DNA of 64,000 bases from Williamsia maris (GTDB lineage: Bacteria; Actinomycetota; Actinomycetes; Mycobacteriales; Mycobacteriaceae): the NCBI RefSeq assembly GCF_024171815.1, contig NZ_JAMTCJ010000001.1:124001-188000 (forward strand), read 5' to 3'. How positions within the stretch are numbered: the stretch's first letter is position 1; every line of letters begins with the position of its first letter. Of the stretch, positions 1-64,000 are shown piece after piece. The notes under the pieces were generated by a model. The model saw nothing but the letters and a program-made list of their open reading frames with translations. It was not told the DNA's origin and made no database searches. The position numbers were made by a program, and so were the translations under genes.

Positions 1-502
1 TGTGCTCGGAGGCCGGCTCCACCTCGATGGACCAGTAGTCATGCGGGCCGCCGTGGGTGGCGCACGCGATCACGGCCTGCGCCACCGGCATCGAGACGAC
101 GAGGATCATCTCGGGGCTGCGGGCCCGGTCGAGCCAATCACCGATGCGCGCAACGAAATCCGCGATGCTCTCTCCGCCGTGGGGCACCGAGGCGACGTCG
201 GTGAACCAGTCACGCAGTTCGCCGACGGGGATGTCCTCTGGTGCGCGACCCTGCCAGCGCCCGAGATCGAGCGAACACAGACCGGCGTCGACGCCTGCGT
301 GGATGCCCAGTAGGTCGGCGGTCTGCACCACCGACGCCTCCGGCCCGCAGAACGCCACACCGACCGACGTGAGACCCGCCGATCCCTCGACGAGCCGGCG
401 GCAGTCGCGCCGGCCGGTCTCGTCGAGGTCGTGGTGTTCTGATCCGAATCTCAGGTCCCGGTTGGGACCGGTCCGTCCGGCGGCGATGACCCGGACGGTC
501 AG
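1..502 (-). CDS. degenerate histidine-phosphatase-like protein, 3' part beyond window
   Basis: An open frame on the minus strand runs off the window edge without a stop, so only about 167 N-terminal residues are seen. It resembles the phosphoglycerate mutase/histidine phosphatase fold: a GGESIADFVARI segment and a later ILVVSMPVAQAV strand sit where active enzymes carry GES..R and the second histidine. Both catalytic histidines appear lost: the RHG motif position reads AAGRTG and the later SHG position reads SMP. No ATG, GTG or TTG lies near the 5' end; a CTG at 502-500 overlaps the cbtA stop, so the start is unresolved. Translational coupling to cbtA suggests a role near cobalt uptake or cobalamin. 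The family call is moderate and loss of catalysis is inferred. Confidence 0.55.
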   Translation of the reverse strand, partial: MTVRVIAAGRTGPNRDLRFGSEHHDLDETGRRDCRRLVEGSAGLTSVGVAFCGPEASVVQTADLLGIHAGVDAGLCSLDLGRWQGRAPEDIPVGELRDWFTDVASVPHGGESIADFVARIGDWLDRARSPEMILVVSMPVAQAVIACATHGGPHDYWSIEVEPASEH

Positions 503-1308
503 CGAAGCGACTCCGCGGCCGCCTGCGTGGTGCGGCGCGTCGCAAGCCGCGTGAGCACGACCGCGAAGACCAGTCCGAGGACCGTCCACAGGATCATCTG
601 ATTGGCGATCGAGTAGAAGCGGAACGTACCGACGACGTCACCGGGGAAGCCCGGGAACACGATCGCCCCGTCCGGAGCGGTCAGGGCCGTGGGCACCTCG
701 TCGAAACTCGGCAGCAGCGCCATCGCGACACCGACGATCGCGAGATAGCCGACCGCGGACACGATCAGCGCGTACAGGCCGCCGATGCGAGGCAACAGCC
801 AGAACGCCAGGACCACCGCGGCGATCGCGACGACCAACGACACGAGCGTCATCGTCAGGTAGGACCCGCTGCGCGAGCCGATGGTGTCGTCGTTGCCGAC
901 GGCGGGCGGGTTGGCCGGGTACTTGCCGAACGGCACGAGATAGACCGCGATGAACCCGCCGAACGCCAGCAGACCGGCGACGAGACGAGGATCGACGGAC
1001 GGGTACCGACGACCGACGTAGGCCCACAAAACGGTGAAGATCACCGCGAAGATCGCGCCCATCGCCAGTCCGAAGACGATCGAGCCGACGCCGGCACCGA
1101 TGTTCTCCTGTATCGAGCGGGTGAAGACCTCGGGGTGCTCGTGGCCTCCATGCCCGCCCGCCAGCATCTCCTCGGCGGCGCTGCGGCCACCCTCGTAATC
1201 GATGGCCTTGACCACCTGTGGCTCGATGAAGATCCGAGCGAACACGAACGCGAACAATCCGGCGACCAGACCCGAGATGAGTCCGGCGCCGATGAATTTC
1301 TTCTCCAT
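499..1308 (-). CDS. cbtA: CbtA family cobalt transporter subunit
   Basis: 269 residues, integral membrane protein. The start MEKKF at 1308 opens directly into a first transmembrane segment; several more hydrophobic segments follow. A histidine-rich stretch (HGGHEH, about residue 50) is a plausible metal-binding site. CbtA is the predicted permease of CbtAB cobalt uptake systems, which are typically under cobalamin riboswitch control. That matches the riboswitch at 1612-1745 and the upstream cbtB, 38 nt away. A longer frame open back to 1755 runs through cbtB and the riboswitch and is not credible. Function rests on family and context. Confidence 0.85.
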   Translation of the reverse strand: MEKKFIGAGLISGLVAGLFAFVFARIFIEPQVVKAIDYEGGRSAAEEMLAGGHGGHEHPEVFTRSIQENIGAGVGSIVFGLAMGAIFAVIFTVLWAYVGRRYPSVDPRLVAGLLAFGGFIAVYLVPFGKYPANPPAVGNDDTIGSRSGSYLTMTLVSLVVAIAAVVLAFWLLPRIGGLYALIVSAVGYLAIVGVAMALLPSFDEVPTALTAPDGAIVFPGFPGDVVGTFRFYSIANQMILWTVLGLVFAVVLTRLATRRTTQAAAESLR

Positions 1309-1346
1309 GGAGTTGTCGACTTCCTTCGCTACGACCGGTGGGGTGC

Positions 1347-1589
1347 TCAGTGGCAGGGGAAACCGAGGAAGTGACGGGCGTCGTGGACGAACTCGTGCAC
1401 GTGGGTGTCGGCACCGAACATCGAGACGGCGCCCTGGTCGTAGCCGAGGAAGTAGTAGGCCAGTGCCGCGACCGCGGTGGTGGCGGTGAGCCACAGCGCG
1501 GTGTTGACCAGCGAGATGTCCGGGGTGTCGAGAACCAGCGAGCCGGGGACGGCCCGGCGGTTCGCGGTGGCGACAGATGCGTTCGACAT
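1347..1589 (-). CDS. cbtB: CbtB domain small membrane protein (cobalt transporter)
   Basis: 80 residues with one central transmembrane helix (ALWLTATTAVAALAYYFLG) and a C-terminal histidine-rich tail (HVHEFVHDARHF, closing in PCH), the hallmark metal-binding end of CbtB. The start at 1589 is chosen because AGGAG lies about 6 nt upstream; a start at 1601 would overlap that Shine-Dalgarno. First gene of a cbtB-cbtA-phosphatase-like operon downstream of the cobalamin riboswitch. CbtB is thought to work with CbtA in cobalt import. Confidence 0.85.
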   Translation of the reverse strand: MSNASVATANRRAVPGSLVLDTPDISLVNTALWLTATTAVAALAYYFLGYDQGAVSMFGADTHVHEFVHDARHFLGFPCH

Positions 1590-1611
1590 GGAGCTCCTCA
1601 ACGGGATTGCG

Positions 1612-1745
1612 CGTCCCGTGTCGTGGGGGTGATGTGTGCCGTGCGCGGATACCTGACTCGATCACCTCGTCGGCGACCTCACAGTGGCGCGACCGTCCCG
1701 GATTCTCACCGGGTTCCCCGCGCACAGCTCGCATGACTGTATTGC
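1612..1745 (-). promoter_or_regulatory. cobalamin riboswitch upstream of cbtBA
   Basis: Reading the minus strand, the conserved core GGTGAGAATCC...CGGTCGCGCCACTGTGA of AdoCbl riboswitches is at about 1714-1678. It is followed by a B12-box-like AGTCAGGTATCCGC at 1658-1645. The element ends about 20 nt before cbtB, so it could occlude the cbtB ribosome-binding site when cobalamin is bound. Boundaries are approximate; the core is unmistakable. Confidence 0.92.
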
Positions 1746-1821
1746 CGACCATCACCGCTGGTCAATACGCATCGCCCGGCGAGACGGCGGAGTTGTCACA
1801 GGTGTGGTGGATCATGGACCG

Positions 1822-4800
1822 ATGACCACCACCGTCGCTGCCGACGTGCTCGCGCGGTTCAGCGCGCCCACCCGCGACTGGTTCACCGGTGCGTTCACGG
1901 CCCCGACCCCGGCTCAGATCGGTGCGTGGAACGCCATCGCCGACGGCGCCCACACCCTGGTGGTGGCCCCGACCGGATCCGGCAAGACCCTCTCGGCGTT
2001 CCTCTGGGCGCTCGACCGCCTCGCATCCGAACACGCCGCTCCGACACCGGGTGCGCCCGACGCTCCCTCCCGCACGGGTACCACCGTGCTCTACATATCC
2101 CCACTCAAGGCCCTCGCGGTCGACGTCGAGCGCAACCTCCGGGCACCGTTGGCCGGGATCACCCGGTCGGCGGTCGCCCTGGGGCTGCCCGCGCCGGACA
2201 TCACCGTCGGCGTGCGATCGGGCGACACCCCCACCGCGCAGCGCCGCCTGCTGCTGCGCACCCCGCCCGACATCCTCATCACCACGCCCGAGTCGTTGTT
2301 CCTGATGCTGACGTCGTCGGCGCGCGAGACGCTGACGTCGGTACACACCGTCATCGTCGACGAGGTGCACGCCGTCGCGGCCACCAAGCGGGGCACACAT
2401 CTCGCGTTGTCCCTCGAACGGCTCGACGACCTGCTGGCCGCCCCGGTCCAGCGGATCGGGTTGTCGGCCACGGTCCGCCCGGCCGACCGCGTCGCCGGGT
2501 TCCTGGCCGGGGCCGCACCGTGCACGATCGTCTCGCCGCCCGCGGCCAAGACGTTCGATCTGCAGGTCGACGTCCCGGTCCCGGACATGGCCAACATCCC
2601 CGCTCCGCCCGGCGTCGGGGAGTTCGACGACGAGACCGCGCCCACGGCGGGATCGCTGTGGCCCTACGTCGAGAACGGCATCGTCGACCTGGTCGAGAAG
2701 AACCGGTCCACCATCGTCTTCACCAACTCGCGACGGTTGTCCGAGCGGCTCACCGCGCGGCTCAACGAGATCCACGCCGAGCGGATCGGCGATCCGGCGG
2801 AGAAAGGCCCGAACACGTCGGTGCCCGGCGGGGCGCCCGCCTATGTCATGGGCAGCGGCGCCAGCTCCGGCGCCGAACCGCTGCTGGCCCGCTCCCACCA
2901 CGGGTCGGTGTCGAAGGAACAGCGCGCACTCATCGAGGACGACCTCAAGGCCGGCCGGTTGCGCTGCGTCGTGGCGACCAGCTCGCTGGAACTCGGTATC
3001 GACATGGGTGCGGTCGATCTCGTGATCCAGGTGGAGACACCCCCGTCGGTGGCCAGCGGGCTGCAGCGGGTGGGTCGCGCCGGTCACCAGGTCGGCGAGA
3101 TCAGCAAGGGGGTGCTGTTCCCCAAGCACCGGGCCGATCTCATCCACAGCACGGTCGCGGTCTCCCGCATGCGCGACGGGCTGATCGAGGAGATCGCGAT
3201 ACCGGCCAACCCGCTCGACATCCTCGCCCAGCACACCGTGGCGGCGAGCGCCGTCGACGTGCTCGACGTCGAGGCGTGGTTCGAGACGGTGCGCCGCGCC
3301 GCGCCGTATCGGACGCTGCCCCGGTCGGCGTACGAGGCGACCCTCGACCTGCTGTCGGGGCGCTACCCGTCCGACGAGTTCGCCGAGCTGCGGCCCCGCG
3401 TCGTCTGGGATCGCGACGCGTCGACGATCTCCGGCCGGCCGGGCGCGCAACGTCTCGCCGTGACCTCGGGCGGTTCGATCCCCGATCGCGGCATGTTCGC
3501 CGTGTTCATGGTCGGCGAGAAGGGCACGCGCGTCGGCGAACTCGACGAGGAGATGGTGTACGAGTCCCGCGTGGGCGACGTGTTCGCGCTCGGCGCCTCG
3601 AGCTGGCGCATCGAGGACATCACCCACGACCGGGTGCTGGTCTCGCCCGCATACGGCCAACCCGGCCGACTCCCCTTCTGGATCGGCGACGCGGTCGGTC
3701 GGCCCAGCGAACTCGGTGCAGCCATCGGCAAGTTCATGGGCGAGATCGCCGACGACCTCAGTTCGGGCACGTCGACCGTGCTCGAGGACCGCGCACGCGA
3801 GCTCGGTCTGACCGACTACGCGCGGGACAACCTCCGGACGCTGGTCGCCGAACAGCGCGACGCGACCGGGCACCTGCCCACCGACCGCACCCTGGTCGTC
3901 GAGCGCTTCCGCGACGAACTCGGCGACTGGCGCGTGATCCTGCACTCGCCCTACGGATTGCGTGTCCACGCTCCGTGGGCCAGTGCCATCGGCGCGCGTC
4001 TGCGCGATCGTCTCGGACTCGACGGCGCCACCACCGCCTCCGACGACGGAATCATCGTGCGTCTGCCCGACACCGACGACGATCCGCCCGGCGCGTCGCT
4101 GTTCGTGATCGACCCCGACGAGATCGAGGACATCGTCACCGAGGAGCTGGGTGGGTCGGCGATGTTCGCGAGCCGGTTCCGCGAGTGCGCGGCGCGCGCG
4201 CTCCTGCTCCCCCGCCGCAACCCCGGCAAGCGCGCCCCCCTGTGGCAGCAGCGCCAACGCAGCGCCCAGCTGCTCTCCGTCGCAGCCAAGTTCCCGCAGT
4301 TCCCGATCATCCTCGAGACGATGCGCGAGTGCCTGCAGGACGTCTACGACCTGCCCGCGCTCACCGACCTGCTCACCGGGATCTCGACGCGGAAGATCCG
4401 CATCGTCGAGACGGAGACCGACTCCCCATCCCCTCTGGCGGCGTCGCTGCTGTTCGGCTACGTCGGTGCGTTCATGTACGCCGACGACGCCCCGCTGGCC
4501 GAACGGCGTGCAGCGGCGCTGTCGTTGGACACCGCCCTGTTGGCCCAGCTCCTCGGGCGAGTGGACCTGCGCGAGTTGCTCGACCCCGCGGTCATCTCCG
4601 ATGTCGAGACCAAGCTGCAGCGCACCCACCCCGATCGCCGCGCGCACGACGCCGAGGGCATCGCCGACCTGCTGCGCTGGCTCGGGCCGCTCACCGACGA
4701 GCAGATCGCCGAGCGGTTCACCCTCACCGACTCCCCCGCCACCCCACGCGAGCTGGTCGAGAACCTGCAGCTGACCAACCGGGTCATCTCGGTCAACCAC

Positions 4801-6528
4801 GCCGGCGCGGTGCTGTGGGCGGCCATCGAGGACACCGCCCGTCTGCGCGACGCGCTCGGGATCCCGGCGCCGCTCGGCGTCCCGGCCGCGTTCAGCGAAC
4901 CGGTGCCCGACCCCGTCGGCGATCTCGTCGGCCGCTTCGCCCGCACCCACGGGCCGTTCACGGTGGCCGAGGCCTCGTCCTCGATCGGCATCCCGGTCGC
5001 GGTCGTCCGGGACACGTTGCGCAGGTTGGCATCCGAACGCCGCGTCATCGAGGGCGACTTCCGTCCGGAGCCGGCCGACGCCACACCCGACGCACAGCAG
5101 TGGTGCAACACCGAGGTGCTCGCACAGATCCGCCGGGGTTCGCTGGCCGCGAGTCGCGCCGAGATCGCCCCGGTCTCGGTCGACGCCTTCTCCCGGTTCC
5201 TGCTCGACTGGCAGCATCTGCGCCCCGCCGATTCGCAGGCGAGCGAGTCCCGCAAGCCCCTGCGCGGCGCCGACGGCGTCGCCACCGTGATCGACCAACT
5301 CGCCGGGGTACCGATCCCGGCGTCGGCGTGGGAGTCGTTGATCCTGCCCGCCCGGGTCGCCGACTACCGGGCGGGGATGCTCGACGAACTCATGGCGGGT
5401 GGCGAGGTGGCCTGGGCCGGACACGGCCGGCTCGGTACCGCCGACGGCTGGATCAGCCTGCACCCCACCGACCTCGCACCCCTGACCCTGCCCGAACCCG
5501 CCGAGATCGACATCACCGAGGTCCACCGCGGGCTGCTCGGACACCTCGAACACGGCGGTGCCTACCAGTTCCGACAGCTGGCCCCGGCGAGCGCCGACGA
5601 CGGTCCCGTGCCCGACGACGCCGATCTCGAGCGCGCCCTGTGGGATCTGGTGTGGGCCGGTCAGATCAGCAACGACACCTTCGCGCCCGTGCGGGCGCTG
5701 CTCAGTCCACGGAAGTCGCCGGGTACGCCGCGCGGTACCCCCGCGCACCGCAGCCGCGGCCGGGCACCGCGCCTGCGGGGGCACCGTCTGTCCACCCGGT
5801 ACCTCAGCGAGTCGCAGATGTCATTGCGTCAGACGCCTCCCACCGTCGCCGGTCGGTGGTTCGCCCTCGATGCCCGCGTCGACGACCCGACGGTGTCGAC
5901 GCACGGGATCTGCGAGCAGTTGCTCGAGCGGTACGGCGTGGTCACCAAGGGGTCGGTCAGCAACGAGGGCGTGCTGGGTGGATTCGCGCGGATCTACAAG
6001 GCGCTCAGCGGTTTCGAGGACAGCGGTAAGGTCCGCCGCGGGTACTACATCGACGGTCTCGGCGGCGCCCAGTTCGCGGCGACCGGCACCGTCGACGCGT
6101 TGCGCGAGCACACCGAGGACGCGACCGACGATCGCACCGGCCCGCAGAACGCGACCGTGCTCGCCGCAACCGATCCCGCCAACCCGTTCGGCGCGGCGTT
6201 GACGTGGCCGGAGTCGACGAACACCGAGAACGCCGGGCACCGCCCCGGACGGAAACCAGGTGCTCTGGTGGTGCTCGTCGACGGGCGCCTGACCCTGTTC
6301 GTCGAGCGGGGCGGTAAGACGGTCCTGACCTTCGGCGACCGTGCCGCCGACCTCGTACCCGCGGCCACCGCACTCGCGGCGACCGTACGGTCCGGTGGCG
6401 TCAGCCGGTTGTTGATCGAACGTGTCGACGGCGATCCGATCTTCGGCACCGATCTCGCCACCGCACTCACCGAGTCGGGGTTCACGGCCACACCGCGGGG
6501 CATCCGACTCCGGCACATGGTGCGCTGA
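1822..6528 (+). CDS. lhr: Lhr-type ATP-dependent DNA helicase
   Basis: 1568 residues, the usual size of actinobacterial Lhr. Walker A APTGSGKT lies near residue 50, the DEVH box (VDEVHAV) near 180, the LSATVRP motif III near 215, and the motif VI-like GLQRVGRAGHQ near 415. The long C-terminal half contains the winged-helix and Lhr-specific regions. Lhr is a 3'-5' superfamily 2 helicase involved in DNA repair. The start at 1822 (MTTTV) is preferred over in-frame starts back to 1684, which would overlap the riboswitch region. nei2 follows with a single base between stop and start, matching the lhr-nei pair of M. tuberculosis (Rv3296-Rv3297). Confidence 0.95.
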   Translation: MTTTVAADVLARFSAPTRDWFTGAFTAPTPAQIGAWNAIADGAHTLVVAPTGSGKTLSAFLWALDRLASEHAAPTPGAPDAPSRTGTTVLYISPLKALAVDVERNLRAPLAGITRSAVALGLPAPDITVGVRSGDTPTAQRRLLLRTPPDILITTPESLFLMLTSSARETLTSVHTVIVDEVHAVAATKRGTHLALSLERLDDLLAAPVQRIGLSATVRPADRVAGFLAGAAPCTIVSPPAAKTFDLQVDVPVPDMANIPAPPGVGEFDDETAPTAGSLWPYVENGIVDLVEKNRSTIVFTNSRRLSERLTARLNEIHAERIGDPAEKGPNTSVPGGAPAYVMGSGASSGAEPLLARSHHGSVSKEQRALIEDDLKAGRLRCVVATSSLELGIDMGAVDLVIQVETPPSVASGLQRVGRAGHQVGEISKGVLFPKHRADLIHSTVAVSRMRDGLIEEIAIPANPLDILAQHTVAASAVDVLDVEAWFETVRRAAPYRTLPRSAYEATLDLLSGRYPSDEFAELRPRVVWDRDASTISGRPGAQRLAVTSGGSIPDRGMFAVFMVGEKGTRVGELDEEMVYESRVGDVFALGASSWRIEDITHDRVLVSPAYGQPGRLPFWIGDAVGRPSELGAAIGKFMGEIADDLSSGTSTVLEDRARELGLTDYARDNLRTLVAEQRDATGHLPTDRTLVVERFRDELGDWRVILHSPYGLRVHAPWASAIGARLRDRLGLDGATTASDDGIIVRLPDTDDDPPGASLFVIDPDEIEDIVTEELGGSAMFASRFRECAARALLLPRRNPGKRAPLWQQRQRSAQLLSVAAKFPQFPIILETMRECLQDVYDLPALTDLLTGISTRKIRIVETETDSPSPLAASLLFGYVGAFMYADDAPLAERRAAALSLDTALLAQLLGRVDLRELLDPAVISDVETKLQRTHPDRRAHDAEGIADLLRWLGPLTDEQIAERFTLTDSPATPRELVENLQLTNRVISVNHAGAVLWAAIEDTARLRDALGIPAPLGVPAAFSEPVPDPVGDLVGRFARTHGPFTVAEASSSIGIPVAVVRDTLRRLASERRVIEGDFRPEPADATPDAQQWCNTEVLAQIRRGSLAASRAEIAPVSVDAFSRFLLDWQHLRPADSQASESRKPLRGADGVATVIDQLAGVPIPASAWESLILPARVADYRAGMLDELMAGGEVAWAGHGRLGTADGWISLHPTDLAPLTLPEPAEIDITEVHRGLLGHLEHGGAYQFRQLAPASADDGPVPDDADLERALWDLVWAGQISNDTFAPVRALLSPRKSPGTPRGTPAHRSRGRAPRLRGHRLSTRYLSESQMSLRQTPPTVAGRWFALDARVDDPTVSTHGICEQLLERYGVVTKGSVSNEGVLGGFARIYKALSGFEDSGKVRRGYYIDGLGGAQFAATGTVDALREHTEDATDDRTGPQNATVLAATDPANPFGAALTWPESTNTENAGHRPGRKPGALVVLVDGRLTLFVERGGKTVLTFGDRAADLVPAATALAATVRSGGVSRLLIERVDGDPIFGTDLATALTESGFTATPRGIRLRHMVR

Positions 6529-6529
6529 G

Positions 6530-7300
6530 GTGCCCGAGGGCGACTCCGTGTACCAGGCCGCCGCACGCGTTCGTACAGCGTTCGAGGGCAAGGTGATCGC
6601 GCACTGCCAGTTCCGCGTTCCGCGGTTCGCGACGGTGGATCTGAGCGGGCGGACGGTCGAATCGGTGCGCTCGGTGGGCAAGCACCATCTGATCGACGTC
6701 GGCGACGACCTCTCGATCCACACCCACCTGAAGATGGAGGGGGCGTGGCACGTCCACCCGATCGGGACGAAGTGGCGTCGCCCCGCCTTCCACGCACGGC
6801 TGGTGCTGCGCACCGACACCCACGAGGCGGTCGCCTTCGAGATGGGGATCTGCGAGATGCTCACCGACGCCGACGGCGCGTTGGCCTACATCGGCCCCGA
6901 CCTGCTCGGCCCCACCTGGGACACCGACGTCGCCGTCGCCAACCTCATGCGCGACCCCGATCGACCCATCGGTCTCGCGCTGCTCGACCAGCATCTGATG
7001 GCGGGCGTCGGCAACGTCTTCCGCTGCGAGGCCTGCTTCCTGCGCGGGGTGGACCCGCGCAGGAAAGTGGCCGACGTGGACATCCCTGCAATGGTCGACC
7101 TGTGTCACAGGCTGTTGCAGGCCAACCGTTCCCGCATCCGCACGACGACCGGCGTGAACGTGAACGGCAAGCGCTACTACGTCTACGGACGCGGACGGAA
7201 GCCGTGCTTCCGGTGCGGTACGCCCATCAGCCGGGACTTCCTGGGTGAGGACGACAGCGAGGAACGGGTCCTCTACCACTGCACCCGCTGTCAGACCTGA
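6530..7300 (+). CDS. nei2: Fpg/Nei family DNA glycosylase (endonuclease VIII, Nei2-like)
   Basis: 256 residues. The GTG start at 6530 places PEGDSV immediately after the initiator, so the catalytic N-terminal proline and Glu are correctly positioned; upstream starts would bury them. A helix-two-turn-helix region includes LMAGVGNVFRCE. A C-terminal zinc finger has two CxxC pairs (CFRC and CTRC). The enzyme excises oxidised bases and nicks DNA by beta/delta elimination. It is translationally coupled to lhr. Confidence 0.93.
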   Translation: MPEGDSVYQAAARVRTAFEGKVIAHCQFRVPRFATVDLSGRTVESVRSVGKHHLIDVGDDLSIHTHLKMEGAWHVHPIGTKWRRPAFHARLVLRTDTHEAVAFEMGICEMLTDADGALAYIGPDLLGPTWDTDVAVANLMRDPDRPIGLALLDQHLMAGVGNVFRCEACFLRGVDPRRKVADVDIPAMVDLCHRLLQANRSRIRTTTGVNVNGKRYYVYGRGRKPCFRCGTPISRDFLGEDDSEERVLYHCTRCQT

Positions 7301-7346
7301 GTCGACGGTCGGGAATACCCGCTCCTCGGGCGGCCTTGGATGTCCC

Positions 7347-7769
7347 ATGAGACTCAACGACTCGGCGCGCGCACTGGTCGGATCCGGCGCCGACGCGACC
7401 CTCGTGACTTTGAACCCCGACGGCGGCCCGCAGGTGTCGGTCGTCTGGGTGGCGCTGCGCTCGACGCCCGAGGGCGACGAGCTGCTCACTGCCCACCTGG
7501 GGGTGTATCAGAAGGTGCGCAACGTCCGCCGTGACCCGCGCGTCGCAGTCACCATCGTGGGATCAGACCCTGCGGCCCTCATGACGCCCTACCTGGCGAT
7601 CAACGGCACAGCCGACATCATCGAGGGCGGTGCGCCGGAGTTGCTGTCCGACCTCGCGGCCTCGCTCGCACCTGCCGGCTCCGGCTTCCCGCCGCAGGAC
7701 GCGCCGCCCGGATACATCACCCGCATCCGGATCGAGAAGGTCGGCGGCGTCGGCCCCTGGAAGGACTGA
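7347..7769 (+). CDS. PPOX-class F420-dependent oxidoreductase
   Basis: 140 residues with the split-barrel flavin/F420-binding pattern: ATLVTLNPDGGPQVSVVWV near the N-terminus, KVRNVRRDPRVAVTI in the middle, and a YLAINGTADI strand. Such proteins reduce small molecules with reduced coenzyme F420. The start ATG at 7347 gives the typical family length. The following SDR gene has its own promoter. Substrate unknown. Confidence 0.85.
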   Translation: MRLNDSARALVGSGADATLVTLNPDGGPQVSVVWVALRSTPEGDELLTAHLGVYQKVRNVRRDPRVAVTIVGSDPAALMTPYLAINGTADIIEGGAPELLSDLAASLAPAGSGFPPQDAPPGYITRIRIEKVGGVGPWKD

Positions 7770-7801
7770 GCCGGCCGTACCGGCTGCCCTACCCTGGGCT
7801 C

Positions 7802-8701
7802 ATGCCCTCCGATCAGCACTGGACCCCGGCTCGCCTCGGCGATCGCACCGGTCAACGCATCATCGTCACCGGCGCGACGAACGGTGTCGGACTCGCAACC
7901 GCCCACGCTCTCGCCGGCGCAGGCGCGCACGTCATCCTCGCGGTCCGCAACACCGAACTGGGTGCGCAGCGGGCCACCGAGATCGGCGGGTCCACCGAGG
8001 TAGCGCACATCGACCTCTCGCATCTGGCGTCGGTGCGGGCATTCGCCGAGCGGCTCGACGACGACGTCGACATCCTGATCAACAACGCCGGGCTCGTCTC
8101 GCAGAACCGGGAGGAGACCGCCGACGGGTTCGAGAAGACGATCGGGACCAACTTCCTCGGACCGTTCGCGCTCACCAACCTCATTCTCCCCCGCGTCCGT
8201 TCGCAGATCATCAACGTCGGGTCCGACGCCCACAAGCAAGCCACCATTCGTCTCGACGACCTGCACCTGACGTCGCGGAAGTGGAACATCATGGGCGCCT
8301 ACTCACGGTCGAAGCTCGCCGTGATGCTCTGGGGGCTCGAACTCGACCGTCGCCTGCGCGAATCGGGGTCGCCGGTGACCTCCCAGCTGACGCACCCGGG
8401 ATGGGTCGCCTCCAACATCTCGAACGTCTCCGACACCCCGTTGATGTCGACCTTCCACAAGGGTGTCCAGGTGGTCGCCAACCGTTTCGCCAACGACATC
8501 GACGCCGGCGCCGGCCCCACCCTCTACTGCCTCAGCGAGCCCATCCCGCCGGGCAGCTACGTCGGCATCGACAGCCGTTTCGGCTACAAGGGTGGCCCCA
8601 CTCTGGCCGGGCGAACCGGCAACGCCTGCGATTTCGCCGCCGCCCGGCAACTGTGGGAGATGGCCGAGAGCCAGACCGGTACGTCGTGGCCGCTTAGCTG
8701 A
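7802..8701 (+). CDS. short-chain dehydrogenase/reductase
   Basis: 299 residues. The cofactor loop is TGATNGVG near residue 23; NNAG near 95 and the catalytic YSRSK near 165 complete the SDR signature. It resembles the retinol-dehydrogenase/protochlorophyllide-reductase-like SDRs common in actinobacteria; the substrate cannot be deduced. A -10 hexamer TACCCT (7790-7795) ends 6 nt before the ATG and no Shine-Dalgarno is visible, suggesting a leaderless transcript. A hairpin terminator follows at 8711. Confidence 0.87.
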   Translation: MPSDQHWTPARLGDRTGQRIIVTGATNGVGLATAHALAGAGAHVILAVRNTELGAQRATEIGGSTEVAHIDLSHLASVRAFAERLDDDVDILINNAGLVSQNREETADGFEKTIGTNFLGPFALTNLILPRVRSQIINVGSDAHKQATIRLDDLHLTSRKWNIMGAYSRSKLAVMLWGLELDRRLRESGSPVTSQLTHPGWVASNISNVSDTPLMSTFHKGVQVVANRFANDIDAGAGPTLYCLSEPIPPGSYVGIDSRFGYKGGPTLAGRTGNACDFAAARQLWEMAESQTGTSWPLS

Positions 8702-8710
8702 TCCACACCG

Positions 8711-8730
8711 CGTTCAGCGGAACGTTTTTG
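8711..8730 (+). terminator. intrinsic terminator after SDR gene
   Basis: CGTTC-AGCG-GAACG stem-loop (8711-8724) followed by TTTTTG, ten bases after the SDR stop codon. Short stem but classic layout. Confidence 0.65.
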
Positions 8731-8787
8731 TCGGTGCCCGTCGGTATTCTTCCCCAGTAGATTCATCACATCCGGGGAGGGATGGCA

Positions 8788-10104
8788 ATGGATTTCGTGG
8801 ACATGTCAGACGGGGAACTCGAGGACACGGTCATCGGTCACGCCGGCCAGCTGGCCGCACAGACCTGCACGTTCCTGGATGCGCTGCGGGAGTTCGACAC
8901 CCGGGGCGCGTGGAACGGCGTCAACATCCGGTCGTGCGCACAGTGGTTGTCGTGGAAGACCGGATTGTCGCGACGCACCGCGCAGGATCAGTTGCGCGTC
9001 GCCCATGCGCTCGCCGGCCTCCCACACCTGCACGACGCATTCGCGCACGGGCGGCTGTCCTATTCGAAGGTGCGCGCCGTCTCACGCGTGGCCACCGCCG
9101 ACAGCGAACCCGAACTGGTCGACATCGCTCTGTCGTCGACCGCCGAACAGGTCGAACGTCTCTGCCGTGGACTGCGCACCATCAACCGGCGCGGGGCACC
9201 CGACGCCGCGCCCGCCGAATCCACGGCCGGGTGGAACTGGGACGACGACGGGACCTTACGAGTGTCGATGCGGCTCAACCCGGTCGACGGCGCACGGTTC
9301 CTTGCCGGCGTCGTGCGCAGCGACTACGAACGGACCCGCACCGTCGACGATCCCGATGTACCGGAATCGCCGGGATCGCCGGACGACTCGGGCCTGCCCA
9401 CCGATCTGTGGCGAAACGTCCCGTCGAACATCGCGCCTGCGGTCACTGCGATGTCCGACATCGCCTGCGACATGATCGACGTCCCCGAAACCGCCCCCGG
9501 CGCCGAGGTGTTGATCGTGGAGGACTCCGCCACCGGCGACGCGCACATCGACGACGGCCCACCGCTCGACACCCACGAGCGTGACGAGGCCCGCTGCGAC
9601 GCCATCGTTCGCGCGGTGCGCGTGCAGCAGGGCGCCGTGCTGGCCTGGGGACGCCGACGCCGCACACCCAGCCCGGCACAGATCCGGGCGGTCTTCATGC
9701 GGGACCGCTGCTGCACGATGCCCGGCTGTGGCCGCACCCGATTCCTACACGTCCACCACGTCACCTTCTGGTCACACGGTGGGACCACGAATCTCGACGA
9801 CCTCGTGCTGCTGGGCGAGCACCACCGTCGGCTGCACCGCGACGAATTCAGCATCGTCCCCACTGCGCCGCAACAGTTCGAGTTCCACACTGCCGCAGGC
9901 GACCTCATCGAGGTGGCGCCACCGATCGCCGCAGAACCCCGGTTCCGCCCCGACCGCACCATAGCTCCGGCAGCCATCGTGCCCAACTGGGGCGGCGAGA
10001 AGCTCGACCTGTCCTACGCCACGGATGTCCTCACCCACATCTGGGCGCTGCGCGCGCGGGAGAAAGCCGCGGACACCACACCGGCAGATGCGATGGCCGC
10101 CTGA
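8788..10104 (+). CDS. 13E12-repeat family protein, DUF222 plus HNH nuclease domain
   Basis: 438 residues. The N-terminal DUF222 region has the recognisable SCAQWLSWKTGLSRRTA segment. A C-terminal HNH domain (about residues 300-360) has CCTMPGCGRTRFLHVHH, then N..DLVLL..HH..LH. These proteins are multicopy in mycolata and often lie near mobile or repeat loci; biological function is not established. Two starts are possible: ATG 8782, with the GGAGG only 1 nt away, or ATG 8788, with 7-nt spacing, which is preferred. No neighbouring copy or inteins are seen here. Confidence 0.88.
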   Translation: MDFVDMSDGELEDTVIGHAGQLAAQTCTFLDALREFDTRGAWNGVNIRSCAQWLSWKTGLSRRTAQDQLRVAHALAGLPHLHDAFAHGRLSYSKVRAVSRVATADSEPELVDIALSSTAEQVERLCRGLRTINRRGAPDAAPAESTAGWNWDDDGTLRVSMRLNPVDGARFLAGVVRSDYERTRTVDDPDVPESPGSPDDSGLPTDLWRNVPSNIAPAVTAMSDIACDMIDVPETAPGAEVLIVEDSATGDAHIDDGPPLDTHERDEARCDAIVRAVRVQQGAVLAWGRRRRTPSPAQIRAVFMRDRCCTMPGCGRTRFLHVHHVTFWSHGGTTNLDDLVLLGEHHRRLHRDEFSIVPTAPQQFEFHTAAGDLIEVAPPIAAEPRFRPDRTIAPAAIVPNWGGEKLDLSYATDVLTHIWALRAREKAADTTPADAMAA

Positions 10105-10530
10105 TCAGTTCGCGGCAGCACTGAGCCGGGCGCCCAGTTCGGCGATCGTGTCCATGCGCCCCCGCGTCGGTGCCCACGGCAGGGTCAGGCGATCTCTGGT
10201 CTTGTCGACATACCACGGGATGACGTGCAGATGGAAATGGAACACGGTCTGCCACGCGTCGGCCCCGCAGCAGTTGAGCAGGTTGACGCCGTCGGCACCG
10301 AGTTCTCGGACGGCCACCTCGGCGATGCGCTGAGCCGACAGAGTCACCGCGGTCAGGTCCTCGGCCGGGATGTCGAGCAGATCGGTGCTGTGCCGCTTCG
10401 GTATCACCAGCAGGTGCCCGTCGGACGCCGGGTTGATGTCCATGAACGCAAGGCTCGTATCGTCCTCGGCCACCGTCACACTCGGACTGTCACCGGCGAC
10501 GATGTCGCAGAACACGCACTGTTTGCTCAT
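10105..10530 (-). CDS. HIT family protein (nucleotide hydrolase/transferase)
   Basis: 141 residues with the histidine triad HFHLHVIP near residue 98 and an N-terminal CVFCDIV zinc-like pair. Family members hydrolyse adenosine phosphoramidates or dinucleotides. The stop codon abuts the stop of the convergent HNH gene with no gap. Upstream, TAGTGT ends 6 nt before the ATG and AGGAG also lies in that gap, inside an inverted repeat, so repression by a dimeric regulator is plausible. Confidence 0.9.
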   Translation of the reverse strand: MSKQCVFCDIVAGDSPSVTVAEDDTSLAFMDINPASDGHLLVIPKRHSTDLLDIPAEDLTAVTLSAQRIAEVAVRELGADGVNLLNCCGADAWQTVFHFHLHVIPWYVDKTRDRLTLPWAPTRGRMDTIAELGARLSAAAN

Positions 10531-10532
10531 CT

Positions 10533-10611
10533 CCTGACACTAGGTCAGGTGCGTTCCGCGGAACGCACGACGGCGCCGCGCCGACGGGCCCCACGTTTGC
10601 CGGAACGGCAA
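10533..10611. promoter_or_regulatory. three palindromes in the HIT/methyltransferase divergent region
   Basis: Three inverted repeats lie in 123 bp between divergent genes: CCTGAC-ACTAG-GTCAGG (10533-10549), a perfect 20-bp palindrome GTGCGTTCCGCGGAACGCAC (10549-10568), and TTGCCG-GAA-CGGCAA (10597-10611). The first covers the putative -10 of the HIT gene. They are probably operator sites; the regulator is unknown. Confidence 0.5.
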
Positions 10612-10653
10612 CACTGCTGGCGCCGGGTACGTCTCGTCCGACAGGCTGCACCC

Positions 10654-11265
10654 ATGACGGATGCACAGACGGTCGCTGCGGAGTGGGACGAACGCTTCAG
10701 CAGTTCCGAACAGTTGTTCAGCGGTCGACCCAACGGGTCCCTGGTCGCCGAGGTCGGCGAACTGCCCGATGGCCGGGCCCTCGACGTGGGTTGCGGTGAG
10801 GGCGCCGACGCGATCTGGTTGGCGCAGCAGGGCTGGACGGTCACCGCACTCGACGTGTCCCGCGTGGCCCTCGACCGCGGTGCCGAGGCCGCCCGGCAGG
10901 CGGGGGTCGAGGTGACGTGGCGCCTGTCCGACCTCTCCGGACTGGCGGAGTCCGATCAGTTCGACCTGGTGACGGTGCACTACCCGGCGCTGCCCAGCTC
11001 CCCCGATCGCCGAGCCGAGCACGCCCTGATGGCAGCGGTGGCACCGGGAGGACTCCTCCTCGTCGTCCACCACGCCGACATGGACGCCGAGACGGCACGG
11101 GCGCACGGCTTCGACCCCGCCGACTACGTGGGGACCACCGACATGGTTTGCGCGCTCCTGCAGGGTGACTGGCTCGTCGAGCTGGACACCCGGCGGCCCC
11201 GCGACGTGGCCGCCGGGGGCGGACGCCACACCCACGACGTCGTGCTGCGGGCACGACACGCCTGA
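10654..11265 (+). CDS. class I SAM-dependent methyltransferase
   Basis: 203 residues. Motif I is ALDVGCGEGADAIWLA (about residues 44-59), followed by TALDVS for the acidic residue binding SAM ribose and APGGLLLVVHH as post-motif strands. It resembles TehB/UbiE-like small methyltransferases; substrate unknown. The start ATG 10654 avoids the long upstream extension that would cross the palindromic promoter region. Divergent from the HIT gene. Confidence 0.85.
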   Translation: MTDAQTVAAEWDERFSSSEQLFSGRPNGSLVAEVGELPDGRALDVGCGEGADAIWLAQQGWTVTALDVSRVALDRGAEAARQAGVEVTWRLSDLSGLAESDQFDLVTVHYPALPSSPDRRAEHALMAAVAPGGLLLVVHHADMDAETARAHGFDPADYVGTTDMVCALLQGDWLVELDTRRPRDVAAGGGRHTHDVVLRARHA

Positions 11266-11279
11266 CGGCTCGGCGGAAC

Positions 11280-12434
11280 TCAGCCGAGCGACGCCGCCAG
11301 GTGGGCCACCGCCCGGTCGATGTCGTCGGGCGCGAGGGCGGCGAAGCTGAGTCGTAGACAGTCACCAGCGTCTCGGGAGACCGCGAACGCCGAACCCGGG
11401 ACGTAGGCCACGCCGTGGGCGACGGCCGTGTCGAGCAGAGCGGTCGTGTCGACCCCGGGCAGTCGAACCCAGCAGAACATGCCGCCCTCCGGCGCGGTGA
11501 ACTCCGCCGCCGATCCGAGGTGCATCGTGAGTGCATCGACCAGTGCAGCGGCGCGCACACGGTACGCGTCGCGGATGACGGCGACGTGGCCGTCGAGCCA
11601 CGCGTCGTCGCCCAGCAGATCGGCCACCATCGACTGGGTGAACGTCGAGCCGCACAGATCGGCGCCCTGGCGCAGGCGCTCGACGAGCGCGATCACCGCC
11701 GTCGGCGCCACGCACCATCCGACGCGCAGTGCCGGCGCGAGGATCTTGGACACGGTGCCCAGGCTGATGACGCGGTCACCGAAGTCTCGCCACGGGGTCG
11801 GTTCTGTTCCCCGGAAACGCAAGCGGCCGTACGGGTTGTCGTCGATGATCCAGAAACCGTAGCGCTCGGCGAGGCGGGCGAGGTGGGCTCGTCTCCCGTC
11901 GTCTGCGGTCACGCCGCCCGGGTTGTGAAAAGAGCTGACGGTGTGGACGATCACCGGACGCGCTCCGGCCGCGCACCACTGCTCGAGCAGGTCGGTGTCG
12001 ATGCCGCTGCCGGTCAGCGGCAGACCCCGGACGTCGGCGCGCACCGACTGGAACACCTGCAGCGCACCGACATACACCGGGTCGTCGACAACGACGAGAT
12101 CGCCGGGATCGAGGAGTGCATGCGCGAGCAGGAACAGCGCCTGCTGCGACCCGTGGGTGATCAGGATCTGCTCGGGACGGTCGATCCCCTCGTACCGCGC
12201 GACGGCGTCGCGACACTCACGCAGACCGGCACTGACCGTGTATTGCAGGAGGTCCCGATCACCGACCGCGCGTTGTGCGGCCACGGCGATCCGCTCCTGC
12301 GGGATCAACTCGGTGGCGGGCAGACCACCGGCCATGCTGAGGACGTCGGGGCGCTCGGTGAGGCTGAGCAGGTCGCGGATCGCCGAACCGCGGACGTTGG
12401 ACAGGGCGGCGGACGGGGTGACGGGTGCGGACAC
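11280..12434 (-). CDS. PLP-dependent aminotransferase, MocR/2-aminoadipate-type without HTH
   Basis: 384 residues in fold type I. The Schiff-base lysine is in SLGTVSKILAPALRVGW, and IIDDNPYGRLRF carries the cofactor Asp and Tyr. Members of this group act on amino acids such as 2-aminoadipate, aromatic or branched-chain substrates; the substrate is not readable. The GTG at 12434 is preferred because GGAG sits 5 nt upstream; a GTG at 12482 would add 16 residues without a clear Shine-Dalgarno. It lacks the N-terminal GntR domain of true MocR regulators. Confidence 0.82.
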   Translation of the reverse strand: MSAPVTPSAALSNVRGSAIRDLLSLTERPDVLSMAGGLPATELIPQERIAVAAQRAVGDRDLLQYTVSAGLRECRDAVARYEGIDRPEQILITHGSQQALFLLAHALLDPGDLVVVDDPVYVGALQVFQSVRADVRGLPLTGSGIDTDLLEQWCAAGARPVIVHTVSSFHNPGGVTADDGRRAHLARLAERYGFWIIDDNPYGRLRFRGTEPTPWRDFGDRVISLGTVSKILAPALRVGWCVAPTAVIALVERLRQGADLCGSTFTQSMVADLLGDDAWLDGHVAVIRDAYRVRAAALVDALTMHLGSAAEFTAPEGGMFCWVRLPGVDTTALLDTAVAHGVAYVPGSAFAVSRDAGDCLRLSFAALAPDDIDRAVAHLAASLG

Positions 12435-12487
12435 GTGGGACTCCAGGGAAGTACGAGGTGAGTCGGTGATACGTGTGGTCACCAGAT

Positions 12488-12505
12488 GACGGGGGATGTC
12501 CCGTC
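12488..12505 (-). terminator. possible hairpin terminator between lpdA and the aminotransferase
   Basis: GACGGG-GGATGT-CCCGTC inverted repeat in the 130-bp gap downstream of lpdA and upstream of the aminotransferase start at 12434. There is no U-run, so it could equally be a leader structure. Confidence 0.3.
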
Positions 12506-12564
12506 GCTCACGCTACGCCCCGCATTCCACAGGGTGAAAGCGGTTTCCCAGATGTCGGGACAGG

Positions 12565-14001
12565 TCAGTCCAGGTCGTCGTGGCGGATCAGCTGTCGCGC
12601 CGCCTCGGTCACCGACCCGGTGAGCGAGGGGTAGACCGAGAAGGTCTGGGCCAGGTCGTTGACCATCAGCTTGTTCTGAACCGCAAGCGCGATCGGCAGG
12701 ATCAGCTCTGATGCGTTGGGGGCCACCACGACTCCTCCGATGACCACACCGGTGGCCGGGCGGCAGAAGATCTTCACGAAGCCTCGGCGCAGCCCGCTCA
12801 TCTTGGCCCGCGGGTTCGTCGACAGCGGCAGCATCACGGTGCGGGCCGGGTACTCGCCGTCGTCGATGGCCTGCTGGCTGACGCCGACAGTGGCGATCTC
12901 GGGGCGCGTGAAGATCGCCGACGCGACGGTCTTGAGCTTGATGGGTACGACACCCTCGCCGAGCGCGTGGTACATCGCGATGCGCCCCTGCATGGCCGCC
13001 ACCGACGCCAGCGGCAACAGCCCGGTGCAGTCGCCGGCGGCGTAGATGCCGGGCACCGTGGTCCGCGAGACCCGGTCGACGGTGAGGTAGCCGCCCTTCG
13101 ACAGCTCGATGCCGACGTTCTCCAGTCCGAGGCCCCCGGTGTTGGGCACCGATCCGACCGTCATCAACACGTGCGATCCCGAGACGACCTTGCCGTCGGC
13201 GAGATGCACGTCGACACCATCGTCGGTGCGACGAACCGCGTCGGCGCGAGCGTGCTTGATCAGCGTGACACCGCGTTCGGCGAGGACGTCCTCGAGCACG
13301 AGCGCGGCGTCCTCGTCCTCACCCGGCAGCACACGGTCGCGGCTCGAGACCAGCGTGACCCGCACACCGAGCTCGGTGTAGGCGTGCACGAACTCCGCGC
13401 CGGTGACACCGGAACCGACCACCACGAGGTGCTCGGGCAGTTCCTCGAGGTCGTAGAGCTGACGCCAGGTGAGGATGCGTTCCCCGTCCGGCTGCGCGTC
13501 GGGCAGCACGCGCGGTGAGGCGCCCGTCGCGATCAGGACGACGTCGGCGTCGATGGTGATCTCGGGATCGGGTTCCACACCGTCGGCGCGTTCGCCGACC
13601 GGCGTGACGATCACCCGGTGCGTCGACATGCCGATCTCGGCGTCGCCCAGGTGTGCGCGGCCCGCGACCAGGTGGACGCCCTCGCTGACCAGTCGGGACC
13701 GGATGTCGGCGGATTGCGCGAAGGCGAGGTCGCGGACCCGCTGATGGATCTGCGGCAGCGACACCAGCGCGTCGTCGTGATGCAGGTTGATGCCCAGGTC
13801 GACCGCTCGACGCACCTCGGTGCGGATGCCGGTCGAGGCGATGAAGGTCTTCGACGGGACGCAATCCCACAGCACGCACGCGCCGCCGATCCCGTCCGAG
13901 TCGACAACCGTCACGTCCGCGCCGTAGGCGGTCGCGGCGAGCGCGGCCTCGTATCCCGCGGGCCCGCCGCCGATGATCGCGATCCTGGTCACTGCTGACA
14001 T
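12565..14001 (-). CDS. lpdA: LpdA-type flavoprotein, NAD(P)H quinone dehydrogenase family
   Basis: 478 residues of the pyridine nucleotide-disulfide oxidoreductase fold: FAD site IIGGGPAG near residue 10, second dinucleotide site VVGSGVTGAEF, and YAAGDCTGLLPLA near 310. It matches M. tuberculosis LpdA (Rv3303c) in composition and in adjacency to the Rv3304 homologue. Unlike my recollection of that protein, the active-site disulfide pair C42-x4-C47 is intact, while the C-terminal His-Glu dyad of lipoamide dehydrogenases is replaced (SVYPSLTGSVTE). The start 14001 has AGGAGTG just upstream. Probable role: quinone/NAD(P)H redox cycling and oxidative stress defence. Confidence 0.9.
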   Translation of the reverse strand: MSAVTRIAIIGGGPAGYEAALAATAYGADVTVVDSDGIGGACVLWDCVPSKTFIASTGIRTEVRRAVDLGINLHHDDALVSLPQIHQRVRDLAFAQSADIRSRLVSEGVHLVAGRAHLGDAEIGMSTHRVIVTPVGERADGVEPDPEITIDADVVLIATGASPRVLPDAQPDGERILTWRQLYDLEELPEHLVVVGSGVTGAEFVHAYTELGVRVTLVSSRDRVLPGEDEDAALVLEDVLAERGVTLIKHARADAVRRTDDGVDVHLADGKVVSGSHVLMTVGSVPNTGGLGLENVGIELSKGGYLTVDRVSRTTVPGIYAAGDCTGLLPLASVAAMQGRIAMYHALGEGVVPIKLKTVASAIFTRPEIATVGVSQQAIDDGEYPARTVMLPLSTNPRAKMSGLRRGFVKIFCRPATGVVIGGVVVAPNASELILPIALAVQNKLMVNDLAQTFSVYPSLTGSVTEAARQLIRHDDLD

Positions 14002-14133
14002 CACTCCTGTGGTTGTGAGTTCGTGGTCGGCCCGTCTTGTGGACATGCCTCGCGAGGAAACGCTAGTCGATCCATGACCGACTTCGCCGACCGCGCTCTC
14101 ACATGGCCACCGGGGCTCATCTAGGCTTTCGCC

Positions 14134-14619
14134 GTGCCGATATACGCCGCCTACGGCTCCAACATGCACCCGGACCAGATGATGGAACGGGCCCCGCACT
14201 CACCCATGTCGGGTACGGGTTGGCTCAACGGCTGGCGGCTGACGTTCGGCGGCGGTGACATCGGCTGGGAGGGCGCTCTCGCCACCGTCACCGAGGACCC
14301 CGACAACCCCGACGCGCGCGTGTTCGTCGTCCTCTACGACGTCACCTCCGAGGACGAACTGACCCTGGACAGCTGGGAGGGATCCGAGCTCGGGATCCAC
14401 CGCAAGATCCGCGCCCGGGTGCACACCGACGACGGCGCGGTCCTGGCGTGGCTCTACGTGCTCGACGCCTTCGAGGGTGGACTGCCCTCGGCGCGCTACC
14501 TCGGCGTGATGTCGGAGGCCGCGGAGATCGCGGGCGCTCCGGCCGACTACGTGCACGCGCTGCGTGTCCGCGACGCCCGCAACGTGGGGCCCGGCCCCGG
14601 CGACACGCTCGACACCTGA
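14134..14619 (+). CDS. gamma-glutamylcyclotransferase-like protein (Rv3304 homologue)
   Basis: 161 residues beginning PIYAAYGSNM, the substrate-loop signature of the GGCT fold, with a central acidic LDSWEG segment. It is divergent from lpdA exactly as Rv3304 is in M. tuberculosis. The putative -10 TAGGCT (14122-14127) ends 6 nt before the GTG start, suggesting a leaderless message. Enzymatic substrate is unproven; proteins of this fold can also act as gamma-glutamylamine cyclotransferases. Confidence 0.85.
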   Translation: MPIYAAYGSNMHPDQMMERAPHSPMSGTGWLNGWRLTFGGGDIGWEGALATVTEDPDNPDARVFVVLYDVTSEDELTLDSWEGSELGIHRKIRARVHTDDGAVLAWLYVLDAFEGGLPSARYLGVMSEAAEIAGAPADYVHALRVRDARNVGPGPGDTLDT

Positions 14620-14632
14620 GTCGCCTGCTCAC

Positions 14633-15238
14633 ATGTCCCTCGAAGAGCGGCGTGGTCGCGGCCGACCCCGCGACGCCGACATGGAGGTCCGTGTCTTCGA
14701 CGCCGTCCTCGAGGTCTACTGGGAGACCAGCTGGCGGGGGTTCACGTTCGACGCCGTCGCCCGGCGAGCCCGGGTGGGACGAGCAGCGCTCTACCGGCGG
14801 TGGTCCAGCAAGGAAGACCTCCTCGTCGCCGCGCTCGAGGCGCGCAGTCCGCTGCCCGCTCCCATCGACACCGGCTCGGTCCGCGGCGACCTGATCGAGC
14901 TGTCCGATCAGCTCGCGCGGGGCTACGCCGAACTCGCCGGACTGGTCTCTATCCGGGTGACCCTCGACGCGATGGTCAACCCGGACCTGCTGGCCCAGCT
15001 CACCGACACCCTCAACCAGAGCCGGTTGGTCACGACCCGACGGATCGTCGGTCGCGCGGTCGCGCGCGGCGAGTTGCCGCCGACGACGTCGACGACGCTG
15101 CTCCTCGAGCTGGTCACCGGTGCGGTGCTGAGCCACGCTCTGTTCTCCCATCCCCACCGGGACGCGGAGACCGACGCATCCCCCCGGCATTCCGAACTGG
15201 TGGTGGAGACCGTCCTGCGGGCGCTGGTCGAGGCCTGA
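14633..15238 (+). CDS. TetR/AcrR family transcriptional regulator
   Basis: 201 residues. The N-terminal helix-turn-helix spans about residues 20-65, with FDAVARRARVGRAALYRRW typical of TetR recognition helices, followed by SKEDLLVAALEA. The C-terminal ligand-binding domain is divergent. It starts 14 nt after the GGCT-like gene and lies 54 nt upstream of the thiolase-like gene, whose promoter contains a perfect palindrome at 15259-15277; it is the probable repressor of that operon. A fatty acyl-CoA or related ligand is a guess from context. Confidence 0.88.
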   Translation: MSLEERRGRGRPRDADMEVRVFDAVLEVYWETSWRGFTFDAVARRARVGRAALYRRWSSKEDLLVAALEARSPLPAPIDTGSVRGDLIELSDQLARGYAELAGLVSIRVTLDAMVNPDLLAQLTDTLNQSRLVTTRRIVGRAVARGELPPTTSTTLLLELVTGAVLSHALFSHPHRDAETDASPRHSELVVETVLRALVEA

Positions 15239-15255
15239 ATCACAGCCGGACACCT

Positions 15256-15285
15256 TTTACAGACAGTCACTGTCTGTATTACGGT
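15256..15285 (+). promoter_or_regulatory. TetR-type operator inside the thiolase-operon promoter
   Basis: A perfect palindrome ACAGACAGT-C-ACTGTCTGT occupies 15259-15277. It fills the spacer between a -35-like TTTACA (15256-15261) and a -10 TACGGT (15280-15285), which ends 7 nt before the GTG start. A bound TetR dimer would block RNA polymerase. Confidence 0.75.
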
Positions 15286-15292
15286 CGACCAC

Positions 15293-16816
15293 GTGGCAGA
15301 CCCCAGCACAGTCCCCGTCATCATCGGCGTGTCCGACCTCCGATCGGGCGGTGCGGGCGTCACCGCCGAACCGCGGGAACCGGCCGCGTTGATCACCGAG
15401 GCGACCGACGGCGCGATCGCGGACACCGGCGTCGCCGATCTCGGGCCGCGGATCGACACCATCTACGCGGTCAAGACCGCGAGTTGGTCCTACGACGACC
15501 TCCCCGGCCTGATCGGCCGCCACGTCGGCGCCGCGTCGCCGCAGACCCACACCAGCTCGATCGGAGGGCACTGGCCCGCGGCCCTGCTCGACCGCATCGG
15601 CGCGCAGATCGCCGCAGGGACCACGTCGGTGGCCCTGCTGATCGGCGGCGAGTCCGCGGCGTCGACCCGCGCCCTGTCGAAAGCGGGCCTCGACCCGATC
15701 GGGCAGGGCTGGCTCCGCGAGCCCGGCGGGCCGCCCGACTTCAGCACCGACGACCTCGGCAGCGACGACATGCGCCGGGCGAACGTCGTCGCGCCCACCC
15801 GGGTGTACCCGCTGTTCGAGAACCGTTTCGGCCACGACCGCGGACTCACCCCGCAGGAGACCCTGCGGGAGTCGGCGACGATGTACGCGCGCTTCTCCGA
15901 GATCGCCGCCGAGCACCCTGTGGCCTGGACACCCACCGTCCGCAGCGCCGACGAGATCGCCACGGTCGGACCCCGCAACCGGTCGGTGAGTGACACCTAC
16001 CCACTGATGATGAACGCCATGCCGTTCGTGGATCAGGCTGCTGCCGTGATCATCTGCTCACTCGCGGTCGCCAGGGAACTCGGCGTGGCCGAGGATCGCG
16101 TCGTCCACCTGTGGGGCGGCGCAGGCGCCACCGACACTCCCGACGTCGTCGCACGGGAGCATTTCGGGCACTCCCCCGCACTGACGTCCGCGGTCGATCG
16201 GACCCTGGCCGGCGCCGGGATCACCGGTCGTGACGTCGGGATCGTCGACGCCTACAGCTGTTTCCCGATCGTGCCGAAACTGCTCCTGCGCGCCCTCGAT
16301 CTGCCGGACTCGTTCGTGCCCAGCGTCCTCGGCGGGCACTGCTCGTTCGGCGGTCCGCTCAACAGCTACTCGCTGCACGCCGTCGCCGAGATCACCCGAC
16401 TCCTGCGGGCCGGTGAGCCGGGAACCGTGGCGATGGTGCACGCCAACGGCGGCTACCTCACCTACCAGCACACGGTCCTGCTCTCCCGTGCCGCGCACCC
16501 CGACGGCTACATCGGCGATCCGGAGCACGTCCGCATCACGTCGTCGGCGCCGGAACTGGCGGTTAGCTACGACGGTGACGCCGAGATCGTCACCGCCACC
16601 GTCGAATACGACCGCGACGGCACCCCGAAAACGGCGGTGATCATCGCCGAGACCGCGGACGGACGCAGGGTGGCCGGGCACACCGACCCGTCCGGCGCCG
16701 CCGAACTCCTCGGCCACACCGACGGTGGGGCACGCAGCCTCGTCGGCATCGCGATCCACGTGATCGACCGTGACGGCCGGCTCGCCGTGACCATCCGAGA
16801 AGAGGCGCACACATGA
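15293..16816 (+). CDS. thiolase-like protein type 1 (acetyl-CoA acetyltransferase superfamily)
   Basis: 507 residues: an N-terminal thiolase fold followed from about residue 420 by an extra small domain typical of type 1 thiolase-like proteins. The position of the nucleophilic cysteine (CxSG in thiolases) reads HTSSIGGHWPAALL, so the Cys appears absent. The C-terminal GHP region is GGHCSFGGPLNSY. Mycobacterial proteins of this type are reported to bind acyl-CoA but lack classical thiolase activity; that is family knowledge recalled, not shown here. Translationally coupled (ATGA) to the crotonase and under a TetR operator, so a role in regulated acyl-CoA metabolism is likely. Confidence 0.8.
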   Translation: MADPSTVPVIIGVSDLRSGGAGVTAEPREPAALITEATDGAIADTGVADLGPRIDTIYAVKTASWSYDDLPGLIGRHVGAASPQTHTSSIGGHWPAALLDRIGAQIAAGTTSVALLIGGESAASTRALSKAGLDPIGQGWLREPGGPPDFSTDDLGSDDMRRANVVAPTRVYPLFENRFGHDRGLTPQETLRESATMYARFSEIAAEHPVAWTPTVRSADEIATVGPRNRSVSDTYPLMMNAMPFVDQAAAVIICSLAVARELGVAEDRVVHLWGGAGATDTPDVVAREHFGHSPALTSAVDRTLAGAGITGRDVGIVDAYSCFPIVPKLLLRALDLPDSFVPSVLGGHCSFGGPLNSYSLHAVAEITRLLRAGEPGTVAMVHANGGYLTYQHTVLLSRAAHPDGYIGDPEHVRITSSAPELAVSYDGDAEIVTATVEYDRDGTPKTAVIIAETADGRRVAGHTDPSGAAELLGHTDGGARSLVGIAIHVIDRDGRLAVTIREEAHT

Positions 16817-17604
16817 CCGCAGTGGTACTCACCGAGCAGCGCGGACACACCCTGCTCGTGACCATCAACCGCCCGAAGGCGGCCAACAGCATCAACGCCG
16901 AGGTCCATCAGCTTCTCGGGGAAGCCTGGGAGACAGCGCAATCGACCGAGTCGGTACGCGCGGTGGTGCTGACCGGTGCCGGTGAGGCGACGTTCTGTGC
17001 CGGGGCCGACCTGAAGGCGCTCGGCACCTCGGGACCGGAGGGCATCACCCCCGCCGACACCGCACACTGGGGATTCGCCGGCGTCGTCCGACACCCGATC
17101 ACCAAGCCGATCATCTGCGCGGTCAACGGGAACGCGCTCGGGGGCGGCACCGAACTCGCACTGGCCGGCGACCTGGTGGTGGCGGCCGACACGGCCACGT
17201 TCGGTCTGCCCGAGGTACGTCGCGGACTCATCGCCGGAGCCGGCGGGGTGTTCCGCCTCGTCTCGGCCATCCCCCGGGCGATCGCGATGGAACTGCTGCT
17301 GACCGGGACACCCCTGCCCGTCGAGGACGCCGCACGATGGGGCCTGGTCAACCGGGTCGTCCCCGCCGCCGATGTCGTCACCGCGGCACTGGAACTCGCC
17401 GACACGATCGCCGAGTGCGCCCCGCTGGCCGTACAGGCCAGCAAGGTCGTCGCACGCGGCATCGTCGACGGCGCGGTCCCGACCGAGACCCAGGGCTGGG
17501 AACAGACCGAGGAGGCCCTCGCCCGATTGACCACCTCGTCGGACACCGTCGAGGGCATCGTCGCGTTCATGGAGAAGCGCGCCCCGGTGTGGACCGGCAG
17601 GTGA
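16813..17604 (+). CDS. enoyl-CoA hydratase/isomerase (crotonase) family protein
   Basis: 263 residues. The oxyanion hole segments are FCAGADLKAL (about residue 60) and NALGGGTELALAGD (about 112); the catalytic region FGLPEVRRGLIAGAGG carries the Glu of LPEV. Overlaps the upstream thiolase-like gene by 4 nt, so both are made from one TetR-regulated transcript. Likely hydrates or isomerises an enoyl-CoA; chain length unknown. Confidence 0.87.
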   Translation: MTAVVLTEQRGHTLLVTINRPKAANSINAEVHQLLGEAWETAQSTESVRAVVLTGAGEATFCAGADLKALGTSGPEGITPADTAHWGFAGVVRHPITKPIICAVNGNALGGGTELALAGDLVVAADTATFGLPEVRRGLIAGAGGVFRLVSAIPRAIAMELLLTGTPLPVEDAARWGLVNRVVPAADVVTAALELADTIAECAPLAVQASKVVARGIVDGAVPTETQGWEQTEEALARLTTSSDTVEGIVAFMEKRAPVWTGR

Positions 17605-17608
17605 CGTC

Positions 17609-18796
17609 CTAGGCCGCCGGCGCCCCGAGAACCAGACCGGCGAGGGTACGAACCCCGATCGCGAGGGCGCGCTCGTCGAGGTCGAAGTTGGGTTGATGCA
17701 GATCCACCGGGGATCCCGCGCCGTTCCAGACGCCGAGTCGCCCCATCGCACCGGGTACGTGCTCGAGGTACCAGGAGAAGTCCTCGCCGCCACCGGATTG
17801 CGGGGTGTCGGCGACGGCGTCGTCGGAGATGGCCGCGACACTCCGGTGCAGCATCGCGGTCGCCTCGACGTCGTTGACCACCGGCGGTACCCCGCGGTGA
17901 TAGTTGAGCTCGTACGGCACGGCCAACGGGGCCAACAGTCCGCCGATGACCTCGCGGACGAGTGGCTCGAGCAACGCCCAGGTCGCGTGGTCGCCGGTGC
18001 GCACGGTGCCCTTGAGGCGCCCCTCCTGCGGGATCGCGTTGGCGGCGTTGCCCGCGTGCGCGGCGCCCCACACCATGACGGTCCCGGTGCGCGGGTCGAT
18101 GCGCCGCGACAACACGGCGGGCAGACCGGTGATCACGGTGCCCATCGCGTGGATGAGGTCGGCGGTCAGGTGCGGTCGTGAGGTGTGACCGCCGGGCGAG
18201 TGCAGCAGCAGATCGACGTGATCGGCGGCGGAGGTGATGGCCCCCTGCCGCAGGCCCACCTTGCCGACCTCCAGCTTCGGGTCGCAGTGCAGCGCGAAGA
18301 ACCGTGAGACGCCCTGGGTGACACCGGCTTCCACCGCGTCCCGAGCACCACCCGGCATGACCTCCTCGGCCGGTTGGAAGACCAGCCGGACGCCGACGGG
18401 GAGATCACCCGCCGAGGCGAGGATCTTCGCGACCGCGATCAGGATCGAGGTGTGGGCGTCGTGTCCACACGAGTGCGACACCCCGTCGACCGTCGAGGCG
18501 AACGGCAGCCCCGTCCGCTCGGCGATCGGCAACGCGTCCATGTCGGCGCGCAGGGCGATCACCGGGCCGGCCGGGCCCAGGTCGCACACCACGCCGGTGC
18601 CCAGCGGGAGTCGTTGCGGGGACAGTCCGGCGGCGGTGAGTTCGGCGAGGACGAAGTCGGTGGTGCGGAACTCCTGTCGCGACAGCTCCGGGTGCGCGTG
18701 CAGGTCTCGCCGCCAGCCGATGAGCTCTTCTCCGTGCCGGGCGAGCCACTCGTCGACGTGCCGCATCGCCTCAGGACCCGATCTGATCGGACTCAC
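17609..18796 (-). CDS. amiA1: M20 family amidohydrolase (AmiA1-like)
   Basis: 395 residues of the M20D aminoacylase/peptidase family: metal-binding SHSCGHDAHTS near residue 110, FQPAEE near 140 and the C-terminal SGGGEDFSWYLE. It hydrolyses N-acyl or amide bonds, such as N-acyl amino acids or hippurate-like substrates. Position next to deoD matches amiA1 (Rv3305c); a second paralogue (amiB1) is not present. The GTG start overlaps the upstream enoyl-CoA isomerase stop (GTGA), so the two are coupled. Confidence 0.85.
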   Translation of the reverse strand: MSPIRSGPEAMRHVDEWLARHGEELIGWRRDLHAHPELSRQEFRTTDFVLAELTAAGLSPQRLPLGTGVVCDLGPAGPVIALRADMDALPIAERTGLPFASTVDGVSHSCGHDAHTSILIAVAKILASAGDLPVGVRLVFQPAEEVMPGGARDAVEAGVTQGVSRFFALHCDPKLEVGKVGLRQGAITSAADHVDLLLHSPGGHTSRPHLTADLIHAMGTVITGLPAVLSRRIDPRTGTVMVWGAAHAGNAANAIPQEGRLKGTVRTGDHATWALLEPLVREVIGGLLAPLAVPYELNYHRGVPPVVNDVEATAMLHRSVAAISDDAVADTPQSGGGEDFSWYLEHVPGAMGRLGVWNGAGSPVDLHQPNFDLDERALAIGVRTLAGLVLGAPAA

Positions 18797-19485
18797 GAAC
18801 CGTTGGCCGACGGGGTCGCCAGGTCGGTGAGCAGCGTGCGTCGCAGGCCCTTCTTGATGACCGCCAGGTTCGGGCCCGCGAAGGGCACCCGGTCGGCGGC
18901 GACCGCACGGGCCGTGGCGAGCAGGTCGTCGGCGCCGACCGCCTGATCGACGATGCCGAACTCGGCCGCCTCGACGCCGCCGTAGCGGCGTCCGGTGGTC
19001 ATCGCCTCGGTCACCGTCGCGTTCGGGATGCGTTCACGCAGCAGCGAGGTCATGCCCACCGGGAAGGGCATCCCGAGGACGACCTCGGGCAGCGACCAGA
19101 AGCCGCGCTCGGTCCGCATCACACGGTGATCGGCGCACTGGGCCAACATCGCACCGGCACCGAAGGCGTGACCGTTGATCGCGGCCACGGTGGCGACCGG
19201 CAACGAGAGCAGGCGGGCGTAGAGCCCGTGGACGAGGTCGATGTACGGGTCGATCCTCGACGGGTCGGTGATCTCGGCGATCTCGAGCCCGTTGCTGAAG
19301 TACTTGCCGGTGGCGGTGATGACCAGCGCGCCCGAGGGCTCCTTCTCGACGGTGTCGAGCAGACCGTGCACGGTGCTCATCCAGGCGGATCCGAACCGGT
19401 TCTCCGGATTGTCCGGATCCAGCTCGGCATCCTCGGCGCCCAGGTAGAGCTCCCACACGGCATCGGTTCGACTCAGATACGGCAT
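18793..19485 (-). CDS. enoyl-CoA isomerase/hydratase family protein
   Basis: 230 residues, crotonase fold. [13 protein letters not shown] and [17 protein letters not shown] form the oxyanion hole, and [16 protein letters not shown] resembles delta3,delta2-enoyl-CoA isomerases more than hydratases. First gene of a two-gene unit with the M20 amidohydrolase. A -10 TATGGT (plus-strand 19492-19497) ends 6 nt before the ATG, indicating leaderless transcription divergent from deoD. Confidence 0.83.
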
Positions 19486-19559
19486 CGCACGACCATATCG
19501 TGTGCAGCCGAGCGGGCTCAGGTCGTGCGCACCGTCGGGATCGCTCTACCCTTTTGTCC

Positions 19560-20384
19560 ATGACCCGGCCGAACACCGTCACCGATCCGACCGTCGACGC
19601 AGACGCCGCGGCGGCCGCCGCGGCCGCGGTGATCGGCGAACGCACCGGCGTCGCCGCGCACGACGTCGCGGTGGTGCTCGGATCTGGGTGGGCGCCCGCA
19701 GCCGAGACCCTCGGCGGCGCGGCGGCGACGATCCCCATGGCCGAGATCCCCGGCTTCACCCCGCCGCGCGCGGCCGGGCACGCCGGGGTCGTGCACTCGG
19801 TCGCCATCGGGACGCGACGGGTGTTGGTGCTGCTCGGGCGTACCCACGCGTACGAGGGCAATCCCCTGGCGCGCGTGGTACACGCGGTCCGTACCGCCGC
19901 GGCGACCGGCGTACACACGGTGATCCTCACCAACGCCGCAGGTGGTCTGCGCGACGGTATGTCGGTCGGTCAACCGGTTCTCATCAGCGATCACCTCAAC
20001 CTCACCGCACGGTCGCCGCTGCACGGCGCGCAGTTCGTCGACATGGTCGACGCGTACACGCCGCGTCTGCGCGAGATCGCCCGATCGGTGCGCCCCGACC
20101 TCACCGACGGGGTCTACGCGGGTCTGCCCGGCCCGCACTACGAGACTCCGGCGGAGATCCGGATGCTGCGCACCATGGGAGCCGACCTGGTCGGGATGTC
20201 CACCGTGCACGAGACGATCGCCGCGCGTGCCGCCGGCCTCGACGTGCTGGGGATGTCGTTGGTCACCAACCTGGCCGCGGGCATCACCGGCGAACCACTC
20301 GATCACACCGAGGTCCTCGAGGTCGGACGCAGTTCGGCCGGCGCGATGGGAACCCTGCTGGCCCAGGTCATCGAGCGGCTGTGA
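19560..20384 (+). CDS. deoD: purine-nucleoside phosphorylase
   Basis: 274 residues of the trimeric PNP family: VLGSGW phosphate loop, [36 protein letters not shown] and GMSTVHET motifs. It splits purine nucleosides with phosphate to ribose-1-phosphate and base. TACCCT (19547-19552) ends 7 nt before the ATG, a leaderless arrangement. Overlaps pmmB by 4 nt, coupling base release with pentose-phosphate isomerisation, as in Rv3307-Rv3308. Confidence 0.93.
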
Positions 20385-21928
20385 CCCGACTGCGTTTCGG
20401 TACCGCGGGACTGCGCGGTCGGGTGGGACCCGGTACCGACCACATGAACGTCGACGTCGTGCGGCGCACCACCGACGCGCTGGCGCAGTGGCTGCTCGAC
20501 CACGGGCACCGCGGCGCGACCGTGGTCGTCGGCCGGGACGCCCGACACGGGTCCGCGGAGTTCTTCTGCACCACGGTCGCGGCGTTCGACGAGGCCGGCT
20601 TCGACGTCGTGGCGCTGGACTCCCCGTTGCCCACCCCGGTCCTCGCCTTCACGACCCGCGAACTCGGTGCCGCCGCCGGCGTGATGATCACGGCGTCGCA
20701 CAACCCGCCCGCGGACAACGGCTACAAGGTGTACCTCGATGGTGGGGCCCAACTCATCCCGCCCGCCGACGCCGAGATCGAGTCGCTCATCGACGCCGAC
20801 GCGACCCCGCCGAGCGACCCCGCTCCCACCACCGCACCGCAGCCGGATCCCCGCGCCACCGCGGCACCGGATCGCTACCTGGCCCGCATCGCGTCCCGAC
20901 TGGGGACCCGCCACTCGTCGATCCGGATCGCGCTGACCCCCATGCACGGCGTCGGCGGCGACCTCGCGCTGCGCGCACTCGCCGGCGCGGGGTTCACCGA
21001 CGTGGTGGTGGTCGACGAGCAGTTCGCGCCCGACCCGGACTTCCCCACCGTCGCCTTCCCCAACCCGGAGGAACCCGGGGCATCGGATCTGCTTCTCGCA
21101 CTGGCCCGTCGGCACGACGCCGACATCGCGATCGCGCTCGACCCCGACGCCGACCGGTGCGCGGTCGGCGCCGTCGTCGACGGCGGGTGGCGGATGCTGA
21201 CCGGGGACGAGACCGGGGCGTTGCTCGGATCGGCCGTGTTGGCCGAGGACACCTCTCCGGTCGAGTCCGCGACCGAGGCCCTGGTCGCCAGCACCATCGT
21301 CTCGGGCAGCCTGCTCGCCGCGGTCGCCGCCGCCGCGGGTGCCCGGCACGTGCAGACGCTCACCGGGTTCAAGTGGCTGGTGCAGGCCGGCGAGGGCCTT
21401 CGCTACGCCTACGAGGAGGCCATCGGCCACTGCGTCGACCCGGATGCGGTGCGGGACAAGGACGGGATCAGTGCCGCGGTGGCGCTGGCGGTCGTCGCGC
21501 ACGACCGGGCGGCCGCGGGCAGCACTCTCGGCGATGCTCTCGACGATCTGTTCGTCGATCACGGCGTGCACCGCACCGGGCAGGTCGCGATCCGGGCCGA
21601 GCGTCTGTCCGACATCGCCGACACCATGGCCCGACTCCGCGCCACCCCGCCGACGGAGTTGGCGGGCGTCGCGGTCGAGATGACCGATCACGCCACCCGC
21701 TCCGACGAACTGCGGACCGACGCCGTCGCGTTCACCGGGTCGTCGCAGGGCGCGCGGATCCGGCTCATCGCCCGACCGTCCGGGACCGAACCCAAGCTGA
21801 AGTTCTATCTCGAGGCGGCGCTCGCGCCGGCCGACCGAGGTGATCTGCCGGCGGACAAGCAACGGGCGGACGCACTGCTGGCCCGTCTGGAGAACGAGGC
21901 GGGGCAACTCGCAGAAGGTGGGTCATGA
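20381..21928 (+). CDS. pmmB: phosphomannomutase/phosphopentomutase family protein
   Basis: 515 residues of the alpha-D-phosphohexomutase superfamily: phosphoserine loop [13 protein letters not shown] near residue 105, metal loop [10 protein letters not shown] near 260, and phosphate loop [12 protein letters not shown] near 465. The GTG start overlaps the deoD stop. Coupling to deoD suggests a phosphopentomutase role converting ribose-1-phosphate to ribose-5-phosphate, as for the M. tuberculosis PmmB locus. Confidence 0.9.
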
Positions 21929-22740
21929 CCGACAACGAGGCGTCGACGGTGGTCTCCGCATCCGGGATCGACGTGGTCCGCGGCGGGCGATTCCTGTTGC
22001 GCGACATCACCCTGCACGTGGCCGCCGGGGAACACTGGGCACTGCTCGGCCCCAACGGCGCGGGCAAGTCGACACTGCTGCACATCCTCGGGGCGTTCGG
22101 TCACCCCACGAGCGGCACCGTCGACGTCCTCGGCAAACGGCTGGGCCGGGTCGACATGCGCGAACTACGCACCCACATCGGTCACGTCGACCCCCGGCAC
22201 CGACTCGACCTGCCGCTCGCCGCCCACGACGTGGTGCTGACCGGGCTCACGAACACCCCCGAACTCGACGCCCGACGCACCTACACCGCGGCCGAACACC
22301 GGCATGCCGACGACCTGCTGGACGTGCTCGGAATGGGCGACCGACGGTCGCTGGTGTGGACCACCATGAGTCAGGGCGAACGTGGCCGGGCACTCGTGGC
22401 CCGGGCGCTGATGGCCCGACCGTCCCTGCTGCTGCTCGACGAACCGGCCACCGGTCTCGATCTGGCCGCTCGGGAACAACTCCTGATCGGGATCGACCAG
22501 CTGCGGTCGGAGGTCCGCGACCTCGCGAGCATCCTGGTAACACACCATCTCGAGGATCTGCCCGCCAGCACGACCCACGCCCTGTTGTTGCGCGACGGTC
22601 TCGCCACGGCGCAGGGACCGGTCGACGAGGCACTCACCTCGGCGTCGATCAGCGACTGCTTCCGACATCCGGTGGTGCTGCGCCGCGACGGCGGGCGGTG
22701 GTCGGCGATGTCGTCGCAGCGGGCCTCCAGCGCCTGCTAG
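21925..22740 (+). CDS. ABC transporter ATP-binding protein without partner permease
   Basis: 271 residues. Walker [10 protein letters not shown] near residue 42, signature [16 protein letters not shown] (LSGGE variant) near 150, Walker [14 protein letters not shown] near 170, and H-loop [10 protein letters not shown]. It resembles ATPases of the ModF/YlmA group. It overlaps pmmB by 4 nt and its stop overlaps the convergent upp stop through a shared CTAG. No permease or binding protein is nearby, so it either works with a remote partner or is a soluble non-transport ATPase. Confidence 0.87.
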
Positions 22741-23360
22741 CGCGGTCCGAACTGACGGTCGCCGGCGTCGCCGAGGCCGGGCACGATGTAGGCGTTGTCG
22801 TTGAGTCCCTCGTCGACCGCGGCGGTGACGAGTCGGACCGGGTGTCCCGAATCCGCCAGTGCGGCCACACCCTCGGGTGCGGCCACCACACAGACCGCGG
22901 TGATGTCGACGGCGCCACGACCGACGAGCAGTTCGATCGTGTGCAGCATCGAGCCGCCCGTCGCCAGCATGGGGTCGAGCACGAACACCGTTGTGCGGGA
23001 CAGGTCGTCGGGAAGCGACTCCAGGTACGGGACCGGCTGGTGGGTCTGTTCGTCGCGCGCGATGCCGACGAAACCCACGTTCGACTCGGGGACCATCGCG
23101 TGTGCCTGGTCGACCATCCCCAGTCCTGCGCGCAGCACCGGCACCAGCAACGGCGGGCTCGCCAGCTTCGCGCCGGTCATCGTCGCGACCGGGGTGGTGA
23201 TCTCGATGTCGGCGACCGGGGCGCCGGACAGTGCCTCGTAGATCAGCATCTGCGTGAGGTCGGCGAGCGCGCCGCGGAACGACGCGTTGTCGGTCCGTTC
23301 GTCACGCAGGGTCGTCAGTCGTGCTCGTGCCAGCGGGTGATCGACGACGGTGACATCCAT
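22737..23360 (-). CDS. upp: uracil phosphoribosyltransferase
   Basis: 207 residues. The PRPP-binding loop is [14 protein letters not shown] near residue 125; PVLRAGLGM and the C-terminal [12 protein letters not shown] uracil-binding motif are intact. Converts uracil and PRPP to UMP. The ATG at 23360 gives the normal family length; ATGGTA on the plus strand (23367-23372) is a TACCAT -10 ending 6 nt before it. Orthologue of Rv3309c by sequence and order. Confidence 0.94.
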
Positions 23361-23413
23361 TCGGCAATGGTAATGGTCGGAACCGTCCGGTCGCGCGCGA
23401 CGTCGAACCACCC

Positions 23414-23719
23414 ATGAACCCCATCTCGGTCGAACCGACCACTCTCACCTCGGTGGCCGCCACCCACGCCACGGTCGCCTCCGACATCGACTCGGTCGTG
23501 TCGCGCGCCGACCTCGACGCCATCGCACTCGGTGTCGTATTCGGCATCATCGGAACGGAATTCGCGGCCACCGCACAGTCGGCCACCCACCGGTACCGCG
23601 AGCTGGTCGGTGCGATGGCGCAGGGCTCACACCGGATCGCGCACGACGTCGGTGCCGCAGGCGCGGCGTATCGCACCACCGACGAGGACGCGGGCACCGG
23701 CATCGCGGCCACCGTATGA
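23414..23719 (+). CDS. EspC/type VII secretion target-like small protein
   Basis: 101 residues, mainly helical, Ala-rich, no signal peptide or membrane segment beyond a moderately hydrophobic [12 protein letters not shown] stretch. The N-terminal pattern ([11 protein letters not shown]....) and the [25 protein letters not shown] region resemble EspC-like/DUF2580-type partners of ESX substrates. It overlaps the NlpC/P60 gene by 4 nt (ATGA). Probably a chaperone-like or co-secreted partner of that protein. The call is by size, composition and context. Confidence 0.55.
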
Positions 23720-24783
23720 CCCCGGTCGACGCGCTCGCGGCACCGATCCGGACGCTGCTCGATTCGGTGGGGACGGGGTCGACCTCGGTCACCGACCCGA
23801 CGGTGTCGGTGCGTGAGGTGACCGCCGAGCTCGAGCGGACGGACGCGCGGTTGCGACACGCACTCGACGCCGCGCTCGAGGACTGGGAGTCGACAGCCGG
23901 TGACGACGCCCAGACCATCCTGCGACGGCATCGCTCGCAGACGAGACACGCCGGCGAGGACGGTCGGACACTGACGTCGGTGATCGAGGACGCGGCGCGA
24001 TCGGTTCGGCGGGCCGCGGTCGAACTGCGCGGGACACTCGACTCGTTCGTGCACGCGGCGGACGCGATGGGTCCCGCGTTGTACACACCGACCGGCGTCG
24101 CGATGATCCTGCCCGTGGCCGCGACCCACCTCCAGCGGGCGTTGGCCGTCGTCGAGCGCACCCGGGCCGAACTCGACGCCCAGTCGCGGCGACTGCTGTC
24201 GATCGGGCGGACGGTGGCACCCGGCACCGCGCACGGGGTCGCCGCCGCCGTCGGCGATGCCGCGAGGACTCCGGCGAAACGCCCGATCGCGACGGGCGGG
24301 GCCCGGACCCGGTCGGCGTCGGTCGGCCCCGCCGCCCACGACCGGCCCGACGCCGCGGCGTCGCGGTCCGGCGGACCACCGACCCCCGGCGCGGTCCCGA
24401 TCACCCTGCCGGACGGCTCGGTGGCCTACGCCCCGAACCAGCGCGCGGCCACCGCCGTACGCGCTGCGCTCGGACAGCGTGGTGTCCCCTACGTCTGGGG
24501 TGGCACGACTCCCGGGCGGGGTCTGGACTGCAGTGCCCTCACCCAGTACGCGTATCGGCAAGCCGGAGTGGAACTGCCGAGACTGGCCCAGGACCAGGAC
24601 ACCGCGGGTTACCGCGTCGACCGCGGCGAGCTGCTGCCCGGCGACCTCGCGGTGTGGTCCGGACACGTGGCGATGTACGTCGGCAACGACCAGATGGTCG
24701 AAGCGGGCAACCCGGTCCAGGTCTCACCGGTGCGCACGAACAACCTCGACCAGGCTTTCGAGGGCTTCTATCGTCCCCGTTGA
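23716..24783 (+). CDS. NlpC/P60 cell-wall peptidase with helical WXG-like N-terminus
   Basis: 355 residues. Residues 1-175 are predicted coiled helices containing a WxxxxG element (W57-G62), reminiscent of WXG100-type ESX substrates; 176-240 is a flexible Ala/Pro/Arg linker; 241-355 is an NlpC/P60 domain. The catalytic Cys272 (LDCSALTQYAY) and His317 (GHVAMYVG) are present. The usual third His position appears to be Glu329 or Asn332. No signal peptide, so export by a type VII system is inferred. It occupies the site held by sapM (Rv3310) in M. tuberculosis. Predicted to cleave peptidoglycan stem peptides. Confidence 0.75.
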   Translation: MTPVDALAAPIRTLLDSVGTGSTSVTDPTVSVREVTAELERTDARLRHALDAALEDWESTAGDDAQTILRRHRSQTRHAGEDGRTLTSVIEDAARSVRRAAVELRGTLDSFVHAADAMGPALYTPTGVAMILPVAATHLQRALAVVERTRAELDAQSRRLLSIGRTVAPGTAHGVAAAVGDAARTPAKRPIATGGARTRSASVGPAAHDRPDAAASRSGGPPTPGAVPITLPDGSVAYAPNQRAATAVRAALGQRGVPYVWGGTTPGRGLDCSALTQYAYRQAGVELPRLAQDQDTAGYRVDRGELLPGDLAVWSGHVAMYVGNDQMVEAGNPVQVSPVRTNNLDQAFEGFYRPR

Positions 24784-24851
24784 CATCGCCGGAAAGGCCA
24801 CGACCAGGGCCACTGGCCCGCTCACAGAACCAATGATTAGGCTTCATCCCC

Positions 24852-26141
24852 ATGGCCGGAGACATCGTACCGATCGAGCTCGGATTGACCGACGGAAACG
24901 CGTTCACCCTCTGGGCGCCCCGTTGGCGCGAAGGCGACGACGAATGGGAGGCGTTCCTCGGTCTCGACGAAGATCTCTACGGATTCCCCGGCGTCGCCGA
25001 ACTCGTCGCGTTCATCCGCAACAACGACGACAACGACCTCGTCGAGCACCCGGCCTGGGAGACCGTCGTCGGTCTCAAGGCCGAGGAACTGGTTCCGGCC
25101 GAGGACAAGTCCTACGACCTGATCGGTGTGCCCGAACTGGCGTCGGAGGATCCCACTCCCGAGGTCATCGCCGAGCTCGAGGACGTCCTGGAGATCGTCC
25201 GCATCATCGGCGAGGTCTGCGAGTTGGCCACCGTCACCAAGTTTTTCAACGGCAACCCGATCCTCGGTGCGGTCACCACCGGTACCCGCAACTTCATCGG
25301 CAAAGAGGGACAGGAACTGTGGGGACGCATCGGCGGCCTCATCGACAAGCACTGGGATGACGTGGTCGACGCGATCGACGACGTCATCTCCACCCCCGAC
25401 GTCGACGCCACCGCGGTCACCACCGCCGAGGCCGAGTTGGAGGCCGCCGCGAGCGCCGAGGACGAGGACGAACCCGACGACGACGACATCGAGATCGTCG
25501 GCACCGGAACCGAGTCCACGCCTGCCGACGCCGACGACACCGATGACGATGACGATGACGACGAGGCCGATGAGGACGACGACGACCTCGAGGACGACTT
25601 CTGGGCCGGTGTCGGCATCGACCCCATCCGGATCGTCACCGACGCCGCCGAGTACCTCACCCTCCGGTGCTACCTCGGCGACGACCCGATCTTCCTGGGC
25701 CGCAACGGCAAGATCTTCGTCTTCACCTCCGAGCGTGCGCTGACCCGCTTCATCGCCGACCACGACGACCACGAGCTGTCCGAGGTGAGCACCTTCGAGG
25801 AGGTCCGGGTCGCGGCCACCGACGGCTCGCTCGAGGTCGACGTGTTCGACGAGAACGTCTACGTCTTCCCCGGCCTGGCCGCCGACATCGCCGACGGCCC
25901 GCGCCGCATCGACCGCAAGCAGTTGGAGCTCGCCGTCGAGTTGCTCAACGACGCAGCCGATTTCGCCGACGACGACTCGGTCAGCGAGGCACTCGGGTCG
26001 ACGACACCGCTGGGCTTCTTCGTCAGCTACGCCGTCAACCCCGACCCGAAGCGGCTCGCGCCCAGCGGCCCGTTCGACAACGAGTCGGAGGCGTGGCGCG
26101 CCCTGGTCCACGAGCTCGAGGGCCGCCTGACCAAGAAGTAG
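24852..26141 (+). CDS. conserved acidic protein, Rv3311 homologue, with internal repeats
   Basis: 429 residues, function unknown. It matches Rv3311 in size and locus (between upp and add). Residues about 33-72 (FLGLDEDLYGFPGV...AFIRNNDDNDL) recur about 277-318 (FLGRNGKIFVF...RFIADHDDHEL), and a short third copy (DENVYVFPGLAADI) lies near 333-348. These halves are joined by an extremely acidic Asp/Glu linker (about 195-255). No signal peptide or membrane helix. TAGGCT (24838-24843) ends 8 nt before the ATG, suggesting leaderless expression. Confidence 0.8.
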   Translation: MAGDIVPIELGLTDGNAFTLWAPRWREGDDEWEAFLGLDEDLYGFPGVAELVAFIRNNDDNDLVEHPAWETVVGLKAEELVPAEDKSYDLIGVPELASEDPTPEVIAELEDVLEIVRIIGEVCELATVTKFFNGNPILGAVTTGTRNFIGKEGQELWGRIGGLIDKHWDDVVDAIDDVISTPDVDATAVTTAEAELEAAASAEDEDEPDDDDIEIVGTGTESTPADADDTDDDDDDDEADEDDDDLEDDFWAGVGIDPIRIVTDAAEYLTLRCYLGDDPIFLGRNGKIFVFTSERALTRFIADHDDHELSEVSTFEEVRVAATDGSLEVDVFDENVYVFPGLAADIADGPRRIDRKQLELAVELLNDAADFADDDSVSEALGSTTPLGFFVSYAVNPDPKRLAPSGPFDNESEAWRALVHELEGRLTKK

Positions 26142-26148
26142 GTCCGCG

Positions 26149-27276
26149 TCACCCGATCAGGACGGCGTACCCCGGCTTGATCACGTCGTCGATGAGGGCG
26201 AGCCGCTCGTCGAAGTGTACGAACGCCGACTTCATGGCGTTGACCGTGAAGCGTTCGAAATCGGCCCAGCCGTAACCGAACTGGTCGTGCAGAGTCGTGA
26301 ACTCCTTGCTCATCGACGTGTCGCTCATCAGGCGGTTGTCGGTGTTCACCGTCACCCGGAAACGCAGCCGTGCGAGCACGTTGAACGGATGGTCGGCGAT
26401 GCTCGCCACCGCACCGGTCTGCACGTTCGAACTCGGGCACAGCTCGAGCGGGATCCGCTTGTCCCGGACGTAGTTCGCGACGTCGCCGAGTTCGGCCCCG
26501 GCGAAGGCGTGCGCGGCGAGGTCGGATCCCGCGGGTAGCGAGATGTCGTCGATGACCCGGACCCCGTGACCGAGCCGGTCGGTGCCGCAGAAGCTGATGG
26601 CCTCGTGGATCGACGGCAACCCGAACGCCTCGCCGGCGTGGATGGTGAAGGGCGCGTTGTTGGCGCGCATGTACTCGAAGGCATCGAGGTGACGGCTCGG
26701 CGGATATCCCGCCTCGGCGCCGGCGATGTCGAAGCCGACCACGCCGCGGTGTCGGAACCGGACGGCGAGTTCGGCGATCTCCCGGGAGCGGGCCGCGTGA
26801 CGCATCGCGGTCACCAGGCAGCGCATCACGATCGTCCGTCCGGCCGCCGCGGCGGCGGTCACGCCCTCGGTGAACCCATCGAGCACCGCCTCGACGACCT
26901 CGTCGAGCGACAGCCCGGCGGTCAGGTGTTGTTCGGGGGCGAAGCGCACCTCGGCGTAGACGACGCCGTCGTCGGCGAGGTCCTCGGCACACTCGCGTGC
27001 CACCCGACGCAGCGCGGCCGCGGTCTGCATGACCGCCACCGTGTGGGTGAACGTCTCCAGGTACCGGACCAGCGACCCGCTGTCCGCCGACTCCCGGAAC
27101 CAGCGGGCCAGGGAGTCCGCGTCGTCGGCGGGCAGGTCGCCGTAGCCCACCTCGTGGGCGAGGTCGAGCACGGTGGCCGGACGCAGTCCACCGTCGAGAT
27201 GGTCGTGCAGCAACACTTTCGGCGCCAGCCGGAGTGCACCGGGATCGAGAGGCGCCACGGCGCGGAGATCGGTCAT
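26149..27276 (-). CDS. add: adenosine deaminase
   Basis: 375 residues. Metal-binding HDHLDGG near residue 25, [12 protein letters not shown] and TIHAGEAFG with catalytic His and Glu, RLGHGVR, and the distal Asp in [14 protein letters not shown]. Converts adenosine or deoxyadenosine to inosine, feeding deoD. Third gene of a cdd-deoA-add operon with overlapping stop-start junctions, as in Rv3315c-Rv3313c. Its stop is 7 nt from the stop of the convergent Rv3311-like gene. Confidence 0.94.
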
Positions 27277-28586
27277 GATCCGACGGTAACGCGATCGATG
27301 ATCAGTGTCCCCGCCAGATCGCTCACACCGTCGTGCGCGTCGGCGACGGTGACCGCGTCGGCGAGCGCCTCGCGCGCCGAGGCGAACCGCTCGGGGGTCT
27401 GCGTCGACAACGTGAACAACGGATCGCCGGCGTGGACGCGGTCGCCGGGACGGGCGTGCCAGCGGACCCCGGCCTCGTGTTGGACGTCCTCGCCCTGCCG
27501 CGCGCGCCCCGCACCGAGTCGCCATGCGGCCACCCCGACGCCCAGGGCGTCGAGTCGCGTCACGACGCCGTCGCGCTCGGCGGTGATCACCTCCTGGTGA
27601 TCGGCCCTGGGCAGCGGCGCATCCGGGTCGCCACCCTGAGCGGCGATCATCGCCCGCCAGCTGTCCATGGCGCGACCGTTGGACAGGTTGGTCGCGGGGT
27701 CGGCGTCGATGCCCCCTGCGGCGAGCATCTCGGCCGCCAACGCCAGCGTCAGTTCGACCACGTCGTCCGGGCCGCCGCCGGAGAGGACCTCCAGCGACTC
27801 CTCCACCTCGATGGCGTTGCCTGCCGTGTATCCCAGCGGCGTCGACATGGCGGTCACCAGTGCGACGGTCTCGACCCCGGCGTCGGCGCCGAGCGCGACC
27901 ATGGTCTCGGCCAGTTCCCGCGCGTCGTCGATCGACTTCATGAACGCGCCGCTGCCGACCTTGACGTCGAGTACCAGCGCACCGGTGCCCTCGGCGATCT
28001 TCTTGCTCATGATCGACGACGCGATCAGGGGGATCGACTCCACGGTCGCCGTGACGTCGCGCAACGCGTAGAGCCGCTTGTCCGCGGGGGCCAGGCCGGA
28101 CCCGGCGGCACAGACGATCGCCCCGACGTTCTCGAGCTGGGTCATCATGTCGGCGGCGGTGACGTCGGCGCGCCACCCCGGGATCGACTCCAGCTTGTCG
28201 AGCGTGCCGCCGGTGTGGCCGAGCCCACGGCCGGACAGCTGCGGCACCGCGAGGCCGTAGGAGGCGACCAGCGGGGCGAGCGGCAACGTGATCTTGTCCC
28301 CGACACCGCCGGTGGAGTGTTTGTCGACGGTGCGCAGTGACCGGCCGTCTCGACGCAGCGCCCCGAAGTCCATGCGGTCGCCGGAGGCGATCATCGCCCG
28401 GGTCCAGCGGGCGATCTCCCGCCGATCCATCCCGCGCAGGACGATCGCCATGGCCAGTGCCGACATCTGCTCGTCGGCCACGGCTCCGGTGGTGAAGGCG
28501 TCGACGACCCAGTCGATCTGGCCGTCGGTGAGGGCATGGCCGTCCCGCTTGGCGGCGATCACCGAGACCGCGTCGTGGGTGCTCAC
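27273..28586 (-). CDS. deoA: thymidine phosphorylase
   Basis: 437 residues, pyrimidine-nucleoside phosphorylase family II. The phosphate-binding [10 protein letters not shown] signature is near residue 82; [34 protein letters not shown]-like and IMSKKIAEG segments follow. GTG start at 28586 overlaps the cdd stop, and its own stop overlaps the add start (ATGA). Releases thymine or uracil plus deoxyribose-1-phosphate. Confidence 0.94.
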
Positions 28587-28996
28587 GCGTCGACATCCCG
28601 GGCGGCGGCGATGTCGTCGGGGCCGAACGCGTGCGGCAGCAGCGCCGAGAGGGGAAGCGGACCGTCGCGGTGGTCGACGAGCAACGCCGCCCCGCCGTGC
28701 TCGAAGAGGATCTGTCGACACCGGCCGCACGGCATCAGCGCGAGGCCTCGTCGGTCGGTCACCGACAGGGCGACAAGACGTCCCCCACCGGTACGCCGCA
28801 GGTCTCCTGCCAGCGAACATTCGGCGCACAGGCCGAGGCCGTATGAGACATTCTCCACATTGCATCCGAGGACTATCCGTCCATCGTCGACCAGGGCAGC
28901 GGCGACCACCGAGAAGTCCGAGTAGGGCGCATATGCGTGGACCATGATCTCTGTTGCCTTGGTGCGCAACAGATCCCAGTCGATCGAGGTCGACAT
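28583..28996 (-). CDS. cdd: cytidine deaminase
   Basis: 137 residues. Zinc-site motifs [10 protein letters not shown] (the catalytic Glu in xAE) and PCGRCRQIL are intact, and the N-terminal [13 protein letters not shown] matches the family. The ATG at 28996 has GGAG about 9 nt upstream. First gene of cdd-deoA-add, divergent from sdhC, sharing a 220-bp region with a candidate iron box. Confidence 0.94.
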
Positions 28997-29054
28997 CCCG
29001 GCGTCTCCTCCCGCACGGGGATCCGACGACTCCCGCACTGAGCTGCGATGGAAG

Positions 29055-29073
29055 TGATGTAAGGCAAACCTAA
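29055..29073. promoter_or_regulatory. candidate IdeR/DtxR iron box between cdd and sdhC
   Basis: TGATGTAAGGCAAACCTAA agrees with the 19-bp IdeR consensus TTAGGTTAGGCTAACCTAA at 15 positions, with an intact right half-site. It sits 58 nt upstream of the cdd start and 144 nt upstream of sdhC, so it could make either unit iron-responsive. sdhB is an iron-sulfur protein and the complex carries heme. Binding is predicted only. Confidence 0.5.
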
Positions 29074-29216
29074 TTCGTGAGAATCGGGACCGATCGAGAA
29101 CTCGGGCCGGTTCTTGCAACGCTCAGCATAGGTTTAAAGTCGTTGAGGTAGGCATGTCCGAGCCGGAGCACCGCGGCTCAACGCATCCATCGACGATGTT
29201 GGAGGCCAGTCCCCTG

Positions 29217-29621
29217 ATGAGTACTCAAACCGAGGTCGCACCGGATCCGGTGCGCCGCCGCTCCCTGTATCGCGGGGACCCGGGGATGTGGTCGTGGGTC
29301 CTGCACCGCATCACCGGCGTGTCGATCTTCTTCTTCCTCTTCGTCCATGTCCTGGACACCGCGATGATCCGCGTCAACCCGGACACGTACGACAAGATCA
29401 TCGACACGTACAAGACCCCGATCATCGGCCTGATGGAGATCGGTCTCGTCGCCTGCGTGCTGTACCACGCACTCAACGGCGTGCGGATCATCCTGATCGA
29501 CTTCTGGTCCACGGGCCCGAAGTACCAGCGCCAGATGCTCTGGACCATTCTCAGCGTCTTCGTGATCGTCTTCGCCGCCGGCGCGGTCCGGATGCTCCAG
29601 CTCCTGATCCAGAACCTGTAG
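29217..29621 (+). CDS. sdhC: succinate dehydrogenase cytochrome b556 subunit
   Basis: 134 residues, three transmembrane helices. SWVLHRITGVSIFFFLFVHV contains the conserved His and the Ser/Arg quinone-site region; LYHALNGVRIILIDFW carries the heme-ligand histidine. Start options are ATG 29217 (GGAGG 11 nt upstream, chosen because it matches homologue length) and ATG 29154 (GAGG upstream, adding 21 residues). First gene of sdhCDAB, corresponding to Rv3316-Rv3319. Confidence 0.9.
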   Translation: MSTQTEVAPDPVRRRSLYRGDPGMWSWVLHRITGVSIFFFLFVHVLDTAMIRVNPDTYDKIIDTYKTPIIGLMEIGLVACVLYHALNGVRIILIDFWSTGPKYQRQMLWTILSVFVIVFAAGAVRMLQLLIQNL

Positions 29622-29634
29622 AGGCGGGGACACG

Positions 29635-30078
29635 ATGACCACTTCGCAAGCACCCAACATCGCCAAAACAGTTGGCACCGCACACGACCGCCCGGCGAGC
29701 CTGGACAACCCGCGCTCCCCGCGTCGTCCCAAGGGCGGCAACTTCGAGAAGAACGCATGGCTGTTCATGCGCTTCTCCGGACTCGCGCTCATCATCCTCA
29801 CGCTGGGTCACATGACGATCATGCTGACCCTCGACAACGGCGTGCACCGGATCGACTCGGCGTTCGTCGCACAGCGCTGGGGACAGCCGTTCTGGCAGGT
29901 CTGGGATCTCACCATGCTCTGGCTCGCCCAGCTGCACGGAGGCAACGGCGTGCGCACCGTGATCGCGGACTACTCCCGCAAGGACTCCACGCGCTTCTGG
30001 CTCAACGTGGTTCTCGCGCTGTCGATGATCCTCACCGTGGGACTCGGCACGTACGCGATCCTCACTTTCAACGTGTAG
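29635..30078 (+). CDS. sdhD: succinate dehydrogenase hydrophobic membrane anchor subunit
   Basis: 147 residues with three transmembrane segments after a hydrophilic 40-residue N-terminus. FMRFSGLALIILTLGHM and LAQLHGGNGVRTVIADY hold the conserved Ser/His/Asp-Tyr positions near heme b and quinone. Lies 13 nt after sdhC and 38 nt before sdhA. Anchors SdhAB to the cytoplasmic membrane. Confidence 0.9.
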   Translation: MTTSQAPNIAKTVGTAHDRPASLDNPRSPRRPKGGNFEKNAWLFMRFSGLALIILTLGHMTIMLTLDNGVHRIDSAFVAQRWGQPFWQVWDLTMLWLAQLHGGNGVRTVIADYSRKDSTRFWLNVVLALSMILTVGLGTYAILTFNV

Positions 30079-30116
30079 TTCAACCACCCTCACCAGTCTC
30101 GCAGAGGAGACACCAC

Positions 30117-31871
30117 ATGCAGGAACATCGTTACGACGTGTTGATCGTCGGCGCCGGTGGAGCGGGGATGCGCGCAGCCATCGAGGCCGGTCCCCGAGCC
30201 CGTACCGCCGTGCTGACCAAGCTCTACCCCACCCGTAGCCACACCGGCGCGGCTCAGGGCGGCATGTGCGCCGCGCTGGCCAACGTCGAAGAGGACAACT
30301 GGGAGTGGCACACCTTCGACACCGTCAAGGGCGGCGACTACCTCGCCGACCAGGACGCCGTCGAGATCATGTGCAAGGAGGCGATCGACGCCGTCCTCGA
30401 CCTCGAGAAGATGGGGTTGCCGTTCAACCGCACCCCCGAGGGCAAGATCGACCAGCGTCGCTTCGGCGGACACACCCGCGACCACGGCAAGAGCCCGGTC
30501 CGCCGTGCCTGTTACGCCGCCGACCGCACCGGCCACATGATCCTGCAGACGCTCTATCAGAACTGCGTCAAGCACGACGTGGAGTTCTTCAACGAGTTCT
30601 ACGCACTCGACCTGTGCCTGAGCGAGAACGAGGCCGGCGAGCAGGTCGCCACCGGCATCGTCGCCTACGAGCTCGCCACCGGTGAGATCCACGTCTTCCA
30701 CGCCAAGTCGATCGTCTTCGCGACCGGTGGCTCGGGACGCATGTTCAAGACCACCTCGAACGCGCACACCCTGACCGGCGACGGCATGGGCATCGTGTTC
30801 CGCAAGGGCCTGCCGCTCGAGGACATGGAGTTCCACCAGTTCCACCCGACCGGTCTGGCCGGTCTGGGCATCCTGATCTCCGAGGCCGTCCGCGGCGAGG
30901 GCGGGATCCTGCGCAACGCCGACGGCGAACGCTTCATGGAGCGCTACGCCCCCACCATCAAGGACCTCGCACCGCGTGACATCGTCGCCCGGTCGATGGT
31001 GCTCGAGGTGCTGGAAGGTCGCGGTGCGGGTCCGAACAAGGACTACGTCTACATCGACGTGACCCACCTGGGCGCGGAGGTGCTCGAGGAGAAGCTCCCC
31101 GACATCACCGAGTTCGCACGCACCTACCTCGGCGTCGACCCGGTGACCGAGTATGTGCCGGTGTTCCCTACCTGCCACTACGTCATGGGCGGCATCCCCA
31201 CCAACATCCACGGTGAGGTCCTCTCCGACGCCGACACCGTCGTCAAGGGGCTCTACGCCGCCGGCGAGTGCGCCTGCGTCTCGGTGCACGGCTCGAACCG
31301 CCTCGGCACCAACTCGCTCCTCGACATCAACGTGTTCGGCCGTCGCGCCGGCATGGCGGCCGCCGACTACGCGACGTCGGCCGAGTTCGTCGAGCTGCCC
31401 GAGACCCCCACCAAGATGGTCGACGAGTGGCTCGAGCTGGTGCTCTCCGAGCACGGCCACGAGCGTGTCGCCGACATCCGCACCGAGCTGCAGGCGTCGA
31501 TGGACGCCAACGCGTCGGTGTTCCGCACCGAGGAGACCCTCAAGCAGGCCCTCACCGACGTGCACGCACTCAAGGAGCGGTACAACCACATCCGCGTGCA
31601 CGACAAGGGAACCCGCTTCAACAGCGATCTCCTGGAGGCCATCGAACTCGGCTTCCTCCTGGAGATGGCCGAGGTGACCGTGGTCGGCGCGCTCAACCGC
31701 AAGGAGTCCCGCGGCGGACACGCCCGCGAGGACTACCCCGATCGCGACGACACGAACTACATGCGGCACACGATGGCGTACAAGAAGGGCACCGAGCTCC
31801 TCTCCGACATCGAACTGGGCTGGAAGCCCGTCGTGCAGACCCGTTACGAGCCGATGGAGCGCAAGTACTGA
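30117..31871 (+). CDS. sdhA: succinate dehydrogenase flavoprotein subunit
   Basis: 584 residues. The FAD site VLIVGAGGAGMRAA is followed by the covalent flavin attachment region TRSHTGAAQGGM, the HPTG active-site loop (FHQFHPTG), ARDI-like RDIVARS, and the C-terminal HYVMGGIPTN and GSNRLGTNSLLD motifs. GAGGAGA lies 6-7 nt upstream of ATG 30117. Oxidises succinate to fumarate. Stop and sdhB start share one base (TGATG). Confidence 0.96.
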   Translation: MQEHRYDVLIVGAGGAGMRAAIEAGPRARTAVLTKLYPTRSHTGAAQGGMCAALANVEEDNWEWHTFDTVKGGDYLADQDAVEIMCKEAIDAVLDLEKMGLPFNRTPEGKIDQRRFGGHTRDHGKSPVRRACYAADRTGHMILQTLYQNCVKHDVEFFNEFYALDLCLSENEAGEQVATGIVAYELATGEIHVFHAKSIVFATGGSGRMFKTTSNAHTLTGDGMGIVFRKGLPLEDMEFHQFHPTGLAGLGILISEAVRGEGGILRNADGERFMERYAPTIKDLAPRDIVARSMVLEVLEGRGAGPNKDYVYIDVTHLGAEVLEEKLPDITEFARTYLGVDPVTEYVPVFPTCHYVMGGIPTNIHGEVLSDADTVVKGLYAAGECACVSVHGSNRLGTNSLLDINVFGRRAGMAAADYATSAEFVELPETPTKMVDEWLELVLSEHGHERVADIRTELQASMDANASVFRTEETLKQALTDVHALKERYNHIRVHDKGTRFNSDLLEAIELGFLLEMAEVTVVGALNRKESRGGHAREDYPDRDDTNYMRHTMAYKKGTELLSDIELGWKPVVQTRYEPMERKY

Positions 31872-32677
31872 TGACCACCGCCCCCGACATCGCACGCGAC
31901 CCGCGGACCGATGATCCGCCGTTGCCACCCGTCCCCGACGAGGCGACGATGGTCACCCTCAAGATCGCCCGGTTCAACCCGGAGGATCCCGACGCACAGG
32001 GCTGGGAGAGCTTCCGCGTCCCCGCACTGGGCACCGACCGCCTCCTGAACCTGCTGCTCTACGTCAAGGGTTACCTCGACGGCACCCTGACCTTCCGTCG
32101 CAGCTGCGCACACGGCGTGTGCGGCAGCGATGCGATGCGCGTCAACGGCGTCAACCGGCTCGCGTGCAAGCTGCTGATGAAAGACCTGCTGCCCAAGAAC
32201 AAGGACGGGTCGTTCAAGGACAAGGAGATCACCATCACGGTGGAGCCCATCAAGGGTCTCCCCGTCGAGAAGGATCTCGTCGTCGACATGGAGCCGTTCT
32301 TCGACGCGTACCGCAAGGTCAAGCCCTTCCTGATGACCAGCGGCAACGAGCCGACCCGTGAGCGCATCCAGAGCGTCACCGACCGCGCCCGGTTCGACGA
32401 CACCACCAAGTGCATCCTGTGTGCGTGCTGCACCACGAGTTGCCCGGTGTTCTGGAACGAGGGCAGCTACTTCGGCCCCGCGGCCATCGTCAACGCGCAC
32501 CGCTTCATCTTCGACAGCCGCGACGAGGGTGCCGCCGAGCGTCTCGACATCCTCAACGAGGTCGACGGAGTGTGGCGCTGCCGCACCACCTTCAACTGCA
32601 CCGACGCGTGCCCCCGAGGCATCCAGGTCACGCAGGCCATCCAGGAGGTCAAGCGCGCGCTGATGTTCTCGCGCTAG
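31871..32677 (+). CDS. sdhB: succinate dehydrogenase iron-sulfur subunit
   Basis: 268 residues. The [2Fe-2S] region SCAHGVCGSDAM has Asp in place of the third Cys, as in several bacterial SdhB proteins; the remote Cys is in RLACK. The [4Fe-4S] and [3Fe-4S] ligands are in CILCACCTTSCP and CRTTFNCTDACPRG. Relays electrons from FADH2 to the quinone. A strong bidirectional hairpin follows. Confidence 0.95.
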   Translation: MTTAPDIARDPRTDDPPLPPVPDEATMVTLKIARFNPEDPDAQGWESFRVPALGTDRLLNLLLYVKGYLDGTLTFRRSCAHGVCGSDAMRVNGVNRLACKLLMKDLLPKNKDGSFKDKEITITVEPIKGLPVEKDLVVDMEPFFDAYRKVKPFLMTSGNEPTRERIQSVTDRARFDDTTKCILCACCTTSCPVFWNEGSYFGPAAIVNAHRFIFDSRDEGAAERLDILNEVDGVWRCRTTFNCTDACPRGIQVTQAIQEVKRALMFSR

Positions 32678-32697
32678 ACCGCTCCGGAGATCGACAC

Positions 32698-32731
32698 GAG
32701 ACGCCGTGGGACATCAGTCCCGCGGCGTCTT
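32698..32731. terminator. bidirectional hairpin between sdhB and yihY
   Basis: GACGCCG-T-GGGAC / GTCCC-G-CGGCGTC with loop ATCA: a 12-bp stem with one mismatch, 20 nt after the sdhB stop. The yihY stop codon is inside the loop (32714-32716), so the structure serves both converging transcripts. The plus strand continues TCTTCTCG, with no long U-run. Confidence 0.7.
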
Positions 32732-33688
32732 CTCGTCGTCCTGGTCGAAGCGCACCACGATCTGCTCGAAGCCCTTGGCGCGCTGCGCCTTCGCCTGCTG
32801 TGTGTACGCCCGACGGTCACCCTTGGTGAGATCGACCGCGTCGGTGAACGGGGTGAGCAGGGCGCGCGGGAAGAGCCGGTTGACCCACACCGCGTTGATC
32901 TCGGCGCAGAACACCACCGCCGCCGAGGTGAGGTAGAGAAAGGCCAGCAGGCCCAGGACGACGGCGAAGACGCTGTTGGTCGCGCTGGCGTTGCGGACCA
33001 CTCCGCCGACGTACACCGCGCCGAAGTTCTGCAGCAGCTGCCAGGCCACCGCCATCACGATGGCTCCGGGTGCGACATCGCGCAGTCGCAGCGACCGCGC
33101 GGTACCGATCCGGTAGCCCTGCGAGAAGATGAACGAGTTCAACACCACCGCGGCGATGGTCAGGCCCCAGTTGGACAGCGCGCCCAGGGAATCGAAGAAA
33201 TTGCCGAGCAACGACAACGCCGTCGTCGCGGCCAGGGCCATCACCAACACCACCACGAGACGCAGGCTGTGCAGCCGCGACAGCAACGGGTTGGGGCGCG
33301 AGTTGCGCGGCACCGCCCACACGACGTTCATCGCGTTCTGTGCGGCCTGTCCGATGCCGGACGCGCCGTAGAGCGCCACGATCACACCGATCACGACACC
33401 GGCGGTCCCACCGCCGAGCTGTCGGGGCTGACCGAGCTGGTCGCCGATGATGGGGAACTCCCCCAGCGCCGAGTCGAGCAGGCTGGCCTGCATGGCCGGG
33501 TCGTCGGCGAGCAGGAACCCGAGGATCGTGGTCACCAGCAGCAGGATCGGGAACAGCGACAGGAACGCGTAGTAGGTGATCAACGCGGCGAGATAACCGC
33601 CCTGGTCGTCGATGAACTTGTAGATCACGCCGATCACGTAGCCGACGACGCGATTGCGTCGTTGCAGCGCATCGACGCGGGCCACCAT
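32714..33688 (-). CDS. YihY/BrkB family integral membrane protein
   Basis: 324 residues with about six transmembrane segments. The family hallmark YYAFLSLFPILLLV occurs near residue 42, and GASGIGQAAQNAMNVVW near 110. The C-terminus is hydrophilic and cytosolic. Family function is unsettled despite an old 'ribonuclease BN' label. A TAGCGT -10 (plus-strand 33696-33701) ends 7 nt before the ATG. A paralogue is at 48508-49575. Confidence 0.88.
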   Translation of the reverse strand: MVARVDALQRRNRVVGYVIGVIYKFIDDQGGYLAALITYYAFLSLFPILLLVTTILGFLLADDPAMQASLLDSALGEFPIIGDQLGQPRQLGGGTAGVVIGVIVALYGASGIGQAAQNAMNVVWAVPRNSRPNPLLSRLHSLRLVVVLVMALAATTALSLLGNFFDSLGALSNWGLTIAAVVLNSFIFSQGYRIGTARSLRLRDVAPGAIVMAVAWQLLQNFGAVYVGGVVRNASATNSVFAVVLGLLAFLYLTSAAVVFCAEINAVWVNRLFPRALLTPFTDAVDLTKGDRRAYTQQAKAQRAKGFEQIVVRFDQDDEKTPRD

Positions 33689-33751
33689 CTGGACAACGCT
33701 AGTACACCGACCTCACAGATTCGCGAGGGGAAACCTGCCAGGGTCGCTGCC

Positions 33752-33757
33752 TACACT
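33752..33757 (+). promoter_or_regulatory. -10 hexamer of a leaderless alpha-galactosidase transcript
   Basis: TACACT ends 8 nt before the GTG start at 33766. No Shine-Dalgarno lies in the gap (CGCGGCCT), so transcription probably begins at or next to the start codon. Confidence 0.55.
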
Positions 33758-33765
33758 CGCGGCCT

Positions 33766-35025
33766 GTGAGGACATCCCGAACGGCGAGGGCGATCGCGGC
33801 CGGTGCCGCCCTGTGCGTCGCCGTCGCCTGTGCCCCCGCACCCGGCTCCCAGATCGACGACGCGGCGGTGGCGATCCCGGGTGTCGCGGCCACTCCGCCG
33901 ATGGGCTGGAACAGCTGGAACTCGTTCGGGTGCGACATCGACGAGACGACCATCCGAGCGCAGGCCGACGCGTTGGTCTCCTCGGGGCTCGCCGCGGCCG
34001 GATACCGGTACGTGGTGGTCGACGACTGCTGGTACTCCCCGCAACGCGCCGCCGACGGCACCCTGACCGCGTCGCCGCAACGTTTCCCGTCCGGCATGGC
34101 CGCACTCGGCGACTACCTGCACGAACGCGGCCTGCGCTTCGGGATCTACGCAGGCGCGAGCGAGCAGACGTGCGCCCAGCTCTCGGGCACCTACCCGGGA
34201 CGAACCGGCAGCGCGGGCCACGAGGCGACCGACGCACGGACGTTCGCGTCGTGGGGCGTGGACTTCGTCAAATACGACTGGTGCTCGCCGAACTCCGATC
34301 TCGCCGACCAGAAACAGGCTTTCGTCGCGATGCGCGACGCCATCCGGGCCACGGGGCGACCGATGGTCTACAGCATCAACCCCAACAGCGGCGTGACGAG
34401 CAATGGCGAGGTGCCCGGCGCGCGTTGGGACTGGGGCGGCGTGGCGACCATGACCCGGCTGACCAACGACATCAGCCCGCAGTGGACCACCGACACCGGA
34501 TCGAGCGGCTATCAGGGCGTCGCCGACATCATCGACGCCTCCGCCGACGCCACCCCCCGGGTGTCGGCGGGGCGGTGGACCGATCTCGACATGCTCGAGA
34601 TCGGTGTCGGCACGAGTCTCACCGCGGCACAACAGCGCTCACACCTGGCCCTGTGGGCGATGATGGCCGCGCCGCTCGTGGCCGGCAACGACCTGACCGT
34701 CATGGACCCCGCGACCGCGGCGCTGCTGCGCACGCCGGGGGTCCTCGCGATCGACCAGGATCCGGGCGCGCATCCGGCGACGTCGACGACCGCCGACGGC
34801 AGCGTGCGCACCCGCGAACTCTCCGGTGGTCGGCGCGCGGTGTCGCTGAGCAATCGCGGCGCCACCGCGACGAAGATGTCGTTCACGCCGACCACATCCG
34901 GACCGGTGCACGACGCGTGGACCGGCGCGGTGGTCCCGGTCGGGTCCGACGGGACGATCACGGTCACCGTCGCGCCCGGCGACACCGCCCTTTTCGAGAC
35001 GGCGCCGGGCGGCTCGGATCAGTAG
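33766..35025 (+). CDS. GH27-type alpha-galactosidase, predicted lipoprotein
   Basis: 419 residues. The N-terminus RTSRTARAIAAG... ends in a lipobox AVAC at about Cys22, so the enzyme is predicted to be exported and lipid-anchored. The TIM barrel starts with PPMGWNSWNSFGCDIDE; the catalytic nucleophile is in DFVKYDWCSPNS and the acid/base Asp in RWTDLDMLEIG. A C-terminal beta-sandwich completes GH27. Predicted to release alpha-linked galactose outside the membrane. The gene ends in a 7-bp convergent overlap with the CitE-like gene. No sugar transporter is adjacent. Confidence 0.88.
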   Translation: MRTSRTARAIAAGAALCVAVACAPAPGSQIDDAAVAIPGVAATPPMGWNSWNSFGCDIDETTIRAQADALVSSGLAAAGYRYVVVDDCWYSPQRAADGTLTASPQRFPSGMAALGDYLHERGLRFGIYAGASEQTCAQLSGTYPGRTGSAGHEATDARTFASWGVDFVKYDWCSPNSDLADQKQAFVAMRDAIRATGRPMVYSINPNSGVTSNGEVPGARWDWGGVATMTRLTNDISPQWTTDTGSSGYQGVADIIDASADATPRVSAGRWTDLDMLEIGVGTSLTAAQQRSHLALWAMMAAPLVAGNDLTVMDPATAALLRTPGVLAIDQDPGAHPATSTTADGSVRTRELSGGRRAVSLSNRGATATKMSFTPTTSGPVHDAWTGAVVPVGSDGTITVTVAPGDTALFETAPGGSDQ

Positions 35026-35954
35026 TGGTAGGTGTCCGACGGTGCCGGCGCGTGATCGGGATCGTCGTGATCGGGATGGATCTCGATGCCGTAGGAGCGC
35101 GCGAGGTCGATGATCTTGGTCGCGCGTGCGATGCGCGGGAGGTCGGATCCGTTGCGGATCTCGCCTCCGTCGCGTTCGAACTCGGCGAAGAACTCGCGCG
35201 CCCAGGCGATCTCCTCCTGTGAGGGGGAGAGTCCCTCGTTGACCGCGGCGCACTGGTCCGGGGCCAGGCAGATCTTGCCGGTCATGCCGAACTCGGAACT
35301 GACCGCGGTCGCCTCGCTGAGCTTGAGCGCCGAGGAACCGACGGTCGGACCGTCGATCGCGCTGGGCAGATGCGCGGCCTTGGCGGCGATGGTGAACCGT
35401 GATCGGGCGTACGCCAGCGTGGCGGGCTGGTCGCCGAAACCGGTGTCTCGGCGGAAGTCGCCGATCCCGAACGCGAGCCGGAACGTCCCCTTCGCGGCCG
35501 CGATCTCGCTGATGCGCTCGAGGCCGCGCGCGGTCTCGACGAGGGCGACGATGCGCACCCCGGGGAGCTTCTTGGCGGTCTCGGTGACGTGGTCGACCGA
35601 CTCGACCATCGCCAACATCACCCCGCCCACGGTGGCGCCACTCTCCCCCACCGCACGCAACGCGTCGAGATCGTCGGCCCACCAGGGCGTGCCGAAGCCG
35701 TTGACGCGGACCCAGTCCGAGTTGCCCGCCGCGATCCAGTCGATGACGTTGCCGCGAGCGGAGACCTTGTCCTTGGGGGCCACGGCGTCCTCGATGTCGA
35801 GGACGACGATGTCGGCTCGGGAGTGTGCGGCCGCCTGGAAACGGTCGGACGACACCCCGTTGACCAGGAGCCAGCTGCGGGCGAGCACGGGGTCGATGCG
35901 CGAGCCGATATCCTCGGCATCGACATCGCTGTCGGTTTTCGGTGGCGGGTTCAT
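35019..35954 (-). CDS. HpcH/HpaI aldolase family CoA ester lyase (CitE-like)
   Basis: 311 residues. RSWLLVNGVSSDRF near the N-terminus, DIVVLDIEDAVAPKDK with metal-binding acidic residues, RVNGFGTPWWADDL, and ALVETARGLERI are the CitE-like signature. Such stand-alone proteins act as malyl-, citramalyl- or hydroxymethylglutaryl-CoA lyases or thioesterases; which one is unclear. The ATG at 35954 is favoured over 36263, which would cross the start of the divergent thioesterase. Confidence 0.8.
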   Translation of the reverse strand: MNPPPKTDSDVDAEDIGSRIDPVLARSWLLVNGVSSDRFQAAAHSRADIVVLDIEDAVAPKDKVSARGNVIDWIAAGNSDWVRVNGFGTPWWADDLDALRAVGESGATVGGVMLAMVESVDHVTETAKKLPGVRIVALVETARGLERISEIAAAKGTFRLAFGIGDFRRDTGFGDQPATLAYARSRFTIAAKAAHLPSAIDGPTVGSSALKLSEATAVSSEFGMTGKICLAPDQCAAVNEGLSPSQEEIAWAREFFAEFERDGGEIRNGSDLPRIARATKIIDLARSYGIEIHPDHDDPDHAPAPSDTYHY

Positions 35955-36008
35955 CGCCGACCATCGTCTCCCACCGGGACGGCCAGAGCAATCGAAGGGG
36001 CGCCGAAC

Positions 36009-36476
36009 GTGGCAGAGCGAGACCAGCCGTCGGAGCGGGAGCTCACCGCCGCGGACTACCCGGTGCTGTGGCCGGTGACGACCCGCTGGGCCGACAACGA
36101 CATGTACGGCCACCTCAACAACGCCGTGTACTACCAGCTCTTCGACACCGCGATCAACGGATGGATCATCGGCGCGACCGGCATCGACCCGGTCAGCGCG
36201 TCCGCACAGGGTGTGGTCGTCGAATCCGGCTGCAGGTACTTCCGTTCCGTCGAGTTCCCCCATCCGCTACGGATCGGGATCCGGGTGGCGCGGCTCGGGA
36301 ACTCCAGCGTCACCTACGATCTGGGGCTCGTCGACGCCGAGGGCGACGACGCCACGATCGCCGCCCGGGGCAGCTGGGTGCACGTCTACGTCGACACCGA
36401 CTCCCGGCGCCCGGTCGCCATCCCCCCACCGATCCGCAACCTGCTCGCGGGAGCAGAGACCGAGGCCCCGTCATGA
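36009..36476 (+). CDS. hotdog-fold acyl-CoA thioesterase (4HBT family)
   Basis: 155 residues with the 4-hydroxybenzoyl-CoA thioesterase pattern TRWADNDMYGHLNNAVYYQLFDTA, whose Asp and Asn-Asn-Ala surround the active site. GTG start at 36009, preferred by homologue length. Overlaps the downstream alcohol dehydrogenase by 4 nt. Probably hydrolyses small acyl-CoA esters. Confidence 0.85.
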   Translation: MAERDQPSERELTAADYPVLWPVTTRWADNDMYGHLNNAVYYQLFDTAINGWIIGATGIDPVSASAQGVVVESGCRYFRSVEFPHPLRIGIRVARLGNSSVTYDLGLVDAEGDDATIAARGSWVHVYVDTDSRRPVAIPPPIRNLLAGAETEAPS

Positions 36477-37588
36477 AGATCGATGCAGCCGTTCTCGTCG
36501 AGTCCGGCCGGACCCGTCCCTACGCCGAATCCGAGCCGCTCGTCGTCACCGCCCTGGAACTCGACGATCCCGGTCCCGGGGAGATCGGTGTCCGGATCGA
36601 GGCCGCCGGCGTCTGTCACTCCGACCTGTCGGTGGTCGACGGCAACCGTCCCCGACCGCTGCCGATGGCGCTGGGCCATGAGGCGGCCGGGATCGTGGAG
36701 TCACTCGGCGCCGGCGTCGACGACATCGAGATCGGCACCCGGGTCGTGATGGCGTTCCTGCCACGGTGCGGTGAGTGCGCCGAATGTGCCACCGACGGAC
36801 GCCTGCCCTGCGCCCCTGGATCGGCGGCAAACAACGCGGGCACCCTGCTGGGCGGTGACAAGCGTCTGCACGGAACCGACGACTCCGAGGTGTTCCATCA
36901 CCTCGGCGTGTCCGGGTTCGCGACCCACGTCGTCGTCGACCGCCGCTCGGCGGTCGCCGTCGGCGCGGACGTCCCGCCGGAGGTGGCCGCGGTCCTCGGC
37001 TGCGCGGTGCTCACCGGCGGCGGCGCGGTCATCAACGCGGGTAAACCGTCGCAGGGCGACACGGTCATGGTGGTCGGACTCGGGGGCGTCGGCATGGCGG
37101 CCGTCCTGACCGCGGTGTCGTTGGGCACCGGGGACGTCATCGCCGTCGACTCACTGCAGGAGAAACTCGCCGCGGCCACCGCGGCGGGCGCGTCGGCGGT
37201 GTACACGCCTGCGGAACTGGTCGAGCAGGGCATCACCGCGGCGGTGGTCATCGAGGCGGCAGGCAACGCACGGGCGTTCGAGACCGCGGTCGCGGCGACC
37301 GCGGCGGGCGGCATCACCGTCACGGTGGGACTGCCCGCCCCCGACGCCCGCTCGTCGATCTCACCGCTGGGGCTGACCGCCCAGGCCCGCACGATCGTCG
37401 GCAGCTACCTGGGATCGGCCGTGCCGAGTCGGGACATCCCGATCTACGAGCAGCTGTGGCGTGAGGGCAAGCTGCCCGTCGAACAACTCATCTCTTCGCG
37501 TATCGCGCTGCGCGACATCAACGCGGCGATGGACTCGCTGGCCGACGGGGCCGCGATCCGCCAGGTGATCGTCTTCGATCAGGACTGA
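36473..37588 (+). CDS. zinc-dependent alcohol dehydrogenase (MDR superfamily)
   Basis: 371 residues. The catalytic zinc ligands appear in GVCHSD and GHEAAG, and structural-zinc cysteines in CGECAECATDGRLPC; the cofactor loop is GLGGVGMAAV. Resembles class III-like or S-(hydroxymethyl)mycothiol-type MDR alcohol dehydrogenases, but the substrate is unknown. Translationally coupled (ATGA) with the thioesterase. Ends in a 10-bp overlap with the convergent dedA. Confidence 0.87.
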   Translation: MKIDAAVLVESGRTRPYAESEPLVVTALELDDPGPGEIGVRIEAAGVCHSDLSVVDGNRPRPLPMALGHEAAGIVESLGAGVDDIEIGTRVVMAFLPRCGECAECATDGRLPCAPGSAANNAGTLLGGDKRLHGTDDSEVFHHLGVSGFATHVVVDRRSAVAVGADVPPEVAAVLGCAVLTGGGAVINAGKPSQGDTVMVVGLGGVGMAAVLTAVSLGTGDVIAVDSLQEKLAAATAAGASAVYTPAELVEQGITAAVVIEAAGNARAFETAVAATAAGGITVTVGLPAPDARSSISPLGLTAQARTIVGSYLGSAVPSRDIPIYEQLWREGKLPVEQLISSRIALRDINAAMDSLADGAAIRQVIVFDQD

Positions 37589-38217
37589 TCGAGCGCAGGT
37601 GCCGGGGTGCGGTTCTTCTTGACGCGGTTGCGGATCACGAGCGCGATGATCGCGACCACGAACAACCCGATGAAGACGTACGACGTGTAGCCGAGATCCT
37701 TCTCGACGGTCTTGTACGACTTGCCCGCGATGTAACCCAACGAGCCGACGACGCACGCCCAGATGGTCCCACCGATCGCGTTGGCGATCACGAAGGTGCG
37801 CAGTCGGACGTCGGACATGCCCGCGAGCCCGGGGATGAGCGCGCGCAGCGCGGCGATCCACCGACCGAACAGCACCGCCACGGCACCGCGCTTGCGCAAC
37901 GCCTCCCGACCGCGCTCCACGTGTTCGGGTTTGACCAGGCGCTTCGGGAGTTTCTCGAGCAGCGCCGCGCCCCAGCGCCGACCGACCTCGAATCCCACGA
38001 AGTCACCGATGATCGCGCCCGCGCAGGCCGCCACGAGCACCTGCCACAGCTCGAGTCGACCGCCGTTGGCGATCACGCCGGCGATGAGCACGGCGATCTC
38101 ACCGGGCACCACCACACCCACGAAGATCGAGGCCTCGAGGGCCGGGAACAGGAAAGCCATCAGCAGGGCCACCCACGGGGGGAGGTCCAGCAGCCATTCG
38201 ACCAGTGCATCGATCAC
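37579..38217 (-). CDS. DedA family membrane protein
   Basis: 212 residues with four to five hydrophobic segments. FPALEASIFVGVVVPGE and GAIIGDFVGFEVGRRWG carry the conserved family Glu and Asp; FGRWIAALRALIPGLAGMS is the G-x3-R-x3-P signature. DedA proteins flip undecaprenyl-phosphate or related lipids in other bacteria. TATCGT (plus-strand 38224-38229) ends 6 nt before the GTG start. Confidence 0.88.
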   Translation of the reverse strand: MIDALVEWLLDLPPWVALLMAFLFPALEASIFVGVVVPGEIAVLIAGVIANGGRLELWQVLVAACAGAIIGDFVGFEVGRRWGAALLEKLPKRLVKPEHVERGREALRKRGAVAVLFGRWIAALRALIPGLAGMSDVRLRTFVIANAIGGTIWACVVGSLGYIAGKSYKTVEKDLGYTSYVFIGLFVVAIIALVIRNRVKKNRTPAPALDQS

Positions 38218-38287
38218 CCGTTGACGATAGCCGCACCACGATGCGGTGCGGCCGGTCGAGCGATCCAGCAGTTAGCGCGGGTAAAAA

Positions 38288-38302
38288 CGACTGATTCAGT
38301 CG
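38288..38302. promoter_or_regulatory. palindrome between dedA and the APC permease
   Basis: CGACTGA-T-TCAGTCG, a perfect 7-bp inverted repeat with a single central base, 72 nt upstream of the permease start. Candidate operator, regulator unknown. Confidence 0.4.
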
Positions 38303-38373
38303 CTGTGTTACCGCATCGAAAACAAATCCGTCGTTCGAGCGCGGACTGGGTGCGGAAATCGTAGTGTCTGCGC

Positions 38374-39888
38374 ATGGCCGTATCAAAGCCGGTGTCCACG
38401 CTGCCGGCACCGTCGTCCGACAAAGGACTCCGAGCGGGATCCCTGGGGCTCGTCGGGAACGTGGTGATCGGGTTGTCGGCGGTCGCACCGGCCTACAGCC
38501 TCGCCGCCACCCTGGGCTTCGTGGTCGCCGAGGTGGGGACCAAGGCCCCGGCGATGTTCGTCCTCGCCTTCATCCCGATGCTGCTCATCGCCTTCGCCTA
38601 CCGCGAACTCGGTGAGGACACCCCCGACTGCGGCACCACGTTCACGTGGGCGACCAAGGCGTTCGGACCCTGGATCGGCTGGATGGGCGGCTGGGGCCTC
38701 GCGGTCTCGGCGATCATCGTGCTGGCCAACGTCGCCGAGATCGCCGCGATCTACATGTTCAAGTTCCTCGGACTCGAGTCGCTGGCCGACAACCTGCTCG
38801 TCAAGGTCGGTGTCGGGTGCTTCTTCATCATCGCGATGACGTGGGTGAGCATCCGCGGCATCCTGATCAGCGAGCGGATGCAGAACGTCCTCATCGCGGT
38901 GCAGTTCGGGGTGCTGATCGTCGCCAGCGTCATCGCCCTGGTGAAGGTCGGCTTCGACAAGGCCGGTCCGCAGGCCATCACCCCGAGCTGGAGTTGGCTG
39001 TGGCCCAGCGGGGTCTCGTCCTCGTCGCTCGCGGCAGCCATCATCCTGTGCATCTTCATCTACTGGGGCTGGGACGCCTGCCTGGCCGTCGGCGAGGAGA
39101 CCAAGGACTCGACCAAGACCCCCGGACGCGCAGCCGTTCTCACCACACTGATCCTGGTCTGCACGTACGTCCTCGTGGCCTACGCGGTGCAGGCATTCGC
39201 GGGTTTCGGCGACACCGGCATCGGCCTCAACAATCCCGACAACACCGACGACGTCCTCACCATCCTGGGCAAGCCCGTGGCCGGCGTCGTGATGTCGTCG
39301 CTGCTGCTGCTCACCGTGTCGATCTCGGCGCTGTCGTCCACGCAGTCGACGATCCTGCCGACTGCCCGGGGGACCCTGTCGATGGCGGTCTACAAGGCGA
39401 TCCCGCAGCGATTCGCCAAGGTCCACCCCCGGTACATGACGCCGGCGTTCGGTACCGCGGTCATGGGTGCCGCCGCGTTGTTCTTCTACCTGGTGTTGGC
39501 GTTGGCCAGCGAGAACACGCTCGGCGACTCGGTGTCGTCGCTCGGACTCGCGGTCGCCTTCTACTACGGCATCACCGCCTACGCCTGCGTCTGGTATTTC
39601 CGACGCTCGCTGTTCACGTCCGTCCGACACTTCTTCATGCGGGGCCTGTTCCCGCTGCTCGGAGCGCTCGCGATGACGTGGGCGTTCGTGCAGAGCTCCA
39701 TCGACATGATCAAGCCCGACTACGGCTCGACGTCGTTCGGCGGGATCGGTGGCGTGTTCATCCTCGGGGTCGGCATGCTGGTCCTGGGCATCCCGCTGAT
39801 GCTGCTGTGCGTCGCCGGCGGCAAGGACTTCTTCCGCGGCAAGACCCTCAACGCCACCACCGAGGTCAAGGTCCCCGATGTCTACTGA
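38374..39888 (+). CDS. APC family amino acid/polyamine permease
   Basis: 504 residues, about 12-14 transmembrane segments. The N-terminal APAYSLAATLGFV helix and FTWATKAFGPWIGWMGGW match the APC superfamily; IYWGWDACLAVGEETKDSTKTPGRA is a typical central loop. Position beside amine-catabolic genes suggests uptake of an amino acid or polyamine. TAGTGT (38362-38367) ends 6 nt before the ATG. Overlaps the universal stress protein gene by 11 nt. Confidence 0.87.
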   Translation: MAVSKPVSTLPAPSSDKGLRAGSLGLVGNVVIGLSAVAPAYSLAATLGFVVAEVGTKAPAMFVLAFIPMLLIAFAYRELGEDTPDCGTTFTWATKAFGPWIGWMGGWGLAVSAIIVLANVAEIAAIYMFKFLGLESLADNLLVKVGVGCFFIIAMTWVSIRGILISERMQNVLIAVQFGVLIVASVIALVKVGFDKAGPQAITPSWSWLWPSGVSSSSLAAAIILCIFIYWGWDACLAVGEETKDSTKTPGRAAVLTTLILVCTYVLVAYAVQAFAGFGDTGIGLNNPDNTDDVLTILGKPVAGVVMSSLLLLTVSISALSSTQSTILPTARGTLSMAVYKAIPQRFAKVHPRYMTPAFGTAVMGAAALFFYLVLALASENTLGDSVSSLGLAVAFYYGITAYACVWYFRRSLFTSVRHFFMRGLFPLLGALAMTWAFVQSSIDMIKPDYGSTSFGGIGGVFILGVGMLVLGIPLMLLCVAGGKDFFRGKTLNATTEVKVPDVY

Positions 39889-40762
39889 CACCCACCCCCG
39901 CATCACCGTCGGCTATCTCGCCACGCAGTCCGGCGACGACGGGGTCGCGCTCGCGGTCGCGCTGGCCGAATCCACCGGCGCCGCGGTCGATCTCGTGTGC
40001 GTGGTTCGATCCGAGGAACCCGACGGCACGCCCGGTCGCGCCGCCTACCAGGACATGCTCGTCGCGCGGGCGCAGGAGTGGCTGGCGCAGGGGGCGAAGC
40101 TGGTACCCGAGGCAGTCGGGGTGGAACTGCATGCGCCGGTGGCCGAGTCGTTCACGGAGGGGCTGATCGATTTCGCCGCCGCCACCGGGGCCGACATGAT
40201 CGTCGTCGGCGGGACTCGAGATGGGCTGTTCGGGCGACACACCCTCGGCTCGATCAGCTCCGAACTGGTGCACTGCTCCCCGCTGCCGGTCGCGCTGGCC
40301 CCCCGCGGATATTCCGATCGCGCGGATGTCCCGCTCACGTCGGTCACCGTGGCGGTACCCACCACGACCCGTGGCGACAACCCGCTCCCGTTCGCGCTGT
40401 CCCTCGCCGAGAAGGCCGGGATGTCGATCCGGCTGGTGTCGCTGGTGTCGTTGGACGACGGGCCGTTGGCCGATTCAGAGACCTCGTCGCAGACCCGCGT
40501 GCGTCACGTGGCGGCGGCCACGGCCATCCTCGACGAGGCACGCGACGGTGCCGAGACAACGCAGAAGATCGAATCCGTTGTCGCCGAGGGTGACACCCTC
40601 GACGAGGCGATGGAGATGCTGCGGTGGACCGAGGGCGACATCGTCGCGGTCGGCTCGGCCCGACTGGGGCCACCGAGCCGCGCGTTCCTCGGATCCACCG
40701 CCGCACGCATCCTGCGCGGAACCACCGCGCCGATCATCGTGGTCCCCAAGTCGGGCGAGTGA
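39878..40762 (+). CDS. universal stress protein, tandem UspA domains
   Basis: 294 residues forming two UspA-like domains (about 8-142 and 150-291). GGTRDGLFGRHTLGSISSELVHCSPLPVAL resembles the ATP-binding G-2x-G-9x-G(S/T) motif in domain 1; domain 2 repeats it as GSARLGPPSRAFLGSTAARILRGTTAPIIVV. Coupled to the permease upstream, as APC permease-USP pairs often are in actinobacteria, where the USP may modulate transporter activity. Confidence 0.87.
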   Translation: MSTDTHPRITVGYLATQSGDDGVALAVALAESTGAAVDLVCVVRSEEPDGTPGRAAYQDMLVARAQEWLAQGAKLVPEAVGVELHAPVAESFTEGLIDFAAATGADMIVVGGTRDGLFGRHTLGSISSELVHCSPLPVALAPRGYSDRADVPLTSVTVAVPTTTRGDNPLPFALSLAEKAGMSIRLVSLVSLDDGPLADSETSSQTRVRHVAAATAILDEARDGAETTQKIESVVAEGDTLDEAMEMLRWTEGDIVAVGSARLGPPSRAFLGSTAARILRGTTAPIIVVPKSGE

Positions 40763-40778
40763 TCGCCCGGCGGACGGG

Positions 40779-41246
40779 CTATGCGCCGGTGGTCGCCGCT
40801 GCGAGGCGTCCGAGGGAGTCCTCGAGTTCCTTCTCGCTGACCAGCGGGAAGGAGATCTGCTTGAGCAGTTCCTTGTCGGTGACGTTCGACCAGTCGTAGG
40901 TCTGACGCACGAGGGTGGCGTCGGGTCCCTGGGGCTCGAGCTCCCACAGCCACTCCCACCCGGGAGGCTCGGTGCCCGCGGGCGCGGTCTTCCATGCGAG
41001 CAGCTTGTCGTTGACGAAACCGCTGACGTGGTTGTCGGTCTTGTACTCGCCGCCCATGTGCGGACCGTCCATGTTCATGGTGAAGACGTCGCCGACCTTG
41101 CTGATCCGCTCGCCGTTCTCATCACCGCGGACGAACCCGGATCCGTCGAGTTCGACGTGGCGTTTCGGATTGGACAGGATCTCGAAGATGTCCTTCGCGG
41201 ATGCGTCGATGAGACGCTCGACCGTGACACTCGTCTGATTGCTCAT
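40779..41246 (-). CDS. SRPBCC (START-like) domain protein
   Basis: 155 residues. VTVERLIDASAKDIFEILSNPKRHVELDGSG and the later WEWLWELEPQGPDATLV match polyketide cyclase/dehydrase-like lipid or hydrophobic ligand-binding proteins. Ligand unknown. TACGTT (plus-strand 41254-41259) ends 7 nt before the ATG at 41246, indicating its own promoter. Confidence 0.8.
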   Translation of the reverse strand: MSNQTSVTVERLIDASAKDIFEILSNPKRHVELDGSGFVRGDENGERISKVGDVFTMNMDGPHMGGEYKTDNHVSGFVNDKLLAWKTAPAGTEPPGWEWLWELEPQGPDATLVRQTYDWSNVTDKELLKQISFPLVSEKELEDSLGRLAAATTGA

Positions 41247-41270
41247 GCAATCCAACGTACGCGAATCGTT

Positions 41271-41340
41271 CTGCCGTCGAAACCGTCACGGAGCGATCAG
41301 CTGTCGAACCCGATCGCGGAGCGATCAACTGTCGAAACCC
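41271..41340. repeat. tandem duplication of the 3' end of the FAD oxidoreductase gene
   Basis: Two 20-nt units (41289-41308 and 41317-41336), identical except for one base, begin CGGAGCGATCA and repeat with a 28-bp period. A truncated third unit lies at about 41271-41287. The right unit contains the oxidoreductase stop codon; the left unit is non-coding and carries the same triplet. Confidence 0.7.
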
Positions 41341-42749
41341 AGTCCGACGGCATCCATGGCGCGCAGCCACAGTCCGCGACGGCCCTTCCGTCGGTCGGAC
41401 CTCGCGAACTCCTTGCGGGTGATGGTTATCCCGATCCAGCGCAACGGTTCCGGCGGGAACGGGATGGGCCGGCTGCGGACCATGGCACTGCGGGTGCGTT
41501 CGGTGTCCCGGCCGTCGACGAGATCGAGTGCGGTGCGCGCGCCGAAATGTGCTGCGCCGACACCGAGTCCGGTGAAACCGAGGACCGACACGACCCGGCC
41601 GCCCATACTCGTGTCCCAGAAGGCCGAGAACCGCGAACAGGTGTCGATGGCCCCGCCCCACACGTGGCTGATCCCGATCCCGTCGAGCTGCGGGAACATC
41701 TGCAGCAGGTGCTCGGCGAGCAGCGCGAACTCGGCGTCGTCGTACGCGTGGCGTGGATCGTGGTCCGAACCGTAGTGGTAGACCGCGTCCCATCCACCGA
41801 ACAGGATGCGGTCGTCGACGGTCAGTCGGAAGTAGTGGAACCGGGATCCGCTGTCGGCCAACCCCTCCCGACCCGACCATCCGATGGCGGCCCGTTGCTC
41901 GGCGGTGAGCGGTTCGGTCATCAGGACGTAGTCCCACACCGGGACCATCGCCCAGCGGTTGCGCCGCAGCAGCGGCCGTGTGGCGGCGGTGGCCACGACG
42001 ACGCGGCCTGCGGTGATGGTGCCTGCGGCGGTCCGCGCGCGGATCGAGCCCCGCCTGCGCCGCAGCGACACGATCTCGGTGTTCTCGACGATCCGGACAC
42101 CGAGACGTTCGGCCGCGGCGGCCAGACCCCACGCGAGCTTGGCCGGGTCCACCATCATCACGTTCGGATCGTGTGCGGCGGCGGCGACCATCGGCGAGTT
42201 CACCCTCGCCCTGGCCTCGTCACGGCCGTAGAAGGTGGCCGGTTGGTCGTAGAGCAGGGCCTCGGTGACGTGTTCGCGGACATCGTCGACCTGCCAGTCG
42301 AAGTTCGCGATGTCCAGTTCCCCGACCCGTTCGGCGGCGGCGTCGACACCGAGCCGCTCCAGGGCCGCCTCGATGTCGTCGAGGGTCTCGACACCGAAAC
42401 GCAGCAGGGTCGGCAACTCGTCGCGATATCGCGCAACCCCGTTGGCGAGGCCGTGGGTGAGGCTGGCCGAGCAGAACCCGCCGTTGCGGCCCGACGCACC
42501 GTCGGCGATGCGTGCGCCCTCGACGAGCAGGATCCGCCGATCCGGGTTCTCCTCCGCGGCCTGCACGGCGGTCCAGAGCCCGGTGAACCCGCCGCCGACG
42601 ATCAGCAGGTCGGTGTCGGTGTCGGTGTCGGTCCCCAGACCCGGACGTGCGGCGGGTCGTTCGGGACGGTCCAGCCAGTAGGGTGCGCGGACCGCGTCTG
42701 CCACCATCGCGGCCCCGCGCTGGGTCGGCTCCTCGAGCCATGCCGACAT
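41325..42749 (-). CDS. FAD-dependent amine oxidoreductase (DAO/PuuB-like)
   Basis: 474 residues. DLLIVGGGFTGLWTAVQAAE near residue 48 binds FAD; ADGASGRNGGFCS matches the second DAO-family element, and LGFTGLGVGAAHFGA closes the fold. It resembles gamma-glutamylputrescine oxidase or D-amino-acid oxidase-like enzymes. ATG 42749 has GAGGGG 8 nt upstream; a GTG at 42758 overlapping the aldehyde dehydrogenase stop is an alternative. A short Asp-Thr repeat precedes the FAD site. The neighbouring aldehyde dehydrogenase would oxidise the aldehyde product. Confidence 0.83.
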   Translation of the reverse strand: MSAWLEEPTQRGAAMVADAVRAPYWLDRPERPAARPGLGTDTDTDTDLLIVGGGFTGLWTAVQAAEENPDRRILLVEGARIADGASGRNGGFCSASLTHGLANGVARYRDELPTLLRFGVETLDDIEAALERLGVDAAAERVGELDIANFDWQVDDVREHVTEALLYDQPATFYGRDEARARVNSPMVAAAAHDPNVMMVDPAKLAWGLAAAAERLGVRIVENTEIVSLRRRRGSIRARTAAGTITAGRVVVATAATRPLLRRNRWAMVPVWDYVLMTEPLTAEQRAAIGWSGREGLADSGSRFHYFRLTVDDRILFGGWDAVYHYGSDHDPRHAYDDAEFALLAEHLLQMFPQLDGIGISHVWGGAIDTCSRFSAFWDTSMGGRVVSVLGFTGLGVGAAHFGARTALDLVDGRDTERTRSAMVRSRPIPFPPEPLRWIGITITRKEFARSDRRKGRRGLWLRAMDAVGLGFDS

Positions 42750-42754
42750 CGCGG

Positions 42755-44245
42755 TCACCCCTCGCTCGGCAGGGTGAACACCGTGCGGTGCCAGTCCTTG
42801 TGGGCCACGCCGGTGATGTCGCTCATCACGTGTTTGACGCTGAGGTACTCGTCGAGCGAGTAGGCGGACATGTCCTTGCCGAACCCGGAGGCGCCGAAGC
42901 CGCCGTGCGGCATCTCGCTGACGATGGGGATGTGGTCGTTGATCCACACGCAGCCGGCGTGGATCTCACGTCCGGCGCGCTGCGCGCGGTAGACGTCCCG
43001 GGTCCACGCCGACGCCGCCAAGCCGAAGTCGGTGTCGTTCGCGCGCCGGATCGCATCGTCGTCGTCGTCGAACGCGCTGACCGTGAGCACCGGCCCGAAG
43101 ACCTCGTCGCGGTAGACCTCCGCGTCCTCACCGACGTCGGCCAGCAGGGTGGGCGGGTAGTACGCGCCGGGCCCGTCCGGTACCGATCCCCCGGTGACCG
43201 CCCGGATCCCGGAATCGGTGGCGCGCGCGACCATCGCGGCCACCTTGTCGCGGTGCGCCCGGGAGATCAGCGGACCCATGTCGGTCGCGGGGTCGGACGG
43301 ATCGCCCACACGCACGCGGGCCATCAACTCACCCACCCCGGCGACGAAGTCGTCGTAGAGATCCCGTGCCACGATCGCGCGGGTGGCCGCGGTGCAGTCC
43401 TGCCCGGCGTTGATGAGCGACCCGGCGACCGCGCCGTGGACGGCCGCGGTGAGGTCGGCGTCGTCGAACACCACGAAGGGCGCTTTTCCGCCGAGTTCGA
43501 GTTGTACGCGTGTGCCGTTCGTGGCCGCAGCCGCCATCACGCGCCGTCCCACACCGGTGGAGCCGGTGAAGGTCACGACGTCGACGCCGCGATGGCCCGC
43601 GAGATGCGCGCCCACCTCCGCGCCGGTCCCGGTGAGGACGTTGAGCACGCCGTTCGGCACACCGGCCTCGGTCGCCAGGGCGGCGAGGCTGATGGTGGTC
43701 AGCGGGGTCAGCTCCGCGGGTTTGAGGACCACCGTGCAGCCGGCGGCCAACGCGGGCATCACCTTCCACACGGCCATGCCGAGGGGATAGTTCCACGGCG
43801 TGATCGACGCGACGACACCGATCGCCTCCCGCCGGATCGACGAGGTGTGGTCGGCGGAGTACTCGGCGCTGGCCTTGCCCTCGAGATTGCGTGCGATTCC
43901 GGCGAAGAAGTCGGTGTTGTCGACGGCGCCGGGCAGGTCGAACTCGGTCGCCAGGCGGATGGGCTTGCCGGTCTGCGACACCTCCTCGGCCGCGAAGGCG
44001 TCCGAGTCGCGTTCGATCAGCCGCGCCAGGCGCCCGAGGACGGTGCTGCGCTCACCCGGGGTGGCACCGGCCCAGTCGGGGAGGGCGGCGCGCGCGACGG
44101 CCACCGCGGCGTCGACGTCGGCGGCGGTCGCGAGCGCCATGTACGCGACCGGCCGGTCCGTCGCGGGATCGATGACGGTGTGCTGGGCGCCGGTGGCGAC
44201 GAACGCGGCACCGGACACCCAACCTGCGGGCAGAGTGGTCGACAT
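42755..44245 (-). CDS. aldehyde dehydrogenase (aminobutyraldehyde dehydrogenase-like)
   Basis: 496 residues. The catalytic Glu lies in LELGGKAPF and the Cys in NAGQDCTAATR; TPWNYPLGMAVWKVMPAL and FTGSTGVGRRV form the NAD site. The HPGQ(D)C variant INAGQDC is typical of gamma-aminobutyraldehyde or betaine aldehyde dehydrogenases. Ends 6 nt before the PuuB-like start. TACCAT (plus-strand 44252-44257) ends 6 nt before the ATG and is close to the first AsnC palindrome. Confidence 0.88.
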   Translation of the reverse strand: MSTTLPAGWVSGAAFVATGAQHTVIDPATDRPVAYMALATAADVDAAVAVARAALPDWAGATPGERSTVLGRLARLIERDSDAFAAEEVSQTGKPIRLATEFDLPGAVDNTDFFAGIARNLEGKASAEYSADHTSSIRREAIGVVASITPWNYPLGMAVWKVMPALAAGCTVVLKPAELTPLTTISLAALATEAGVPNGVLNVLTGTGAEVGAHLAGHRGVDVVTFTGSTGVGRRVMAAAATNGTRVQLELGGKAPFVVFDDADLTAAVHGAVAGSLINAGQDCTAATRAIVARDLYDDFVAGVGELMARVRVGDPSDPATDMGPLISRAHRDKVAAMVARATDSGIRAVTGGSVPDGPGAYYPPTLLADVGEDAEVYRDEVFGPVLTVSAFDDDDDAIRRANDTDFGLAASAWTRDVYRAQRAGREIHAGCVWINDHIPIVSEMPHGGFGASGFGKDMSAYSLDEYLSVKHVMSDITGVAHKDWHRTVFTLPSEG

Positions 44246-44268
44246 GGCCTGATGGTAGGCGACCGAAG

Positions 44269-44345
44269 ACGGAATCCGCCACGAAAGTGACCATTGAACG
44301 ACCGAATCGGCGGCTTTTCTTGCGGAAAACTACGGAATCCGTCAC
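44269..44345. promoter_or_regulatory. array of three palindromes, candidate AsnC/Lrp operator
   Basis: ACGGAATCCGCCAC (44269-44282) and ACGGAATCCGTCAC (44332-44345) are near-identical; a related palindrome CCGAATCGG (44302-44310) lies midway. Palindrome centres are near 44274, 44306 and 44337, spaced 32 and 31 bp, about three helical turns each. This layout suits DNA wrapping by the AsnC-family octamer encoded next door. Confidence 0.65.
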
Positions 44346-44354
44346 CATGGCCAC

Positions 44355-44807
44355 GTGGCCAAGGACCTCGATCATGTCTCGAAACAGATCATCGAGGCGT
44401 TGCAGACCGACGGTCGTCGGTCCTACGCATCGGTGGGCAAGTCGGTCGGTCTGTCCGAGGCAGCCGTCCGCAATCGCGTCCAGAAGCTCAGCGACAGTGG
44501 CGTTCTGCAGATCGTCGCGGTCACCGATCCGTTGCAGGTGGGCTTCGCCCGGCAGGCGATGATCGGTATCCGCTGCACCGGCGACTCGGTGGTGCTCGCC
44601 GAGAAGCTCGCCGAGATCGACGAGATCGACTACGTGGTCCTGACCGCCGGATCGTTCGACATCATGATCGAGGTGGTGTGCGAGGACGACGACGGCCTGC
44701 TCGAACTGCTGAACCAGAAGGTCCGCACTCAACCGGGCGTGACCGGCACGGAGACGCTCGTCTACCTGAAACTCGTCAAACAGCAATACAACTGGGGTAC
44801 CCGATGA
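44355..44807 (+). CDS. Lrp/AsnC family transcriptional regulator
   Basis: 150 residues. An N-terminal HTH (about 6-50: DHVSKQIIEALQTDGR..., then SVGLSEAAVRNRVQKL) and a C-terminal RAM ligand domain. The GTG at 44355 is the only start giving a standard length. Divergent from the aldehyde dehydrogenase and overlapping the aminotransferase by 4 nt, so it probably controls both directions and senses an amino acid or amine. Confidence 0.9.
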   Translation: MAKDLDHVSKQIIEALQTDGRRSYASVGKSVGLSEAAVRNRVQKLSDSGVLQIVAVTDPLQVGFARQAMIGIRCTGDSVVLAEKLAEIDEIDYVVLTAGSFDIMIEVVCEDDDGLLELLNQKVRTQPGVTGTETLVYLKLVKQQYNWGTR

Positions 44808-46201
44808 CAACCACACCACTTCCCGTCACGTCCGACTCCGATGCGGCAGGTACCGATCTCGGGGCCCGCAGCGCCCGACACCTGTGGGGGCATTTCGCCC
44901 GCCACGGCGAGGGCATCACCCCACCGGTCATCACCCGGGGCGAGGGTGTCCGCATCTTCGACGACCGCGGACGGAGCTACATCGACGGCCTGTCGGGCCT
45001 GTTCGTGGTGCAGGTCGGCCACGGCCGGGAGGAACTCGCCCGCGCCGCCGCGAACCAGGCGCAGACCCTTGGGTTCTTCCCGCTGTGGTCCTACGCGACG
45101 CCACCCGCGATCGAACTCGCGGAGCGCTTGGCCCACTACGCCCCCGGCGACCTCAACCGCGTCTTCTTCACCACCGGCGGCGGCGAGGCGGTCGAGAGCG
45201 CGTGGAAGTTGGCCAAGAAGTACTTCAAGCTCAAGGGAAAGCCGTACAAGCACAAGGTGATCTCGCGTGCGGTCGCCTACCACGGCACCCCGCAGGGAGC
45301 GCTCGCGATCACCGGGATCCCGGCGATGAAGCAGGATTTCGAACCCCTGACCCCCGGCGCGTTCCGCGTCCCGAACACGAACATCTACCGCGCCACCGAA
45401 CACGGCGACGACCCGAAGGCGTTCGGACGCTGGGCCGCTGACCGGATCGCCGAGGCCATCGAGTTCGAGGGACCGGAGACGGTGGCCGCGGTGTTCCTCG
45501 AGCCGGTGCAGAACGCGGGCGGATGCTTCCCGCCCCCGCCCGGATACTTCGAACGGGTACGCGAGATCTGCGACGAGTACGACGTGTTGCTGGTGTCGGA
45601 CGAGGTGATCTGCGCCTTCGGACGGATCGGCTCGATGTTCGCCTGCGACGACTTCGGCTACGTCCCCGACATCATCACGTGCGCAAAGGGAATGACGTCG
45701 GGGTACTCCCCCATCGGCGCCATGATCGCCAGCGACCGACTGTTCGAGCCGTTCGACGACGGCATCACCTCGTTCGCGCACGGCTACACCTTCGGCGGAC
45801 ACCCGGTCTCGGCGGCGGTCGCGTTGGCGAACCTCGACATCTTCGAGCGCGAGGGCATCAACGACAACGTCAAGAACAATGCCGGCGCGTTCCGCTCGAC
45901 CCTGGAGCGGCTGAAGGATCTGCCGATCGTCGGCGACGTCCGCGGCGAGGGCTACTTCTACGGGATCGAACTGGTCAAGGACCAGGCGACCAAGGAGACG
46001 TTCACCGCCGACGAGTCCGAGCGGGTGCTGCGCGGGTTCCTGTCGCACGCCCTGTTCGAGGCGGGGCTCTACTGCCGCGCCGACGACCGCGGCGATCCGG
46101 TGGTGCAGCTCGCACCCCCGCTGATCTGTGGTCAGTCGGAGTTCGACGAGATCGAGCAGATCCTGCGCTCGGTGCTCACCGAGGCGTACTCGCTGATCTG
46201 A
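44804..46201 (+). CDS. class III aminotransferase (omega-amine/putrescine type)
   Basis: 465 residues, PLP fold type I class III. FFTTGGGEAVESAWKLAKKY binds the PLP phosphate; VSDEVICAFGRIGSMFACDDF carries the cofactor Asp; the Schiff-base Lys is in TCAKGMTSGYSPIG. Substrates of this group include putrescine, beta-alanine and other omega-amines with pyruvate. Coupled to the AsnC regulator. Together with the permease, oxidase and aldehyde dehydrogenase it suggests degradation of a polyamine or related amine. Confidence 0.88.
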   Translation: MTTTPLPVTSDSDAAGTDLGARSARHLWGHFARHGEGITPPVITRGEGVRIFDDRGRSYIDGLSGLFVVQVGHGREELARAAANQAQTLGFFPLWSYATPPAIELAERLAHYAPGDLNRVFFTTGGGEAVESAWKLAKKYFKLKGKPYKHKVISRAVAYHGTPQGALAITGIPAMKQDFEPLTPGAFRVPNTNIYRATEHGDDPKAFGRWAADRIAEAIEFEGPETVAAVFLEPVQNAGGCFPPPPGYFERVREICDEYDVLLVSDEVICAFGRIGSMFACDDFGYVPDIITCAKGMTSGYSPIGAMIASDRLFEPFDDGITSFAHGYTFGGHPVSAAVALANLDIFEREGINDNVKNNAGAFRSTLERLKDLPIVGDVRGEGYFYGIELVKDQATKETFTADESERVLRGFLSHALFEAGLYCRADDRGDPVVQLAPPLICGQSEFDEIEQILRSVLTEAYSLI

Positions 46202-46208
46202 GGTAGGT

Positions 46209-46295
46209 GACGGTGCCCGCCATTGCGCCTCTCGGCAGAAGGCCGCTCGTGGCGGCAAATGGGGTGGTACCCGGGGCAGTGGGTCGGGCACCGTC
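46209..46295. other. intergenic multi-stem inverted repeat element
   Basis: An outer perfect 11-bp inverted repeat (GACGGTGCCCG 46209-46219 / CGGGCACCGTC 46285-46295) encloses a 10-bp stem with two single-base bulges (46220-46229 with 46251-46262). Inside that is a small CGGC-AGAAG-GCCG hairpin. It lies 8 nt after the aminotransferase stop. It could be a terminator, a structured RNA or a miniature palindromic repeat. Confidence 0.55.
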
Positions 46296-46346
46296 ATGGG
46301 TGCTCAACCCACGTGCGCGCACCGGTATTCCGCCTACCCTGGGACC

Positions 46347-47150
46347 ATGTCCGATGCCCAGCTCCCCCTGCCCGGGACGGCCCTCGTCTTTGCCCCCACC
46401 CCGACCGACGCCGGCAGACGCGTCGTCATCTCCGCGCACGGCCTGACCTCGAGTCGTTCCGACGAGGACGCCGGCGGCATCTTCGACTGGTCTGCCGTCG
46501 ACGACGTCGACACACAGCTCGTGCGGTACGACGCACGAGGTCACGGCGAGTCCAGCGGACGCCCCGAACCGGCCGACTACGCGTGGACCACGCTGGCCGA
46601 CGACCTCCTGGCGCTGATCGACGCGGTGTCGCCGGACGCCCCGGTCGACGCCATCGGCGCCTCGATGGGAACGGCGACCATCCTGTGGGCCGCACTCCGC
46701 CGCCCCGACCGGTTCCGACGGCTGGTGCTCGCGATCCCGCCCACCGCGTGGCAGACGCGAGCCGCCCAGGTCGAGGGATATCTGGCCGCGGCGGTGATCG
46801 CGGAGCAGCACGACATCGACGCGTTCGTCGCTGCGATGGCCGAGCAGCCGCAGGCGGAGATCCTCACCGCGGGCGGATGGGCGGACGAGCCTAAGCGGCC
46901 GTCGGTGGGCATCGACCTGCTGCCGTCGGTGCTGCGCGGGGCCGCCATCTCCGATCTCCCCGACACCGCGGAGTTGGCCGGTCTGGGGCACCCGACGTTG
47001 CTCCTGCCGTGGGCCACCGACCCCGGACACCCCGTGAGCACGGCCGAGTTGCTGGCCGACACGCTGGCCGCGTCGACCCTCGAGGTCGCCGAGGACCCCG
47101 ACGCCATCCGCGGCTGGGGTCGCCGGGCCGCCGAGTTCTTACGGTCCTGA
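46347..47150 (+). CDS. alpha/beta hydrolase
   Basis: 267 residues. Nucleophile elbow GASMGT near residue 108, oxyanion region SAHGLTSSR near 30, and DARGHGESSGRPEP near 62 place it in the alpha/beta-hydrolase fold; the C-terminal TDPGHPVS is the likely catalytic His region. Substrate unknown. TACCCT (46335-46340) ends 6 nt before the ATG, the same leaderless arrangement as the SDR gene at 7802. Confidence 0.85.
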   Translation: MSDAQLPLPGTALVFAPTPTDAGRRVVISAHGLTSSRSDEDAGGIFDWSAVDDVDTQLVRYDARGHGESSGRPEPADYAWTTLADDLLALIDAVSPDAPVDAIGASMGTATILWAALRRPDRFRRLVLAIPPTAWQTRAAQVEGYLAAAVIAEQHDIDAFVAAMAEQPQAEILTAGGWADEPKRPSVGIDLLPSVLRGAAISDLPDTAELAGLGHPTLLLPWATDPGHPVSTAELLADTLAASTLEVAEDPDAIRGWGRRAAEFLRS

Positions 47151-47192
47151 TATACCGGGTTTGCGTTCGTTCGCGCGGTACGTTCGACAGCA

Positions 47193-48494
47193 ATGTCCCC
47201 GGTCTCGCACTCGTTCCGCGTTCTCGTCGCGTCCGCCCTGCTCGCGGCGTGTGTCGCGGTCGGGGCACCCGCCCAGGCCGACCCCGTGGTCGCGACCCCC
47301 GATGTCGCCGCGCCCTCCACCCCGAACACCGAACGCTGTCCGTACCGGTCGCAGCCCGCGGCCGCGGTCGATTCCTCGGAGGTGCCACCGGCCGGCCAGG
47401 CCGCCCCCGCGCCGCTGCCGGTCCCCGATCCCACGGTCGGAGGTGAGCGACTCTCGGCGTGTGGCGTCGTGACGGCCGGGTCACCGAATGCCATCCCGCG
47501 TGGCATCACCTCGGCCGGCTGGCTCGTCGCCGACGCCGGATCGGGCGCGGTCCTCGCGGCCAAGGACCCGCACGGTCGCTACCGACCGGCCAGCACCATC
47601 AAGACCCTGCTGGCGTTGGTCGCGCTCGACGAACTCGACCTCGACAAGGTCGTCATCGGGACGCGGGAGGACTACGGCATGGAGGGTGACTCCGCAGGCA
47701 TCGGTCCCGGCGGCACCTACACCGTGCGGCAGTTGTTGCAGGGCCTGCTGATGGTGTCGGGAAACGACTGCGCCAACGCCCTCGCCCGCGAACTGGGCGG
47801 TTACGACGTCGCCGTCGGCAAGATGAACGAGATGGCGCACGACCTCGGCGCCGAGGACACCCGCGCCGCGTCGCCGTCCGGCCTCGACGCCCCCGGGATG
47901 AGTACGTCGCCCTACGATCTGGCCCTCGTCTTCCGTGCGGCGCTGAAGAACTCGACGTTCCGCGAGCTCGTGTCGAACGTGAGCGCGCCGTTCCCGGGAT
48001 ACCCGAAACTCGCCGACGTCCCCGGCGACAAGGATCATCCCGGGTATCTGATGCAGACGCAGAACCGACTGTTGCTCGACCAGTACCCCGGCACGATCGG
48101 CGGGAAGACCGGTTACACCGACGATGCCCGTAAGACGTTCGTCGGCGCGGTCGAGCGGGACGGCCGGAGCCTGATCGTGGTGCAGATGTACGGCCTCAAC
48201 GAGGCCGGCGATTCGTACTGGGATCAGGCGAAGGCGCTACTGGACCTCGGATTCGCAACCGGCGCACAGGCGTCGGTGGGGACACTGGTGTCGGGCCCCG
48301 CGGGTGCCGGCGCGTCGACCTCGCCGTCGGCGTCTGCCGGCGCGGACCGGTCGGGGAATCTGGCGTACCCCTCGTCCCCCGACGGGCCCGGCGGTTCGGA
48401 CTGGACCGACCGACTGCTGTTCGGCGGTATCGGAGTACTCGTCGTGATCGGTCTGGTCTACGCCGCGATCCGCGTCAACCGCCGCTCCCACTGA
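47193..48494 (+). CDS. dacB1: D-alanyl-D-alanine carboxypeptidase (S11 family, DacB1-like)
   Basis: 433 residues. Signal peptide to about residue 29 (ending AQA), then a proline/alanine-rich linker, then the penicillin-binding domain: SxxK as ASTIK near 130, SGND near 190 and KTG near 305. A C-terminal transmembrane helix (LLFGGIGVLVVIGLVYAAI) with an Arg-rich tail anchors it. It trims peptidoglycan pentapeptides. TACGTT (47179-47184) ends 8 nt before the ATG. Orthologue of Rv3330. Confidence 0.9.
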   Translation: MSPVSHSFRVLVASALLAACVAVGAPAQADPVVATPDVAAPSTPNTERCPYRSQPAAAVDSSEVPPAGQAAPAPLPVPDPTVGGERLSACGVVTAGSPNAIPRGITSAGWLVADAGSGAVLAAKDPHGRYRPASTIKTLLALVALDELDLDKVVIGTREDYGMEGDSAGIGPGGTYTVRQLLQGLLMVSGNDCANALARELGGYDVAVGKMNEMAHDLGAEDTRAASPSGLDAPGMSTSPYDLALVFRAALKNSTFRELVSNVSAPFPGYPKLADVPGDKDHPGYLMQTQNRLLLDQYPGTIGGKTGYTDDARKTFVGAVERDGRSLIVVQMYGLNEAGDSYWDQAKALLDLGFATGAQASVGTLVSGPAGAGASTSPSASAGADRSGNLAYPSSPDGPGGSDWTDRLLFGGIGVLVVIGLVYAAIRVNRRSH

Positions 48495-48507
48495 GCGGCG
48501 CTGACAG

Positions 48508-49575
48508 CTACCTCCGGCGCGAGCGGAACCGCGAGAACGTCAGCGCCGCAACCGCACCGGCGGCGATCGACGCCGCGACGGCGGTGGGCGACGGCTCCGG
48601 TCGGACCACCACGGTCGGCGCGATGGTGACGGGGTCGGGGACCGCCGTCTGCTCGAAGCGGGCGTTCGCCTCGTCGGTGGCCGCCCAGGCCGTGGCGAAC
48701 AGGATGATGCGGGTGGTGAAGAACGCGAACACCATGATGCCGATGATCGGGCCGAAGGTCGCGCCCGCGGGGCCGCTGGTGACGCCCTTGAGGTAGAAGG
48801 TCGCGATGAACTTGAAGACCTCGAAGACGACGGCGGTGAGCAGACCCGCCTTGACCGCGTTGCGGTACGGCAGCGGGATCCGCGGCAGCCGCGCGATGAC
48901 CCAGGTGAACAGCAGCGTCGAGGCGGCGAGTGAGACCACGATCGACAGCACCCGGATCAGGATGGACACACCTGGCAGGTGGTCGAGATTGACCAGCTCG
49001 AGGAGCTTGGTGGTCAGGCCACTGCCCGCGAGCGCGGACAGTCCGAACGACACCACCAGGGCCACGAACAGTCCGAGCAGCGCTCCGAGGTCACCGACCT
49101 TGGTCTTGACGAACGACGACGACGGCGGCTCGGTCCCCCACTGCACGGTCAGCGCGTTGCGCAGGTTCGCCATCCACCCGAGGCCGGAGTAGATCGCGAG
49201 AACCAGCCCGATGACACCGATCGACGCACGCGACGAGATGGCCTGGTCCATCAGGTCCTGTAGCTGGTTGCCCATGTCGCCCTGGACCGAGTCGGCGATC
49301 TTGTTCTTCGCGTCGTCGAGAAGGCCGGGGCTCGCCGTGAACACGAAGCCGGCCGCGGCGAACCCGATCATCAGCAGCGGGAACAGCGCCAGGATGCTGA
49401 AGTACGTCGCACCCGCGGCGAAGAAGTCGCCCTTGCTGCTCTGATAGCGGCCGCCTGCGCGGACCAGATGGTCCAGCCACGGATACCTCGCCCGCAACGT
49501 CTCCAGGCGGGATGGTGTGTCGTCGGAGGACTCCGCGGTCTCGGGGGTCGTGGTCTTCTGCGTGTCGGCCATCAT
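48508..49575 (-). CDS. YihY/BrkB family integral membrane protein
   Basis: 355 residues, about six transmembrane segments. GATYFSILALFPLLMIGFA near residue 57 is the family hallmark, and YSGLGWMANLRNALTVQWG follows. The N-terminus is hydrophilic and the C-terminus has a helix then RFRSRRR. Starts at 49575 or 49572 are both ATG; GGGAGCG precedes them. Downstream of trpS in the same direction, as Rv3335c-Rv3336c. Paralogue of the gene at 32714-33688. Confidence 0.88.
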   Translation of the reverse strand: MMADTQKTTTPETAESSDDTPSRLETLRARYPWLDHLVRAGGRYQSSKGDFFAAGATYFSILALFPLLMIGFAAAGFVFTASPGLLDDAKNKIADSVQGDMGNQLQDLMDQAISSRASIGVIGLVLAIYSGLGWMANLRNALTVQWGTEPPSSSFVKTKVGDLGALLGLFVALVVSFGLSALAGSGLTTKLLELVNLDHLPGVSILIRVLSIVVSLAASTLLFTWVIARLPRIPLPYRNAVKAGLLTAVVFEVFKFIATFYLKGVTSGPAGATFGPIIGIMVFAFFTTRIILFATAWAATDEANARFEQTAVPDPVTIAPTVVVRPEPSPTAVAASIAAGAVAALTFSRFRSRRR

Positions 49576-49620
49576 CGCTCCCTGCTCGTCGGCGGGTGGG
49601 CTGCTGCGTGCCTCACCGAG

Positions 49621-50661
<1,041 letters not shown>

Positions 50662-51489
50662 TCAGGCGTACTCGACGGTGACCGGCGCGTGGTCGGACCA
50701 GCGCCGGTCGTAGGCCTCCGCCCGCTCCACGCGTGTCGAGGTCGCGAGCTTCGCCGCCGCCGCGTTGGCCAGGTGGTAGTCGATCCGCCAGCCCGAATCG
50801 TTGTCGAAGGCCTTGCCGCGCCACGACCACCACGAATACGGTCCCGGCTCGTCACCGCTCAGCGAGCGCACCACATCGGTCCACCGACCGGAGAGCAGGT
50901 CGGCGATCCACTGCCTCTCCTCGGGGAGGAACCCGGGGCTCTTCGAGTTCGTCTTCCAGGCCTTCAGATCGAGCTCGGTGTGTGCGATGTTCCAGTCGCC
51001 GCCCACGACGACCGCACGGCGTTTGCGCGCGGCCGTGTCGAGGTGTGCGGCGAACGAGTCCATGAACCGGAACTTGTCGTCCCGCTTGGGTCCGTCGGAG
51101 GCGCCTTTGGGCAGGTACAACGACCCCAGGGTGAGCGGGGGTCGGTCGTCGGCGGCGGCGAAATCCGCCTCCAGGTACCGGCCGGTGTGATCGAACTCGT
51201 CATCACCGAATCCCCGGCGCACCGCGGTGGGTGCGACGGTGCTCAACACCCCGACACCGGCGTGGCCCTTGACCGAGGAGTCGACCATCGACAGGTGCCA
51301 GCCGTCGTCGAGGGCCGGGGCCAGGGCCTCACGGGCCTGCTCCTCGGTGGCGCGGATCTCCTGCATCAGCACGAAGCGCACGCCCGTCGGCGCACCCAAC
51401 CAGGGCAACATCCCGGGGTTGTGCGGATTGCGTTCCTTGACCGCGGCGCGGACGCCGTTGACGTTGGCTGTGGTGATCGTGAAGGGCAC
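50662..51489 (-). CDS. xthA: exodeoxyribonuclease III family AP endonuclease
   Basis: 275 residues of the endonuclease/exonuclease/phosphatase fold. N-terminal TANVNGVRAAV, catalytic Glu in LMQEIRAT, YLPKGAS, GGDWNIAHTELDL, WRIDYHLAN and the C-terminal WSDHAPVTVEY are all present. Repairs abasic sites and removes 3' blocks. Upstream of trpS in the same orientation. A TAGTCT -10 (plus-strand 51497-51502) ends 7 nt before the GTG start. Confidence 0.93.
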   Translation of the reverse strand: MPFTITTANVNGVRAAVKERNPHNPGMLPWLGAPTGVRFVLMQEIRATEEQAREALAPALDDGWHLSMVDSSVKGHAGVGVLSTVAPTAVRRGFGDDEFDHTGRYLEADFAAADDRPPLTLGSLYLPKGASDGPKRDDKFRFMDSFAAHLDTAARKRRAVVVGGDWNIAHTELDLKAWKTNSKSPGFLPEERQWIADLLSGRWTDVVRSLSGDEPGPYSWWSWRGKAFDNDSGWRIDYHLANAAAAKLATSTRVERAEAYDRRWSDHAPVTVEYA

Positions 51490-51499
51490 GGCCGCGAGA

Positions 51500-52756
51500 C
51501 TAGTGGACGCCTACCGGCGTATCGATTTCGGCCGCAACGGAGTTCGCCTTGTCCGTGGTGCGCCGCTGCGCGAACACCGCCACCGCGAGCATGACCAGCC
51601 CGGCGACCCCGAGCCCCGCCCCGAGCACCGACGGCGCGCGATAGCCGAACCCGCCTGCGATGACCAGACCACCGAGCCACGCGCCGCCGGCGTTGGCGAC
51701 GTTGAGCGCCGAGTGGTTCAGAGCGGCGGCCAGGGTCTGGGCGTCGTCGGCGACATCCATGAGTCGGGTCTGCAGGGCCGGCACCAACGCCGAGCCGGTC
51801 ACGCCGACGACGAAGACCAGGACCAGCGCAGTCCAGACGTTGCCCGCCACGGCGACGAACGCCAGCAGGGCGACGACGATCGAGACCAGTCCGGCCACGA
51901 GGGTCCCGACGACGTTGCGGTCGGCGAGCGCTCCGCCGACGATGTTGCCCACGACCATGCCGATCCCGAACAGCATCAGCGCGATCGGGACGAGTCCACC
52001 GGGTAGTCCGGAGACGTCGGTCAGGGTGGTGTGGATGTAGGTGTAGAACGCGAACATGCCGCCGAAACCGACGATCCCGATCAGCAGGGTGAACCACACC
52101 TGCGGGCGGGCGAGGGCGCCGAGCTCGGTCATCGGGTTGCTCATGGTCATGCCCGTGAGCGGGGGCAGGTAGCGGATCAGCGCCGCGATGGTGAGCAGTC
52201 CGATGACGACGACGACACCGAACGCGGTCCGCCAGCCGAGGGAGTCGCCGAGCCAGGTCGCGGCCGGGACACCGACCACGTTGGCGACCGACAGGCCCAT
52301 CATCACCTGGCCGACGGCCTTGGCGCGGCTGCCCGCACCGGCGAGGTGGGCCGCGACCAGCGCGGCGACACCGAAGTACGCACCGTGCGGCAGACCCGCG
52401 ACGAACCGGGCCGCCATCAACGTCCCGTAGGTGGGCGCGAAGACCGTCGCGGCGTTGCCCACGACGAACGCGACCATGAGTGCGATGAGCAGGGTCCGTC
52501 GGGACATCCGTGCGGTCGCTGCGGCGATCAGGGGTGCGCCCACGACCACGCCGAGCGCGTACGCGGAGATGACGTGGCCGGCAGTGGGTTCGCTGATGTC
52601 GAGCGAACCGGCGATGTTGGGGAGCAGTCCCATCGACACGAACTCGGTGGTTCCGATGCCGAAGCCGCCGAGGGCCAGCGCGAGGATCGCGACCCGTCGG
52701 GTGCGGGTCACCGCCGCAGAGGTCGAGTCGGCGTCGGTGTGCAGCGCGGTGGTCAT
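51500..52756 (-). CDS. MFS transporter, drug/sugar exporter (AraJ/YdhP-like)
   Basis: 418 residues with 12 predicted transmembrane helices. GIGTTEFVSMGLLPNIA in helix 1 and AATARMSRRTLLIAL (motif A-like loop) near residue 83 place it with the DHA1 12-TMS exporters. AGLPHGAYFGVAALVAAHL in helix 4 resembles motif C. Likely drug or metabolite efflux; substrate unknown. It lies 11 nt upstream of xthA in the same direction. Confidence 0.87.
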   Translation of the reverse strand: MTTALHTDADSTSAAVTRTRRVAILALALGGFGIGTTEFVSMGLLPNIAGSLDISEPTAGHVISAYALGVVVGAPLIAAATARMSRRTLLIALMVAFVVGNAATVFAPTYGTLMAARFVAGLPHGAYFGVAALVAAHLAGAGSRAKAVGQVMMGLSVANVVGVPAATWLGDSLGWRTAFGVVVVIGLLTIAALIRYLPPLTGMTMSNPMTELGALARPQVWFTLLIGIVGFGGMFAFYTYIHTTLTDVSGLPGGLVPIALMLFGIGMVVGNIVGGALADRNVVGTLVAGLVSIVVALLAFVAVAGNVWTALVLVFVVGVTGSALVPALQTRLMDVADDAQTLAAALNHSALNVANAGGAWLGGLVIAGGFGYRAPSVLGAGLGVAGLVMLAVAVFAQRRTTDKANSVAAEIDTPVGVH

Positions 52757-52902
52757 GGCGCAGTCCTTTCACACAGGATGAACCGTCAGGTCCGCTTGCG
52801 ATGAGAGGGCGCACACCAGCGGGCGCCACGAGTCACCTCAACGGCCGACCGTGTGAGAAAGATTCCGTAGAGGCGGGTGAGTTGCTTCACACCCGGCCCG
52901 GT

Positions 52903-54357
52903 TCAGGATGCGGCAGCGGCGCCGGTGTCGGAGTCGTGAGTGGTCGACGACTGGTCCGGGTGGGAGGTGGGCGACGGCGTGTTCGTCGTGCGGTCGGGGG
53001 TCGCGCTCGACGGCGACGGCTTCGCCGAGCTCGACGGGGCGGGAGACGGCCGGAACCTCGTGAGGACCTCACCGAGCCGGTGCTGCACGGCTGTACGCAG
53101 AGGACCGGTAGGGGTGCTGCTCGGGGGCGGGGTCGTCGGGCGCGGGGTCGCCGGGCTCGGGTCGACGTTCGAGGTCACCTCAGGCGGCATGGGCGTCGTC
53201 GGGGGGTCAGCGTTCGCGGCGGGACCCTGAACGGGTGCGGTGGCGGGCACATCGCCGACGACGCGGTCCCGGACGACCGCGGTCCAGTCGGCGACGAACC
53301 GGACCGGGAACCGGGCGATCCCACGAAGGGAGACGAGCAACCGCGCCTGCGATGCCGGGTCGCCCCGGAGCGCGGTACCGATCGTCAGGAGATCGGGGAG
53401 CGTCGCCCCGTGGCCCAGGTCCGGGTATTGCAGCCCCCTGGCCTGGAAGAACGCGACCACCGGTGCAAACCGCGCCAGTTCGGGGTACCCGAGCGGAATG
53501 TAGAAGGTGGGTACGCCGTCGAGGGCATGCACCCCGACGCCGGCGAGCAGGATCGACAAGGCCGTCGGCCTCGCCATCAGGACCGATCCGGTGGGCATGG
53601 CACCGTGTCCGAGAGCCGTGGGGTCCGCCATGTACTGGCCGTACTCGAAATGCTTGGTCCCGAACCCGAGCAGGGCGTCGATGGCACCGAGTGGATCGTG
53701 CAGCGGGTCGGGTAGATCGCAGATGGGGTCCCCGTCGACACACACGTCGAGTACGGGGATGTCTCCGTATCCTCCGGGTCCTCGCGGTCCGCGCATACCG
53801 AGGCCCGGAATGACGCCGATCATCGACAACTCGACTCCGCGCCCTCGTGCATCGCCGGTCCGCCGCGGATCGGAGTACAGCTCACCGGACACGATCGGTG
53901 CACCCTGGCTGTCGCGGGTTGCGACCGATGAGTGCGGGTCGGTGGCGAGCGCGTGCAGTTCATCGCCGGCGATGGCCGCGCCCTGCGAGTAACCCACGAT
54001 GACGACCGGGCTCTCTGCGCACCCGGAAGTGGCCCGGTAGCTGACCACACCGTCGTGCACGGCTGTGCGGCCGGCGGCCGCGCTCGCCGCATAGGAGGTC
54101 GCGCCCAATGGCCACACCGTCGCGGGGTAATTCACGTGCTCGACGTCGTAACCGGGGTAGCGCCCGGCTATCTCCCTGGTGTGGTAATTCGACGGGTCAT
54201 CATTTGTTCCGTCGACGATGAACACTTTTCCCGACGTCGGGCAGGTGGAGTGCTGGGTATCCGCTGCGGACGCCACATCCGCCTGGAACAGCACCAACAC
54301 GGCCGGTATCGACACAGACAGAACGGCGAGCGCGAGTCGAGCCTGCAGGATTCTCAC
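52903..54357 (-). CDS. secreted cutinase-family esterase with long low-complexity tail
   Basis: 484 residues from GTG 54357. Signal peptide about 1-32 (to DVASA). The hydrolase domain has GYSQGA (nucleophile Ser), CVDGDPICD with the catalytic Asp between two cysteines, and KHFEYGQY with the likely His, the cutinase/Culp arrangement also seen in PE-PPE hydrolase domains. From about residue 385 the chain is a Pro/Ser/Thr-rich tail. Predicted lipid or ester hydrolase in the cell envelope. The tail is probably unstructured. Confidence 0.83.
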   Translation of the reverse strand: MRILQARLALAVLSVSIPAVLVLFQADVASAADTQHSTCPTSGKVFIVDGTNDDPSNYHTREIAGRYPGYDVEHVNYPATVWPLGATSYAASAAAGRTAVHDGVVSYRATSGCAESPVVIVGYSQGAAIAGDELHALATDPHSSVATRDSQGAPIVSGELYSDPRRTGDARGRGVELSMIGVIPGLGMRGPRGPGGYGDIPVLDVCVDGDPICDLPDPLHDPLGAIDALLGFGTKHFEYGQYMADPTALGHGAMPTGSVLMARPTALSILLAGVGVHALDGVPTFYIPLGYPELARFAPVVAFFQARGLQYPDLGHGATLPDLLTIGTALRGDPASQARLLVSLRGIARFPVRFVADWTAVVRDRVVGDVPATAPVQGPAANADPPTTPMPPEVTSNVDPSPATPRPTTPPPSSTPTGPLRTAVQHRLGEVLTRFRPSPAPSSSAKPSPSSATPDRTTNTPSPTSHPDQSSTTHDSDTGAAAAS

Positions 54358-54648
54358 TACGGAAACCACTTTCCTACGGTGCCGGGTACGAGCACCCGTG
54401 ATTCCCGAGAATATGGCCTCGCGCCATTGTGTGAAATCGTTCGAACGCGCGAACAATCAGCGCGAACAATACACACATGAAAGCATTGAATGTATTTTCG
54501 CTAACATTCTTCTCCACTCGACGCGAGGTCGTGGCGACCCCCTCCGCACCGACCTCCTCGACCGTTGGAATGCAAGGCAGCGGGCGGTTGCGATCGGGGT
54601 GCGTCAGAGCCTTCCGTCCGTGAATTCCCGGTGTTATATCCTTGACGC
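54358..54648. repeat. AT-richer gap with direct and inverted repeats
   Basis: No convincing gene. An 11-bp direct repeat GCGCGAACAAT occurs at 54447-54457 and 54460-54470, and GAATGT...ACATTC (54489-54510) forms an inverted repeat. Local base composition is clearly AT-richer than its surroundings at about 54410-54515. A 48-codon open frame from ATG 54478 has no supporting signals. Confidence 0.45.
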
Positions 54649-54650
54649 CA

Positions 54651-54770
54651 GGTCATGAGTGTCAGCGACAAGCCCCGGCTAGCTGATCGGCAACCCTCCA
54701 ACCGCGGTGGGGTGCTCCGGGTGATTGACCGGGTTGTGGACGCCCACCGCACGCGGTGGGGCCACGGCAA
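54651..54770 (+). promoter_or_regulatory. SAM-IV-type riboswitch upstream of metY
   Basis: The segment beginning GGTCATGAGTGTCAGCGACA and continuing through AAGCCCCGGCTAGCTG, CGGCAACCCTCC and AACCGCGGTGGGGTGCTCCG closes with a P1 3' strand TGACC at about 54726-54730. This is the conserved SAM-IV core, with the downstream pseudoknot region to about 54770. It lies 70 nt before metY and should repress metY-metX when SAM is abundant. Confidence 0.88.
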
Positions 54771-54839
54771 GCGCGGGTCCGAAGGTCGGACCCACATCGG
54801 GCACTGTTGCCCGGCCGACCGAAAGAGAGCTCCTTTCAG

Positions 54840-56177
54840 ATGTCTGACCTCCCGTACGACGGCACCCTCGAGCCCGAGGATCCCACCCTGAACTGGTCCT
54901 TCGAGACCAAGCAGATCCATGCCGGCCAGACCGCAGACGCGGCCACCTCGGCACGCGCACTGCCGATCTACCAGACCACCTCGTACACGTTCCGCGACAC
55001 CCAGCACGCCGCCGACCTCTTCGGACTCGCCGAGCCGGGCAACATCTACACCCGCATCATGAACCCGACGCAGGATGCCGTCGAACAGCGCATCGCCGCT
55101 CTCGAGGGCGGCGTCGCGGCGCTGCTCGTGGCGTCCGGTCAGGCCGCGGAGACCTACTCGATCCTCAACATCGTCGAGACCGGCGGACACCTCGTGTCCA
55201 GCCCGCGGCTCTACGGCGGCACCTACAACCTCTTTCATTACACGCTGCCGAAGCTGGGCATCGAGGTCACCTTCGTCGACGACCCGGAGGACCTCGACTC
55301 CTGGCGCGCGGCGGTCAAGCCGAACACTCGGGCATTCTTCGGTGAGACGATCTCGAACCCCAACAACGAGATCCTCGACCTCCCCGGCATCTCGGGTGTC
55401 GCGCACGAGAACGGGATCCCGCTCATCGTCGACAACACCGTCGCCACTCCTTTCCTGATCCAGCCGCTCAAGCACGGCGCCGACATCGTCGTGCACTCCG
55501 CGACGAAGTACCTCGGGGGCCACGGCACCGCGGTCGGCGGCGTCATCGTCGACGGCGGCACGTTCGATTGGCGGGGTCAGCGCGACGGTGTCGACCTGTT
55601 CCCGGGGTTCACCACTCCCGACGCGAGCTACCACGGCGCGGTGTTCGCCGACCTCGGCGCTCCGGCCTTCGCGCTCAAGGCCCGTGTGCAGTGGTTGCGT
55701 GACACCGGTGCGGCGATCTCGCCGTTCAACGCGTTCCTGATCTCGCAGGGCCTCGAGACCCTGAGCCTGCGGATCGAGCGGCACGTCGAGAACGCACAGA
55801 AGGTCGCGCAGTTCCTCGAGGGGCATGCCCAGGTCGAGGCGGTGGCCTACGCCGGCCTGCAGTCGTCGCGGTGGTACGAGCGCGGTCAGCAGCTCGCCCC
55901 CAAGGGTCAGGGCGCGATCGTGGCGTTCGAGATCGTCGGTGGCGTCGACGCGGGCAAGCGATTCGTCGACGCCCTGACGCTCCACAGCCATGTCGCCAAC
56001 ATCGGTGACGTGCGCTCGCTGGTCATCCACCCGGCCTCGACCACCCACTCGCAGCTGACCCCGGAGGAGCAGCTCGCCGCGGGTGTGGCCCCCGGGCTGG
56101 TGCGCCTGGCGGTGGGTATCGAGGGGATCGACGACATCATCGCCGATCTGGAGACAGGATTCGGAGCAGCCGAGTAA
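54840..56177 (+). CDS. metY: O-acetylhomoserine sulfhydrylase
   Basis: 445 residues of the Cys/Met-metabolism PLP family. [37 protein letters not shown] and the Schiff-base Lys in [14 protein letters not shown] are diagnostic; the length is typical of MetY rather than cystathionine synthases. Converts O-acetylhomoserine and sulfide to homocysteine. It follows the SAM-IV riboswitch and is one base from metX. Confidence 0.94.
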
Positions 56178-56179
56178 CT

Positions 56180-57337
56180 GTGAGCATCGATCCACGGACA
56201 CGCGCGGTGTCCGCACCCTCTGAGACGTCATCCGACTGGGAGACCCTCCCGGACGGTCAGCTCACCGGCGTGTCCGTGGGTCCGATCTCGCTCGACAACG
56301 GCGACCGGATCGACGACGTCACCCTGGCGTTCCAGCGGTGGGGTCGACTCTCGCCCGACCGCGACAACGTCGTGCTCACCCTGCACGCGCTCACCGGCGA
56401 CAGCCACGTGACCGGCCCGGCCGGTCCCGGTCAACTGTCCCCCGGTTGGTGGGACGGCCTGATCGGACCCGGCTGCGCGGTCGACACCGACGAGTGGTGC
56501 GTCATCTCGGCGAACGTTCTCGGCGGGTGCAACGGATCCACCGGCCCCTCCTCCCCCGACTCCGACGGCAACATCTGGGGGTCGCGCTTCCCGAACATCA
56601 CCGTGCTGGACCAGGTCCGGGCCGAGGTCGCCCTCATGGATGCGCTCGGGATCGACTCGGTGGCAGCGGTTCTCGGTGGTTCGATGGGCGGAGCCCGATC
56701 CCTCGAGTGGGTCATCGGCTTTCCCGACCGCGTGCGCAGCGCATTGATCCTGGCCGTCGGCCCACGGGCGACCGCCGACCAGATCGGTACGCAGACAACG
56801 CAGATCGCCGCCATCAAGGCCGATCCGCACTGGCGCGGTGGCGATTACCACGCCACACCGGACCGACCCACCGCCGGCCTCGGCATCGCACGCCGGATCG
56901 CGCACATGTATTACCGTTCCGAACCCGAACTCGACAGCCGCTTCGCCAATCAGCCACAGGGCGAGGAGGATCCGTTGACCGGAGGACGGTACGCGGTGCA
57001 GAGTTACCTCGAGCACCAGGCCGACAAGCTCGTCGCCCGGTTCGATGCGGGCAGCTACGTGGTGCTCAGCGAGGTGCTCAACCACCACGACGTCGGACGC
57101 AACCGCGGCGGTACCCGGGCGGCCCTGCAGGGCTGCCATGTGCCGGTGGTCATCGGCGGTATCACCTCCGACCGGCTCTACCCGTTACGTACCCAGGCCG
57201 AGCTGGCCGAGCTCATGCCCGGTTGCGTCGGTGGACTGCAGATCGTGCACTCCGACAACGGACACGACGGGTTCCTGACCGAGTTCGACGCCATCGCCGA
57301 TCTCCTCAAGCGCACCCTGGAACTCGCGCGCCGCTGA
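56180..57337 (+). CDS. metX: homoserine O-acetyltransferase
   Basis: 385 residues, alpha/beta hydrolase fold. [10 protein letters not shown] oxyanion region near residue 70, catalytic Ser in [14 protein letters not shown] near 163, Asp and His in the C-terminal part ending NGHDGFLTE. Makes O-acetylhomoserine for MetY. GTG start 2 nt after metY. Same order as Rv3340-Rv3341. Confidence 0.94.
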
Positions 57338-57362
57338 TCGCATCGACCCGATGCGTGCGGCG

Positions 57363-58856
57363 TCAGCCGACCGGCGCGGTGGTCGGTGCTGTTCGTACGG
57401 AGCGATTCGGGGCAGGATTCAACGGATTCGGGTACGGCGTCAGCGTGCGCGTCGGCGCCTCTCCCGGCGGCGGGGTGACCGACCCCGAGTAGGGGCTCGT
57501 CGAGCCCGACGGGGAGCCCGGAGCGAGTGGTGAGCCGGTGGTCGGGGCCGAACTCTCGGGTGTGATCGTGGACGTCGGGACCTGCGACGAGGGCGTGATC
57601 GTCGGCAGTTCCGTTGTCGCCCAACCGGGGCGGTTGGGCACCCGCGACGATGGAGGCGCGATGGTCTCCACCGGCGCTTCCTCGGTCGTGGTCTGCGGAG
57701 CGGCCGTCGACGACACCTCGGGTATCGCCGGGGCGACCGATCGGGCGGGCGAGATCGACGTCGCCGAGGTGGCGGTCGCCGAGGCAGCGTCGACGGTCGG
57801 CTCGCTCACCACCGAGGACGCAGGCCCGGTCGGGGTGAACACCTCCGGCGACGAGTTGCCGGTGAGGGCGGCGCCAACGGCGTAGACGGTCAGCATCGTG
57901 CCCGCGAGCAGGGCCCCGACGATGGCCAGTGGGACCGCGGAGAGCCAGTCCCGGTGGCGGCGACCGCCGATGAACGCCAGTCGGAGTGGGGCCGTGGTGC
58001 CCGACCCGGCCAGCAGTGCGGCGCCGATGGCGCACAACAGTTCCGGCGACCGCGGCCGGATCACCTCGGTCGGGTTCTCGCGGTCGACGATGTCGTGCAG
58101 CGCAGGGATGTTCGCGAGGCCACCGACGAGGACGACGGGTACCGACGAACCGTCGACGAACTCGGTCAGCTCGGCGACCAACGCCCCGGCCATCGTGGCG
58201 ATCGCCGCCCCGAGCATCGCCACCGACATCTCGCGATCGACCCCCGCGACCCCGAAGGTGGTCGAATCCTCGACCGAGAGATCCTCTTTGGCCGTGCGAC
58301 AACCCGACACGAGTGCGGCCCAGCCGGCCCGGGAGGTCATCGGACTCGTCCGAGCGGTGACCTGATCGGCCAGTGCGGCGTCGAGCGCGAATCCGGAGAT
58401 GGCGGTCGATCGCGTGATGTCGGCGATGGCACCGGTCGCGGTGTCGAGGCGGAACATCGTCACACCGCTGTCGCCGCAGTCGACGACGACGACCTCGGGA
58501 TGTGCTGCTATCTCACCGGATTCGGCGAGTGCACGTGCCACCGACTCGGCATCACCCACGAGGTGGATCTGGCGACGCGGGCCGGTGCCACGGGAGGCGA
58601 TCTCGCGACCTTGCGCCGTGGTGCGGCACGCCACTCCGATCGATCCCACCGTGGTGTCATTGCTGCGTGCGCGGTCGAGCATCAGGTCGATGCCGGAGTT
58701 GACCCGTCCCGCGCGATCGAGGCGGTCGGTGGGGTCGACATCGATGACACGCGAATCGACCGACCGCTGCCCCGCGTCGTCCACCGTGACGAGGGCACAG
58801 TGGATCATGCCGTTACCGGCAGAGACGCCAAGAGTGGTACCAGGACCGGAAGTCAT
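57363..58856 (-). CDS. Hsp70/actin-fold membrane protein with Ser/Thr/Pro-rich tail
   Basis: 497 residues. Residues 1-300 resemble a divergent Hsp70/actin-like ATPase: TTLGVSAGNGMIHCALV at the phosphate-1 position, VVVDCGDSGVTMFRLD at phosphate-2, and VVLVGGLANIPALHDIV at the adenosine motif. A transmembrane helix spans about 305-331, followed by about 165 extracytoplasmic residues rich in Ser, Thr and Pro. No substrate-binding domain. TACCGT (plus-strand 58865-58870) ends 8 nt before the ATG. Function unknown; a cell envelope role is inferred. Confidence 0.7.
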   Translation of the reverse strand: MTSGPGTTLGVSAGNGMIHCALVTVDDAGQRSVDSRVIDVDPTDRLDRAGRVNSGIDLMLDRARSNDTTVGSIGVACRTTAQGREIASRGTGPRRQIHLVGDAESVARALAESGEIAAHPEVVVVDCGDSGVTMFRLDTATGAIADITRSTAISGFALDAALADQVTARTSPMTSRAGWAALVSGCRTAKEDLSVEDSTTFGVAGVDREMSVAMLGAAIATMAGALVAELTEFVDGSSVPVVLVGGLANIPALHDIVDRENPTEVIRPRSPELLCAIGAALLAGSGTTAPLRLAFIGGRRHRDWLSAVPLAIVGALLAGTMLTVYAVGAALTGNSSPEVFTPTGPASSVVSEPTVDAASATATSATSISPARSVAPAIPEVSSTAAPQTTTEEAPVETIAPPSSRVPNRPGWATTELPTITPSSQVPTSTITPESSAPTTGSPLAPGSPSGSTSPYSGSVTPPPGEAPTRTLTPYPNPLNPAPNRSVRTAPTTAPVG

Positions 58857-58917
58857 ATGTCTCAACGGTAACAGTTTGGTCACGGCGAGCACCACATGTT
58901 TTGCCGTGACGAGTGCC

Positions 58918-59259
58918 TCAGTCGGTCCCCAGGGGGTCGATCGAGGTGGCCAGCCACAGGATCGCCGCGCCCGCCGCGGCCATCGCCCCGACGTCGAACA
59001 CGCGGCTGCGGACCTGCAGCAATCCCACGCGTGACGTGGGCAGGACCGCGCGCAGCAGGGCGGCCAGGACCGCTCCGGCACCGAAGACGAACGCACCGCG
59101 TCGCCAGCGATCGAGCAGCAGGAACACCACGGCGACCCCGACGAAGATCAGGACGATGACGAACGGGATCTGCACCACGATCGCGCGGACGCGCCGCGCC
59201 CGACCGAACGAAACCGCGGCATCCCGTCGGTCGGTGTCGGAGCGGCGGTCCGCGGTCAT
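58918..59259 (-). CDS. DUF3017 family small membrane protein
   Basis: 113 residues. Three hydrophobic helices follow a charged N-terminus (RRSDTDRRD): [40 protein letters not shown] and [17 protein letters not shown]. The start overlaps the folD stop by 4 nt. Matches Rv3355c, which also follows folD. Function unknown. Confidence 0.85.
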
Positions 59260-60128
59260 CGTGCCTGCGCCCGGTCTGCCGCCATCTGCTTCTCGGCGCG
59301 CTCGACCACGTTGACGAGCAGGAACGCGCGGGTCAGCGGCCCGACCCCGCCCGGGTTCGGCGAGACGTGCCCGGCGATCTCCCACACGTCGGGGGCGACG
59401 TCGCCGACGAGTCCGGCGTCGGTGCGGCTCACACCGACGTCGAGCACCGCGGCGCCGGGCTTCACCATGTCGGCGGTGATCAGGTGTGGGACACCGGCGG
59501 CCGCGATGACGATGTCGGCGCGCGAGACCTCCGCGGCGAGGTCGGCGGTTCCGGTGTGGCACAACGTGACCGTGGCGTTCTCGCTGCGCCGGGTCAGCAG
59601 GAGGCCGATGGGACGACCGATGGTGACGCCACGACCGACCACCACGACGCGGGCGCCGGCGATGGGGACGTCGTAGCGGCGGAGCAGGTGGACCACGCCG
59701 CGCGGGGTACACGGCAGCGTCGACTCGGTCCCCAGGACCAGGCGACCCAGGTTGATCGGGTGCAGACCGTCTGCGTCCTTCTCCGGGGCGATGCGCTCGA
59801 GTGCGGCGTTGTCGTCGAGCTGCGGGGGCAGCGGCAACTGGACGATGTAGCCGGTACACGCGGGATCGGCGTTCAGCTCGTCGATGACGGCGTTGAGCTG
59901 CTCGGTGGTGGTGTCAGCGGGCAGGTCGCGTCGGAGCGAGGCGATGCCGACCTTGGCGCAGTCGGCGTGCTTGCCGCGCACATAGGCCTGCGATCCCGGG
60001 TCGTCGCCCACCAGGACCGTGCCGAGGCCGGGCGTGATGCCCGCCTCGCCGAGTACGCGCACCCGTTCGGTCAGGTCGACGAAGATCTCGTCGCGGGTGG
60101 CCTTGCCGTCGAGTGCAGTCGCAGTCAC
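59256..60128 (-). CDS. folD: bifunctional methylenetetrahydrofolate dehydrogenase/cyclohydrolase
   Basis: 290 residues. [14 protein letters not shown] holds the catalytic Tyr and Lys; [12 protein letters not shown] and [16 protein letters not shown] form the folate site; [16 protein letters not shown] and the final [21 protein letters not shown] bind NADP and substrate. Interconverts one-carbon folates. The GTG start has a weak GACACT -10 ending 6 nt upstream. Coupled to DUF3017. Confidence 0.95.
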
Positions 60129-60154
60129 CCGACCAGTGTCCCCGACCGCGCCGT

Positions 60155-60745
60155 TCAGCCCAACCTCAGCCCGTGCGCCACGGCGAAATCGACGGCGTGC
60201 GCCGGATCGACGGTGGTCTCGGTGACCGTCGCCTGCAGCCAGAACGTCGCCTCGACGCGCGCGCCCCGCAGGTCCGAGCCGGTCACCGTGGCCCCGACCG
60301 CGCGGGCCCCGGACAGGTCGACATCGGTCAGATCGGCGTCGACGAGGCTCGTCCCCGACAGGTTGACCTCACGCAGGCGAGAGCCCCGCAATGTCGCCTT
60401 GTGGATCTTCAGACCACCCAGTGACACGAGCGTGAGGTCGCAGTCGGTCATGGTCACCGCCCGCAGGAGCGACTCGGAGATCATCGAACCCATCAGGCTG
60501 CAGTCGGAGAAGACCGCGGAGGGCATCGGACTGCGTCGGAACGTGCAGTTGCGGAACGCGCTCTGTCGGTGCCGTGAGTCGGCCAGGTTGGCGCCGGAGA
60601 AGTCGCAGTCGGTGAACACGACGGTGTCGGTGCTCAGTTCCCGGAGATCGGCGTCACGGAAGGTGCAGTTCTCGAAGGTGTCGTGTGTGAACTGTCGTTC
60701 GCTCAGGTCGGCTTCGTCGAACGATTCGTCGATGTGGTCGGTCAC
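60155..60745 (-). CDS. mfpA: MfpA-like pentapeptide repeat protein
   Basis: 196 residues of A(D/N)LXX-type pentapeptide repeats, e.g. [19 protein letters not shown] and [20 protein letters not shown], and a C-terminal [12 protein letters not shown] like that of M. tuberculosis MfpA (Rv3361c). The right-handed beta-helix of MfpA mimics B-form DNA, binds DNA gyrase and lowers fluoroquinolone susceptibility. Here its GTG start overlaps the stop of a rhomboid-like membrane gene by 4 nt instead of following the conservon-type genes of mycobacteria. Confidence 0.85.
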
Positions 60746-61530
60746 GTCCCCAGTGCATCACGCGGCGACGACACCGACTCGACCGACAGTGTCCGCTCGA
60801 GCAGGTGCGGCGAGACCGGCGGCAGGCTCGCCTCCGTGACGGTGCGCTCGACGATGTGCGCGGACACCGGGGGCAGCTCGACGCGCAGCGGCGTCGTCCG
60901 GCCCACGCGGGTCAACGGGTAGCAGAGCAGGCCGATGAGGACGGCGCAGAGGTGCCCGATGTCGGTGAAGGTGCCGTGGCTGCCGTTGAGCAGCGGCCAG
61001 ACGACCGGGCTGGCCGCGACCACGAGAAGTGCCACCAGGTAGCCGTACCGCCAGGGTCCGCGGAGTCGGTAGACCAGGATCCCCGCCACGCCTGCGAGTC
61101 CGTAGCTGACGCCGATGTCGATGACGTTGAGATCGCTCTGCGGTGCGTGACCGGTGTTGATCGCCCACAGCAGGACCGACTGGCTGATGTAGGTCGCGCC
61201 GACGTGCGCGATGACCACGACCGCCAGCCAACGCACGGTGCCGAGCCACCGTTCGATGGTGGCGTGGATCAGTACGTAGGGCAGCACGTAGACGAACCAG
61301 CCGTTGCCGTCGATCCAGAAGGCGCTCCGGAACAGGCTCGGCAGCGGATCGTGCATCAGGTGCCGCAGGTTGGTGGAGCGGTTCTGCAGGATGTCGGTGA
61401 GCTGGTCGTGACCGACGCGGTGCGCGATGACCGTGGTGACGAACAGGACGGCCAACCAGATGAAGGTGCCCGGGGCGGAGCGCACGTAGCGCCACGTGGC
61501 GGACGCGCCTGCGCGCGGGACACCGGTCAT
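60742..61530 (-). CDS. rhomboid-like integral membrane protein
   Basis: 262 residues with six hydrophobic helices. The fourth-helix region DIGVSYGLAGVAGIL and the later FTDIGHLCAVLIGLLCY resemble the Ser and His regions of rhomboid proteases, but the canonical GxSG is GVSYG, so activity is uncertain. The soluble C-terminus contains a duplicated motif (LPPVSAHIVERT / LPPVSPHLLERT). GGGAGG is about 10 nt before ATG 61530. Upstream partner of mfpA in a two-gene unit. Confidence 0.7.
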   Translation of the reverse strand: MTGVPRAGASATWRYVRSAPGTFIWLAVLFVTTVIAHRVGHDQLTDILQNRSTNLRHLMHDPLPSLFRSAFWIDGNGWFVYVLPYVLIHATIERWLGTVRWLAVVVIAHVGATYISQSVLLWAINTGHAPQSDLNVIDIGVSYGLAGVAGILVYRLRGPWRYGYLVALLVVAASPVVWPLLNGSHGTFTDIGHLCAVLIGLLCYPLTRVGRTTPLRVELPPVSAHIVERTVTEASLPPVSPHLLERTLSVESVSSPRDALGT

Positions 61531-61610
61531 GATCGTCGCACCTCCCGGGATCGGCCGATCCCTCCCCTGAGCACCCGGGGATGACGGGTGGTCAGGCAAT
61601 GTAGACGCCT

Positions 61611-62075
61611 GTGTTCCGACTTTTGTTCCATGAGCCCCGCATACCGCCCAATACGGGCAACGCGATCCGGTTGGCGGCCAACACCGGCTGCGAGCTCCAT
61701 CTGGTCGAACCCATGGGGTTCGACCTGACCGAGGCGAAGGTGAAGCGCGCGGGCCTGGACTACCACGAGATGGCGTCGGTGACCGTCCACGCCGATCTCG
61801 CGGCCGCCTGGGCGGCGCTGGCCCCCGAGCGGGTCTACGCGTTCACCGCCCACGCAGAGAAGTTCCACACCGAGGTGCAGTACCGACCCGGCGACGTGTT
61901 GCTGTTCGGACCAGAGCCCACCGGGTTGTCGGCCGAGGTGCTCGCCGATCCGCACGTCACCGAGCGGCTGCGTATCCCCATGTTGGCCGGCCGCCGGTCA
62001 CTGAACCTCGCCAACGCCGCGAGCATCGTCATGTACGAGGCCTGGCGTCAGAACGGTTTCGACGGCGCCGTCTGA
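61611..62075 (+). CDS. trmL: tRNA 2'-O-methyltransferase of the SpoU/TrmL family
   Basis: 154 residues, SPOUT knot methyltransferase. N-terminal EPRIPPNTGNAIRLAANTG, central LLFGPEPTGLSAEVL and C-terminal IPMLAGRRSLNLANAASIVMYE are the three SpoU motifs; the short single-domain length fits TrmL, which 2'-O-methylates the wobble nucleotide of some tRNA-Leu. Corresponds to spoU (Rv3366). GTG start at 61611. Confidence 0.92.
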   Translation: MFRLLFHEPRIPPNTGNAIRLAANTGCELHLVEPMGFDLTEAKVKRAGLDYHEMASVTVHADLAAAWAALAPERVYAFTAHAEKFHTEVQYRPGDVLLFGPEPTGLSAEVLADPHVTERLRIPMLAGRRSLNLANAASIVMYEAWRQNGFDGAV

Positions 62076-62085
62076 CGCGCGTGTC

Positions 62086-62111
62086 CGGGCCGCGGCGGCA
62101 CACCCGGCCCG
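62086..62111. terminator. hairpin between trmL and the reverse transcriptase
   Basis: CGGGCCG (62086-62092) pairs with CGGCCCG (62105-62111) in the 40-bp convergent gap; no U-run. Possible terminator for either gene. Confidence 0.4.
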
Positions 62112-62115
62112 CGGA

Positions 62116-63402
62116 TCACCAGACGACGCGGGATGCCATGTCGAGCAGTTTGTCTCGCCGGGCCGGGCTCGTGGCACCGATCCAGGCGATCTTCCCGTAG
62201 ACGTGGGCCCGGAAATCGGCGTGTCCGTCGCGGTTCTGGGCGGCCCCGCCGGTTCGGATCGCATTGTGCAGCAACGCCCGCAGTGCGTCGTGATCGGCGC
62301 GCGACACCTGCGGGCGATCGTTGACGACAAGACCCGCGAGACGCTGTTGCTGGTGTGCGTACATGATCCGCGTCTTGGCCGGGTGCACGGTGAAACCCTC
62401 GTCGGCGACGACGCGCAGCACGGTCCACAACACCCGATCGGCGTCCATCCGGTCGCCGGAGAGCGCGAGGTCGTCACCGTAGCGGGTGTATCGCAGGTCG
62501 TTGCGCGTCGCGAACCCGGCCAGGCGCCGATCCAGACCGCGCAGAACCAAATTCGCGAGGTGCGGCGACGTCGGCGCACCCTGCGGGAGATGGCGCTCGC
62601 GCAGGAGGCCGGCGTGGATCGGGTCGAGACCGCGTAACGCATCGGGCGGAGTCGCGGTGGTGCAGAGTTCGGTGAGGATCCGGGCAATCGCCGACGAATA
62701 CCCCACTCCGGAGAACACGCGTCGGACCCGTCGGGCGTCGATCGACTCGAAGCAGTGCCGCAGATCGACTCGGAGCACCACCGGACGATCGGTGTGCGGC
62801 CACGCGAACGCGGCCGTCGACGATCCACGTACGAATCCGCGAGCGGCCGGATGCGCCGGGATCCGCTCGATCAGACGACGCAGCAGTCGACGCTGGGTCT
62901 CGCGCATGCGAGGCTTCGGGGCCTCGATGATCCGGAACCCGTCCCGCTTCTCGACGCGGAACACGCGATAGTGCCGCAACGGTTCTCGCGCCTGACGCAA
63001 CCATCGGCCGCGGTCGGCGAACCATTCGAGCTCGCGGACCGTGAAGTTCAGCCAGTGCGCGAGCTGTTCCACGTCGTAGATGTCGGGCAGGTCCTCGGGG
63101 ACCCGACCGGTCGATGCGGGTTCGGCGAGCACGAGGACGGTAGGCGGCGGCGGCTCGACGACCGGAGGCGCGACCGTCCAATCACGCAACGCTGCGACGA
63201 TTCGGCTCTCGATGTCATGCTCATTGGCGTCATCGGTTTCGACGCCGAACAATCGTTGCCCCACCGAGTCGGCGAGCTCCGCCCTCACACCGGCACCGAT
63301 GAGGGCGCGCTGCATTTCCGGCCAGGTCCATCCGGTGAGATGGGCGTCGACGTACGAGGCGATCTCAGCGGCCTCCTCTATCGAGAACTCCGGCTCATCC
63401 AC
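62116..63402 (-). CDS. retron-type reverse transcriptase
   Basis: 428 residues from GTG 63402. Residues 1-105 are an N-terminal extension of unknown function ending in a Pro-rich linker; 110-428 is the RT. Motifs: EAPKPRMRETQRRLLRR (160-176), catalytic Asp213 in VLRVDLRHCFESI, QGAPTSPHLANL (274-285), YGDD (308-311, catalytic Asp310-Asp311) and GLVVND (357-362, the VTG-like region of retron RTs). The retron region X NAxxH position reads FAWPH (199-203). Order and spacing fit myxobacterial-type retron RTs. Upstream in-frame starts at 63489 would fall inside the msr-msd-like segment. Neighbours are trmL and dnaE2; no separate effector gene is adjacent. Confidence 0.88.
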   Translation of the reverse strand: MDEPEFSIEEAAEIASYVDAHLTGWTWPEMQRALIGAGVRAELADSVGQRLFGVETDDANEHDIESRIVAALRDWTVAPPVVEPPPPTVLVLAEPASTGRVPEDLPDIYDVEQLAHWLNFTVRELEWFADRGRWLRQAREPLRHYRVFRVEKRDGFRIIEAPKPRMRETQRRLLRRLIERIPAHPAARGFVRGSSTAAFAWPHTDRPVVLRVDLRHCFESIDARRVRRVFSGVGYSSAIARILTELCTTATPPDALRGLDPIHAGLLRERHLPQGAPTSPHLANLVLRGLDRRLAGFATRNDLRYTRYGDDLALSGDRMDADRVLWTVLRVVADEGFTVHPAKTRIMYAHQQQRLAGLVVNDRPQVSRADHDALRALLHNAIRTGGAAQNRDGHADFRAHVYGKIAWIGATSPARRDKLLDMASRVVW

Positions 63403-63431
63403 GCGCGAACCCGGGCACGATCGACGACGAA

Positions 63432-63605
63432 GTGGCGATGGACCGCGGGCGAGGTGACCAGCAACTCGTGAAGCGGCGCCGCGAAGCACGCGCAGCGTGC
63501 CGTCCGGCGTCGGACGCAGGGACCAACTGTGCGGTGTACCCAGGGGTTACCCCTGAGACGGGTCGTGACGACCCACTCTCACCTCGCCCGCCGTCCATCG
63601 CCCAC
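63432..63605 (-). ncRNA. candidate retron msr-msd non-coding RNA with a1/a2 repeats
   Basis: A 22-nt inverted repeat with a single mismatch bounds the segment: 63579-63600 (a1, 5' in RNA sense, ending GAGGTGA) and 63436-63457 (a2, starting TCACCTCGCC). With a 1-nt bulge both arms extend about 4 bp outward (GTGG/CCAC). Inside, in RNA sense: GAG-T-GGGTCG-TCA-CGACCC-GT-CTC (63578-63555), AGGGG-TAA-CCCCT (63554-63542), CGTCCG-ACGC-CGGACG (63516-63501) and GCACGC-TGC-GCGTGC (63500-63486). It lies between the dnaE2 stop and the RT start, 30 nt before the latter. Branch G and msd end are not determined. Confidence 0.8.
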
Positions 63606-63622
63606 GATGGTGCCACGGACGA

Positions 63623-64000
63623 TCACTGCCAGTCGCGGGATCGGGTACCGACCTTGAGGTCGAGCCGTTGCAGATGTTCGGCCACGACGGTGACCGCACC
63701 CTCGGCGTTCTGCACCGTTCCGCGGATCATCAGGGCCGTCGCGCTCTGGGCGAGCTTGCGATACCGCTTCCACAATCCGACCGAACAGACGACATTGACC
63801 ATGCCGGTCTCGTCCTCGAGGTTGATGAACGTGACCCCCGAGGCGGTGGCCGGTCGTTGACGGTGGGTGACGGCGCCCGCGACGAGCACCCGGGATCCGT
63901 CGCGCACCGACAGCAACCCGTCGGCCGGGACGACGCCCATCGCCGACAGCCGAGGTCGCAGGAACTGCGTCGGGTAGACCGTCGGCGTCACGCCGGTGGC
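63623..64000 (-). CDS. dnaE2: error-prone DNA polymerase DnaE2, C-terminal part
   Basis: Partial: about 125 C-terminal residues; the 5' part lies beyond the window. GAVTHRQRPATASGVTFINLEDETGMVNVV is the OB-fold region characteristic of DnaE-type polymerases, and the short tail HLQRLDLKVGTRSRDWQ matches DnaE2 rather than DnaE1. Synteny with Rv3370c downstream of spoU supports this. DnaE2 mediates damage-induced mutagenesis. Its stop is 18 nt before the retron a1 arm. Confidence 0.88.
   Translation of the reverse strand, partial: ATGVTPTVYPTQFLRPRLSAMGVVPADGLLSVRDGSRVLVAGAVTHRQRPATASGVTFINLEDETGMVNVVCSVGLWKRYRKLAQSATALMIRGTVQNAEGAVTVVAEHLQRLDLKVGTRSRDWQ

Follow-up and report, generated by a model that had tools for sequence, protein, structure and literature searches.

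Long a1 and a2 repeats are typical of myxobacterial-type retrons. Among these, Mx162, Sa163 and Mx65 are described, in passages of a 2019 review, as having an N-terminally extended reverse transcriptase (RT) and no obvious mobile element (PMC6868368), both features that, on a comparison by description only, recur in the retron of Williamsia discussed here. Passages of the same review assign the experimentally shown msDNAs, as of 2019, to Alpha-, Delta- and Gammaproteobacteria, and mention putative actinobacterial retrons by citing two works, one of them a Rhodococcus ruber genome paper (PMC6868368); in the parts of the latter that bear on the matter, a retron-type polymerase is named only in a figure legend (PMC6498646). 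A search of the literature on retrons with dnaE2, on mycolate genera and on Rhodococcus non-coding RNA, with the main catalogue lying outside its scope, brought up, among the papers listed, no description of the RNA family. Retrons as such are already known, and the RNA family can only be called possibly new.

The locus that we analyzed belongs to a 64,000-nucleotide stretch of Williamsia maris DNA (hereafter, the window), and was compared with 40 loci fetched from the family and the order as stretches of 7-13 kb, giving 41 with the window itself. The reading as a retron is supported by a conserved, covarying RNA, by the association of this RNA with the RT, and by the profile, sequence and fold matches of the RT. 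It is very probable, in our assessment, that the window locus holds a bona fide, stand-alone, two-part retron operating through priming and msDNA in the manner proposed below.

Architecture of the RNA-RT unit

In the window, the retron unit consists of two parts on the minus strand, a structured RNA followed by the RT. The 3' end of dnaE2, the stop codon of which ends at 63623, is located upstream on the same strand, and the convergent trmL (61611-62075) lies downstream of the RT. The RT and trmL stops are separated by 40 nt (62076-62115, unstranded) that are G+C-rich, with an inverted repeat discernible by eye, and that are too short for any further gene; the T-run rule found no terminator in this gap. 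The original prediction had the retron wedged between trmL and dnaE2, which is correct for the window locus but does not extend to the family, only part of which sits there. A pentapeptide-repeat protein gene is encoded at 60155-60745, on the minus strand.

The RNA is delimited by a 24-nt inverted repeat (63434-63457 with 63579-63602), with 23 of the 24 positions (96%) complementary and the arms 121 nt apart; the 22-nt repeat with 21 matches that was initially noticed is contained in it, with the same spacing. The minus strand of 63432-63605 folds at -108.4 kcal/mol, compared to -81.0 +/- 4.2 in 200 shuffles (z -6.5), and the predicted fold consists of an a1/a2 stem plus several hairpins. The a1 arm (63579-63602, minus strand) and the a2 arm (63434-63457, minus strand), delineated by the inverted repeat and by the comparison of cognate with non-cognate arms, form helix 1, where 73% of the cells are paired and 17 of the 24 pairs show two-sided changes. 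The first base after a1, in a GAG motif, is the candidate branching or priming guanosine (63578, minus strand); a G occupies the inner end of a1 in 30 of the 31 aligned sequences, and its position after a1 agrees with the description given for retrons in the review passages cited above (PMC6868368). Msr hairpin 1 (63560-63574) corresponds to helix 2, with 94.8% of the cells paired and two-sided changes in 4 of 5 pairs, and msr hairpin 2 (63536-63559), with its AGGGGTAACCCCT core, to helix 3, with 97.7% paired and two-sided changes in 5 of 10. The msd hairpin (63478-63508; all three hairpins on the minus strand), the predicted template for msDNA, encompasses helices 4 and 5 (97.6% and 99.4% paired, two-sided changes in 6 of 9 pairs), and is also reflected in the DNA fold of the predicted cDNA; we infer both the boundary between msr and msd and a cDNA that would begin opposite 63458. 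The window RNA had no Rfam match at E <= 1. Compared with near relatives, one locus (L090:4834-5068) has about 30 extra nucleotides in the region of msr hairpin 1.

The RT (62116-63402, minus strand; 428 aa), recognized through PADLOC, RVT_1, the AlphaFold model and PDB fold hits, comprises an N-terminal helical extension (about residues 1-75), the RT domain and a C-terminal region. The mechanically called open reading frame, ending at 62116, starts at GTG 63489; because this codon is inside the RNA, the start was set at GTG 63402, the first in-frame start codon after a2, and the same rule was applied to the homologues, whose starts are therefore no independent proof. The motifs first spotted in the window (Asp213, YGDD and GLVVN) are borne out by the alignment, with D213, Y308, D310, D311, G357 and N361 identical in 41 of 41 RTs.

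The window RT is matched by the PADLOC profiles RT_other (6.4e-168) and RT_outgroup (2.1e-160) and by Pfam RVT_1, and, among NCBIfam models, by retron St85 with 165 bits, below the model cut-off of 235, against 50 for group II and 33-35 for DRT. Hits 1-14 of the PDB sequence search are retron RTs, two of which are labelled only polymerase and count as retron RTs by the fold search, at 107 bits versus 27 for group II; with the AlphaFold model (mean pLDDT 91.3), hits 1-18 of the PDB fold search are all retron RTs. Profiles, sequence and predicted fold all assign the enzyme to the retron lineage, in line with the original prediction, and neither group II introns nor DGRs or DRTs are the best match by any of these three routes. 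Region X reads FAWPH and region Y reads LAG in the window RT, the canonical NAXXH and VTG not being present; across 40 RTs, the N, A and H of region X occur in 0, 34 and 40 sequences, and the V, T and G of region Y in 4, 9 and 40, respectively. These departures count among the points against the retron reading; variants also occur in validated and predicted retrons. According to the relevant passages of two papers, NAXXH is found in 14 of 16 validated retron RTs (PMC6868368) and VTG in 47% of retron-like RTs (PMC4244168).

The RT is under purifying selection, with dN/dS of 0.091, 0.192, 0.18, 0.115 and 0.128 in five pairs. In the N-terminal extension, predicted to be helical in the AlphaFold model, W25 is kept in 40 of 41 RTs and the mean column identity is 19%. 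This domain has no Pfam match and no fold match (best E 1.1), and given the outcome of the fold search, a known effector was rejected as its identity; neither Pfam nor the fold search detected a second domain in the RT.

Conservation and covariation of the RNA, and a promoter-like element

The RNA core is present at 40 of the 41 RT loci, L073 being the only one that lacks it. An automatic criterion for a1/a2 (arm score of at least 11, gap of 110-175 nt, expected place) is satisfied at 33 of 41 loci, and 7 of the remaining 8 have the same core with weaker arms. Thirty-one of the 40 core-bearing sequences were aligned and the other nine were held out. RNAalifold yields 30 pairs from this alignment, 19 of them with compensatory changes; in a 48-pair structure, to which the a1/a2 stem was added by hand from the window and the consensus, 85.5% of the cells pair, and 32 of the 48 pairs show two-sided change. 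There are 140 covarying cells compared to 52 in shuffles, and none of 500 shuffles reaches any of five measures. When partners were slid as a control, paired cells fell to 36-50% and the covariation score dropped from 0.288 to 0.099 or less, with two-sided change still retained in 13-22 pairs. The outer end of a1/a2 is the weak part, where pairing fails in up to 20 of the 31 sequences. Nevertheless, the arms match as pairs: an a1 forms 14.65 of 20 pairs with its own a2 versus 12.37 with a foreign one (0 of 2000 permutations), and with both anchors optimized, 25 of 40 cognate pairs score above the 95th percentile of the 240 non-cognate pairs.

A covariance model, R1, recovered all nine held-out loci at E <= 1e-6, and did not recover L073. 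Under strict filters, with 40 candidates scored per genome, R1 matched 19 of 61 related genomes, at a single place in each; all 19 belong to the 24 genomes that have an RT hit, and the 37 genomes lacking one gave no match. Of the five RT-hit genomes that were missed (G039, G046, G034, G042 and G040), G039 and G046 revealed the RNA once the locus alone was searched, and G034 and G042 have weak RT hits. In other orders of the class, R1 matches L231-L235 with 14.6-48.1 bits (E from 0.023 to 4e-10), with no match in L236 and none convincing in L238, and four of six such loci (L231, L232, L233 and L235) have inverted repeats at the corresponding position. Thus, the repeat and the RNA are conserved with compensatory changes, and the model tracks the RT-bearing genomes, which is the outcome expected for a retron on the two comparative checks, conservation of the repeat and covariance modelling, attached to the original prediction. 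A structured msr-msd RNA, flanked by a1/a2 repeats, lies directly upstream of the RT on the same strand, as in retrons.

Immediately upstream of a1, at 63607-63615 on the minus strand, is TGGCACCAT, a TGGCANNNT element that resembles an extended -10 element, with CA in place of the usual TA, and that was singled out by its recurrence upstream of the RNA core. It is found there at 25 of 40 loci, compared with 34 of 7342 control windows, 19 of the 25 being placed 59-61 nt before the core, and TGNTANNNT occurs at the same place in 0 of 40 loci; the peak of this element in the column profile is partly built in because rows were chosen by such motifs. A sigma-70 scan gave no match. The element is probably the promoter of the retron RNA, and its distance would put the RNA start at or near a1. 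Given its recurrence upstream of the RNA, at sites other than dnaE2 as well, read-through from dnaE2 as the sole promoter is unlikely. Together, the dN/dS values of 0.09-0.19 and the TGGCANNNT element suggest a working, self-transcribed retron.

Distribution, genomic sites and neighboring genes

RT matches at E <= 0.001 were obtained in 24 of the 61 related genomes and in 102 of 301 genomes of the family, some of the latter being weak hits to other RTs; in the class, 11 of 246 genomes match the RT profile at E <= 1e-20, 8 of which do not belong to the family. Among 15 named records with the RT, one from Williamsia is the closest (90% identity), followed by Gordonia and Rhodococcus, so the Gordonia relatives assumed at the outset are not the nearest ones. 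A record named Kitasatospora arboriphila (L105) has an RT 66% identical to that of the window, over the range 105-428 that is also matched in Williamsia muralis records; this could be a mislabelled or mixed assembly, or a transfer. Next to a Burkholderia RT with 46% identity (L226:3683-5032), in ordinary gene surroundings, the same RNA was not found (9.6 bits, E 0.3), and this locus is possibly a related retron with another RNA.

The history of the unit appears to be one of persistence with occasional horizontal transfer. In a tree of MetX and TrmL, G006, which has the retron, is sister to G002, which does not, so the presence of the retron is labile. In the RT tree, the dnaE2-site copies require four changes, at least three of them forced by well-supported branches, and a single clade of nine of the dnaE2-site RTs is rejected (AU p 8e-8), which implies that the unit has moved; strict vertical inheritance is likewise rejected for g1, the genus of the window's own genome (p 6e-5). 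A grouping of G004 with G006, which was named after the tree had been seen, gives p 0.013. Because deep branches are unresolved, the number of moves is not fixed. Within this sample of loci, 30 of 40 rows in the RT tree sit away from the dnaE2 site: at one Gordonia site, the gene content varies, and the flanks there hold varying genes and provided no clean empty site; the Tsukamurella unit is located in the stretch from polA to rpsA, and, as these two genes are carried on it, "plasmid 5" of Tsukamurella looks chromosomal. RT matches in pieces or with stops occur in G018, G078, G275, G292 and G301, apparently broken or split copies (L022/L025 in G018, for example, with an adjoining R1 match of 33.6 bits); these, and two congeners without the unit, indicate that the retron is dispensable. 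Transport as phage or plasmid cargo was considered and rejected: a viral-contig scan with six peptide patterns gave no match, 13 phage records show 33.1% identity or less with none covering 80%, and 1 of 96 plasmid records, from Dietzia, covers at least 80%.

At seven of the ten occupied dnaE2-trmL junctions, only the retron is found between the two stops; these junctions are 1487-1628 nt long, with 6-131 nt from the RT stop to the trmL stop. The RNA core lies 53-68 nt past the dnaE2 stop at 7 of 10 loci of this site, and at one locus (L083), 2.2 kb precede it. Two loci of genus g11 have 518-522 nt after the RT, where an ORF of 138-139 aa without a Pfam match lies ahead of trmL (L061:6610-7026, L082:6138-6557). 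In the congeners G002 and G007, dnaE2 and trmL are 10 and 19 nt apart, stops included, with no RT. At the window locus, there is no linked effector gene and no recognized fused effector domain of the tripartite types I-XIII, and we do not file the retron under any of these types.

Comparison of ORFs of at least 70 aa around the 40 loci, the RT aside, revealed that relatives of any one ORF are confined to 9 or fewer of the 39 other loci, and those reaching 9 are dnaE2; sharing across sites within 2 kb of the unit is limited to a few locus pairs, mostly at 26-43% identity. Two order-level loci, L068 and L071, have a neighbor gene in common (82% identical), and in Tsukamurella, an HAD-like gene starts 28 nt after the RT. 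At L090 and L092, a 91-aa gene, 90% identical between the two, lies directly 3' of the RT (L090:6414-6686, L092:6572-6844) and encodes a YrhK-like protein (PF14145, 1.2e-24) of membrane type, hydrophobic by eye. Owing to these YrhK-like and HAD-like genes, the stand-alone state is not proved family-wide. From genus g6, in which this arrangement was followed, 15 RT loci were fetched; RT identity to L090 is at least 84% in ten of them and 62-65% in the other five. YrhK follows the RT match by 0-57 nt at six of the ten (the L270-L275 series), and is absent from the other four and from the five more distant ones; since the downstream flank is common to nine of the ten, these represent in essence a single site with the gene present or absent, and the tenth, L270, has YrhK with a different downstream flank.

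Proposed mechanism, rival explanations and relation to known retrons

Drawing on what is known of retrons for the promoter, the priming guanosine and the msDNA, we envisage that transcription from the unit's own promoter just upstream of a1 would run through the msr-msd RNA into the RT gene. The a1/a2 stem would present guanosine 63578, the 2'-OH of which would prime the RT; starting at 63458 and proceeding inwards, the RT would copy msd to give a short hairpin DNA of roughly 60-90 nt, and RNA, DNA and RT would remain together as a working complex. We regard the unit as a real, conserved retron, without a linked effector at the window locus, that is probably functional and for which msDNA is predicted. 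That the complex senses phage or stress, with the output provided by the N-terminal extension of the RT or by a protein encoded elsewhere, seems to us about an even bet.

A conventional tripartite anti-phage retron, the effector of which would be encoded elsewhere in the genome or reside in the N-terminal extension, with the YrhK-like protein a candidate where linked, is a plausible alternative that falls somewhat short of an even chance. Described retrons act with toxic effectors, as far as the source passages go, and the near-invariant W25 in a helical domain, the YrhK gene next to the RT at 6 of 15 loci of one genus, and a YrhK gene elsewhere in the window genome, on a separate contig, are all compatible with this possibility, as is the frequency of RT hits, which occur in 23 of 44 genomes with YrhK and in 79 of 257 without it (Fisher p 0.009, uncorrected for kinship). 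However, the window locus has no room for another gene, the N-terminal domain is poorly conserved and without a recognizable relative, YrhK is missing at four loci that have closely related RTs and share the downstream flank, and it is present in the RT-less G002 and G007 and had no match in the RT-bearing G003, G017 and G023. On these last grounds, YrhK as a general partner is not supported; it is a candidate partner in one g6 subclade and not the missing part at the window locus.

The changes of site between genera, the scattering of dnaE2-site RTs over the RT tree and the empty site in two congeners would also be expected of a selfish retroelement that maintains itself by moving from one intergenic site to another and brings the host no benefit. 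This explanation appears improbable, considering that there is no mobility gene at the window locus, that each of the 19 matched genomes has a single RNA match, and that the viral-contig scan was negative; moreover, because the Gordonia site is a general variable spot, the moves may stem from ordinary gene flux. The regular spacing of the RNA core behind dnaE2 hints at a module in which msDNA or the RT would work with the error-prone polymerase in DNA-damage tolerance, but most RT-tree rows in this sample are elsewhere, the TGGCANNNT element recurs at other sites, and G002 and G007 have dnaE2 without the retron, so that this module is very improbable, and a functional link to dnaE2 as a general rule is rejected, given that the unit occupies different sites in other genera. 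Hardly any weight, and slightly less still, goes to a non-retron, DRT-like defense RT accompanied by an unrelated non-coding RNA: an RT with an upstream structured RNA is also the arrangement of DRT2, in the passages on that system, but the DRT profiles score far below the best NCBIfam retron profile, and the a1/a2 architecture covaries.

Going back to the two-part retron that we favor, a more sweeping version is conceivable, though less likely than not: an effector-free family of actinomycete retrons, with its own promoter and msr-msd, would be under strong selection and would have passed from one intergenic site to another as nothing more than RNA and RT, with the msDNA-RT complex working, perhaps via the N-terminal domain, without a dedicated toxin, and one subclade having recruited the YrhK-like protein. 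In any case, a well-conserved two-part actinomycete retron makes it possible to study the role of a retron that has no toxin linked to it, and adds, for high-GC hosts, an RT together with an RNA model and a promoter-like element.

The best-studied retrons have a toxin gene alongside, and the window locus, unlike them, has none. Retron-Eco1 (Ec86), the best PDB match of the window RT in both sequence and fold, with 26% identity in the fold alignment, differs in its shorter RT and linked effector. The nearest profiles are those of untyped retron RTs: all 40 aligned RTs match both RT_other and RT_outgroup of PADLOC at E <= 1e-20, and in the window RT, the match includes most of the N-terminal part, although these are profile names only, to which the material consulted attaches no effector, RNA or function. 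Retron-Eco5 (Ec107) is, in the review passages, a plain intergenic unit without signs of mobility, like the unit here (PMC6868368), but the PADLOC Ec107-like profile scores 181 bits with the window RT versus 558 for RT_other. In the same passages, Mx65 has GAGC at the branch, which resembles the GAG of the Williamsia retron, and Mx162, Sa163 and Mx65 are described as vertically inherited (PMC6868368), whereas here a single clade of dnaE2-site copies is rejected.
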